Part shown: positions 1-36,128 of the stretch, piece after piece
How positions within the stretch are numbered: the stretch's first letter is position 1
Layout: each line of letters opens with the position of its first letter
Assembly: GCA_023266875.1 (NCBI GenBank)
Contig: JAHFOJ010000007.1
Coordinates: 1 to 36,128 of the forward strand
From: Candidatus Giovannonibacteria bacterium
GTDB taxonomy: Bacteria; Patescibacteriota; Minisyncoccia; JACPKW01; UBA11713
DNA: 36,128 bases
Direction: 5' to 3'
The notes under the pieces: model-generated
The model's input: only the letters and a program-made list of their open reading frames with translations
What the model was told of the DNA's origin: nothing
Databases searched by the model: none
Made by a program: the position numbers and the translations under genes

Positions 1-182
1 TATCCTCCGTGCTTGTATTTCTTTTCTGTTAAATCGCGATGAAGCGCTATAATATTATCCATGAGATGCAATGAGAATTCCTGCACATCTCGCTTATTTC
101 TTTTTCCGTTCAATAATTCCTTCCAAGCTAAAAGCAGATTTTCAATAGAAATAATCTCTTCAAAACTATGAGTGAATTGAAT
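1..182 (-). CDS. DGR-type reverse transcriptase, N-terminal part (truncated by window edge)
   Basis: This frame is open to the left edge and is absent from the ORF track because it has no stop in the window. It reads HSFEEIISIENLLLAW, then KELLNGKRNKRDVQEF, then a segment ending EKKYKHGGY. This matches the conserved N-terminal region of diversity-generating retroelement reverse transcriptases. The polymerase motifs, including the YxDD box, would lie outside the window. The enzyme family makes error-prone cDNA from the template-repeat RNA, misreading adenines. The start is unresolved: an ATT at 180-182 follows AAAGGA closely, a TTG lies at 207-209, and the only in-frame ATG is at 255-257, which would overlap avd by 90 bp antisense. 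Family assignment is firm; the start is not. Confidence 0.85.
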   Translation of the reverse strand, partial: MQFTHSFEEIISIENLLLAWKELLNGKRNKRDVQEFSLHLMDNIIALHRDLTEKKYKHGG

Positions 183-575
183 TCTTCCTTTAAGCCCCCC
201 CCCAATCAATTTTTGCCCATCATTGGGCGATTTGTTGCGGTTTATAGATTGTGGCATGGATATTTAGATCATATCTCGAAAAAATCTAGGTATACGCTAG
301 GCGCAAAGATTGATTCGTATTTTCTTGAAGCATTAGAAAATATGTTTATCGCAAGTTATCTTCCAAAAGAACAAAAACTTCCTTGTCTTCAAAAAGCAAC
401 GACCAAACTAGACCTTCTTAAATTCTTTTTGCAGATTTCTTGGGAAATTAAAGCGATAGATACAAAAAAGTATATCGCGCTTTCCGGCGAGTTAAACGAA
501 ATTGGGAGGATGCTGGGAGGCTGGCAACGCGGGATTGTTTCAAAAGAAAACTCCGCCAAAAGAGGCGGAGAATGA
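168..575 (+). CDS. avd: bAvd-like four-helix-bundle accessory protein of the DGR
   Basis: The 135-residue, helix-rich product resembles the Bordetella accessory variability determinant (bAvd) family. Family-like segments are LPIIGRFVAVYRLWHGYLDH, KKSRYTLGAKID, KLPCLQKATTKLDLLKFFLQ and LNEIGRMLGGWQRG. Avd is known as a pentameric, basic barrel that binds the DGR reverse transcriptase and template RNA and is needed for cDNA synthesis. The start at 168 gives MSELNSSF; no Shine-Dalgarno is visible. Codons 10-12 are a C9 homopolymer, so slippage would frameshift the gene. The gene is antisense between the TR and the reverse transcriptase, whereas in well-studied DGRs avd is co-directional. Its last codons double as the minus-strand terminator of the TR transcript. 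Confidence 0.85.
   Translation: MSELNSSFKPPPNQFLPIIGRFVAVYRLWHGYLDHISKKSRYTLGAKIDSYFLEALENMFIASYLPKEQKLPCLQKATTKLDLLKFFLQISWEIKAIDTKKYIALSGELNEIGRMLGGWQRGIVSKENSAKRGGE
542..570 (-). terminator. Intrinsic terminator of the DGR template RNA
   Basis: On the minus strand a 7-bp stem (CTCCGCC/GGCGGAG) with a 6-nt loop is followed by TTTTCTTTTG. It lies 11 nt beyond the TR end, so it would give the template RNA a defined 3' end. It also lies inside the last codons of avd on the other strand. Any transcript continuing into the reverse transcriptase must read through it. Confidence 0.65.
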
Positions 576-581
576 AGAGAG

Positions 582-709
582 TTTCGTGGACGGACGAGGC
601 GATCATTCGAATTGAAGTCATTCTCGAGCCAATTGAAGTTCAGGTTCCAGCGCTTGCCATTGAAGTTGAGGTAAGCAACGTTGCGCCTGCCATTCGCATC
701 CTCCCAGAT
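582..709 (-). repeat. DGR template repeat (TR), 128 bp
   Basis: This segment aligns without gaps to 1084-1211 at a constant offset of 502. The two differ at 25 positions. All 25 are T on the plus strand of this copy, which is A on the minus strand. The copy holds 34 such adenines, of which 9 are unchanged in the VR. It is rich in AAC and AAT codons in the frame used by the target (for example NVAYLNFNGKRWNLNFNW), the usual TR design because these codons diversify most widely. It is a non-coding RNA template. The open frame across it (389-814, minus) is not a credible gene. Confidence 0.95.
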
Positions 710-824
710 AAACGTACGAGATATCATCTTAATCACCGCCCCTTGAATGCTCTCAGGGCTGAATATTATTTGGGGCATCAAAGCCCGCCAATATCTCGCA
801 CCAAGTATCTTCATTTTTGAAGTT

Positions 825-844
825 CCTGCCTGCCGTCAGGCAGG
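825..844. repeat. Perfect 8-bp hairpin in the TR leader
   Basis: CCTGCCTG and CAGGCAGG flank a 4-nt loop (CCGT). There is no T-tract on either side, so it is not an obvious terminator. It lies inside the predicted template RNA, 115 bp upstream of the TR, and could be a structural element of it. GC-rich palindromes of this kind are also scattered through CPR genomes. Confidence 0.6.
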
Positions 845-957
845 TCTGCATGCACCACTCTACCCTAAGCCATAGCCGAAGATATTCTCGATGCATGGAT
901 ACTGGTTTCGGCCGCGGGAAGCCTTGACCGCCCGCAGATTCGCCTACTGCCAAGATA

Positions 958-966
958 ATTATACCA
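958..966 (-). promoter_or_regulatory. Extended -10 promoter for the template RNA
   Basis: TGGTATAAT on the minus strand fits an extended -10 element (TGnTATAAT). No good -35 is present, as expected for that class. It lies directly after the target gene's terminator, so the TR would have its own start. The 13-mer GGCAGTAGGCGAA follows at 939-951 and recurs in the target leader. Confidence 0.5.
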
Positions 967-969
967 AGC

Positions 970-1004
970 AAAAAGCTCCCGGCATATCGCTATGCGCGGG
1001 AGCT
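970..1004 (-). terminator. Intrinsic terminator of the DGR target gene
   Basis: On the minus strand AGCTCCC pairs with GGGAGCT around an inner imperfect stem (GCGCAT/ATGCC) and is followed by TTTTT. It ends the target transcript about 75 nt past the stop codon and separates it from the template RNA. Confidence 0.8.
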
Positions 1005-1036
1005 TAGAGTTTTCAGCTTCAAAAACAAAGTTCAAA

Positions 1037-1071
1037 GAATCCAAGGGCTGAAGCCGAGAGCCCAAGGATTC
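1037..1071. repeat. Hairpin just downstream of the VR
   Basis: The arms GAATCC..GGGCT and AGCCC..GGATTC form a 6-bp plus 5-bp stem around an AA/AA internal loop, with a 9-nt apical loop. It starts 12 nt past the VR end and 5 nt past the target stop. In the Bordetella phage DGR a DNA hairpin or cruciform a few nt after the VR promotes homing. A similar role is inferred from position. It has no T-tract, so it is probably not the terminator. Confidence 0.55.
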
Positions 1072-1076
1072 AAGGT

Positions 1077-1631
1077 CTAAACCTTGCGCGGACGGACGAG
1101 GCGAACAACCGAAAGGAAGCCACCCCCGAGCCAATAGAAGAACAGGAGCCAGCGCTCGCCAAAGAAGTAGAGGTAAGCAACGCTGCGCCTGCCAAACGCA
1201 TCCCCCCAGACTGTTCCAGTAAAAACCAAGTAAAACGGTCTGAATTCTGCAGGGATTTCACTTTCGTGCTCCAACAACCATTCGGCATCTTCTTGGCCGT
1301 AGTTGGTGTTGAGCTCGAGGCGAGACCGGCGCACTAATTCCTCGCCGCGGATTGAACTCTCGCCACTTTTGAGAAATGGCACGAGCTCAAGATCAGAAAC
1401 CGAAGTAAGGCCGCGCGGAACATGCTCGAGAAGTTTCCAGCCGTTCTTCCGCTTATCGTATTTAAAAACTGCCGCTCCTCGGTTAATTATCGGCTGAACT
1501 GCGTGCGCGATCTCTTCCGGATCAAGAGATCCCTCTCGAACGCGCCGAAACCAGTCGTTTTGCTGGCGTGCAAATTTGCCCAGCTTTCTGTCTAATTCAT
1601 CTTGTTCGTCCGCGACAATTTGTGTTGTCAT
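1077..1631 (-). CDS. DGR target protein with C-terminal variable domain
   Basis: The 184-residue product has no signal peptide or membrane segment. Residues 1-45 are a charged helical region (QDELDRKLGKFARQQNDWF, REGSLDPEEIAHAVQ). A middle region includes LNTNYGQEDAEWLLEHESEI. The C-terminal ~45 residues, from VWGDAFGRR to RLVRPRKV, form the variable region with the WxxGERW and WLGG pattern of the C-type-lectin/FGE-like fold used by DGR targets. Sixteen of its residues differ from the TR-encoded version, all through adenine changes. The stop codon follows 4 nt after the VR. ATG at 1631 has an AAAGGGGA ribosome-binding site 8 nt upstream. It would act as a diversified binding protein; its ligand is unknown. 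Confidence 0.92.
   Translation of the reverse strand: MTTQIVADEQDELDRKLGKFARQQNDWFRRVREGSLDPEEIAHAVQPIINRGAAVFKYDKRKNGWKLLEHVPRGLTSVSDLELVPFLKSGESSIRGEELVRRSRLELNTNYGQEDAEWLLEHESEIPAEFRPFYLVFTGTVWGDAFGRRSVAYLYFFGERWLLFFYWLGGGFLSVVRLVRPRKV
1084..1211 (-). repeat. DGR variable repeat (VR), 128 bp
   Basis: This is the recipient copy of the TR, at the 3' end of the target gene. Identity to the TR is 103/128 and every mismatch is at a template adenine. Identity breaks down outside both ends. The coding 3' end of the repeat is an adenine-poor, nearly invariant stretch (CGCCTCGTCCGTCC), the position where initiation-of-mutagenic-homing sequences sit in known DGRs. Confidence 0.95.
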
Positions 1632-1695
1632 GACGATTTCCCCTTTCTTTTTTGTCTAGTCAGCTTTCGCCTACTGCCTATATTTTAAGGACTAA

Positions 1696-1715
1696 TTTAC
1701 AATCTTGATTGTAAA
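1696..1715. promoter_or_regulatory. 20-bp palindrome, possible operator of the DGR target gene
   Basis: TTTACAATC-TT-GATTGTAAA is perfectly symmetric, with 9-bp arms and a 2-bp centre. It covers the -10 box and likely start site of the target promoter. Such placement suits a dimeric repressor. A 2-nt loop makes an RNA hairpin poor, which favours a DNA site. Confidence 0.55.
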
Positions 1716-1736
1716 CGATCTTTAAATTTTTGTCAA
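1708..1736 (-). promoter_or_regulatory. Sigma-70-type promoter of the DGR target gene
   Basis: TTGACA (1731-1736) and TACAAT (1708-1713) are separated by 17 bp on the minus strand, near the bacterial consensus. The -35 box overlaps the last codons of map. The predicted leader is about 70 nt and carries GGCAGTAGGCGAA (1666-1678), which is shared with the template-RNA leader. The target can thus be expressed independently of the ribosomal cluster. Confidence 0.75.
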
Positions 1737-2483
1737 CACTTCTGGCCCATCTTTAGTAACCACCATTGTATGCTCAAAATGCGCTGCTGGTTTTCCGTCG
1801 CAAGTTTTCCACGTCCAGCCGTCTTTATCCAAAAAAACCTCGGGGCTTCCCAAGGTCACCATGGGTTCAATCGCTATCACCATATTTTCTTTAAGCTCTG
1901 TTCCCGTTCCCGCCCTCCCCCAATTCGGTATTTCCGGATCTTCGTGAACTTTTTTCCCCACACCATGCCCGACTAGTTCATGAACCACGCCAAAACCTGA
2001 TGCTTCAACAAATTTTTGAATCGCATGCCCAATATCGCCGACCCGCGCGCCAGCACGCACCTGCTTTATTCCAATTTCAAGCGATTTCCTCGTAATTTCA
2101 ATCAGCCGAAATAGTTTTTCATTAACTTTTCCAATCTCGATTGTTTCAGCCATGTCCGTAAATAGCCCTTTATATTTCATTCCGATATCGAGCCCGACAA
2201 TATCGCCATCCTTAAGTTCGCGCGCGGTTGGAATACCGTGAACCACTTCATCATTTATCGAAACGCAAAGCGATGCGGGATACGACCCACTGGAACCTCC
2301 AGCGCTATAGCCCTTGAACGATGGGACTCCTTTCGCGTCTAAAATTAGAGATTCCGCCAATTTGTCGAGTTCGATGGTTTTGATGCCGGCTCGCGCCTTC
2401 GCTTTGATTTCTTTCAAAATGGCGGCCAAGATCCGGCCGCCTTCGCGTAAATTTTTAAGCTCTTCAGTTGTTTTTATGGTCAT
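1722..2483 (-). CDS. map: Methionine aminopeptidase, type I
   Basis: Removes the initiator methionine from nascent proteins. The 253-residue product is full length. Metal ligands are D99 (GLDIG), D110 (FTDMAET), H173 (VGHGVG), E206 (IEPM) and E237 (HFEHTMVV), with the substrate-contacting H82 in NDEVVHGIP. There is no N-terminal extension. ATG at 2483 overlaps the end of adk by 20 bp, suggesting translational coupling. In many bacteria infA, rpmJ, rpsM, rpsK, rpsD, rpoA and rplQ follow map; here the DGR follows instead. Confidence 0.97.
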   Translation of the reverse strand: MTIKTTEELKNLREGGRILAAILKEIKAKARAGIKTIELDKLAESLILDAKGVPSFKGYSAGGSSGSYPASLCVSINDEVVHGIPTARELKDGDIVGLDIGMKYKGLFTDMAETIEIGKVNEKLFRLIEITRKSLEIGIKQVRAGARVGDIGHAIQKFVEASGFGVVHELVGHGVGKKVHEDPEIPNWGRAGTGTELKENMVIAIEPMVTLGSPEVFLDKDGWTWKTCDGKPAAHFEHTMVVTKDGPEVLTKI

Positions 2484-3072
2484 TGAAATATTTATCGAGC
2501 TTGCCTTCTAACTCCTTAAAAACTTCTTTCGGAGCTTGTTCGCCGTTTACTTCGATTAATTTGCCAGAGTCGCGATAATAGCTGACTGCAGGAAGAACAT
2601 CCCGATCAAAATAGCTCATCCGCTCCTCAATGCTGTCTTTTTTATCGTCTGATCGCGCGCGAAGCAAAAGACGCCTGACAACTTCATCTCTTGAAACGTT
2701 TAAATAAATTCCTATAGCTTTCGGCCGCCCTAAAAAATCAAGAACATTATCATTAAGTATTGCTTCCTCAAGCCGCCTTGGAGAACCGGACGAAAATAGA
2801 ATTTCCTCTCCTTTAACCTTTTCAATGAAATGGGTAAGCCAGAGATAAAAAGAAAGCCAAGAAGGAGCAAGCTCTCCCTTTTCAAGAATTGTCTTAACTC
2901 GCCGCCCCAAAACCGTATCATGAGTCGCAAGTTCACGCAAAAGCTCGCCCGTTATTATTTGAACAGCTTCTTTAAAATCCGGGCGTCCGCGCAAAAATTC
3001 AATCTGCGTATCCTTTCCGCACCCGGACCGTCCGAGGAAAACAAGAGTAGTTGATTTCGGAATCGCTGACAT
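2464..3072 (-). CDS. adk: Adenylate kinase, divergent short form
   Basis: Interconverts ATP + AMP and 2 ADP. The P-loop is GRSGCGKDTQ rather than the common GAPGAGKGTQ. IITGELLREL replaces ISTGDMLR, and FSSGSPRR replaces DGFPRT. The C-terminal half keeps RSDDKKDSIEERMSYFDRDV. The insertion expected for the LID is very short and has no zinc cysteines. Position between secY and map is the classical adk location, which supports the call despite divergence. A related nucleoside monophosphate kinase specificity cannot be excluded. Confidence 0.85.
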   Translation of the reverse strand: MSAIPKSTTLVFLGRSGCGKDTQIEFLRGRPDFKEAVQIITGELLRELATHDTVLGRRVKTILEKGELAPSWLSFYLWLTHFIEKVKGEEILFSSGSPRRLEEAILNDNVLDFLGRPKAIGIYLNVSRDEVVRRLLLRARSDDKKDSIEERMSYFDRDVLPAVSYYRDSGKLIEVNGEQAPKEVFKELEGKLDKYFNDHKNN

Positions 3073-3109
3073 ATTAAATAATCTTACAATTTTATTAAAA
3101 CCAAAGCGA

Positions 3110-3135
3110 GCCCTGTCGCGGGCGTCGGACAGGGC
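3110..3135. repeat. GC-rich hairpin between secY and adk
   Basis: GCCCTGTC and GACAGGGC form a perfect 8-bp stem with a 10-nt loop in the 102-bp secY-adk spacer. No T-tract follows on the minus strand. It could be an RNA-stabilising hairpin or a palindromic dispersed repeat. I see no promoter in this spacer. Confidence 0.5.
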
Positions 3136-3174
3136 GAACGTCTAATTTTTCAGATAAAATTAAAGTGAAGATAT

Positions 3175-4440
3175 CTACTCGTATTCCCTCATCACTAACT
3201 GTGCCTCAATTTGTTTGACCGTTTCCAAAACAACCGAGACCACAATCAAGAGACCTGTTCCGCCGATTGTTAGAGCCGTGATTCCAGTTACGGCGCGCAT
3301 GACCAAAGGCAGTACGGCAATGAGCCCAAGAAAAATCGCACCGATTAAAGTTATCCTTGTTATTATCCGAGAGAGAAAATCGGCTGTCGGACGGCCTGGA
3401 CGGATCCCCGGAACAAAAGCTCCTTGTTTTTGCAAATTAGTTGAAATTTGCTCGGGATCGAAAGTGACCGCCGTGTAAAAATACGTAAATAGGAAAACCA
3501 AAATAAAGTAAGAGGCCGCGTAAGCCCATGGGCTATTTAAAAATTGGAGCATCAGAGAAGCAACGTGCTTCACAATCGCGTTCGAAGAAGATGCGAGAAA
3601 ATTAATTATCATCTGCGGAAAAAGCAGAATGGACAGAGCGAAAATTATCGGAATTACGCCTGCCTGATTGACCCGGAGGGGCAAATGCGTGGAAACCCCG
3701 CCGTAAACGCGCATCCCGCGAATGCGTTTGGCATACGAAACAGGAATTGGACGCTCGCCCTCTGACACCACAACCACTCCCGCGATAATTAAGAGCCCGG
3801 CCGCTATAAATCCTAATATCATCGGAATCTGCGAATAATCAAAACTGAAGAGCGTCTCTTGAATTGAAGCTGGAATCCTCGCCACTATGCCCGCAAAAAT
3901 TAAAATGGAAATGCCGTTTCCTATGCCATACTCGGAAATCAGCTCTCCAAGCCACATCAAAAGAACAGATCCTGCCGTTATTACTGTTATGTTAATCAAG
4001 CGCTCCACAAATCCGAAGTGCCCAATGACATTATTTCTCTCAAGCAAAATCAGAAATGAAAATCCCTGAAGCACCGCGAGCGGCACAGTGAGAATACGGG
4101 AATATTGGTTGAATTTCTGGCGCCCCGCCTCTCCTTCCTCTTGATACATTTCTTTCAAAGCAGGTATGATCATCGTCAATAACTGCATAATGATTGAAGC
4201 AGTAATGTAAGGACCAACGCCCAGCATCATTATCGACAAATTGGAAAGACCCCCTCCTGAAAAAATATTCAATAGGCCGAAAAACTGGTTATTTTCAAAA
4301 AAAGCTTTCAGGCGCAGGGGATCAATCCCGGGGATTGGAAGCGTGGCCGCAAGGCGAAAAACCACAAAAACTCCTGCCATGAAAAGAATCTTTTTTCTTA
4401 AGCCCTTGTCTTTGAAAAGATGTTTGGCTTTCTCGAACAT
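3175..4440 (-). CDS. secY: Preprotein translocase subunit SecY
   Basis: Central channel of the Sec translocon in the cytoplasmic membrane. The 421-residue product has the family's roughly ten hydrophobic segments. Motifs include the N-terminal RKKILFMAGVFVVFRLAATL, the plug region ending in FSGGGLSNLSIMMLGVGPYI, and YAKRIRGMRVYGGVSTHLPL in the cytosolic loop. It lies 15 bp after rplO, in the usual spc order. Confidence 0.97.
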   Translation of the reverse strand: MFEKAKHLFKDKGLRKKILFMAGVFVVFRLAATLPIPGIDPLRLKAFFENNQFFGLLNIFSGGGLSNLSIMMLGVGPYITASIIMQLLTMIIPALKEMYQEEGEAGRQKFNQYSRILTVPLAVLQGFSFLILLERNNVIGHFGFVERLINITVITAGSVLLMWLGELISEYGIGNGISILIFAGIVARIPASIQETLFSFDYSQIPMILGFIAAGLLIIAGVVVVSEGERPIPVSYAKRIRGMRVYGGVSTHLPLRVNQAGVIPIIFALSILLFPQMIINFLASSSNAIVKHVASLMLQFLNSPWAYAASYFILVFLFTYFYTAVTFDPEQISTNLQKQGAFVPGIRPGRPTADFLSRIITRITLIGAIFLGLIAVLPLVMRAVTGITALTIGGTGLLIVVSVVLETVKQIEAQLVMREYE

Positions 4441-4455
4441 GTGCTAATGATAGCT

Positions 4456-4899
4456 CTAAGCGATCCTCCCTCCAACCTTTTCAAGCATTGCTCGCGCTTG
4501 GTTTGAAACGGCGCAATTCTTAATAATCATTGGCTTTGTTATGCTTCCTCCGCCTAAAACTTTGACATTTGGCACGCGGCCGGATATTTGTCTTACAAGA
4601 CCTCTGCGCACAAGAATAAAGGGCGTTATTGTCTCGCCTAACTCGAAATTGGCCTCAAGCGAACCCAAATTGATAACGGCCAATTTGCGCTTATGTAAAT
4701 TAACCTGGCGGGAAGATTTGCCGGATCCACGCCGCTTCGGAATTTTCTTCAAAATATCGCGAAGTTGGGGACGTATTCTATGCCCAGATCGCGATTTTTG
4801 ACCCTTAATTCCTTTGCCCGAATAACTCCCGCGCTTTCCTCCGCGCCCCACACGACGGGACTTTTTATGATTATGAGAGCTGAGATTATGTAATTGCAT
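4456..4899 (-). CDS. rplO: 50S ribosomal protein L15
   Basis: The 147-residue product is a large-subunit protein with the basic, glycine-rich N-terminal tail of L15 (RRVGRGGKRGSYSGKGIKGQ) and the globular C-terminal part (VPNVKVLGGGSITKPMII). ATG at 4899 overlaps the end of rpsE by 14 bp. There is no rpmD (L30) between rpsE and rplO, the CPR arrangement. Confidence 0.97.
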   Translation of the reverse strand: MQLHNLSSHNHKKSRRVGRGGKRGSYSGKGIKGQKSRSGHRIRPQLRDILKKIPKRRGSGKSSRQVNLHKRKLAVINLGSLEANFELGETITPFILVRRGLVRQISGRVPNVKVLGGGSITKPMIIKNCAVSNQARAMLEKVGGRIA

Positions 4900-5389
4900 G
4901 ATTTTTGCCTATGCTTTTTAAATTTTTAAGCGCCTCGATAGCCGCCCGCGCGTTATTTATCCTATTTTTTGTATGCGACAAAATTTTTGCTGAAGCGTTT
5001 TTTATTCCAGCTAAATCGAGCACTATCCTTGCTGGTCCCCCTGCAACAAGACCGCGCCCGGATAAGGCAGGCCGCATGCGCACGTATGCCGCTCCAAACT
5101 TCCCTTCAGTTTCAAATGGAATGCTCGCGTTTTTATTAATTTCGACGCGGATAATATTTTTCTTAGCCGCACGGATCGCCTTGTCGAGCGCAAGCGCGGT
5201 ATCAGCCCCTTTGCCAATTCCAACTCCAACCTGCCCTTTTCTATCGCCAATAACCATTGTCGCGCGGAAAGAAAAACGCCTTCCGCCGGCCACTACGCGG
5301 GCAACTCGGCTAAGATCGATCAGTTTTTGGTCAAATTCTGACTTCTTAGGCGCTCCGCTTCTAAAATTTCTTCTTCTCTCTTCTGCCAT
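4886..5389 (-). CDS. rpsE: 30S ribosomal protein S5
   Basis: The 167-residue product has the S5 double-stranded-RNA-binding domain (VARVVAGGRRFSFRATMVIG, then GKGADTALALDKAIRAAKKN) followed by the C-terminal domain (AGIKNASAKILSHTKNRIN). S5 contributes to decoding accuracy and the mRNA entry channel. ATG at 5389 is used; the gene overlaps rplO directly. Confidence 0.97.
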   Translation of the reverse strand: MAEERRRNFRSGAPKKSEFDQKLIDLSRVARVVAGGRRFSFRATMVIGDRKGQVGVGIGKGADTALALDKAIRAAKKNIIRVEINKNASIPFETEGKFGAAYVRMRPALSGRGLVAGGPARIVLDLAGIKNASAKILSHTKNRINNARAAIEALKNLKSIGKNHAIT

Positions 5390-5434
5390 ATTAGTTAAAT
5401 TGTTGAATAGTCTATCATAAAATTTTCCCGTAAA

Positions 5435-5782
5435 TTAGATTTTTAATCCGCCTTTTCGAAGTGCGCCCGCTAAAGCAGCAACTCTGCCGTGATAACGGTT
5501 CCCTCCGCGATCAAAAACGACCTGATCAATTTTTTTATCTTTTATCTGTTTGGCCGCAAGCCGCCCCAGTTCCCGCGCGCGATCGGTTTTTGTCCCTTTT
5601 TTTATTTTTGTATCCGACATGCCGAAAATGGTCTTGCCCGCGTTATCATCGATCAATTGCAAGTATATATGTTTTGAAGACCGAGACACAGAGAGGCGCG
5701 GACGGGACAAAGTGCCTGAAATTTTTGCCCTGATTCTGGTATGTCTTCTTAAACGTTTTTCTTTTCTATTAGTTAACTTCAT
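5435..5782 (-). CDS. rplR: 50S ribosomal protein L18
   Basis: The 115-residue product binds 5S rRNA. Motifs are the basic KRLRRHTRIRAKISG, RPRLSVSRSSKHIYLQLIDD and the C-terminal FDRGGNRYHGRVAALAGALR. The ORF track starts at a TTG (5788). I prefer the ATG two codons later at 5782, giving MKLTNRKEKR. Confidence 0.96.
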   Translation of the reverse strand: MKLTNRKEKRLRRHTRIRAKISGTLSRPRLSVSRSSKHIYLQLIDDNAGKTIFGMSDTKIKKGTKTDRARELGRLAAKQIKDKKIDQVVFDRGGNRYHGRVAALAGALRKGGLKI

Positions 5783-5799
5783 GGTCAAAACTATTTTAA

Positions 5800-6345
5800 T
5801 TATGCTCCGGTGCCCACAGCCTTCTTGCCTGCCTTGCGGCGAACAAACTCGCCTTCGTAGCGAATGCCCTTGCCTTTATACGGCTCCGGCGGTTTGAGTG
5901 CGCGAATTTGCGCGGCGGCCTGCCCGACTTTTTCCTTATCAACCCCGGAAACGGTTATTATATTTTTTTCAATCAGCAATGCAACTCCATCTGGAGCTTG
6001 AAATTTTACCGGATGGGAAAAGCCCAATGACAAGTTAAGCCCCCGTCCTTCGGCGGCGGCTCTAAATCCTATGCCCTGTATTTCAAGCCGCTTTGAAAAA
6101 CCGGAGGTAACCCCGCTGATCATATTCTTAATATGAGACGCATAAGTTCCCCAGAGTGCGCGGGCGAGCTTTGTCGGCTTTTTCACACTCAAAACTAATA
6201 AATTGTCTTTTTTCTCAATCCCAATTTCATCGCGAAAAACACGTAAAGATTCGCCCTTCGGTCCTTTAACTTTTACGATGCCCCCGGAGATTTCAACTAT
6301 AACGCCTTCCGGTATTAATATTGGTTTTCTGCCTATTCTTGACAT
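5800..6345 (-). CDS. rplF: 50S ribosomal protein L6
   Basis: The 181-residue product begins MSRIGRKPI as L6 proteins do. It has the duplicated L6 fold and the conserved C-terminal rRNA-contact region PEPYKGKGIRYEGEFVRRKA. It is full length, with ATG at 6345, 7 bp after rpsH. Confidence 0.97.
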   Translation of the reverse strand: MSRIGRKPILIPEGVIVEISGGIVKVKGPKGESLRVFRDEIGIEKKDNLLVLSVKKPTKLARALWGTYASHIKNMISGVTSGFSKRLEIQGIGFRAAAEGRGLNLSLGFSHPVKFQAPDGVALLIEKNIITVSGVDKEKVGQAAAQIRALKPPEPYKGKGIRYEGEFVRRKAGKKAVGTGA

Positions 6346-6352
6346 AAAATTT

Positions 6353-6742
6353 TTACCAAATTTCGCAAATAACTTCTCCTCCTAAATGTTCGGCTCGTGC
6401 CTCTTTATCTGTTTTGAGCCCCCTAGAAGTCGAGATGACAGCGATCCCGGAGCCCTGCTTCACTTTCCGAATTTCTCTCGCGGGCATGTACACACGCCGC
6501 GAGGGCTTCGAAATTCGCTTAGTACCAGACAGACTTGGGCGGCCAGAGGAGTCATAAGATAATTCAATCTCAATCATTTTTCTGTTTTTCTTCCCTCTTC
6601 GTTCAAACTTGGATATATATCCGGATTCTTTCAAAATTCTTGCGAGCTCATGTTTTATTTTTGAATGCGGAACAAGCGCAGTTTCTTTCTTAACCGCCGA
6701 AGCGTTCTTTATTCTAATTAACATATCTGAAATTGGATCCAT
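6353..6742 (-). CDS. rpsH: 30S ribosomal protein S8
   Basis: The ORF track extends this frame to 6826, but the family start is MDPISDMLIRIKNA at ATG 6742 (129 residues). The longer form would overlap rpsN. The C-terminal half, PSRRVYMPAREIRKVKQGSG and IAVISTSRGLKTDKEA, is typical S8. In other bacteria S8 binds central-domain 16S rRNA and represses spc-operon translation. Confidence 0.97.
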   Translation of the reverse strand: MDPISDMLIRIKNASAVKKETALVPHSKIKHELARILKESGYISKFERRGKKNRKMIEIELSYDSSGRPSLSGTKRISKPSRRVYMPAREIRKVKQGSGIAVISTSRGLKTDKEARAEHLGGEVICEIW

Positions 6743-6749
6743 TATATTT

Positions 6750-6935
6750 TTACCAGCTAGCTTTTCTGATTCCGGGGATAAAGCCTTCATTCGCAAGTTC
6801 CCTAAAACAAATCCTGCATAATTCAAAATCCCTCATATATCCTCGCTTCCTGCCACAACGGAAGCATCGTCTTACGATGCGAGACGAGAATTTTGGTTTT
6901 CTTTGAGACCTGGCGTAGGTTGAAGTTTTAGACAT
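6750..6935 (-). CDS. rpsN: 30S ribosomal protein S14, zinc-binding type
   Basis: The 61-residue short form has the C24-x2-C27 ... C40-x2-C43 zinc ribbon (CFRCGRKRG, CRICFREL) and the C-terminal GFIPGIRKASW. It lies 7 bp from rpsH and 3 bp from rplE. Confidence 0.97.
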   Translation of the reverse strand: MSKTSTYARSQRKPKFSSRIVRRCFRCGRKRGYMRDFELCRICFRELANEGFIPGIRKASW

Positions 6936-6938
6936 AAT

Positions 6939-7472
6939 TTATTTTTGAAATGGTATCCCTAATAATTTATACATCTCTAATGCTTCATCCCTTGAACGGG
7001 CTCTAGTGGTCAAAGTAACTGACAGGCCAAAAATATTTTTAACATCCTCGCCTATTATTTCCGGGAAAACTATATGTTCTCGAATGCCGATTGTCATATT
7101 CCCTTTTTCGTCAACGCTTTTTTCAGAAAGTCCCCGAAAATCCCTCGTGCGCGCGAGCGCAACGCTTATTAGTCTTGTCAAAAAATCGTACATGCGCTTC
7201 CCCCTTAAAGTCGCGGAATATCCAATCGTCATCCCTTCCCGCGTCTTAAACGAAGCGATTGCTTTTTTAGCCAACCTCGCAACTAGTTTTTGTCCCGTGA
7301 TCAAAGCCAGATTCTTAGCTATCGCTTCTCTGTCTTTATCTTCCTTCACTCTGCCAACTCCTGTATTTACAGTTATCTTCATAATTTTTGGAACAGCAAG
7401 CGGCGACGAGTGATTTCGGCGCTTCATCAATTCTTTAACCACTTCTTTTTTATATTTTTCTTCGAAATTCAT
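6939..7472 (-). CDS. rplE: 50S ribosomal protein L5
   Basis: The 177-residue product binds 5S rRNA in the central protuberance. Recognisable segments are VPKIMKITVNTGVGRVKED, TGQKLVARLAKKAIASFKTR and FGLSVTLTTRARSRDEALEM. ATG at 7472 is 3 bp after rplX. Confidence 0.97.
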   Translation of the reverse strand: MNFEEKYKKEVVKELMKRRNHSSPLAVPKIMKITVNTGVGRVKEDKDREAIAKNLALITGQKLVARLAKKAIASFKTREGMTIGYSATLRGKRMYDFLTRLISVALARTRDFRGLSEKSVDEKGNMTIGIREHIVFPEIIGEDVKNIFGLSVTLTTRARSRDEALEMYKLLGIPFQK

Positions 7473-7475
7473 AAA

Positions 7476-7790
7476 TCAAAACTCCGCTTTGCATTTTTTG
7501 CATATTCGGCGCTTCTCGCTTCCAGCTTCACTAAATCCGACTCTAACCGCCTTCCCGCAATGCGGGCATTTCGGAAGAGCTTTTGCGGCGGCTATCGGCC
7601 TATGCGCTTGAATAATACTCCCCTTCTCGCCTGCTTTTCTTGGTTTCTGATGAATCTTTTTCATATTTATATTTTCAGCCAAAATACGCTCTTCTTTAGG
7701 GTAAACGTTTAACACTTTAGCCTCGCGGCCTTTATCTTTTCCAGAAATGATCACAACGCTATCGCCCTTTTTTATTCTGACACTTGTCAT
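7476..7790 (-). CDS. rplX: 50S ribosomal protein L24
   Basis: The 104-residue product has an N-terminal KOW motif (IKKGDSVVIISGKDKGREAK) and a C-terminal zinc-ribbon-like part (CPHCGKAVR ... CKKC). It initiates large-subunit assembly. Its ATG lies 4 nt after an inverted-repeat element (7795-7898), so that element forms its entire upstream leader. Confidence 0.96.
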   Translation of the reverse strand: MTSVRIKKGDSVVIISGKDKGREAKVLNVYPKEERILAENINMKKIHQKPRKAGEKGSIIQAHRPIAAAKALPKCPHCGKAVRVGFSEAGSEKRRICKKCKAEF

Positions 7791-7794
7791 ATTT

Positions 7795-7898
7795 ACCCCG
7801 TTAGAAAATCTCTAAAAAGCCAATGCGACCAAAATCGGTTTTCTTTGAGGAAGCTTAATTTTCTTAAAAAGTATTGCATATAGATTTTCTAACGGGGT
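7795..7898. repeat. MITE-like inverted-repeat element, copy A (rplN-rplX)
   Basis: Perfect 17-bp terminal inverted repeats (ACCCCGTTAGAAAATCT and its complement) bound a 104-bp AT-rich spacer that fills the rplN-rplX gap. The termini match those of the elements at 8734 and 11428, but the interior differs. No ORF is present. Confidence 0.75.
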
Positions 7899-8264
7899 TT
7901 ATACAACCTCCGGCGCTAAAGAAATAATTTTCAAAAAGCCGCGATCGCGAAGCTCGCGCGGAACCGGGCCGAAAATAACGCCGCCTTTCGGCTCGTTCCC
8001 ATCCAAAATTACCACAGCATTTTCATCAAAGCGCAAATATGAACCGTCCGGACGCCTGTATGGATTTCTTTGTCGAACAATCACAGCCCGAAGCACGTCT
8101 TTTTTCTTTGCGATTTTGCGCGGTTCCGCTTTTTTTACGGAAACAACAATAACATCGCCGATTTGGGCATATCTGCGGCGCGTACCCCCAAGCACCTTGA
8201 TACACTGAACTAATTTTGCTCCAGTGTTATCGGCAACATTAAGCATTGATCTTGTCTGAATCAT
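7899..8264 (-). CDS. rplN: 50S ribosomal protein L14
   Basis: The 121-residue product begins [20 protein letters not shown], the L14 signature, and continues with [11 protein letters not shown] and [20 protein letters not shown]. It forms an intersubunit bridge. Length and start match the family. Confidence 0.98.
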
Positions 8265-8275
8265 AAAGATTTATC

Positions 8276-8545
8276 TCAAAAATCCGCTACAGCTTTCCGC
8301 TCTAATAACATAACAATCTTCCATCGTTTGCCTTTCGAAATCGGCTTTGTTTCCTGAATTTCCACTCTGTCTCCAATATGAAATTCTCCATTTTCGTTAT
8401 GCGCCTTAAATCTTTTTGAAATCTTGACATATTTGCCGTATTTCGGAGCCTTCGTGTAGCGCCTAACCAAAACTACAGATGTTTTTGCCATCTTGTCTGA
8501 AACAATCTCTCCTATTAAAATTTTTGGCTGCTTATTTCTTTCCAT
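8276..8545 (-). CDS. rpsQ: 30S ribosomal protein S17
   Basis: The 89-residue OB-fold protein carries ILIGEIVSDKMAKTSVVLV, YVKISKRFKAHNENGEFHIG and DRVEIQETKPISKGKRWKI. ATG at 8545 overlaps the end of rpmC by 14 bp. Confidence 0.97.
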   Translation of the reverse strand: MERNKQPKILIGEIVSDKMAKTSVVLVRRYTKAPKYGKYVKISKRFKAHNENGEFHIGDRVEIQETKPISKGKRWKIVMLLERKAVADF

Positions 8546-8735
8546 ATATTTCCTTTTCGCGGATAATAGTTAAAATCCTCGCAATATCTTTCCTAAAATT
8601 CAAAACGGATTTAACGTTTTTGGATTTGCTTCCGGAACGGCCAAAATTTTCTTGCCTGATTTTTGTCCTGTCTTGAAGAAGTAAAGCTTCCAGCTCGGTG
8701 ACAGATTTCTCCCTTAATTCTTTTAATTTTTTCAT
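8532..8735 (-). CDS. rpmC: 50S ribosomal protein L29
   Basis: The 67-residue helical hairpin protein has MKKLKELREKSVTELEALLL and VLNFRKDIARILTIIREKEI. It lies near the polypeptide exit tunnel in ribosomes. The ATG overlaps the terminal repeat of a MITE-like element (8734-8836), leaving no leader derived from the operon itself. Confidence 0.95.
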   Translation of the reverse strand: MKKLKELREKSVTELEALLLQDRTKIRQENFGRSGSKSKNVKSVLNFRKDIARILTIIREKEIYGKK

Positions 8736-8836
8736 CCAGTTAGAAAATTAACACAATAATCCGTCTCGCTAACGGTTCTGATATATTTCAAATTTTATAT
8801 TTTTATTATTCATGCTTATAAATTTTCTAACGGGAT
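8734..8836. repeat. MITE-like inverted-repeat element, copy B (rplP-rpmC)
   Basis: This 103-bp element aligns without gaps to copy C at 11428-11530 with 13 differences by my hand alignment, about 87% identity. The termini ATCCAGTTAGAAAAT and ATTTTCTAACGGGAT are inverted repeats. It is AT-rich and has no ORF. One end coincides with the rpmC start codon. Confidence 0.8.
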
Positions 8837-8840
8837 GATG

Positions 8841-9257
8841 TTAAATTCTTGAAATAATTTTAGTTTTAACCGGCAATTTGGCGCCAGCGCGCTTTAACGC
8901 TTCCCGAGCTCTGTCTTGAGGCAAACCGTCAATTTCAAAAATAACTCTACCCGGCTTAACCACAGCGACATAGCCAATCAAATCGCCTTTACCGGCGCCC
9001 ATTGTAACTTCCGGCGGCTTTTGGGTCAATGGCTGATCGGGAAATATCCTTATCCAAATTTTTCCGCCCTTTTCCAAATATCGAGTCATGGCTTTGCGTG
9101 AAGCTTCAATCTGCTGGGAGGTAATACGTTTTGATCCGAGCGATTTCAATCCAAACCCTCCGAAAATAAGCGTGGTGCCCCTGGTTTCAGCTCCCTTAAA
9201 TTGGCCGCGCAGTCTCTGCCATTTGCGATATTTAACTTTCTTCGGGAAAAAAGGCAT
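8841..9257 (-). CDS. rplP: 50S ribosomal protein L16
   Basis: The 138-residue product begins MPFFPKKVKYRKWQRLRGQF and contains RITSQQIEASRKAMTRYLEK, GKIWIRIFPDQPLTQKP and MGAGKGDLIGYVAVVKPGRV, all L16 hallmarks. It helps position tRNA at the A site. Confidence 0.98.
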   Translation of the reverse strand: MPFFPKKVKYRKWQRLRGQFKGAETRGTTLIFGGFGLKSLGSKRITSQQIEASRKAMTRYLEKGGKIWIRIFPDQPLTQKPPEVTMGAGKGDLIGYVAVVKPGRVIFEIDGLPQDRAREALKRAGAKLPVKTKIISRI

Positions 9258-9258
9258 A

Positions 9259-9927
9259 TTATTTTACTTCCTGTTTTTTAGTAAATACTTCACCTTTGTA
9301 TATCCAGACCTTTATGCCTAAATCGCCATAAGGCAAATGGGCGCGCTCGCGCGCAAAATCAATATCGGCTCTAAGCGTCGTCAGTGGAATCTGCCCGCGC
9401 TTAAGCCATTCATAACGGGCCATTTCGGCCCCGTCCAGGCGGCCGGATAAGGAAATCTTAACGCCCTTAACATCGCGTGAAGATATGACTTTCTCAATCG
9501 TGTGTTTTAGCACGCGCCTGAAAGGCATGCGTTTTTCTAAATCTTCCGCTACCATCTGCGAAACTATCTTAGCGTGCGTTTCAGGCTGACGAATTTCTTC
9601 AACGGAAACCTTAAAATTTTTCGGCGAGGAAAGATTAAATTTCTTGGCAAATTTTTGAATTTCATTTTTTAATTTTTCGACTCCCTCGCCTCCGCGGCCT
9701 ATCAAAATTCCCGGCCTGGATGTCTTTAAAATTATATTGAGGTCATTCTGGCTTCTTTCAATTTCGATCTCGGATACAAACATGCCTGAAAGCCTTTCCG
9801 AGAGCCACTCGCGAAGCATGACATCAGACCTCAAATATTCGCTATAATTTTTTGCTCTGAACCAGCGAGATTTCCAATCGCGGATAATGCCTAACCGAAA
9901 AGAATATGGATGCACTGAATGGCTCAT
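9259..9927 (-). CDS. rpsC: 30S ribosomal protein S3
   Basis: The 222-residue product has an N-terminal KH domain (SRPGILIGRGGEGVEKLKNE carries the GxxG loop) and a C-terminal domain (GVKISLSGRLDGAEMARYEW). It lines the mRNA entry tunnel. It overlaps rplV by 4 bp (ATGA), so the two are probably translationally coupled. Confidence 0.97.
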   Translation of the reverse strand: MSHSVHPYSFRLGIIRDWKSRWFRAKNYSEYLRSDVMLREWLSERLSGMFVSEIEIERSQNDLNIILKTSRPGILIGRGGEGVEKLKNEIQKFAKKFNLSSPKNFKVSVEEIRQPETHAKIVSQMVAEDLEKRMPFRRVLKHTIEKVISSRDVKGVKISLSGRLDGAEMARYEWLKRGQIPLTTLRADIDFARERAHLPYGDLGIKVWIYKGEVFTKKQEVK

Positions 9928-10262
9928 AATTTTTCAGATAATAAAACGCTAATGTGGCATGTTCGCTTGCGTATTTGATAGGCGCGACCGAAAGCTCTGG
10001 GCATAAATCGCTTTAAGGTAGGCCCTTCGTCAACTCTTATTTCTTTCACAAATAGCTCATCTGGCTTTGCGGTATTTTTATTTCTGGCATTAGCTTCGGC
10101 CGACGCAAGCAGTTTCTCTAAAATTAGCGCAGCGTCTCTTGGAGTAAACCGTAAATTTCTCTTTGCTTCTAAAAGCGTTTTTCCCCGAATCAAATCGGCA
10201 ACGCTCCGCACTTTGCGGGCCGATCTGCGGGCATAACTCAATTTTGCTTTTATATCCGCCAT
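9924..10262 (-). CDS. rplV: 50S ribosomal protein L22
   Basis: The 112-residue product has AKLSYARRSARKVRSVADLI, ASAEANARNKN and the tunnel-lining beta-hairpin region DEGPTLKRFMPRAFGRAYQI. It ends with the usual TCHISVLLSE strand. Confidence 0.97.
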   Translation of the reverse strand: MADIKAKLSYARRSARKVRSVADLIRGKTLLEAKRNLRFTPRDAALILEKLLASAEANARNKNTAKPDELFVKEIRVDEGPTLKRFMPRAFGRAYQIRKRTCHISVLLSEKL

Positions 10263-10270
10263 AAAATTAA

Positions 10271-10603
10271 TTATTCCTTTTTCTCCTTTGCGGCCGCAGC
10301 TTGTGTTATTTCGGTTTCTCTCTGTTTTGCTTCTATTTCCCGCTGCATTTTTCCTCCGTGCCTAGTGAATTTCCTTGTAGGCGAAAATTCGCCGAGCCTG
10401 TGTCCGACCATTTCTTCCGTTACAGACACCTGAATAAAATCTTTCCCATTATGAACGCCAAAAATAAAACCAACCATTTCCGGGGAAATCTGGGATGCCC
10501 GCGCCCAAGTCTTAACAACGGTTCTGTCGCCCGCTTTTATATTCGAAATCTTTTTTAATAATTTTTGATCCACATACGGACCTTTCTTAAGAGATCTTGT
10601 CAT
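10271..10603 (-). CDS. rpsS: 30S ribosomal protein S19
   Basis: The 110-residue product begins [20 protein letters not shown] and has [20 protein letters not shown]. The tail (residues ~90-110) is a charged helix. ATG at 10603 is 1 bp after the rplB stop region. Confidence 0.97.
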
Positions 10604-10604
10604 A

Positions 10605-11429
10605 TTATTTTCTCCTCTTCAAAATTAAAGATTTGGAATATTTCTTCTTGTTTCTTGTTTTAACTCCCCTGACTCCCTTGCCCCAGCGGTTAATTGGGCG
10701 CCTGCGGCCGCGGAGCGCTTTGCCTTCGCCACCGCCGAACGGGTGGTCAACAGGATTCATTGCAGACCCGCGCACGGTAGGACGGATCCCAAGCCTGCGT
10801 GAGCGCCCGGCATTTCCCAAATTGATGAGGAAATTTTCTTCTCCGGACACCTGCCCAATTGAAGCCCAGGCAAGATCATTGATTTTTCTCACCTCACCTG
10901 ACGGCATTTTGATTTGGCTAAACGGCGGATCTTGCGCCAAAACTTCGGCAAAACTCCCGCCAGAGCGGATCAATTTTGCGCCGCCATTGGCATATACTTC
11001 TACATTATATATTTGAGTTCCAACGGGGATATTTCTAAGTACAGTTCTATTTCCTCTCTTTATGGGAGCTTTCAATGAGACAATTATTTCATCGTCAACT
11101 TTTATTCCAACCGGAAGCAAAACATACCTCCTTTCGCCGTCTTTAAATAAAAGAAGCCCGATAAAACCTGTCCGGTTAGGATCATACTCAATCGATTCAA
11201 CTCTGGCAGGAATATCTTTTTTATCGAACAAGAAGTCAATATCGCGATAAAGGCGCTTCACTCCGCCTCCTTTGTGCCTTGTCGTAATGCGCCCGAGATT
11301 ATTTCTTCCAACGCCGCGCTTGCGCCCATAGGTCAGAGACTTTAACGGTTCGTTTCGCGTCAAAATTCCCCCGAATTCAATGCCGGTCATTTGTCTTCTT
11401 GATGGACTTGTTGGTTTGTATGATTTCAT
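10605..11429 (-). CDS. rplB: 50S ribosomal protein L2
   Basis: The 274-residue product has [20 protein letters not shown], an OB-fold and SH3-like core and the conserved C-terminal [19 protein letters not shown] loop containing the peptidyl-transferase-proximal histidine. Its ATG is formed at the very end of a MITE-like element (minus-strand CTAACGGGATG). Confidence 0.98.
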
Positions 11430-11530
11430 CCCGTTAGAAAATTAACACAATAATACGTTTCGCAAACGGTTTTGATAAATTTCAAATTTTGTATTTCTAT
11501 TATTCATTTTTGTAGATTTACTAACGGGAT
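11428..11530. repeat. MITE-like inverted-repeat element, copy C (rplW-rplB)
   Basis: This 103-bp element is the same length as copy B and about 87% identical to it. Terminal inverted repeats are ATCCCGTTAGAAAAT and ATTTACTAACGGGAT. It fills almost all of the 120-bp rplW-rplB gap and its right-hand transcribed end supplies the rplB start context. No ORF or transposase is present. Confidence 0.8.
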
Positions 11531-11549
11531 CATAAATAATCGCCGCGAT

Positions 11550-11969
11550 CTATATTAACTCAATTTTATGGCCTTTTTCAAGAGAAACTACCGCTTTCTT
11601 AAATCCGCTCTTCTTGCCAGCCTTGCCCCGCGACCAAAGTTTTTTATCTCTCGAAGCAATAATATTAACTTTTCTTACTTTGACTCCGTAAAGATCTTCA
11701 ATCGCGTGCTTAATTTGTGGTTTATTCACATTCTCAAAAACTTTAAACACATACGCCCCTGATTCGTTCAATAGGCCGGATTTTTCTGTAAAATGAGGCG
11801 CGTTTAGTATCTCAAAAGCCCTGCCCGATAATTCATTTTTTTCGGCTAATTTCACCGATGCTGGCACATCTTTCTCGACTGTTTTCTTGTTTTTATCAAA
11901 AGCTTCTTCGCGGCGCGTCAAAGCTCTGTCAGACGATCGCTTATTTTTAAAAAAATCTAGTAAAGCCAT
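11550..11969 (-). CDS. rplW: 50S ribosomal protein L23, N-terminally extended
   Basis: The L23 core lies at residues ~50-139 (ILNAPHFTEKSGLLNESGAY, NKPQIKHAIEDLYGVKVRKV). About 45 charged residues precede it (KRSSDRALTRREEAFDKNKK), making the protein longer than the usual ~95-100 residues. L23 sits at the tunnel exit and contacts trigger factor and SRP. The extension is likely disordered. Confidence 0.95.
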   Translation of the reverse strand: MALLDFFKNKRSSDRALTRREEAFDKNKKTVEKDVPASVKLAEKNELSGRAFEILNAPHFTEKSGLLNESGAYVFKVFENVNKPQIKHAIEDLYGVKVRKVNIIASRDKKLWSRGKAGKKSGFKKAVVSLEKGHKIELI

Positions 11970-11973
11970 AATA

Positions 11974-12633
11974 TTATTTCTCTTCTTTCCTCCCAGTAGC
12001 TAATTCTTTTTCCGCACCCAAAGGCATAAATACAAATTTATTTCTCAAAAGATCAGATGAAGAAACATTTCTTACCTCTTTTACCTCGACATTCGGGATA
12101 TTGCGAAGCGAACGAAATGTTGATCGATCGGTTTTTAAAAGCAAAACCAAAATATTTGATTTTCTCGCCGCCTGCTCTAAACCTTCAAGCCGAGACACAC
12201 TTTTAATAAATTCCGCAGCATTTTTTGTTTTTCCGTCAGGAAATTCAATTGAATCAAAAAAAATAATTTCTCCTTCCCTCAATTTCTGGGAGAAAATTGT
12301 CAAAATAGCTTTACGGCGCGCTTTTTTGTTTATTTTTTTTAAATAATTTCGATCATTCGTAGGGCCGTGCGTCACGCCCCCGCCAATCCACAATGGCGAG
12401 CGGATCGAACCGTGTCTGGCGCGCCCGGTGCCTTTCTGCGCCCATGGCTTTTTTCCTCCGCCTCGCACCTCTGCCCGATCCTTAACTTTTGCCGTATTCG
12501 AGCGGCGATTTGACATTTCAGATTCTGAAACTTGGAAGACCAAAGATGGATTCCACGGCAAAGCGAAAACGCTCTCCTCCAATTTTAGAGTCCCGGTTCC
12601 TTTGCCTTTTTTGTCGTAAACCTTTACTTCCAT
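11974..12633 (-). CDS. rplD: 50S ribosomal protein L4
   Basis: The 219-residue product carries the L4 tunnel loop (RGGGKKPWAQKGTGRARHGS) and the globular domain (KKINKKARRKAILTIFSQKL). L4 autoregulates the S10 operon in E. coli; no equivalent leader structure was identified here. Confidence 0.97.
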   Translation of the reverse strand: MEVKVYDKKGKGTGTLKLEESVFALPWNPSLVFQVSESEMSNRRSNTAKVKDRAEVRGGGKKPWAQKGTGRARHGSIRSPLWIGGGVTHGPTNDRNYLKKINKKARRKAILTIFSQKLREGEIIFFDSIEFPDGKTKNAAEFIKSVSRLEGLEQAARKSNILVLLLKTDRSTFRSLRNIPNVEVKEVRNVSSSDLLRNKFVFMPLGAEKELATGRKEEK

Positions 12634-12635
12634 AA

Positions 12636-13244
12636 TTAATTTGCGCTTTTGATCTCGATCAGGGCTCCGCGCGCTCCCGGAGTCGCCCCGCTTAAATAAA
12701 TAAGATTCTTCTCCGTCTCTATTTTTACAATTTTCAAATTTTTGACTGTTACATTTTCGCCTCCCATGCGCCCAGCCATTCGCTTGCCTTTAAGCACGCG
12801 CTGCGGCCACGTAGCGCCGATCGATCCTGGCGCGCGTTCATTATGCTTTTGGCCGTGAGTCCTCGGACCCCCAGCGAAATTATGACGCTTGACTACTCCC
12901 TGAAATCCCTTGCCTTTGGAGACGCCCCGAACCACAACTTTTTCGCCTTCCTTGAAATTTGAGAGGTCCATTTTATCGCCGACATTTTTGGGATTTTTCA
13001 TTCTAAATTCGCGCGAAACACTGAAATTTCCAAGCCCTTTAAAGTGCCCTCTCTGTGGCTTTTTTATATTTTTAATTTTTTTCTCCCCCGATCCAACCTG
13101 AACCGCCTCATATCCGTCCTTCTCTTTGGTCTTAACTTGCAAAACGACCACAGGTCGAACCCGAAGAACCGTCGCCGGAATGATGTCCCCTTCTTCATTA
13201 AAAATCTGCGTCATCTGAATTTTTTCTGCAAGCATGTATGCCAT
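12636..13244 (-). CDS. rplC: 50S ribosomal protein L3
   Basis: The 202-residue product has MAYMLAEKIQMTQIFNEEGD at the N-terminus and the central extension KGKGFQGVVKRHNFAGGPRT and ERAPGSIGATWPQRVLKGKR that reaches towards the peptidyl-transferase centre. Confidence 0.97.
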   Translation of the reverse strand: MAYMLAEKIQMTQIFNEEGDIIPATVLRVRPVVVLQVKTKEKDGYEAVQVGSGEKKIKNIKKPQRGHFKGLGNFSVSREFRMKNPKNVGDKMDLSNFKEGEKVVVRGVSKGKGFQGVVKRHNFAGGPRTHGQKHNERAPGSIGATWPQRVLKGKRMAGRMGGENVTVKNLKIVKIETEKNLIYLSGATPGARGALIEIKSAN

Positions 13245-13290
13245 GATAATTTTTATAAAAATTATATAATCTTTGTCTCTTATAAAAAAT

Positions 13291-13316
13291 CCCGGAGATT
13301 ACCGGAATTTTTTCAA
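13291..13316 (-). terminator. Terminator-like hairpin between rpsJ and rplC
   Basis: In transcription sense AATTCCGG and CCGGGATT form a short stem with one mismatch, followed by TTTTTAT. It lies in the 91-bp rpsJ-rplC spacer, inside what is normally one operon. It may act as an attenuator or a partial terminator, with AT-rich TATAAT-like sequence downstream. I could not identify a -35. Confidence 0.4.
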
Positions 13317-13335
13317 GTGGTAATCCTTAGATGTT

Positions 13336-13671
13336 CTACGACATTTTAACCTCGATATCGACGCCTGCCGGCAGTGTTAGATTCGTCAATGCATCGATTA
13401 TCTTGGGCGTAGGGTTCAGGATATCTATTATTCTTTTGTGCACCCGCATCTCAAATTGTTCGCGGGCATTCTTATGAACAAAGCTCGAGCGATTCACTGT
13501 GTATCTTCGGATCTCCATAGGAAGCGGAATGGGCCCTGTTATGTCTGCTCCGTATCTCGAGGCCGTGTCCACTATTTGGCGGACTGATGCATCTAAAATT
13601 TTATGATCATATGCTCTGACGCGTATCCGTAGTTTCTGCGAATCTTCTGTCTTTGTTTTTGTATCAACCAT
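13336..13671 (-). CDS. rpsJ: 30S ribosomal protein S10
   Basis: The 111-residue product has [40 protein letters not shown] and [21 protein letters not shown]10 also serves as NusE in antitermination complexes. It opens the S10-type gene block, 144 bp after tuf. Confidence 0.97.
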
Positions 13672-13737
13672 TTCGCTCTGCTTCTATATTTTTAATGTAA
13701 TCTTTGATTTGCTTATTTAACTATCTTAGTAACAACG

Positions 13738-13806
13738 CTCCCGATTTTGTTTACAAAATCGAGGATCCCGACTTCTTTATTATAATTTATAATTGTGCGT
13801 CGGGAC
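13738..13806. repeat. Two-hairpin palindromic element, copy 1 (after tuf)
   Basis: Hairpin 1 is CGATTTTGT/ACAAAATCG and hairpin 2 is TCCCGAC/GTCGGGA, joined by GAGGATCC. The same layout, TCCCGATTTTGT..ACAAAATCGAGGATCC plus a second hairpin ending TCGGGA, occurs reversed at 16441-16528 after fusA. It fills the tuf-rpsJ spacer. There is no T-tract, so a simple terminator is unlikely. Confidence 0.65.
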
Positions 13807-13815
13807 AGCGCCATA

Positions 13816-15009
13816 TTATTTCAATATTTTCGTTACCACGCCAGCGCCAACCGTCTTTCCGCCTTCGCGGATCGCAAAGCGCAATTTTTCTTCCATGGCC
13901 ACAGGAGCAATCAACTTAACTTGAAACTTAATCGTGTCGCCAGGCATCACCATTTCTGTTCCGGAAGGAAGCGCAACATCTCCAGTCACGTCAGTCGTTC
14001 GAATATAGAACTGCGGCTTGTATCCTGTGAAAAATGGCGTGTGCCGTCCACCTTCTTCCTTGGTCAAAATGTAAACTTCCGCCTCAAATTCTGTGTGCGG
14101 CGTAATCGAGCCCGGCTTCGCGATCACCTGTCCGCGCTCAACATCTTCTTTTTTAAGTCCGCGCAAAAGAATCCCGGCATTGTCTCCGGCAATGGCCTCA
14201 TCCAACTGCTTATTGAACATTTCAATTCCCGTGATAATTGTTTTTGCCGTGTCTCTTATGCCGACGATTTCAATTTCGTCGTTAATTTTAGCTTTTCCAC
14301 GCTCAACCCTGCCGGTAACCACAGTCCCTCGTCCTTCAATCGAAAACACGTCTTCAACCGGCATCAAAAATGGCTTGTCCACTTCGCGAACTGGTTCTGG
14401 AATATATTCATCTAATTGTTTAGTAAGCTCTAAAATTGGTTTCGCCCATTCATCATCTTTTGATTTTGTTTCAAGCGCTTTCACTGCAGAACCGCGAATA
14501 ATCGGAGTTTTGTCCCCAGGATATTCATATTTTGTCAACAGTTCTCGCACCTCCGCCTCAACCAAATCAATTAATTCTTTGTCATCAACCATATCAACCT
14601 TATTTAAAAACACAATAATAGCGGGCACTCCAACTTGTCGCGCGAGAAGTATGTGTTCGCGCGTTTGTGGCATCGGGCCATCAGCGGCTGAAACCACCAA
14701 AATAGCGCCGTCCATCTGCGCAGCGCCTGTAATCATATTTTTAATGTAGTCGGCGTGTCCCGGAGCATCGATATGCGCGTAGTGGCGCTTTGCAGTCTCA
14801 TATTCCGAGTGGTGAAGCGCGATTGTAATACCGCGCTGGCGCTCTTCAGGGGCATTGTCGATTTGGTCGATTTTTTCCAATTTAACCTTATTTCCAGCCA
14901 TATTCAGGACATGTAAAATAGCCGCCGTAAGGGAGGTTTTTCCGTGGTCCACATGACCGATAGTGCCGACGTTTAAGTGCGGTTTTGTGCGTTCAAATTT
15001 TCCTGCCAT
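13816..15009 (-). CDS. tuf: Elongation factor Tu
   Basis: GTPase that delivers aminoacyl-tRNA to the ribosome. The 397-residue product is complete. G1 is GHVDHGKTS, the switch I region has RGITI, G3 is DAPGHADY (alanine replaces the more common cysteine in DCPGH) and G4 is NKVD. Domains 2 and 3 follow, with [18 protein letters not shown] and [20 protein letters not shown]. It has its own promoter and is separated from fusA by an accessory island. Confidence 0.98.
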
Positions 15010-15082
15010 ATGTATGTATTATTGTTATAAATAAAAAAAGCCAATAAAAACCTATTTAATTGAAACTAAATCGGTATTTACC

Positions 15083-15111
15083 ATGTTAATGTAAGGCTTG
15101 AATGTAGTCAA
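15083..15111 (-). promoter_or_regulatory. Sigma-70-type promoter of tuf
   Basis: TTGACT (15106-15111) and TAACAT (15083-15088) are spaced by 17 bp on the minus strand, giving a leader of about 65 nt. The guaA promoter has nearly the same boxes. It would drive tuf and probably the S10 cluster independently of rpsL-rpsG-fusA. Confidence 0.75.
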
Positions 15112-15141
15112 CCCCTCCCTTTTTCTAAAAAGAGAGGGGTA
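15112..15141 (-). terminator. Hairpin upstream of the tuf promoter
   Basis: ACCCCTC and GAGGGGT pair around an AT stem (CTTTTT/AAAAAG). The hairpin abuts the tuf -35 box. With the terminator at 15151-15190 it would insulate tuf from upstream transcription. It lacks a clean T-tract of its own. Confidence 0.4.
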
Positions 15142-15150
15142 ATTAATAAC

Positions 15151-15195
15151 AAAAAAGGGCCGTTTCTCGATTACTCGAGTCGTGCCCAAATTTAT
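15151..15195 (-). terminator. Intrinsic terminator, GGCCCTTTTTT family, copy 1
   Basis: In transcription sense GGGC...CTCGAGTAATCGAG...GCCC is followed by TTTTTTGTT. The inner CTCGA/TCGAG stem strengthens it. The tail AAACGGCCCTTTTTTGTT recurs at 15614-15655 and, with one extra C, at 16301-16335. Confidence 0.65.
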
Positions 15196-15213
15196 ATTTC
15201 AGGCTATTGGTGG

Positions 15214-15573
15214 TTAGCCAGTCCCAGCTGGGGACAAACGCGACTGATGTAGCTTACGGTCTTGAGCCCTAACCCAACTTGGCGTTACAAAATCATGAAG
15301 TTCAATTTTCAAATCAACCTCAGTTTGATTCGGCAAACCAGACACTACACCGCAATCTGCACACTTCTTAGAGGCTTTGAGCTGAATGAATTGACCTTCA
15401 AGCCAGCGATCCAAATCAGCAGATTCCTCCATAGCCCCCGGCAGCGTCAGGTACGCATTCTCAAATTTACAGGACGGGCACTGAAAGACTGCTTTAACGT
15501 AAAAATCAGTTCGACCCCACCTACGAGAATCGTTTTGTTTTGAAACAACCACTTCCCATTTTTTTAGGTACAT
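15214..15573 (-). CDS. Hypothetical protein with two CxxC pairs
   Basis: The 119-residue product is not recognised. CPSC (near residue 32) and CADC (near residue 71) suggest a zinc-ribbon-like site. The intervening segment is acidic (GAMEESADLDRWLEGQF). ATG at 15573 has a strong GGAGGGAGGAC ribosome-binding site. No signal peptide or membrane segment is present. It is the last gene of the fusA-tuf island and is followed by its own terminator. DNA- or RNA-binding is possible but unproven. Confidence 0.7.
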   Translation of the reverse strand: MYLKKWEVVVSKQNDSRRWGRTDFYVKAVFQCPSCKFENAYLTLPGAMEESADLDRWLEGQFIQLKASKKCADCGVVSGLPNQTEVDLKIELHDFVTPSWVRAQDRKLHQSRLSPAGTG

Positions 15574-15613
15574 AAGTCCTCCCTCCTACGCAAAATAGTA
15601 GCAAAATATTAAA

Positions 15614-15655
15614 AAACAAAAAAGGGCCGTTTCCGGTGTCAGGTCGTACCCTTTT
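15614..15655 (-). terminator. Intrinsic terminator, GGCCCTTTTTT family, copy 2
   Basis: In transcription sense AAAAGGG pairs with CCCTTTT across a 22-nt loop, followed by a T-run and GTTTTTT. It follows the 59-residue ORF at 15683 and shares the tail ACGGCCCTTTTTTGTT with the other two copies. Confidence 0.6.
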
Positions 15656-15682
15656 CTTAACTCTTCTATGTTGATAATTTGC

Positions 15683-15862
15683 TTAATCAAATTCGCTAGG
15701 ATCAATGTCAGGTAGATGAGTATCTGCATGGCCGCCAATATTATAATCTGCGTGTTCTCCTGGACAAACTTCTTGGTGCAAGAGATAAAAATCTATTTCT
15801 TCAGAATCCAATATTTCTGGCTCGCGACTGATAATTTCTTCGAATCTTTCACATTCAGTCAT
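15683..15862 (-). CDS. Small acidic hypothetical protein (59 aa)
   Basis: This ORF falls below the length cut-off of the ORF track. It reads MTECERFEEIISREPEILDS and ends in THLPDIDPSEFD. The ATG at 15862 is preceded by AAGGAGAT at good spacing, which strongly supports translation. The product is very acidic, with two cysteines and several histidines. A terminator follows 28 nt after the stop. No family is recognised. Confidence 0.65.
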   Translation of the reverse strand: MTECERFEEIISREPEILDSEEIDFYLLHQEVCPGEHADYNIGGHADTHLPDIDPSEFD

Positions 15863-15929
15863 TTTTTTTAATCTCCTTGTGCCAAAGGCTGGTACATTAA
15901 TTCACGATGCTTTCGGAAATGTTCAACAG

Positions 15930-16232
15930 CTAGCCTCGCCTTCTCTTTTTCTTTATAAACTTTGTCATCAAATATTCTGCTTGTTCGCGAGTTGGCAGTG
16001 GGACACGCGAGCCATCAGAAACAGAATTTGTTACTTTCACAAATTTCCGACTTAAGAGTTTTTCAAAAAATTCGCGCGCCCTGTTAGGTAAATTCTTTAA
16101 TGTGTCCTCGCTCATTCTAATGGAATAGAATCCAGAATGGCTGAAGTCAACTCTATTCCTTGATAGAATCTCACAAAATATTCCGAAATTTTTGCGATTT
16201 GAGATTTTCAAAAGAACTCTATTTACCTTCAT
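15930..16232 (-). CDS. Small basic hypothetical protein
   Basis: The ORF track starts at 16301, but ATG 16232 has GGGAGGG seven nt upstream, giving 100 residues (MKVNRVLLKISNRKN...). The product is basic, ending FIKKKRRRG, with SGFYSIRMSEDTLKNLPNRA in the middle. A nucleic-acid-binding role is possible but no family is recognised. It is the first intact gene of the fusA-tuf island. Confidence 0.6.
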   Translation of the reverse strand: MKVNRVLLKISNRKNFGIFCEILSRNRVDFSHSGFYSIRMSEDTLKNLPNRAREFFEKLLSRKFVKVTNSVSDGSRVPLPTREQAEYLMTKFIKKKRRRG

Positions 16233-16300
16233 TAGTAAACCCTCCCTTCTTTGAAAAAAGCATATCAAATTTTGATAAAGATTTCTACCCCAACAAACCA

Positions 16301-16335
16301 AACAAAAAAGGGGCCGTTTTGGACCCTAAAGAATA
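16301..16335 (-). terminator. Terminator-like repeat, GGCCCTTTTTT family, copy 3
   Basis: In transcription sense GGGTCC...GGCCCC is followed by TTTTTTGTTTGG. The stem is weaker than in the other copies but the tail is conserved. It lies after the fusA 3' remnant and before the gene at 15930-16232. Confidence 0.5.
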
Positions 16336-16343
16336 TTCCGAGA

Positions 16344-16365
16344 CCCGTCGCTCGCGAGCGACGGG
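16344..16365. repeat. 22-bp perfect palindrome
   Basis: CCCGTCGCTCG joined to CGAGCGACGGG has no spacer. It lies between the fusA 3' remnant and the terminator-like repeat. It may be part of an extended terminator structure or a protein-binding site. Confidence 0.6.
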
Positions 16366-16375
16366 GTGAGCGAAA

Positions 16376-16441
16376 TTATTTTTTGCCTTCTTTATTCAAC
16401 TCCGCAATATTATTCGGCACTTCCTCATAATGATCAAATTC
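16376..16441 (-). pseudogene. Remnant copy of the fusA 3' end
   Basis: This segment translates as [21 protein letters not shown]-stop, nearly the same as the last 21 residues of the intact fusA product ([21 protein letters not shown]), with many synonymous changes. Nothing upstream continues the gene; an 88-bp palindromic element separates it from the real fusA stop. It looks like a fragment left by duplication or recombination at the fusA end. Confidence 0.75.
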
Positions 16442-16528
16442 TCCCGATGTCGCTTGCGTTTTACGCAACTGCGACATCGCGGATCCTCGATTTTGTAACC
16501 AAATCAAAGATTTGGACAAAATCGGGAC
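16441..16528. repeat. Two-hairpin palindromic element, copy 2 (after fusA)
   Basis: Hairpin 1 is CGATGTCGC..TTGCG/CGCAA..GCGACATCG; hairpin 2 is CGATTTTGT..CCAAATC/GATTTGG..CAAAATCG; they are joined by GGATCC. It shares GGATCCTCGATTTTGT with copy 1 at 13738-13806, in opposite orientation. It is inserted between the fusA stop and the duplicated fusA tail. Confidence 0.65.
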
Positions 16529-16533
16529 ATCGT

Positions 16534-18636
16534 CTATTTCTTGCCTTCCTTAATAAGTTCGGCTACATTGTTTGGGACCTCTTCGTAATGATCAAACTCC
16601 ATCGTATAACTTGCTCTCCCCTCCGTTTGCGAACGAAGCGCCGTCACATATCCGAACATTTCGGACAACGGAACTTTTGCATCGATAACTTTTATATTCA
16701 TTCGGTCTGTTATAGATTCGATCCTTCCGCGTTTTGAGTTGAGATCGCCTGTCACATCACCCATAAATTTATCGGGTGTCAAAACTTCCACTTTCATTAT
16801 TGGCTCAAGCAAAACCGGCTTTGCGCGGCGGCACGCTTCCTGAAGGGCTATAGAGCCCGCGATTTTAAACGCGGCTTCAGAAGAATCCACATCGTGATAT
16901 GAACCATCATAAATCGCGACCATGAGATCAACGAGCGGAAAGCCCGCAACGATTCCGCGGTCAAGCGCTTCCCTAACCCCTTTTTCGACAGCAGGAATAA
17001 ATTCCTGCGGCACAAGCCCGCCGCGGATTTCATTTTCAAACTCAAATCCCTTTCCGCGCTCTTGTGGTTCAACTCGAAGCCAAACATGCCCGTATTGCCC
17101 GCGGCCACCGGATTGCCGGATATATTTTCCTTCCGCTTCCGCCTTCTGCCTTATAGTTTCTTTGTAAGCGACTTGCGGACGCCCAACATTAGCTTCCACT
17201 TTAAATTCGCGCTTCATTCTGTCCACGATAATTTCCAAATGCAGCTCTCCCATTCCGGAAATAATTGTTTCCAAAGTTTCTTCATCTGATTTAATTCGGA
17301 AAGTCGGATCCTCTTCGGAAAGCCTACGGAGCGCGATGCCCATTCTTTCTTGGTCTTGCTTAGTTTTGGGCTCGATTCGCATAGATACAACCGGCTCCGG
17401 GAACGTAATTGTTTCAAGCCGGATCGGATGATCAGGGTCACAAAGCGTATCGCCAGTTCTGGTATTTTTAAGACCGACGATTGCGCCGATTTCTCCCGCA
17501 TATATTTCTTTAATTTCTTCACGGTGGTTCGCGTGCATGCGCAAAATTCTCCCGATCCGTTCTTTATCATCATTGTTCGCGTTCAAAACATATGATCCGG
17601 CTTTAAGCACTCCGGAATAAACGCGAAAATAAGTGAGCTGCCCAACGAATGGATCAGTTTGCAATTTAAAAGCAAGCGCAGCAAAAGGCGCGTCATCCGT
17701 AGGAGGACGTGTAATTTCTTCTTCGGTTTTCACATCGTGGCCCTTAACCGCGGCAAGCTCGCCTGGGCTTGGAAGATAATCTACAACACCGTCTAGCATC
17801 AATTGCACAGCTTTATTTTTAAGAGCAGATCCGCAAAAAACAGGAACCAATTTATACTCAATCGTTGCTGCTCGAAGGGCTTTTCTCAATTCCGGCTCGG
17901 TAATTTCTTTTCCCTCAAGATATTTTTCCGTAAGCGCGTCGTCGGACTCTGCTATTTTTTCAACCATGATGTGCCGCCATTTTTCTGCCTCGTTTTTCAT
18001 TTCCAAAGGCAAATCTTCGGTTATAATTTTCTCGCCGTGTTCCCCTTCGAACTTAACTGCCTTCATTCGCATCAAATCAATCACGCCAACATGATCTCCC
18101 TCGTGGCCAATTGGGATTGTCACTGCAACCGCGTTAGGAGTCAGCCGCTCCCAAATTGACTTTAAAGAATGTTCAAAAGACGCGCCCATGCGGTCAAGTT
18201 TATTTATAAAGCAAATTCGCGGGACTTTATATTTATCAGCCTGCCGCCAGACGGTTTCCGACTGCGGTTCAACTCCGGCAACTCCGTCAAAAACCACAAC
18301 GCCGCCGTCGAGCACTCGAAGGGAGCGCTCCACCTCTACTGTGAAATCCACGTGGCCCGGCGTGTCGATTATATTGATGCGATATTCGTTTTTCTTATCC
18401 TTTGGCAAATAAGTCGGCGTCCAAAAACAAGTTGTCGCGGCCGAAGTAATTGTAATTCCGCGTTCTCTTTCTTGTTCCATCCAGTCCATCACCGCCTCGC
18501 CCTCGTGAACCTCGCCAATTTTATGAGAAACGCCGGTGTAAAAAAGCACCCGTTCGGAAACAGTTGTTTTCCCTGCATCTATGTGCGCGATTATTCCAAT
18601 ATCGCGCACTCTATCAAGAGGATATTCTCGTGCCAT
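16534..18636 (-). CDS. fusA: Elongation factor G
   Basis: GTPase driving ribosomal translocation. The 700-residue product is complete, with G1 [12 protein letters not shown], the switch region [15 protein letters not shown]3 [10 protein letters not shown]4 NKLDRMGA and domain IV ([18 protein letters not shown], then [20 protein letters not shown]). It follows rpsG by 6 bp in the str-type order. The last 66 bp exist as a second, degenerate copy just downstream. Confidence 0.98.
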
Positions 18637-18642
18637 GAAAAT

Positions 18643-19113
18643 TTACCAAGCAAAGTGGGCAAACGCTCTGTTTGCTTCCGCCATTTTGTGAGTATCTTCG
18701 CGCTTTTTCATTGCAGCACCCTCGCCTTTGTATGCCGCCAAAATTTCTTCAGACAATTTATATGCCATCGGCTTCCCTTTTTTCGCGCGCGCGGCCGCCA
18801 AGAGCCACCGAAAAGCGAGCGCATTTTTTCGGTCAGCTCGGACTTCGCGAGGCACTTGGTAAGTCGCCCCTCCGACTCGGCGCGACCTGACTTCAAGAAC
18901 CGGGGAAACATTGGAGATCGCTTTTGTTAAAATAGCAAGCGGCTCATCATTTTTCATTCTGGATTTAAGCTCGTCCATCATTTGGTAAACCACATTGCGG
19001 GCGGTTTGTTTTTTCCCGTCATACATTAAATGATTAATGAATTTCTCCACCAATTCAGACTGATATTTTGGATCCGGCTCAAGATGAAATTTTTTCTTCG
19101 CTTTTCTTCTCAT
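18643..19113 (-). CDS. rpsG: 30S ribosomal protein S7
   Basis: The 156-residue product begins with RRKAKKKFHLEPDPKYQSEL and has KFINHLMYDGKKQTARNVVY and VRSRRVGGATYQVPREVRAD. It nucleates assembly of the 30S head. ATG at 19113. Confidence 0.97.
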   Translation of the reverse strand: MRRKAKKKFHLEPDPKYQSELVEKFINHLMYDGKKQTARNVVYQMMDELKSRMKNDEPLAILTKAISNVSPVLEVRSRRVGGATYQVPREVRADRKNALAFRWLLAAARAKKGKPMAYKLSEEILAAYKGEGAAMKKREDTHKMAEANRAFAHFAW

Positions 19114-19152
19114 GTTTTAAATTCTAATATCCTAATTACCATAGCCTAAAAC

Positions 19153-19563
19153 CTATTTCGGACGTTTAGCTCCGTATTTTGACCTTTGCTGTTTCCTGTT
19201 TTCAACGCCTGTAGTATCTAAAACTCCGCGGACAATATGATATCTAACTCCCGGCAAGTCCTTCACTCGTCCTCCGCGCAGAAGCACAACAGAGTGCTCC
19301 TGCAAATGGTGCCCCTCGCCCGGAATATACGCGGTAACTTCCATGCCGTTAGTCAGACGAACGCGCGCGACTTTTCGCAAAGCCGAGTTAGGTTTTTTTG
19401 GAGTGGTTGTGAAAACTTTCGTGCAAACACCTCTTTTGAAAGGAGAGGGATAAAAAACAGGCCGATTTTGGAGCAAATTAAAACCGCGTCCCAAAGCAAC
19501 CGCTTTTGACTTCTTTATTATTGGGCTCCGCCCTTTCCTTATTAATTGCTGTATTGTCGGCAT
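19153..19563 (-). CDS. rpsL: 30S ribosomal protein S12
   Basis: The 136-residue product has [14 protein letters not shown], the decoding loop [20 protein letters not shown] and [20 protein letters not shown]. The lysine in KKPNSALRK, where streptomycin-resistance mutations map in other bacteria, is wild type. It is the first gene of the long minus-strand translation cluster. Confidence 0.98.
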
Positions 19564-19593
19564 ATAAAAATCATCCTTACGGACGATGAAAAA

Positions 19594-19622
19594 AGTTTAA
19601 CAAAATACCGGCCAAGAGTCAA
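19594..19622 (-). promoter_or_regulatory. Sigma-70-type promoter of the rpsL-rpsG-fusA unit
   Basis: TTGACT (19617-19622) and TAAACT (19594-19599) are spaced by 17 bp on the minus strand, 30 bp before the rpsL ATG. The short leader TCATCGTCCGTAAGGATGAT can fold on itself near the ribosome-binding site, which may matter for translational control. Confidence 0.75.
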
Positions 19623-19642
19623 ACAAGCTATCAGCTTGAATA

Positions 19643-20263
19643 TTATATACCCAAGGAGGTGCCAACAATAATGAAATATACAAAATTTGTTATTACAGGA
19701 AGGAAAAAAAAAGCAAAAAATAAAGCAATAATCAAACCGCCTCCTCCAAGCTGCATAAATAATTGACTGGCTCTCGGGAATAAATCTGCTAAAACTTTGG
19801 CCCCATCGAGTGGTGGCAAAGGAATGAGATTAAAAAAGGCTAACGCAATATTAATATAAACAATTATTCCTAAGAAACCTAGTAGATTTACACCAAGAAA
19901 GCTTGAGAAAAATGGAGATAATCTTAAAAATAATCCCAGAATTATTGCAATTAATAAGTTTGTTGCGGGCCCAGCAAGCGCTACTTTTAGAGAGCCATAT
20001 TTCGGGTCCGATAGATTATATGGATTATAAGGAACTGGACGCGCCCATCCTATAAAAAATCCACCAGCAAATAATAAGAAAAGCGGCAACAACACAGTCC
20101 CGAAAAGTTCCATATGAACAATGGGATTCAAGGTTAATCTTCCGGCGTATTTCGCGGTAGGATCGCCTAAGCTTTCTGCAATAAAGCCGTGGGCATATTC
20201 ATGAAAAACAGCCGAAAACACTATGACAAAATATAAGAATAATTTCACTATGACCTCTTCCAT
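19643..20263 (-). CDS. Site-2 protease-like M50 family zinc metalloprotease
   Basis: Predicted intramembrane or membrane-embedded protease. The 206-residue product has the HEYAH zinc motif in the first hydrophobic helix (AVFHEYAHGFIAESLGDPTA) and the second motif NLIPLPPLDGAKVL supplying the third ligand. Five or six hydrophobic segments are visible. It resembles the short, PDZ-less M50 proteins common in bacteria; the substrate is unknown. It is transcribed leftwards behind the rpsL promoter and is divergent from rpmB. Confidence 0.9.
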   Translation of the reverse strand: MEEVIVKLFLYFVIVFSAVFHEYAHGFIAESLGDPTAKYAGRLTLNPIVHMELFGTVLLPLFLLFAGGFFIGWARPVPYNPYNLSDPKYGSLKVALAGPATNLLIAIILGLFLRLSPFFSSFLGVNLLGFLGIIVYINIALAFFNLIPLPPLDGAKVLADLFPRASQLFMQLGGGGLIIALFFAFFFLPVITNFVYFIIVGTSLGI

Positions 20264-20336
20264 ACAAATTCTTTAACGCTTGTATTTAAGACTCAATAAT
20301 TATATACTATCTCAATCGCAATTAAAATAATCATAC

Positions 20337-20534
20337 ATGGCTAAATCATGTCCAATCTGCAACAAAGGATCGCAAATCTCGGGAACCCGGGTGCTTTTGC
20401 GCGGAAATTATAACCCGACCAAAAAATCGCGAAAATATCCGAATCTGCAATCGGTTCTTTTGCCGAACGGCGGCCGGATGACAATCTGCACTTCGTGCCT
20501 CAAACAAGGCCGCCATCTTACGCTCAAAAAATAA
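20337..20534 (+). CDS. rpmB: 50S ribosomal protein L28, zinc-ribbon form
   Basis: The 65-residue product has C5-x2-C8 (CPIC) and C51-x2-C54 (CTSC) plus NYNPTKKSRKYPNLQSVLLP, the L28 signature. It is short but within the family range. It stands alone, divergent from the M50 protease gene. Confidence 0.93.
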   Translation: MAKSCPICNKGSQISGTRVLLRGNYNPTKKSRKYPNLQSVLLPNGGRMTICTSCLKQGRHLTLKK

Positions 20535-20617
20535 ATTAAATTTCTAAATAAACTTTAAAAAGTATAAAATGGAATATAGTCTCCTTTTTATTTTGTAAAG
20601 TTAAAACTAATTATTAT

Positions 20618-20690
20618 CCGCCCATAGCTCAGTTGGTAGAGCAGCTCCCTTTTAAGGAGAAGGTCGTAGGTTCGATCCCTACTGGGCGGA
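20618..20690 (+). tRNA. tRNA-Lys (anticodon TTT)
   Basis: A 73-nt cloverleaf. Acceptor CCGCCCA pairs with TGGGCGG, discriminator A. The D-arm is GCTC..GAGC, the anticodon loop CTTTTAA has TTT at 20651-20653, and the T-arm is GTAGG-TTCGATC-CCTAC. CCA is not encoded. Confidence 0.95.
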
Positions 20691-20738
20691 CAGAACGCCG
20701 AATTTAAAATATGTATACCTTTTTCAGCCAGAGGCTTT

Positions 20739-20761
20739 TCCGCCGACCGGCGGATTTTTTT
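20739..20761 (+). terminator. Intrinsic terminator after tRNA-Lys
   Basis: TCCGCC-GACC-GGCGGA is followed by TTTTTTT, a strong hairpin plus T-tract about 50 nt after the tRNA. Confidence 0.85.
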
Positions 20762-20778
20762 AATGTATAATAAAGTCA

Positions 20779-21165
20779 ATGGGGGCGCTTGATTTCATAG
20801 CTGATTATTTTGCTTGGCACTACTCCGAAGCAATTAAAGACCTCTTAGAAATAGAGAAAAATTTCATGCGTTTTGCCTATCATCTTTTTTCCATGCCCCT
20901 TCTTTTTAAAACTCTTTTTGCCCCAATATTCCGCCTAAATGAAAAGCGCAAGCTCGGATTCGACCTTGAGGCCGCGTCCGAACGATTTATAGTCAACACA
21001 ATAATGAGAATCGTTGGATTTTTTGTGAGACTCATTTTTTTGGTTCTGGGCGCAATAATTGAAATTATTTTGGCGTTCATCTCAATCCCTATTTTATTGT
21101 TTTGGCTTCTTGCCCCAATGGCAGCAATTATTTTATTTTTTGCAGCTTTATTTTATTTAATATAA
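20779..21165 (+). CDS. Small membrane protein paired with a Clp ATPase
   Basis: The 128-residue product starts with a soluble helical part (IADYFAWHYSEAIKDLLEIE), has an amphipathic region near residues 35-60, and ends in two or three hydrophobic helices (IMRIVGFFVRLIFLVLGAII, then FISIPILLFWLLAPMAAIIL). No family is recognised. Its stop overlaps the start of the Clp gene (TAATG), implying coupled translation and a shared membrane complex. Confidence 0.8.
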   Translation: MGALDFIADYFAWHYSEAIKDLLEIEKNFMRFAYHLFSMPLLFKTLFAPIFRLNEKRKLGFDLEAASERFIVNTIMRIVGFFVRLIFLVLGAIIEIILAFISIPILLFWLLAPMAAIILFFAALFYLI

Positions 21166-23654
21166 TGGCAAGAATAAATCGGGAATTCAGGAAAAATAAA
21201 TTCGCAAGCGCTCTTTTCATTGATCAACTTTTTTCAAGTAGGGCGCGGAGGGTCGCCGCCCTTTTGTTGAATGTTTTCATCATCTTCCCGGCATTTGCGC
21301 TTTTATATAAATATATTGCGGAAAACACAACCATTCTGCCGATACCTTATGTGATAAACAGCTCCGTATTCGCCGGAATGATTTATTTGGCATTATCACT
21401 CCGATTTGTAGAGGCAGGCATTGATTGCTTCATCAACTCAAAAACTTACGATAAAAATGGCGATCAGGCGGGCAAAAACTTTTTTGCGCGCTTGAATTAT
21501 TATGCTTCTGAGATAATTTTTTATAGTTTGCAAGAATCGGGAAACGATCCTTCGGCAATTATTGGCGCCGCAAGCAAAACAAAAACTGGTTTAGCGATAC
21601 TTCTTCGAATAGGATTTAATCAAAAAGAATTTCAAACGCTAGAAGAAAATCTGAATGCCGAGAAGATTGCGAGTACAGAGCAATTTTTATCTTCCTTAAG
21701 TATTGCCGTCAAAGATGGATTATGCATTAGCGCCGGCCATATTTTCGTCAGTCTTTACAGGCAAAGCGAACAATTTAGAACCGCCGTCATAAAAAAGAAT
21801 TTATCTGAAGATGATTTATTTGAAATAGCCAGCTGGGCCGAAAAAACAAGCGCCAAAGAAGACATGGATCGCAGATTTTGGAGATGGGAAGTGCTAGGAC
21901 GTGTCCCCGGATTTGCAAGAAATCTAGCATATGGAGAAATCTATTTATTAGAAGAACACGCCCGCGAACTAAGAGAAGAAGCAGAATCAGAAAAACACGA
22001 CCTGATTGGGCGCGCTCGAGAAATTGAATTATTGGAGTCGGCTCTCCTAAAAAATGAAGGGGCAAATATCGTTTTAATCGGCGAGCCCGGATCCGGCAGG
22101 CACGCAGTGCTTTCAGGACTTGTAAAGATGATCTCGGGCGGAAAAATTTTTCCGGAACTAGAACATAAGCGCGTCTTCGAGCTTGATGCCGAATCGCTCG
22201 TGGCATCCGCAAAGACTAAAGGCGAGATTGAAGAATTAATTATCCGCGTGTTTAATGAAGCAGTGCGAGCCGGAAACATTATTTTAGCAATAGATAATTT
22301 CCCTGAATTCACCCGCTCGCTCGCATCGTTCTCAATCAGCGCATCAGAACTACTGGGGCCATATCTAGGCCATTCCTCAATCCACATCATCGCCTTGGCG
22401 GATAAATTAGGAGCGCGGCGCACTCTTGAAACAGAAGCGGGGCTCATGAAATTCTTTGAAAAAGTGGAAATTGCGGATCTAGATCAAAAAACCCTCACTG
22501 AAATTTTAGAAAACATCACGATCGAATACGAAACACGCTCGCAAAATATTATTCTTTTGACATTTGCAGCTCTCAAGAAAATAAGCGAGGGTGCTCTAAA
22601 TTATTTGGTTGAAGGCGGAGTGATAAAACGCGCGATCGAACTTATAGAAGAAACGATAAATGAAGCGCGGCTCAAAAACAAAATTCCCGCAGGGGAAGAA
22701 ATTGTTCTTGAAATTCTTTCAAGAAAAACAAAGATGCCCTTGGGAGAAATTAAGGAAGACGAAAAAGAAAAATTGCTCGTTCTTGAAACGCTGCTTGAAA
22801 AAAGAGTTATTAATCAAAAAGAAGCGACTTCAAAAATCGCGGCCGCCATCAGGCGCGCCAGAGCGGGCATTCGTAACACCTCCCGCCCAATAGGATCATT
22901 CCTATTTTTGGGGCCAACCGGAGTTGGTAAAACGGAAACCGCGAAAACTCTCGCGGAGGTGTATTTTGGAAATGTAGACGCGATGACCCGCTTTGACATG
23001 TCTGAATACCAAGGCGAAGACGGACTTACGCGATTAACCGGGTCTTTCGAAAAAAACGAGCCGGGCATTCTTGCTTCGCGGATGAAAGCAAATCCATACG
23101 GATTGCTTTTGTTCGATGAATTTGAAAAAGCGAATGAAACCGTCCGCAACCTTTTTTTGCAAATTCTTGATGAAGGTTTTTTTTCAGATTACACGGGCTC
23201 AAGAATTAACATGCGAAGTGCGATTATTATCGCAACCTCAAACGCCGGTTCCGAACTCATCTGGCAGATGGTTCAAGCTGGAGAAAACCAAGTCGAGTTG
23301 GATAAAAAAATAAGCGCCCATATCCGAGAAAAAAAGATTTTAAGCCCTGAACTTCTGAACCGCTTTGACGCAGTAGTGATTTTCCGCCCTTTGGCATCAG
23401 ACGCGCTCCTAAAAATTTCACGAATTATGCTGCAAAATCTGCAAGAACGGCTGAAAAAACAAAATTTTATGCTCGAATTATCTGATCCGCTTATAACGGC
23501 CGTAGCCCAAGGCGGATATGACCCTTCTATGGGAGCGCGTCCGATGCAGAGATTCATCCAAGATAAAATTGAGAAAATAATTTCCGAAAAAATTATCAAA
23601 GGCGAAATCGCCCCCGGAAAAACATTTTCTTTTTCCGCAGAAGATTTAAAATAA
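21165..23654 (+). CDS. Membrane-anchored ClpB/ClpC-like AAA+ ATPase
   Basis: ATG at 21165 (829 residues) is preferred over the track's earlier start because it couples to the upstream gene. Two hydrophobic helices lie at ~30-52 and ~62-82, and a Clp-N-like helical region at ~105-230. AAA1 has a degenerate Walker A, GEPGSGRH (306-313), lacking the lysine, and Walker B ending IDN instead of DE. AAA2 is intact: GPTGVGKT (583-590), LLLFDE (647-652), sensor TSN and arginine finger LLNRFD. I see no VGF/IGL loop in the second AAA domain, so ClpP partnership is doubtful. It probably unfolds or disaggregates proteins at the membrane. Confidence 0.88.
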   Translation: MARINREFRKNKFASALFIDQLFSSRARRVAALLLNVFIIFPAFALLYKYIAENTTILPIPYVINSSVFAGMIYLALSLRFVEAGIDCFINSKTYDKNGDQAGKNFFARLNYYASEIIFYSLQESGNDPSAIIGAASKTKTGLAILLRIGFNQKEFQTLEENLNAEKIASTEQFLSSLSIAVKDGLCISAGHIFVSLYRQSEQFRTAVIKKNLSEDDLFEIASWAEKTSAKEDMDRRFWRWEVLGRVPGFARNLAYGEIYLLEEHARELREEAESEKHDLIGRAREIELLESALLKNEGANIVLIGEPGSGRHAVLSGLVKMISGGKIFPELEHKRVFELDAESLVASAKTKGEIEELIIRVFNEAVRAGNIILAIDNFPEFTRSLASFSISASELLGPYLGHSSIHIIALADKLGARRTLETEAGLMKFFEKVEIADLDQKTLTEILENITIEYETRSQNIILLTFAALKKISEGALNYLVEGGVIKRAIELIEETINEARLKNKIPAGEEIVLEILSRKTKMPLGEIKEDEKEKLLVLETLLEKRVINQKEATSKIAAAIRRARAGIRNTSRPIGSFLFLGPTGVGKTETAKTLAEVYFGNVDAMTRFDMSEYQGEDGLTRLTGSFEKNEPGILASRMKANPYGLLLFDEFEKANETVRNLFLQILDEGFFSDYTGSRINMRSAIIIATSNAGSELIWQMVQAGENQVELDKKISAHIREKKILSPELLNRFDAVVIFRPLASDALLKISRIMLQNLQERLKKQNFMLELSDPLITAVAQGGYDPSMGARPMQRFIQDKIEKIISEKIIKGEIAPGKTFSFSAEDLK

Positions 23655-23661
23655 AATTATG

Positions 23662-23732
23662 TCGGGCTGCGGGGAATTGAACCCCGGCTACAAGACCCCC
23701 AGCCTTGCGTACTACCTCTATACTACAGCCCG
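23662..23732 (-). tRNA. tRNA-Pro (anticodon GGG)
   Basis: A minus-strand cloverleaf. Acceptor CGGGCTG pairs with CAGCCCG, discriminator A. The anticodon stem CAAGG/TCTTG (one G-T pair) encloses CTGGGGG with anticodon GGG. The T-arm is CGGGG-TTCAATT-CCCCG. CCA is not encoded. Confidence 0.93.
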
Positions 23733-23742
23733 ATTTGATAAT

Positions 23743-24138
23743 TTAAGCCGCATGACCGTGCTTTGCGAGAAGTATTTTTGCTTTCTCAACAACTTCATTC
23801 AGAGGCACGAAACCGAAATAAATAAATTCGTCTGCTCCAAGATCCAGCGCTTTTTTGTCGTCACCAGGGCGATTTAGATGCGAACTGACTATGATTGGCA
23901 ACTCGGCAGTCGGCGGAAATTTTTTTAATTCGCCTATCAGATTAAATCCGTTAATCATCGGCATGTCAATTCCAGTAATAATCAAATTCGGCTTCTCGCT
24001 TTTAATTTTTTCTAATCCTATCTGCCCATTTTCAGCCTCAAGAACCTCGAACCCCTCAGATCGAAATTTTTCGGCATACACCTGTCTCTTAAAACTGTTA
24101 TCGTCAACTATTATGATTTTACATTTCCTTTCAATCAC
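23743..24138 (-). CDS. CheY-like receiver-domain protein lacking the phospho-acceptor
   Basis: A 131-residue stand-alone receiver fold. The acidic pair is present (IIIVDDNS, D12-D13) and so is the switch serine (IIVSSH). The acceptor position reads LIITGIDMP: glycine 56 stands where aspartate is expected, with an aspartate two residues later. The conserved lysine is also missing (FIYFGFVPL). It is probably a phosphorylation-independent adaptor. The start is GTG at 24138, behind AAGGGGAG. No histidine kinase is nearby. Confidence 0.88.
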   Translation of the reverse strand: MIERKCKIIIVDDNSFKRQVYAEKFRSEGFEVLEAENGQIGLEKIKSEKPNLIITGIDMPMINGFNLIGELKKFPPTAELPIIVSSHLNRPGDDKKALDLGADEFIYFGFVPLNEVVEKAKILLAKHGHAA

Positions 24139-24143
24139 CGATC

Positions 24144-24599
24144 TTACTCCCCTTCATTTTTATTTTTTTTGAACGGCGCGTTTGTAAAAAACCATCTGAC
24201 GGTTTTAGTTCCAAAATAGGTTGCTAAAAAGAAAGTTAAGGCTAAAATCTGATTTACCGCAAAGAATGCGTTTATCGCTCCGAATTGTTTATAGGCATGT
24301 ATTGACTTATACTCAAATATCAAAAATGCCGCTGCTGAAATTAATGTATCAATTAATATCACAAATCTTTGTCTCGGCGTAACAAAGCCAGCAAGAAATG
24401 AAAGAGTCAGAATCGCCAAAATCGAAATAAATATCGGCTCATCAATCAAATCAGAAAAAAACGGCAGACTGCCCAACATAATCACGCCGCTTGTAATCAT
24501 AAGCATCCTAAGCGTATCACCGTAATAATGAGGCGCAAGAGATGGCGGGAGAATTATCTTCTCGCGAAGCTTGTCTGTTTCGTATGAAAACGACATCAT
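24144..24599 (-). CDS. Membrane protein of unknown function
   Basis: The 151-residue product has four hydrophobic segments (LRMLMITSGVIMLGSL, IFISILAILTLSFLAGFV, FVILIDTLISAAAFLIFEY, AFFAVNQILALTFFLATYF) and a basic C-terminal tail. No family is recognised. It lies 5 bp upstream of the degenerate receiver, probably co-transcribed. ATGATG gives two equivalent starts. Confidence 0.75.
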   Translation of the reverse strand: MMSFSYETDKLREKIILPPSLAPHYYGDTLRMLMITSGVIMLGSLPFFSDLIDEPIFISILAILTLSFLAGFVTPRQRFVILIDTLISAAAFLIFEYKSIHAYKQFGAINAFFAVNQILALTFFLATYFGTKTVRWFFTNAPFKKNKNEGE

Positions 24600-24672
24600 A
24601 TTATTGGTCGAATTAAACGATAAACCCAGACTACGCTAACTTACTCACATATTAGCATATTTCGAGCTCTTG

Positions 24673-24745
24673 CGTCCCTACCCCGACTCGAACGGGGATT
24701 TCAGCCTTCGGAGGGCTGTGCTCTGTCCAATTGAACTATAGGGAC
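24673..24745 (-). tRNA. tRNA-Arg (anticodon CCG)
   Basis: A minus-strand 73-nt cloverleaf. Acceptor GTCCCTA pairs with TAGGGAC, discriminator G. The anticodon stem CAGCC/GGCTG encloses CTCCGAA with anticodon CCG. The T-arm is CCCCG-TTCGAGT-CGGGG. CCA is not encoded. Confidence 0.95.
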
Positions 24746-24748
24746 AAA

Positions 24749-25237
24749 TTAAGTGTGCCTATCCGCGAGCACAAACGCTCCAAACGAATAGGGTTTGATC
24801 ACCGCTTCGAATCCATGCCCTTTGACCATGCCCACAACAGCGTCAATCAAATCTTTTGTCGGGCCGTTTAATCCTACGTCCAAGTGTACGGAAATTTTGC
24901 CGTCCCAAAAAAAGTCATCGCCCAAATATTCGCGAAGCCGCGACCTTAATTCCTGTGTAAAAGTAATAGAATACATGGTTTCTTTATAAATCCGGTCGCG
25001 AAGCGTTTTCATCGGAACTTCTTCCGAGCGCGTCCAATAATATCTTCCGCCGTTTCCAACGCGCAAAATGCCGACCGCCGTCACAAAACGCACCTCGGAG
25101 GCCGCTTTGGAATCGGTACCTACAACAATTTTATATTCCCGCTCGGGCTTTTCATTTATAAAGGAGACTAACTCAAAAACCAGCTCATCAAAAGTAATCG
25201 TGCGCGTATTTGAAAAAAATCGGACGCTTTCCGACAT
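24749..25237 (-). CDS. YkuK-like (DUF458) RNase H-fold protein
   Basis: The 162-residue product matches the DUF458/YkuK pattern: KIVVGTDSKA with a catalytic-type aspartate near the N-terminus, HLDVGLNGPTKDLIDAVVGM, and the C-terminal KPYSFGAFVLADRHT. The family has a predicted RNase H-like fold; its cellular role is poorly known. The ATG abuts the stop of the upstream exonuclease-WYL gene, suggesting a functional pair in nucleic-acid metabolism. Confidence 0.88.
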   Translation of the reverse strand: MSESVRFFSNTRTITFDELVFELVSFINEKPEREYKIVVGTDSKAASEVRFVTAVGILRVGNGGRYYWTRSEEVPMKTLRDRIYKETMYSITFTQELRSRLREYLGDDFFWDGKISVHLDVGLNGPTKDLIDAVVGMVKGHGFEAVIKPYSFGAFVLADRHT

Positions 25238-26047
25238 TTAGATAAGTCTCCCCTGCAAATCGGCTTCTGTGTTATAATTATTCAAAGTCAGCTTCGCTTT
25301 AAGAACGCGGTCAATTTTAAAAACTCTAAGCCCGCCTCGCAAATGGCAAAAGCCCTCGAATGAATCGGGCCCGATATCATATATATCCACGAGCCGCGTG
25401 TTGCGAAGCGTGTTGGAAGATTCTGCCGCGCGAGTTATGTAGTCAATTTCTACAGATTTTCGCGCGCTAAGCGCCTCATTCAAAACCTGTCTCACGTTCT
25501 GGGCTTCATCCATTCGCCATTTAACCGGAATAGAAATTTTATCCATTTGATCCCGTGAAAAAAAAGTTACATAACCGTTTTTCTTTCCAAATTCATAAAG
25601 ATCCCGAGTCAGGCGGACGTCATCTGTGCAATAATTTTTAATTTCATCAATTTTCCCCTCGCGAAACCACTTGATCGCATCAAGCCCATGCGCGGATTTT
25701 TTCGCGTTAATGGTAGTCTGGCATAAGTTGTCCAAGGATACCCTAAATCCGGCATTCGCGACAACCTCGTCCATCAAATCAAGAGTCGGCAAAGTTTTCG
25801 TATCAATCTTTACATATGGCGCAAGCACCGGATAGTCGAAATGTCTGATATTAAAACCTATAACTAAATTTGCCTCGCTAAGCATTTTTTCGAAGTGCCC
25901 TAGATCTTTTTCTTCAAAGGAAAAAAATTTGTCGCGGTTATAAGAATATGCCGAAAGAATAGAAACGCCGAGCAAATCAAATTTATCACGCCCTCCGACT
26001 TCAGCAAATTCTTTTTTGGTTTCTAGGTCAAAAACGATCGTGTCCAT
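25238..26047 (-). CDS. DnaQ/RNase H-like 3'-5' exonuclease fused to a WYL-like domain
   Basis: Residues 1-155 form a DEDD-type exonuclease fold: D7 and E9 (VFDLETK), D71 (FNIRHFDYP) and the YCTDDV motif at 139-144. Residues ~187-255 resemble a WYL domain: EIDYITR, then FEGFCHLRGGLRVFKIDRVL, the aromatic and arginine pattern used for nucleic-acid or nucleotide ligand sensing in defence and repair regulators. The fusion suggests a ligand-controlled nuclease. The gene is directly followed by the YkuK-like gene. The WYL assignment is by pattern only. Confidence 0.8.
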   Translation of the reverse strand: MDTIVFDLETKKEFAEVGGRDKFDLLGVSILSAYSYNRDKFFSFEEKDLGHFEKMLSEANLVIGFNIRHFDYPVLAPYVKIDTKTLPTLDLMDEVVANAGFRVSLDNLCQTTINAKKSAHGLDAIKWFREGKIDEIKNYCTDDVRLTRDLYEFGKKNGYVTFFSRDQMDKISIPVKWRMDEAQNVRQVLNEALSARKSVEIDYITRAAESSNTLRNTRLVDIYDIGPDSFEGFCHLRGGLRVFKIDRVLKAKLTLNNYNTEADLQGRLI

Positions 26048-26050
26048 AAA

Positions 26051-26461
26051 TTAAAAAGGAAGATCTATTGAATACGCGCCCGCGCCAAGAAAAATAAGCG
26101 AAAGCGCTATGGCTAGCAGCGCTAAATCAAATTCATAACCGTCCACAAATCCACGCTTATACTTAACTTTCCAAATAGCGACAAGCATATCTATCGAAAT
26201 CAAAATGGCGACGGGCTGGACAAAAAATCCTATCAAAAGCAGACTGCCGCCTCCAAATTCAACAAGACCCACAACCCAAACCCAAAACTTCGCCGGCTTA
26301 ATTCCAACCGATTCAAAAAAGGCAACGGTTTCAGGAAAATTCTTGAAAAGTTTTGGATAGCCGTGAGCTATAAATACAGCCGCCAATACAAGACGCAAAA
26401 TGAGGGGAGCAAATTCAGAATAATACAAAAGTAGAGGAAATAAATTGACCATTGCCTCCAT
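26051..26461 (-). CDS. DoxX family membrane protein
   Basis: The 136-residue product has four hydrophobic segments with the DoxX pattern: LILRLVLAAVFIAHGYPKLF, VVGLVEFGGGSLLLIGFFVQ and a C-terminal ALSLIFLGAGAYSID. The family includes membrane proteins linked to redox and oxidative-stress functions. It lies 3 bp upstream of the exonuclease-WYL gene. Confidence 0.88.
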   Translation of the reverse strand: MEAMVNLFPLLLYYSEFAPLILRLVLAAVFIAHGYPKLFKNFPETVAFFESVGIKPAKFWVWVVGLVEFGGGSLLLIGFFVQPVAILISIDMLVAIWKVKYKRGFVDGYEFDLALLAIALSLIFLGAGAYSIDLPF

Positions 26462-26476
26462 TATATATATTTAGGC

Positions 26477-26508
26477 AAAAAAAAGAAGGGCTTGGATAAT
26501 TCCCAAGC
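26477..26508 (-). terminator. Strong intrinsic terminator
   Basis: In transcription sense GGGCTTGG-GAATTAT-CCAAGCCC is followed by TTCTTTTTTTT. It ends the transcript of the 77-residue ORF at 26536-26769 and separates it from doxX. Confidence 0.9.
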
Positions 26509-26535
26509 CCGACTTATGTTCTCGTCGAGAGCTAG

Positions 26536-26769
26536 CTATTTATTCAGCTTGGTCAACCCAAGCCAAAAGCGATACCGCTTGCTTCTGGGTAATATGTGAG
26601 CGAAAGAGTCGTATATCTCTTCTTTTGTGATAGTCTTGTCATCTTTCGCCACACCTCTCAAAACCTTATTGGCTTTTGAGCTTCGCCCCAGTTCGCGAAC
26701 GATCGCCTTATTAGCCGCAACTCCGTTTTCAAAAAGCGATGCTTGCTCTCGATCACTTTTTAACTTCAT
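26536..26769 (-). CDS. Hypothetical small protein (77 aa)
   Basis: The product is soluble and basic, with VAKDDKTITKEEIYDSFAHI followed by LPRSKRYRFWLGLTKLNK. The ATG at 26769 has AAGGGGGA at good spacing and a strong terminator follows, so it is a free-standing gene. No family is recognised. Confidence 0.7.
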   Translation of the reverse strand: MKLKSDREQASLFENGVAANKAIVRELGRSSKANKVLRGVAKDDKTITKEEIYDSFAHILPRSKRYRFWLGLTKLNK

Positions 26770-26856
26770 GTCGATCCCCCTTAAATCTTGAATTCTTTAA
26801 TTATACCTCTTTCTATATATATTGTCAAACCGAATAAATAATGATATTATTAGCCA

Positions 26857-27774
26857 ATGCCTAACGAGAAAAAAAGTGCGAATGGTGGGGGCGGTGCTTT
26901 TTCCGGAGACGCTGGAATATTTTTGTTTTTAATAATCATTGCCGCGCTTGCGATATCCGTTAAAGGATCAAATCTTTCGCAAAAAAATGGGATTAATATT
27001 GGATCGCCCACTTCCGTCGGAACAGTTGAAGACAATATTTCAAAAAAAAATAAGCCGTCGAGTTTCTTGTCATCAAACAGCGCACCTAATTTCCAAAGCG
27101 GGCAATCAAGTGCTCAAACTGCTTCCGCACCGGAATCGAGTTTTATGATCTTTGAATCCAGCGCCAGAAACGCGGACCCAAACCAAGAATATATTGATAT
27201 ATACGCCGTCATAACAAACGGGAAACCCGTGCCAATGAGCAGCTGGACAGTTGAAAATTCAAAGGGAAATAAATTTATAATTGGCGGCGCGAGCTATCTC
27301 GCCCGCGCCGGAGAAATAACTTCCGAGTCAGGAATTTTACTCGCTCCGGGAGAAATACTCCATATTATAACCGGAAGTTCGCCTCTCGGGTTTAATTTTC
27401 GCACGAATATATGCACTGGATATTTCGACCAATTTCATAATTTTTATCCATCCCTTCGCGAAAATTGCCCGCGACCCGAAACTGAAAATTCGGCTCAAAA
27501 TCTGGACAATGTTTGCTATAATTTTTTGAAAAATTTCCCCAGATGCCGCACGCCAATTAATGTTGCGAACCAAACTACGCTTGACTGTCAAAATTACGTA
27601 AATCAAGAATTAAGCTACACAAAATGCGTGGATACTCATAGAAATGATAAGGATTTTTGGGGGAATGAGTGGTATCTGTATCTTGGCCGAACTTCAGAGA
27701 TTTGGAAATACGAAAGGGAAACCGTCACACTCCGCGACCAAGCCGGAAAAATCGTGGCTAGTTATTCGTATTAA
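26857..27774 (+). CDS. Lamin-tail-like (LTD) domain protein, membrane-anchored
   Basis: The 305-residue product has a glycine-rich start, one N-terminal hydrophobic helix (AGIFLFLIIIAALAISV) and a serine/glutamine-rich linker. The extracellular part has the LTD-like pattern: DPNQEYIDIYAVITNGKPVP, MSSWTVENSKGNKFIIGG and LLAPGEILHIITG. The C-terminal third has six cysteines (CYNFLKNFPRC, LDCQNYV, TKC) and could be disulfide-linked. It is probably displayed on the cell surface. Such proteins are common in CPR genomes. Confidence 0.75.
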   Translation: MPNEKKSANGGGGAFSGDAGIFLFLIIIAALAISVKGSNLSQKNGINIGSPTSVGTVEDNISKKNKPSSFLSSNSAPNFQSGQSSAQTASAPESSFMIFESSARNADPNQEYIDIYAVITNGKPVPMSSWTVENSKGNKFIIGGASYLARAGEITSESGILLAPGEILHIITGSSPLGFNFRTNICTGYFDQFHNFYPSLRENCPRPETENSAQNLDNVCYNFLKNFPRCRTPINVANQTTLDCQNYVNQELSYTKCVDTHRNDKDFWGNEWYLYLGRTSEIWKYERETVTLRDQAGKIVASYSY

Positions 27775-27811
27775 ACCCGCAAAAACTTTTTATAATTCCG
27801 ATTTATAAAAA

Positions 27812-27851
27812 AGAAAAACGAGCCATTCCGCAAAAGCGAAAAGGCTCGTTT
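27812..27851. terminator. Bidirectional terminator
   Basis: AAAACGAGCC pairs with GGCTCGTTTT around a short inner hairpin. On the minus strand it is followed by TCTTTTTT, so it ends leftward transcription from the methyltransferase side; on the plus strand it has TTTT and can serve the lamin-tail gene. The rest of the 27775-27899 gap shows nothing else. Confidence 0.75.
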
Positions 27852-27899
27852 TCAAAGAACCAAAGCTCAATCTAGGCTAAGCGACTAAGTGCCTAAGCA

Positions 27900-28082
27900 C
27901 TATTCGTCGCTGAAGCCGAAGAAAGCATTGTGGCCGAACCAGACATGCTCAAAGGAGCCGAGATAGAAGCTGAAATGGCCATTCGAGTTGACTCTCACGT
28001 GCGGGACCGGGTGGTAACCGTCCAGAAGCGGGAGTGTTTCTTTCTCATCGAAAGAAGCATACCAATAACTTCTTGGTAACAA
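27900..28082 (-). CDS. Possible small aromatic-rich protein (60 aa)
   Basis: It starts at TTG 28082, 11 nt after the methyltransferase stop, with AAGG upstream, and ends 49 nt before the minus-strand terminator. It reads LPRSYWYASFDEKETLPLLD and GHFSFYLGSFEHVWFGHN. No ATG is present and no family is recognised. The placement between coupled stop and terminator is the main support. Confidence 0.4.
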   Translation of the reverse strand: MLPRSYWYASFDEKETLPLLDGYHPVPHVRVNSNGHFSFYLGSFEHVWFGHNAFFGFSDE

Positions 28083-28093
28083 GAAACCTTATT

Positions 28094-28576
28094 TCAATGC
28101 TTTTTGGCCAGTTCAAACAGCGCTATCCCTGCGGCAACCGACACATTCAACGATTCTTTTTTGCCCAACATTTGGATTTGAATAATCTTATCGCATTTTT
28201 TGAGTATATCCGGTGAAAGTCCTGTCACTTCATTTCCCAAGATTAACGCTAGTGGAAAACGGGGCTTAAATTTCCGGTAATCAATTGCGCTCTTTGATTG
28301 TTCTAGCGCTATAATCCGAACTTTTTCTTTTCTAAGCCGCGCGATTAAAACTGCGATAGATCGCACTTTCTCGCGCGCAAGATATTTTTCAGCTCCGAGC
28401 GCGACTTTGGAAATTTTTTTACGATAATTTCCAAATTTGTCGGTCGGCGAAGGCGTGTAGCCAGTCAGATAAATTTTTGAGACTCCGGCGGCGTCCGCCG
28501 TGCGAAAAATCGAGCCGACATTATATAGGCTTCTTATATTATGGAGAATTAGAAATTTTTTGCGCCTCAAACCCAA
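28094..28576 (-). CDS. SpoU/TrmH family RNA 2'-O-methyltransferase
   Basis: SPOUT-fold, SAM-dependent methyltransferase. The 160-residue product has motif 1 NIRSLYNVGSIFRTADAAGV, motif 2 LALILGNEVTGLS and motif 3 IIQIQMLGKKESLNVSVAAG. It lacks an N-terminal substrate-binding domain, like TrmL-type enzymes; the target (tRNA or rRNA) cannot be fixed from sequence. The start appears to be TTG at 28576, 2 nt after the stop of the upstream gene. Confidence 0.9.
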   Translation of the reverse strand: MGLRRKKFLILHNIRSLYNVGSIFRTADAAGVSKIYLTGYTPSPTDKFGNYRKKISKVALGAEKYLAREKVRSIAVLIARLRKEKVRIIALEQSKSAIDYRKFKPRFPLALILGNEVTGLSPDILKKCDKIIQIQMLGKKESLNVSVAAGIALFELAKKH

Positions 28577-28578
28577 AA

Positions 28579-29529
28579 TTATTGCGCCTTGTTCAAAGGA
28601 GGGAAAAATGCCGGATCAATTGTGCGCTCAAAACAGACGCGCCCTTGGTCGTGATCCCAATTTTCAGTGCCATACGGGCCTGCGGGATAAGCAGATTTAG
28701 TCATAATTCTTGAGTTTTCCCCTCCGCGGCTCGGCTTTGAAAAATTTGCGCACAATTTAAAATTCAAATTTCCGGTTTTCTCATAAATATATTCGGCCTG
28801 ATTTTCAGGATCTTTTGGAGGAATAAAACCTGTAATGCTGTTTTTTAACTCCGAAAGATTTTGCGGTAATTTTTGTTTTGCCTGCCAGAAATTCACCACC
28901 TGTTCCTGAATATTCTGCAAATCAGACACACGCTCGTCGTCAAACCTGTATGCCCGCTCAAGCGCCGGCGAGCCAACGATGAAAAACCCGCCGACAATTG
29001 AAACCGCAACTGCGACAATTGAACCCCATGTAATTGCCGTCATAAACCAAGGCCTTGGTTCAGCGCCGCTCTTTCGGACATCCCAAAGATAATAGATAAA
29101 TACCGCGGCAGCGGTCAGAAGAACCGCGAGCACTTTGAGCAAAAAACGCGTCGTAAATTCTCCTTGCAGAAGATTATAAACAAGCGCAACTAAATCGCCG
29201 ATCATAATTAGCGCGGCGAGAAAAACAGTGAAGTAAATGAGCCAGCGTCGCGATTTCATCTCGCGTTTTTCTGGCACCTTGGCGTAGCCGCGATTCAAAA
29301 ACCATACCGACCAAGTGTAAACAGGAAAAACAACGATCAAAATAGAGATCGCCCAGCGAATTGAACTATAAACTCCCGAGATATAATAGTAATTCGATTC
29401 AAGCGGATCTGGCAGAAGGACATTCACATATTGGAATATAAGAGAAATAAAACTCCCCACCGCCACATAAAGAGTGATGATAGATAAGAGATGGAGAAAA
29501 ATATCTTTGGGTCCAGTTTTTTGTTCCAT
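28579..29529 (-). CDS. DUF5671-like multi-pass membrane protein
   Basis: The 316-residue product has about five hydrophobic helices in the first 200 residues, e.g. FLHLLSIITLYVAVGSFISL and WFLNRGYAKVPE in a loop, resembling the DUF5671 pattern. After the last helix (~165-190) follows a soluble C-terminal domain with LSELKNSITGFIPPKDPENQ, which looks like the small extracytoplasmic domains seen in pilin-like CPR proteins. Function is unknown. Confidence 0.75.
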   Translation of the reverse strand: MEQKTGPKDIFLHLLSIITLYVAVGSFISLIFQYVNVLLPDPLESNYYYISGVYSSIRWAISILIVVFPVYTWSVWFLNRGYAKVPEKREMKSRRWLIYFTVFLAALIMIGDLVALVYNLLQGEFTTRFLLKVLAVLLTAAAVFIYYLWDVRKSGAEPRPWFMTAITWGSIVAVAVSIVGGFFIVGSPALERAYRFDDERVSDLQNIQEQVVNFWQAKQKLPQNLSELKNSITGFIPPKDPENQAEYIYEKTGNLNFKLCANFSKPSRGGENSRIMTKSAYPAGPYGTENWDHDQGRVCFERTIDPAFFPPLNKAQ

Positions 29530-29530
29530 A

Positions 29531-30334
29531 TTATTTGATCTGATAGATTACATTCACATTAACAACAACTTCGTTCTCGCCTGTCGGGACCGCGGGAGGT
29601 GCAGCTTTGGTAGCCACATCTCCTCCCATACCATAGCCGTAAAAAATCGGCGGGGGCATCGCGCCTGATTCCGAAAATCCAACTACCTTGCCTAGGCGCA
29701 CGCCTAATTTTGAAGCAAGCTCTTCTGCTTTTTTCTTTGCATCTTCAATGGCCTTAGTTCTGGCTTGGGCTTGCGTTGCCATCGGATCTTCGGTGGTAAA
29801 CTCCAAATTGCCGACCTGGTTTGCTCCGGCCGTCGACGCATCAGTTATAATCGATCCGATTTTGGCGAGATCCCGAATTTTAACGTCGAGATTTTGCGAA
29901 ACCTGATATCCGCGAAGGCGCGATTTGCCTTCATTATAATCATATTGCGGATAAATAGAATAATTCGTGGTCTTAATATCTTTTTCTTCGACTCTGTTTT
30001 TCTTTAATGACTCAAAAATTTTATTGATGCGCTCGGTCGCATCGGTTTGGGCTTTTTCAACTGTGGCCGACTCAGTCATAACCGCAAGATTGATTTTCCC
30101 GATATCCGGCTTAACAAAAACTTTCCCCTCGCCTGTAATCGAAATAGTCGGAGAATTTAGATCGGTTTTCCCAAGATCGCGGATAACCTCGAGCGATTTT
30201 GTTGCAAGAAAAATCGCAAGCAAAACTCCTACAAGGACTACTATCTTTCTTTTTGTGTAATGCCCGTGACCGCAGGAACAAGATCCGTTACCCCCTAGAT
30301 TATTATCGCCTTTATCGCCTTCGTTTTTATACAT
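29531..30334 (-). CDS. SIMPL (DUF541) domain protein, exported
   Basis: The 267-residue product has one N-terminal hydrophobic helix (KIVVLVGVLLAIFLATKSLE) preceded by a Cys/His-rich stretch (GSCSCGHGHYTK). The SIMPL domain follows: SPTISITGEGKVFVKPDIGK, KDIKTTNYSIYPQYDYNEGK, RGYQVSQNLDVKI and AKKKAEELASKLGVRLGKVV. It is likely membrane-anchored outside the cell. It lies 1 bp from the DUF5671-like gene, so the two form an operon. Confidence 0.88.
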   Translation of the reverse strand: MYKNEGDKGDNNLGGNGSCSCGHGHYTKRKIVVLVGVLLAIFLATKSLEVIRDLGKTDLNSPTISITGEGKVFVKPDIGKINLAVMTESATVEKAQTDATERINKIFESLKKNRVEEKDIKTTNYSIYPQYDYNEGKSRLRGYQVSQNLDVKIRDLAKIGSIITDASTAGANQVGNLEFTTEDPMATQAQARTKAIEDAKKKAEELASKLGVRLGKVVGFSESGAMPPPIFYGYGMGGDVATKAAPPAVPTGENEVVVNVNVIYQIK

Positions 30335-30433
30335 ATTATTAAGATATCTTAGTTTATAAAGATATTGAGATCATATAGCTTCTAGGCTATTTTTTCAACT
30401 TTTTTAAGTTGAGCTCTTAAAGCAGCTAGAATT

Positions 30434-30461
30434 TTGACATTAGATGAAAATGAAGTAACAT
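30434..30461 (+). promoter_or_regulatory. Sigma-70-type promoter of guaA
   Basis: TTGACA (30434-30439) and TAACAT (30456-30461) are spaced by 16 bp, followed by a 27-nt leader with AAAGGAAC before the ATG. Upstream, TCAACTTTTTTAAGTTGA can fold into a hairpin. No purine riboswitch was recognised. Confidence 0.75.
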
Positions 30462-30494
30462 ACCTAAAATTCTTTACAAAGAAAGGAACTTAAA

Positions 30495-32030
30495 ATGAAT
30501 GGCGAGGCAAGACAAATACTCATCATCGACCTCGGAGGCCAATACGTTCTTCTGATAAACCGTGTATTACTTGAATTGGGCGTGCAACCAAAAATTCTTC
30601 CGCCAAACGAAGCCGGAGAATATCTCAAAAAAAATTCCGTGAAAGGCATTATAGCTTCTGGAGGCGCAGCCAGCGTGTCGGATCCGGACGCTCCGAAGAT
30701 TCCGGAAAATGTTTTCAGGTGCAAGGCGCCGGGGCTTTTTATCTGTTTGGGCGCCCAGCTTCTCACAAAACACTTCGGAGGAAAAATCGGACGCATCCGC
30801 GATAAAATAGAATACAGCCGGAGCATTTTAGAAGCCGACATCACATCTCCGCTTTTCGCCGGTTTGGCTATTTCGAGTGACGTCTGGACTAGCCATAGAG
30901 ACAGCATCTTGGAGGCACCTGGAGATTTTCGCGTAATCGGAAATAATCATGAAGGCGGGATTCAAGCCATAGAACACCAAAAAGAGTCTATTTGGGGACT
31001 GATTTTTCATCCGGAAGTCGAGCAAACAGAATTCGGTCACATGATCTTTCAGAACTTCTTAAGAATATGCGGCGCCGCGAAAGATTGGTCGCCCGGGGAC
31101 ACCATATCAACATTGCGGAAAGATATATCCGACCAAATTCCAAAAAATGCCGGTGCACTTCTCGCTCTATCCGGAGGGGTTGATTCAACTGTGGCTGCGG
31201 TAATAGCAAAGTCGGTGCTTGGAGATCGGCTAATTCCCATAACGCTCGACACAGGAGGTCTTCGTGAGGGCGAGTTAAAAGAAATAATTGAGACATCGAA
31301 TCTTATTGGGTGCCCAACACACGTACTTAAGTCAAGAGGCGCATTTCTTCGGGCGCTTGGGAATAAGATGGATCCGGAGAAAAAGCGGAAGGCCTTCCAA
31401 AGGACATATTTTTCTATCTCGGAAGCCTACGCCGGAACGTTAGACCCAAAGCCGAAGTTTTTAATTCAAGGCACGACAGTACCAGACGTGATCGAATCAG
31501 CCAGAGTTGGCGAGGCAGTCAAAATTACAACTCACCACAACGTCGGCGCCAAAACAAAGTTTAAGCTGATCGATCCTCTCCGAAATCTATTTAAACCGGA
31601 AGTTCGGGCGCTAGCCAGAATGCTTGACCTTCCGGAAGAAATTTGTGAGCGCGAACCATTTCCCGGACCCGGTGGATACTGCAGAATTTCATGGATGCCC
31701 GTGACAAAAGAACGGCTTGATGTTTGGCAGTGGGCTCAGGCGCAAGTTGACAAGATAATCTCGAGATCGCTCTCTCAAGGAGGGGTTTCGCAGAAGATGG
31801 CTAATCTCCTGCCGAAGGCCAGAGGAGTAAAAGGCGACGGACCTAGCTTCGGCTATTGCGTTTCAGTTCGGGTAGTTCTTACTTCCACATTCATGACAGC
31901 CAAAGGCGTAGAACTGCCGTCAGAAATCAAACGCGAAATCAGGCGCGAGCTTACAAAACACCCAGCGATTGGCGGAAATATATTTTTCAACGAGAGCGAC
32001 AAGCCACCTGCCAAAATCGAGCTTGAATAA
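30495..32030 (+). CDS. guaA: GMP synthase (glutamine-hydrolysing)
   Basis: Converts XMP to GMP. The class I glutamine amidotransferase domain (1-195) has DLGGQY, the nucleophile in LFICLGAQLL (common form GICYGMQ) and the HPE catalytic pair in IFHPEVEQTEFG. The ATP pyrophosphatase domain has the P-loop ALSGGVDSTVAAVIA, and the dimerisation domain has EREPFPGPGGYCRISWMPVT, where most homologues have RHPFPGPGL. The protein is full length at 511 residues but divergent at several motifs. It is monocistronic, with its own promoter and terminator. Confidence 0.94.
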   Translation: MNGEARQILIIDLGGQYVLLINRVLLELGVQPKILPPNEAGEYLKKNSVKGIIASGGAASVSDPDAPKIPENVFRCKAPGLFICLGAQLLTKHFGGKIGRIRDKIEYSRSILEADITSPLFAGLAISSDVWTSHRDSILEAPGDFRVIGNNHEGGIQAIEHQKESIWGLIFHPEVEQTEFGHMIFQNFLRICGAAKDWSPGDTISTLRKDISDQIPKNAGALLALSGGVDSTVAAVIAKSVLGDRLIPITLDTGGLREGELKEIIETSNLIGCPTHVLKSRGAFLRALGNKMDPEKKRKAFQRTYFSISEAYAGTLDPKPKFLIQGTTVPDVIESARVGEAVKITTHHNVGAKTKFKLIDPLRNLFKPEVRALARMLDLPEEICEREPFPGPGGYCRISWMPVTKERLDVWQWAQAQVDKIISRSLSQGGVSQKMANLLPKARGVKGDGPSFGYCVSVRVVLTSTFMTAKGVELPSEIKREIRRELTKHPAIGGNIFFNESDKPPAKIELE

Positions 32031-32070
32031 GTTCCGAGGTTCCATCTCAAAAAACATGAGATGCACAAAA

Positions 32071-32109
32071 GAAGCCCAGCCAGTTCGGTTGGGCTTCTCT
32101 CTTTTTTTC
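32071..32109 (+). terminator. Intrinsic terminator of guaA
   Basis: GAAGCCCAGCC pairs with GGTTGGGCTTC (11 bp with one G-T) and is followed by TCTCTTTTTTT. A smaller hairpin (CATCTCA/TGAGATG, 32043-32063) precedes it. Confidence 0.9.
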
Positions 32110-32162
32110 AGAAAAAAATTCAGAATTGCTAGTTATGATAAGGCATTTCTAAAACGCGAAGC

Positions 32163-32203
32163 CGGCCAACATCTAATATCATTATTCGATGTTGGCCGGC
32201 AAT
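32163..32203 (-). terminator. Long hairpin at the end of the one-TM gene
   Basis: Perfect 13-bp arms GCCGGCCAACATC and GATGTTGGCCGGC flank a 15-nt loop. The hairpin overlaps the last codons of the minus-strand gene 32182-32418. Only a weak T-run follows (TTCGCGTTTT), so it may be a terminator or an mRNA-stabilising end. Confidence 0.6.
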
Positions 32204-32418
32204 TTTGGCGAGGGAGAAGATTTGACAGGACCAGTCTGCTTAAGCGGAGCTTTTTGGGTATCAAAAATATTTCTACCCCATGAATCCGGATTTAGTAAAT
32301 AAATTAGTAAGCAAACTAGAGCGAAAAATATTAGCAAGATAACTTGTTTGCCGAATTCAAACTCCGGACCCCTCGTCCTCTCTCGATCTTCCCCCAATTC
32401 TAAATTGTCGCGCTCCAT
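32182..32418 (-). CDS. Small single-pass membrane protein
   Basis: The 78-residue product has a charged N-terminus (MERDNLELGEDRERTR), one hydrophobic helix (GKQVILLIFFALVCLLIYLL) and a proline/lysine-rich tail. The ribosome-binding site AAAGGAGGTGATCA is a near-perfect complement of the 16S rRNA 3' end, the strongest seen in the window, implying high translation. No family is recognised. Confidence 0.75.
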   Translation of the reverse strand: MERDNLELGEDRERTRGPEFEFGKQVILLIFFALVCLLIYLLNPDSWGRNIFDTQKAPLKQTGPVKSSPSPKLPANIE

Positions 32419-32485
32419 TTGATCACCTCCTTTTACAGCGCAAATGTTCTTCTATTTGGAGTTTAGTATGATTTTTTTTATCTGT

Positions 32486-33691
32486 CTATAGTTTTTCCAC
32501 TTCTTCGCGAACTATTTTTCTATCATCCCATGCCAGCTTGCTTCCGTTCGGACCCATGATCCACGGCTCAGCTCCTTTCCCCGTGATGATAACCACATCT
32601 CCCGCTTTCGCTGACTTGAGCGCGCGCCTGATTGCGACTCTCCGATCTAGAATTTTCTCAAAATTATGCGAGCCTGCGACTTCGTTCATTATTTTCATCG
32701 GGTCTTCATCATATGGATCTTCATTGGTAACAATAACTTTTTTGCCAAATTTTGCGGCAATATCCCCCATGATTGGACGTTTCCAAGCATCTCTCCCGCC
32801 GCCTGCCGCGCCAAAAACGCAGATCAAATTTTTCTCGCCTTCGGCGTAGAGAGTTTCATAAACTTTTTCCATCGCTTTTGGGATGAAAGCGTAATCCACC
32901 AAAACTTTAAAATTTATCCGTCCGCCAGCTGGCGGATCTATCCACTCCATCCGGCCGGGAAGCCCGGCCAAGCCGGATAGCGCCTTTTTGGAAACCTCGA
33001 GCGAAATACCTTCGCGGCGCGCGAATGCCATGGATGCAACCGCGTTCATTTTATTAAAGTCACCTGTAATCTTAAGTTCGAGGCCGGCCGGATAATCGCT
33101 CGCGACAAAAACTATTTTTTCCTTGGGAGCAATTTTATAGAAATATTCGAAGTTCGGATCATCTCCGTTTAAAATCGCGAGCGGAGCTATTTTGAACAGT
33201 TCTGCCTTAGCCGCGCGGTAATTTTCAAATCCTCCATGCGATTCTAAATGTTCTTCCGACAAATTCGTAAAAATCGCCGCGTAAAATTTAATAAATTTGT
33301 GGCGCGACTGCTTAATGCCCTCCGAAGTCATTTCCAAAAATACGTATTCGCAACCAGAATTTGTCGCACGGCGCAAAAATCTTTGAACGCGAAAACGCCC
33401 AGGCGTTGTCATTTTGAGCATGTTCTGTTCAAGTTCGTTCAAAATTCGAAAATTGAGACTATTTATCGTCGCTGATTTTATGCCCGCATCGCTAAAAATT
33501 TTAAAAAGCATCTCGGCTGTGGTGGTTTTCCCCGATGTGCCGGTAATACCTACCACTTTGAGGCGGCGTGAAGGAAATCTGTAAACTATCGCGGCGAGCA
33601 ACGCCAGCTTCCAATGATAAATCGGCTGGAGAAAATTAAAAATGGCCCTCGGAATAAAGCGCCTAACAAATCTCAAGATATTATCTGCCAT
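32486..33691 (-). CDS. MurE-like Mur ligase
   Basis: ATP-dependent amino-acid ligase of the peptidoglycan stem-peptide pathway. The ATP-binding motif is VVGITGTSGKTTTAEML; the central domain has NLSEEHLESHGGFENYRAAK and LNGDDPNFEYF; the C-terminal domain has FGAAGGGRDAWKRPIMGDIA. The amino-acid-specificity motif reads NEDPYDEDP rather than the DNPR of diaminopimelate-adding MurE, so the substrate may differ. ATG at 33691 is preferred to the GTG at 33697. It overlaps ruvA by 11 bp. Confidence 0.85.
   Translation of the reverse strand: MADNILRFVRRFIPRAIFNFLQPIYHWKLALLAAIVYRFPSRRLKVVGITGTSGKTTTAEMLFKIFSDAGIKSATINSLNFRILNELEQNMLKMTTPGRFRVQRFLRRATNSGCEYVFLEMTSEGIKQSRHKFIKFYAAIFTNLSEEHLESHGGFENYRAAKAELFKIAPLAILNGDDPNFEYFYKIAPKEKIVFVASDYPAGLELKITGDFNKMNAVASMAFARREGISLEVSKKALSGLAGLPGRMEWIDPPAGGRINFKVLVDYAFIPKAMEKVYETLYAEGEKNLICVFGAAGGGRDAWKRPIMGDIAAKFGKKVIVTNEDPYDEDPMKIMNEVAGSHNFEKILDRRVAIRRALKSAKAGDVVIITGKGAEPWIMGPNGSKLAWDDRKIVREEVEKL
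32921..32936. repeat. 16-bp palindrome inside the MurE-like gene
   Basis: TCCGCCAGCTGGCGGA is a perfect palindrome encoding part of DPPAGGR. Similar CCGCC..GGCGG hairpins occur at 551-570 and 20739-20754. It may belong to a dispersed palindrome family tolerated within coding sequence. Confidence 0.45.
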
Positions 33692-34262
33692 GTCCACCGC
33701 CTAAAATCTTAAGCGCGGCCTTAACACGCTCGGATGTTCCTGTAACCTTCACGGGCACGCTTGAAAGCGCCTCACGCGCCTCGCGAAGTCCATATCCCAA
33801 CGACTCAAGCGCGTCAATCGCGTCTTTCTCTTCCGAAAGCGCCCCAGCATCCATTTCCGATTTGCCGAATTTTTCGCGAAGCTCAACCATAATTTTCTCC
33901 GCGGTTTTCCGTCCTATGCCTGAAACTTTGGTCAAATAAGACAAATCGCCAGTCGCAATCGCGCGACGCAAAGTATCCGCCGGGACTGAATTTAAAATTC
34001 CGAGCGCGGTTCGCGGGCCCACTCCCGGCACGTTAATCAAAGTCTCAAAAAGTTCCAGTTCGTTTCGTTCTTCAAAACCGAATAAATCGAGAATATCTTC
34101 CCTGACGTGCTGATGCGTCCAAAGTCTCACTTGCCCTTCTTTTTTAGCCAATTTTCGCAAAGTCTCCGCGGTCGCGAAAATTTTATATCCCACGCCAGCA
34201 GCTTCTATTATAATGTAGCGCTCCGCTATGAATTTAACTTTACCTTCAAGCGAACCAATCAT
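33681..34262 (-). CDS. ruvA: Holliday junction DNA helicase subunit RuvA
   Basis: The 193-residue product has the N-terminal OB-fold (MIGSLEGKVKFIAERYIIIE, GVGYKI), two helix-hairpin-helix motifs (LINVPGVGPRTALGILNSV and LTKVSGIGRKTAEKIMVELR), and the C-terminal domain III (DAIDALESLGYGLREAREAL) that contacts RuvB. No ruvB or ruvC is in the window. Confidence 0.96.
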   Translation of the reverse strand: MIGSLEGKVKFIAERYIIIEAAGVGYKIFATAETLRKLAKKEGQVRLWTHQHVREDILDLFGFEERNELELFETLINVPGVGPRTALGILNSVPADTLRRAIATGDLSYLTKVSGIGRKTAEKIMVELREKFGKSEMDAGALSEEKDAIDALESLGYGLREAREALSSVPVKVTGTSERVKAALKILGGGHGR

Positions 34263-34360
34263 GAATATATCGTAGCGTATCTTTGGCTCTCTTTGTAGGT
34301 TTGCTTTTTTCGTTTATATAAGCTAAAAATAAATCAAAGATCTGCCCCAAGGAGGAGATT

Positions 34361-35095
34361 ATGGGAATATCTTTTTCTGATGAAACACTGCGCTTGCTTC
34401 AAGAAAGAAAAATCAGCCTAAGAGAAGTTGCGGATCAAGGTTCTTTAAATTATTACATCGCAAGTTATGCGCTTCATCGAAAGCACAATCTTTATTTGCG
34501 AAGAGGGCGCATGCCAATTACTGCCAAGTATGGCGGTAGTATTGAGCTATACCGCCAGCACTATAATGCAATTAACGGCGAAGGAGCATGGGAAAAATTT
34601 TTAGAGCTCACTAGAAAAAATAGCTTGCAAGTAGTAAGTATGTTGATGGGAATCTCTCGCGCGCGCGTAGGTCAGCTTATTTATAACCTCACTGGTAAAA
34701 AAAAGGCTAAGCTGCCTAAAAAAATTAAGGTGCCTCGGATAGACAAAGAGGCTCTGAAAACGGCGATAAGAAATAACAAGACCGTTGGTGCAATTGCGCA
34801 AGACCTAAACGTTAAGCTTTGCACGGTAGCCAGAGACGCTAAGTTTTGGAATCTTAAACTTCCCGATGGCATGGCCGCGCCTCGATCAATGGTTGATAAA
34901 ACTATGGTAAATTTGGTTAAGCAATATTGTTTTACGATTAAGGATCTTATGAGCGCTACTGGTTCCATACACCGAACGATTAAAAATCGATTAAGCGACA
35001 GCGAATGGAAAGAGCTCAAAAGATACCTTCTAAATAGAAGAAGGCGGAGAAATAAAGAAAAATCCGCCAATAACCCCCGCATCGAAGCTTTATAG
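34361..35095 (+). CDS. Putative multi-HTH DNA-binding protein
   Basis: The 244-residue basic protein is not assigned to a family. Several segments look like helix-turn-helix units: TLRLLQERKISLREVADQGS near the start, SLQVVSMLMGISRARVGQLI near residue 95, KTVGAIAQDLNVKLCTVARD near residue 150, and FTIKDLMSATGSIHRTIKNR near residue 205. The C-terminus is very basic (KRYLLNRRRRRNKEK). ATG at 34361 has AAGGAGGAGA, a strong ribosome-binding site. It stands between ruvA and an IS481-like element and may be an accessory regulator. Confidence 0.7.
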   Translation: MGISFSDETLRLLQERKISLREVADQGSLNYYIASYALHRKHNLYLRRGRMPITAKYGGSIELYRQHYNAINGEGAWEKFLELTRKNSLQVVSMLMGISRARVGQLIYNLTGKKKAKLPKKIKVPRIDKEALKTAIRNNKTVGAIAQDLNVKLCTVARDAKFWNLKLPDGMAAPRSMVDKTMVNLVKQYCFTIKDLMSATGSIHRTIKNRLSDSEWKELKRYLLNRRRRRNKEKSANNPRIEAL

Positions 35096-35125
35096 CATCG
35101 GTGCGGGGCGTTTTCTTTTTTATTT
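35076..35125 (+). terminator. Intrinsic terminator of the multi-HTH gene
   Basis: CCCCGCATCG and its partner TCGGTGCGGGG (imperfect) flank an AT loop and are followed by CGTTTTCTTTTTTATTT. The stem overlaps the last codons of the gene. Confidence 0.8.
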
Positions 35126-35189
35126 ATAAAATATGCTATCGGCTGAAAAACTCTTATTTTAAGGGTTTCTTATAATTCTAAGTGCAATT

Positions 35190-36128
35190 TGTCTATGTTC
35201 CCGTTCTCTAATCAATAGCTTGGAATCACTTGCAAGGGAGTTTGTAAATTTAATCCGAAGTGCAACCTTTTTGAATTGTAATATTCTAAATACTTCGGCA
35301 GCGATTTATTAATAATTTTCACGTCTCTTGGAATGCTATCAAGGCATTCTTCTTGTATGGTGCGATTGAACCTTTCCAGATGCGCATTGTCATTAGGTGT
35401 GCGGACTCTCGAATGCCTATGTCGAATGCCAGCTCTTTCAGTGAAATGAGTCGAGAATTCGCTCCCATGATCTGATTGTAGATGGAGAAATGAAAAAGGG
35501 GCGGCCAACCTCACCCTAAGAAGAAAAGCTAACGCCGTTCTCGTATTTGCACGTTCATACGCTCTGGCATAAGCCCATCTGGAGTAGACATCTAAGAGCG
35601 TAAATACATATATTCTCCTCTCGTTGGTTGTGAGGTGGATTGTGTCAACTTGGACCAAATCACCAGGTTTTTCAACCTCTGGACGCGGCATTGGCGCATG
35701 ATATCGTTTCCATGGGCTTCTCTTATTCAAAAGCATATGGCGATCAAGCGTTCGCTTGACCGAAGAGAGGCTGACAAGGACTCCATTATTTAAAAGTTCT
35801 TTGTGAACAACTTCGGCTGACCTTCTGATCTCGATTCTTTTTCGAATAATTAAATTCACAACTTCTTTATCTAATTCTCGGGAATGATGATGTGGTCTTG
35901 AAGATCTTGTTTCAATACGTCTCCATCCTCCGGTTGGATCTTTAGCGCACCATTTCACAATCACTGATTGGCTGTACCCTGTATACTTTGAGACTTTTCT
36001 CGTCGACCAGCCTCTGTATTTCACTAATCTAACTGCTTCCATCCTGATCCCGGGCAGATTTGAATTATTTGAATATGACATATACATGATTTTACCTGAG
36101 GTGATTCCAAGGTATTGAACCATAACGA
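35190..36128 (-). mobile_element. IS481-like insertion sequence, right end cut by window
   Basis: Inverted repeats bracket the transposase: TCAATAGCTTGGAATCAC (35212-35229) and GTGATTCCAAGGTATTGA (36101-36118) match at 17 of 18 positions, with weaker similarity further out (CGTT..). The left tip may be TGTCTATG at 35190, since IS481 elements often begin with TGT. The outer right end and any target duplication lie beyond the window. Confidence 0.75.
35212..36087 (-). CDS. IS481-like DDE transposase
   Basis: The N-terminal helix-turn-helix region has MEAVRLVKYRGWSTRKVSKY and TGYSQSVIVKWC. The rve integrase core has the first aspartate in LVQVDTIHL, the second in LQSDHGSEF and the glutamate in NAHLERFNRTIQEEC. 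It ends YNSKRLHFGLNLQTP, typical of IS3/IS481 enzymes. The frame extends to ATG 36123, but that start lies in the terminal repeat; ATG 36087 with AGGTAAAATC upstream is preferred. The catalytic triad is intact, so the copy may be active. Confidence 0.9.
   Translation of the reverse strand: MYMSYSNNSNLPGIRMEAVRLVKYRGWSTRKVSKYTGYSQSVIVKWCAKDPTGGWRRIETRSSRPHHHSRELDKEVVNLIIRKRIEIRRSAEVVHKELLNNGVLVSLSSVKRTLDRHMLLNKRSPWKRYHAPMPRPEVEKPGDLVQVDTIHLTTNERRIYVFTLLDVYSRWAYARAYERANTRTALAFLLRVRLAAPFSFLHLQSDHGSEFSTHFTERAGIRHRHSRVRTPNDNAHLERFNRTIQEECLDSIPRDVKIINKSLPKYLEYYNSKRLHFGLNLQTPLQVIPSY

Follow-up and report, generated by a model that had tools for sequence, protein, structure and literature searches.

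In the 36,128-nt stretch of a Candidatus Giovannonibacteria genome analysed here (the window), one gene encodes a 269-aa protein in which a DEDDy-type 3'-5' exonuclease core is fused to a WYL domain and ends in a peptide of the type that binds the β sliding clamp. The protein probably functions as a clamp-tethered, ssDNA-binding repair exonuclease that works together with the YkuK-family protein encoded next to it, a reading to which we give a probability of about 0.6. The general domain combination was already mentioned in 2014 (PMC4012209), and the fusion described here is real and recurrent. The genome that carries it amounts to 684 kb and is 91.5% complete. Patescibacteria have reduced genomes and their DNA repair is poorly known, so that a lineage-specific client of the clamp would be informative about it; a literature search returned no paper linking Patescibacteria to repair, an exonuclease and the sliding clamp, or WYL to DEDD.

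The exonuclease core

The gene is a complete open reading frame on the minus strand, from ATG to stop (25238..26047). Stop codons break the plus strand across the same interval, and the strand had been missing from the first-pass annotation. The exonuclease core occupies approximately residues 1–165 (25553..26047, minus strand) and harbors the catalytic set D7, E9, D71, Y139 and D143, with the tyrosine lying within a YxxxD motif; all five residues are invariant in the 36 fused homologues. Three Pfam families match this part of the protein above their cut-offs, namely RNase_H_2 (31.5 bits, cut-off 22), DNA_pol_B_exo2 (31.2 bits, cut-off 24) and DNA_pol_A_exo1 (27.1 bits, cut-off 23.6). The AlphaFold2 model of the whole protein has a mean pLDDT of 85.7, and the fold of its core resembles the proofreading exonuclease domains of the T7 and RB69 polymerases. 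Both the sequence and the model indicate a member of the DnaQ-like superfamily of the DEDDy type, for which exonuclease activity is predicted.

The WYL domain

The WYL domain extends over approximately residues 187–253 (25289..25489, minus strand). The first-pass annotation had read the string FEGFCHLRGGLRVFKIDRVL, which corresponds to residues 230–249, as a WYL signature fused to a nuclease, and had pointed to a profile search and to structure prediction as the ways to verify it; both bear the fusion out. PF13280 matches residues 187–252 with 25.8 bits against a curated cut-off of 21.8, and a profile built from 34 fused homologues and run against all PDB sequences has PafC, PafBC, Pif1-WYL helicases and CapW among its matches. 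In the AlphaFold2 model this part of the protein matches PafBC, CapW and BrxR, which share the Sm-like β-barrel fold. As 36 loci carry the fusion and 31 of the 34 fused members scanned match Pfam WYL individually, it is neither an assembly nor a chance artefact. The literal W-Y-L triplet is absent from the domain, which does not disqualify it, because these letters lack strong conservation across the family according to the 2014 survey (PMC4012209). A six-frame search of the genome with the Pfam WYL model alone gave no match at E 0.001, a sensitivity limit of that particular search, since the protein-level search clears the cut-off.

The groove of the domain is basic, being formed by R218, R237, R241, K244 and R247, and its residues are highly conserved among the fused homologues: Y203 is found in 36 of 36, F243 in 35, and R218, R237 and R241 in 33 each. 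Four of the basic residues (R237, R241, K244 and R247) align with R491, R495, R498 and R501 of Pif1, which are reported contacts to ssDNA (PMC9964779). The same four have the spacing of R204, R208, R211 and R214 of PafB, a match by spacing and not by alignment; these PafB residues are required for ssDNA binding (PMC11804915). The groove residues thereby favour a single-stranded nucleic acid over a small molecule used in signalling, and the simplest interpretation is that the WYL domain most likely holds on to the ssDNA substrate. A small ligand might conceivably regulate the protein through this domain, although nothing in this analysis supports it.

The C-terminal peptide

The protein ends in QGRLI (residues 265–269; 25241..25255, minus strand), a peptide of the β-clamp-binding type with a degenerate last position, which the first-pass annotation had missed and for which the family consensus is Q[A/S]SLF. 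An ending of the form Q-x-x-[L/I]-[F/L/I] is present in 69 of the 100 homologues, compared with 5 among 671 further ORFs from these loci, and in nearly all of the 69 it constitutes the final five residues. QASLF, QSSLF and QAALF are the commonest forms. With their tails shuffled, the 100 homologues yielded 2.2 motif matches on average and never more than 8, figures that describe the contrast and are not a probability, as homologues are not independent samples. The peptide is kept whether or not the WYL domain is present, and it is absent from 31 of the 100 homologues, including one fused to a helicase.

The published consensus for clamp binding is QL[S/D]LF or Q-phi-x-[L/M][F/L] (PMC13254535). 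This strict form fits 24 of the 69 tails, whereas the family consensus Q[A/S]SLF fits it loosely and the QGRLI of the window is a weak match. The DnaE of the same genome has QDSLF internally, where such a site is expected, in agreement with a QxSLF consensus. The conservation of the QxxL[F/L/I] tail leads us to infer that the exonuclease family is most likely tethered to the β sliding clamp. In the window's copy, the QGRLI region has a pLDDT below 50, and binding may be weak because the last residue is isoleucine rather than the canonical phenylalanine or leucine.

Distribution and evolution of the fusion

The exonuclease was found in 113 of the 380 genomes of a phylum sample and, by profile and counting weak matches, in 240 of the 384 genomes of a class sample. 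Its commonest form is about 195 aa long and lacks WYL. Full-length exonuclease-WYL fusions make up 36 of the 100 homologues studied, from Patescibacteria-like genomes, and are scattered across many families. Mapping the presence or absence of WYL onto a tree built from the 100 cores requires 11 changes of state, and well-supported branches force no fewer than 4 of them; the domain has therefore been gained and/or lost repeatedly. A close homologue (L032) belongs to Candidatus Niyogibacteria, and in relatives of this type the WYL domain is missing and the last residues, QFRLI, are retained. WYL is an optional, dispensable add-on, which varies against a stable background of core, C-terminal peptide and neighbouring YkuK. 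Its repeated gain and loss constitutes a natural experiment on what it contributes, in a protein where it stands between the catalytic core and the likely clamp tether as an accessory of an enzyme rather than as part of a regulator. The exonuclease itself is absent from several sibling genomes, and hence it is not essential.

No fusion was present in plasmid and phage records, where WYL proteins and polymerase exonuclease domains turned up only on their own, and viral contigs carry distant, core-only relatives of the exonuclease. Elsewhere, a weak match to the WYL part of the query lies inside a 538-aa open frame (G298:C17:29975-30196), possibly a Pif1-WYL helicase of the same phylum.

Pairing with YkuK

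Directly downstream of the exonuclease, and on the same minus strand, lies the gene of a 162-aa YkuK-family RNase H-like protein (24749..25237; PF04308, 145.1 bits, E 1.9e-42). It begins at 25237, the next base after the exonuclease stop codon, so that the abutting YkuK-like gene of the first-pass annotation is there as described. The residues D42, E86, D120 and D159 of YkuK are invariant in the 68 homologues compared, an acidic set that fits a catalytically active enzyme of the RNase H-like type. YkuK, also known as DUF458, has been predicted to be RNase H-like since 2005. A superfamily survey groups it with RNase H1 (PMC3985635), and a literature search found no paper assigning it a function.

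Positions of both YkuK and a strong exonuclease match are listed for 73 genomes of the class sample, and in 71 of these the two genes lie side by side on the same strand. The exonuclease comes first in 48 of the 71 and YkuK in 23 (L098, L104, L112 and L114 among them), and in all of the latter the exonuclease falls below the length threshold for a WYL fusion. The median gap between the two genes is 31 nt for fused genes and 2 nt for unfused ones. Since two gene orders exist, the pair has been either reassembled or preserved while its order changed, and this speaks for function over inherited position. YkuK also occurs in 75 genomes with no strong exonuclease match. The adjacency shows that the two genes are linked and points to a real functional coupling; a joint reaction of the two enzymes would be a further step. 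Such constant proximity to a repair-type exonuclease, in both orders, provides a direct hypothesis that makes the role of YkuK testable.

Genomic neighbourhood

Directly upstream of the exonuclease there is a gene for a DoxX-family membrane protein (26051..26461, minus strand; PF07681, 83.5 bits), which recurs in the cluster, with 26 of the compared loci having it, but is not obligatory there. Four sibling genomes have 3–7 nt between DoxX and YkuK; in these the exonuclease is cleanly absent, and the gap holds no remnant of it. In other lineages, the exonuclease is found downstream of XseA-XseB (exonuclease VII), or between RmuC and a PD-(D/E)XK nuclease, and in some relatives MutM follows YkuK (L085, L086, L099). 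A 938-aa protein at L034:2712-5528 has an N-terminal MrfA-type helicase and a C-terminal part related to the exonuclease. XseA-XseB, RmuC, PD-(D/E)XK, MutM and the MrfA-type fusion are DNA-repair associations.

The L034 protein comprises DEAD, Helicase_C, an HRQ1-type winged helix and MZB. It resembles MrfAB joined into one chain, its nuclease being of the DEDDy type, and it lacks the clamp-type tail. It prompted the question of whether the exonuclease belongs to MrfB/YprB, which was rejected: a tyrosine replaces the DEDDh histidine of MrfB/YprB, the Pfam scan of the 269-aa protein gave no TPR match and has WYL in that place, and no MrfA helicase was found in its own genome. PF09369 occurs in 2 of the 384 class genomes.

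Other genes of the window were also noted. At 21102-23654 (plus strand) lies an 850-aa Clp-type AAA+ ATPase with AAA_2 and ClpB_D2-small and a hydrophobic N-terminal region, apparently membrane-anchored. A stand-alone response-regulator receiver domain is encoded downstream of YkuK (23743-24138, minus strand), and siblings L124 and L125 likewise have it close to YkuK. The divergent gene at 26857-27774 (plus strand) encodes an exported-looking protein that is conserved beside DoxX-exonuclease-YkuK in relatives (cluster c5, 17 loci). With DoxX upstream and MutM near YkuK in relatives, a link to oxidative damage is conceivable.

Proposed function and alternatives

The proposed model is that the protein acts in DNA maintenance as a 3'-5' exonuclease whose core resembles polymerase proofreading domains. 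The WYL domain, placed between core and tail, would bind ssDNA and feed or hold the substrate strand, as it does in Pif1 helicases, a role suggested by its basic residues; it is an optional add-on that may raise or regulate the engagement of ssDNA. The C-terminal peptide, on a flexible linker, would tether the enzyme to the β clamp, as its conservation in the family suggests and perhaps weakly in the window's copy, thus placing the exonuclease at sites of replication or repair. There it would act in the same process as YkuK, whose acidic active site is intact, a linkage that comes from adjacency. A more far-reaching proposal, which we hold only tentatively, is that the two proteins constitute an undescribed two-nuclease module of Patescibacteria, in which a DEDDy exonuclease, tethered to the clamp and optionally equipped with a WYL domain that senses ssDNA, would join YkuK in processing the gaps, flaps or RNA-DNA hybrids that replication leaves behind. 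If true, this would be the first functional partner for the DUF458/YkuK family.

RNA remains a conceivable substrate, because DEDDy enzymes include exoribonucleases. The protein could be an RNA-processing 3'-5' exoribonuclease of the RNase D or NrnC type, with WYL gripping RNA and with YkuK acting on RNA or RNA-DNA hybrids. The DEDDy signature is common to RNase D and NrnC (PMC11194089), the 2014 survey lists WYL together with a '3'->5' exoRNase' (PMC4012209), and the grouping of YkuK with RNase H1 (PMC3985635) would also suit this reading. It is nevertheless unlikely, as by Pfam and by fold the protein matches DNA-polymerase exonuclease domains and the RNase_H_2 family, the neighbours and the helicase fusion belong to DNA repair, and the tail is of the clamp type. 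A role of WYL as a mere dimerisation or spacer module, with no part in nucleic-acid binding, would explain why it is repeatedly missing from close homologues and why the letters W-Y-L are themselves unconserved, yet it is exactly the groove residues (Y203, R218, R237, R241 and F243) that are strongly conserved, which makes this role improbable.

The polymerase-type fold and the clamp-type tail could also indicate a proofreader of replication that stands in for DnaQ epsilon and, like epsilon, is tethered to the clamp, and proteins of the RNase_T family are indeed absent from 92 of the 142 class genomes searched. However, the same genome has an RNase_T-family protein, its DnaE PHP domain starts with an intact-looking HxH motif, and the exonuclease is absent from siblings. 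This replacement was rejected, as there is no mutual exclusion with PF00929 across genomes (both present in 23, exonuclease only in 31, RNase_T only in 18, neither in 49), and we regard it as very improbable. Very improbable, too, is the module envisaged in the first-pass annotation, a nuclease gated by a small molecule that would be the effector in a defence system against phages, YkuK being its second nuclease. WYL domains are common in regulators of defence, and the WYL models of PADLOC match residues 175–262 of the fusion protein. Beyond WYL itself and generic AAA+ matches (the Clp-type ATPase), however, PADLOC found no defence system among ten window proteins, and the survey of gene neighbourhoods that had been suggested found no defence genes: the neighbours elsewhere are DNA-repair nucleases and housekeeping genes, in a context that is syntenic across many families. 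The family is spread over many lineages of one class, the fusion has no plasmid copy, the relatives on viral contigs are distant and core-only, and WYL is dispensable. The defence module was accordingly rejected and is the least probable of these alternatives; what stands of that earlier proposal is the exonuclease-WYL fusion and the pairing with YkuK, without the link to phage defence.

Comparison with known systems

DnaQ epsilon carries a clamp-binding peptide after its exonuclease, and the likeness to the repair exonuclease proposed here lies in this order, a DEDD exonuclease followed by a clamp-type peptide; DnaQ, however, is DEDDh, whereas the present enzyme is DEDDy, matches other Pfam families and is optional. 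The fusions of WYL with a 3'->5' exoRNase mentioned by Makarova et al. in 2014 (PMC4012209) show the same broad domain combination, noted in one sentence of a text that describes neither a sequence nor a lineage for it, and neither a YkuK partner nor a tail of the clamp type. PafBC and DriD, which are WYL regulators activated by ssDNA (PMC11804915, PMC12340889), share the WYL fold and its basic groove, although they are HTH transcription factors and the exonuclease-WYL protein is a nuclease with no HTH. MrfB/YprB, which acts with MrfA/YprA in mitomycin repair in B. subtilis (PMC11194089), is likewise an RNase_H_2-type 3'-5' exonuclease, and the L034 homologue is fused to an MrfA-type helicase; MrfB, in contrast, is DEDDh and has TPR, where the DEDDy exonuclease has WYL or nothing. 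The Pif1 helicases DdPif1, SsPif1 and TePif1 (PMC9964779) are helicases and not exonucleases, and no clamp-type tail is reported for Pif1, but they also carry WYL at the C-terminal side of an enzyme that acts on ssDNA and lacks HTH, and their four basic groove residues align with those of the exonuclease-WYL protein.
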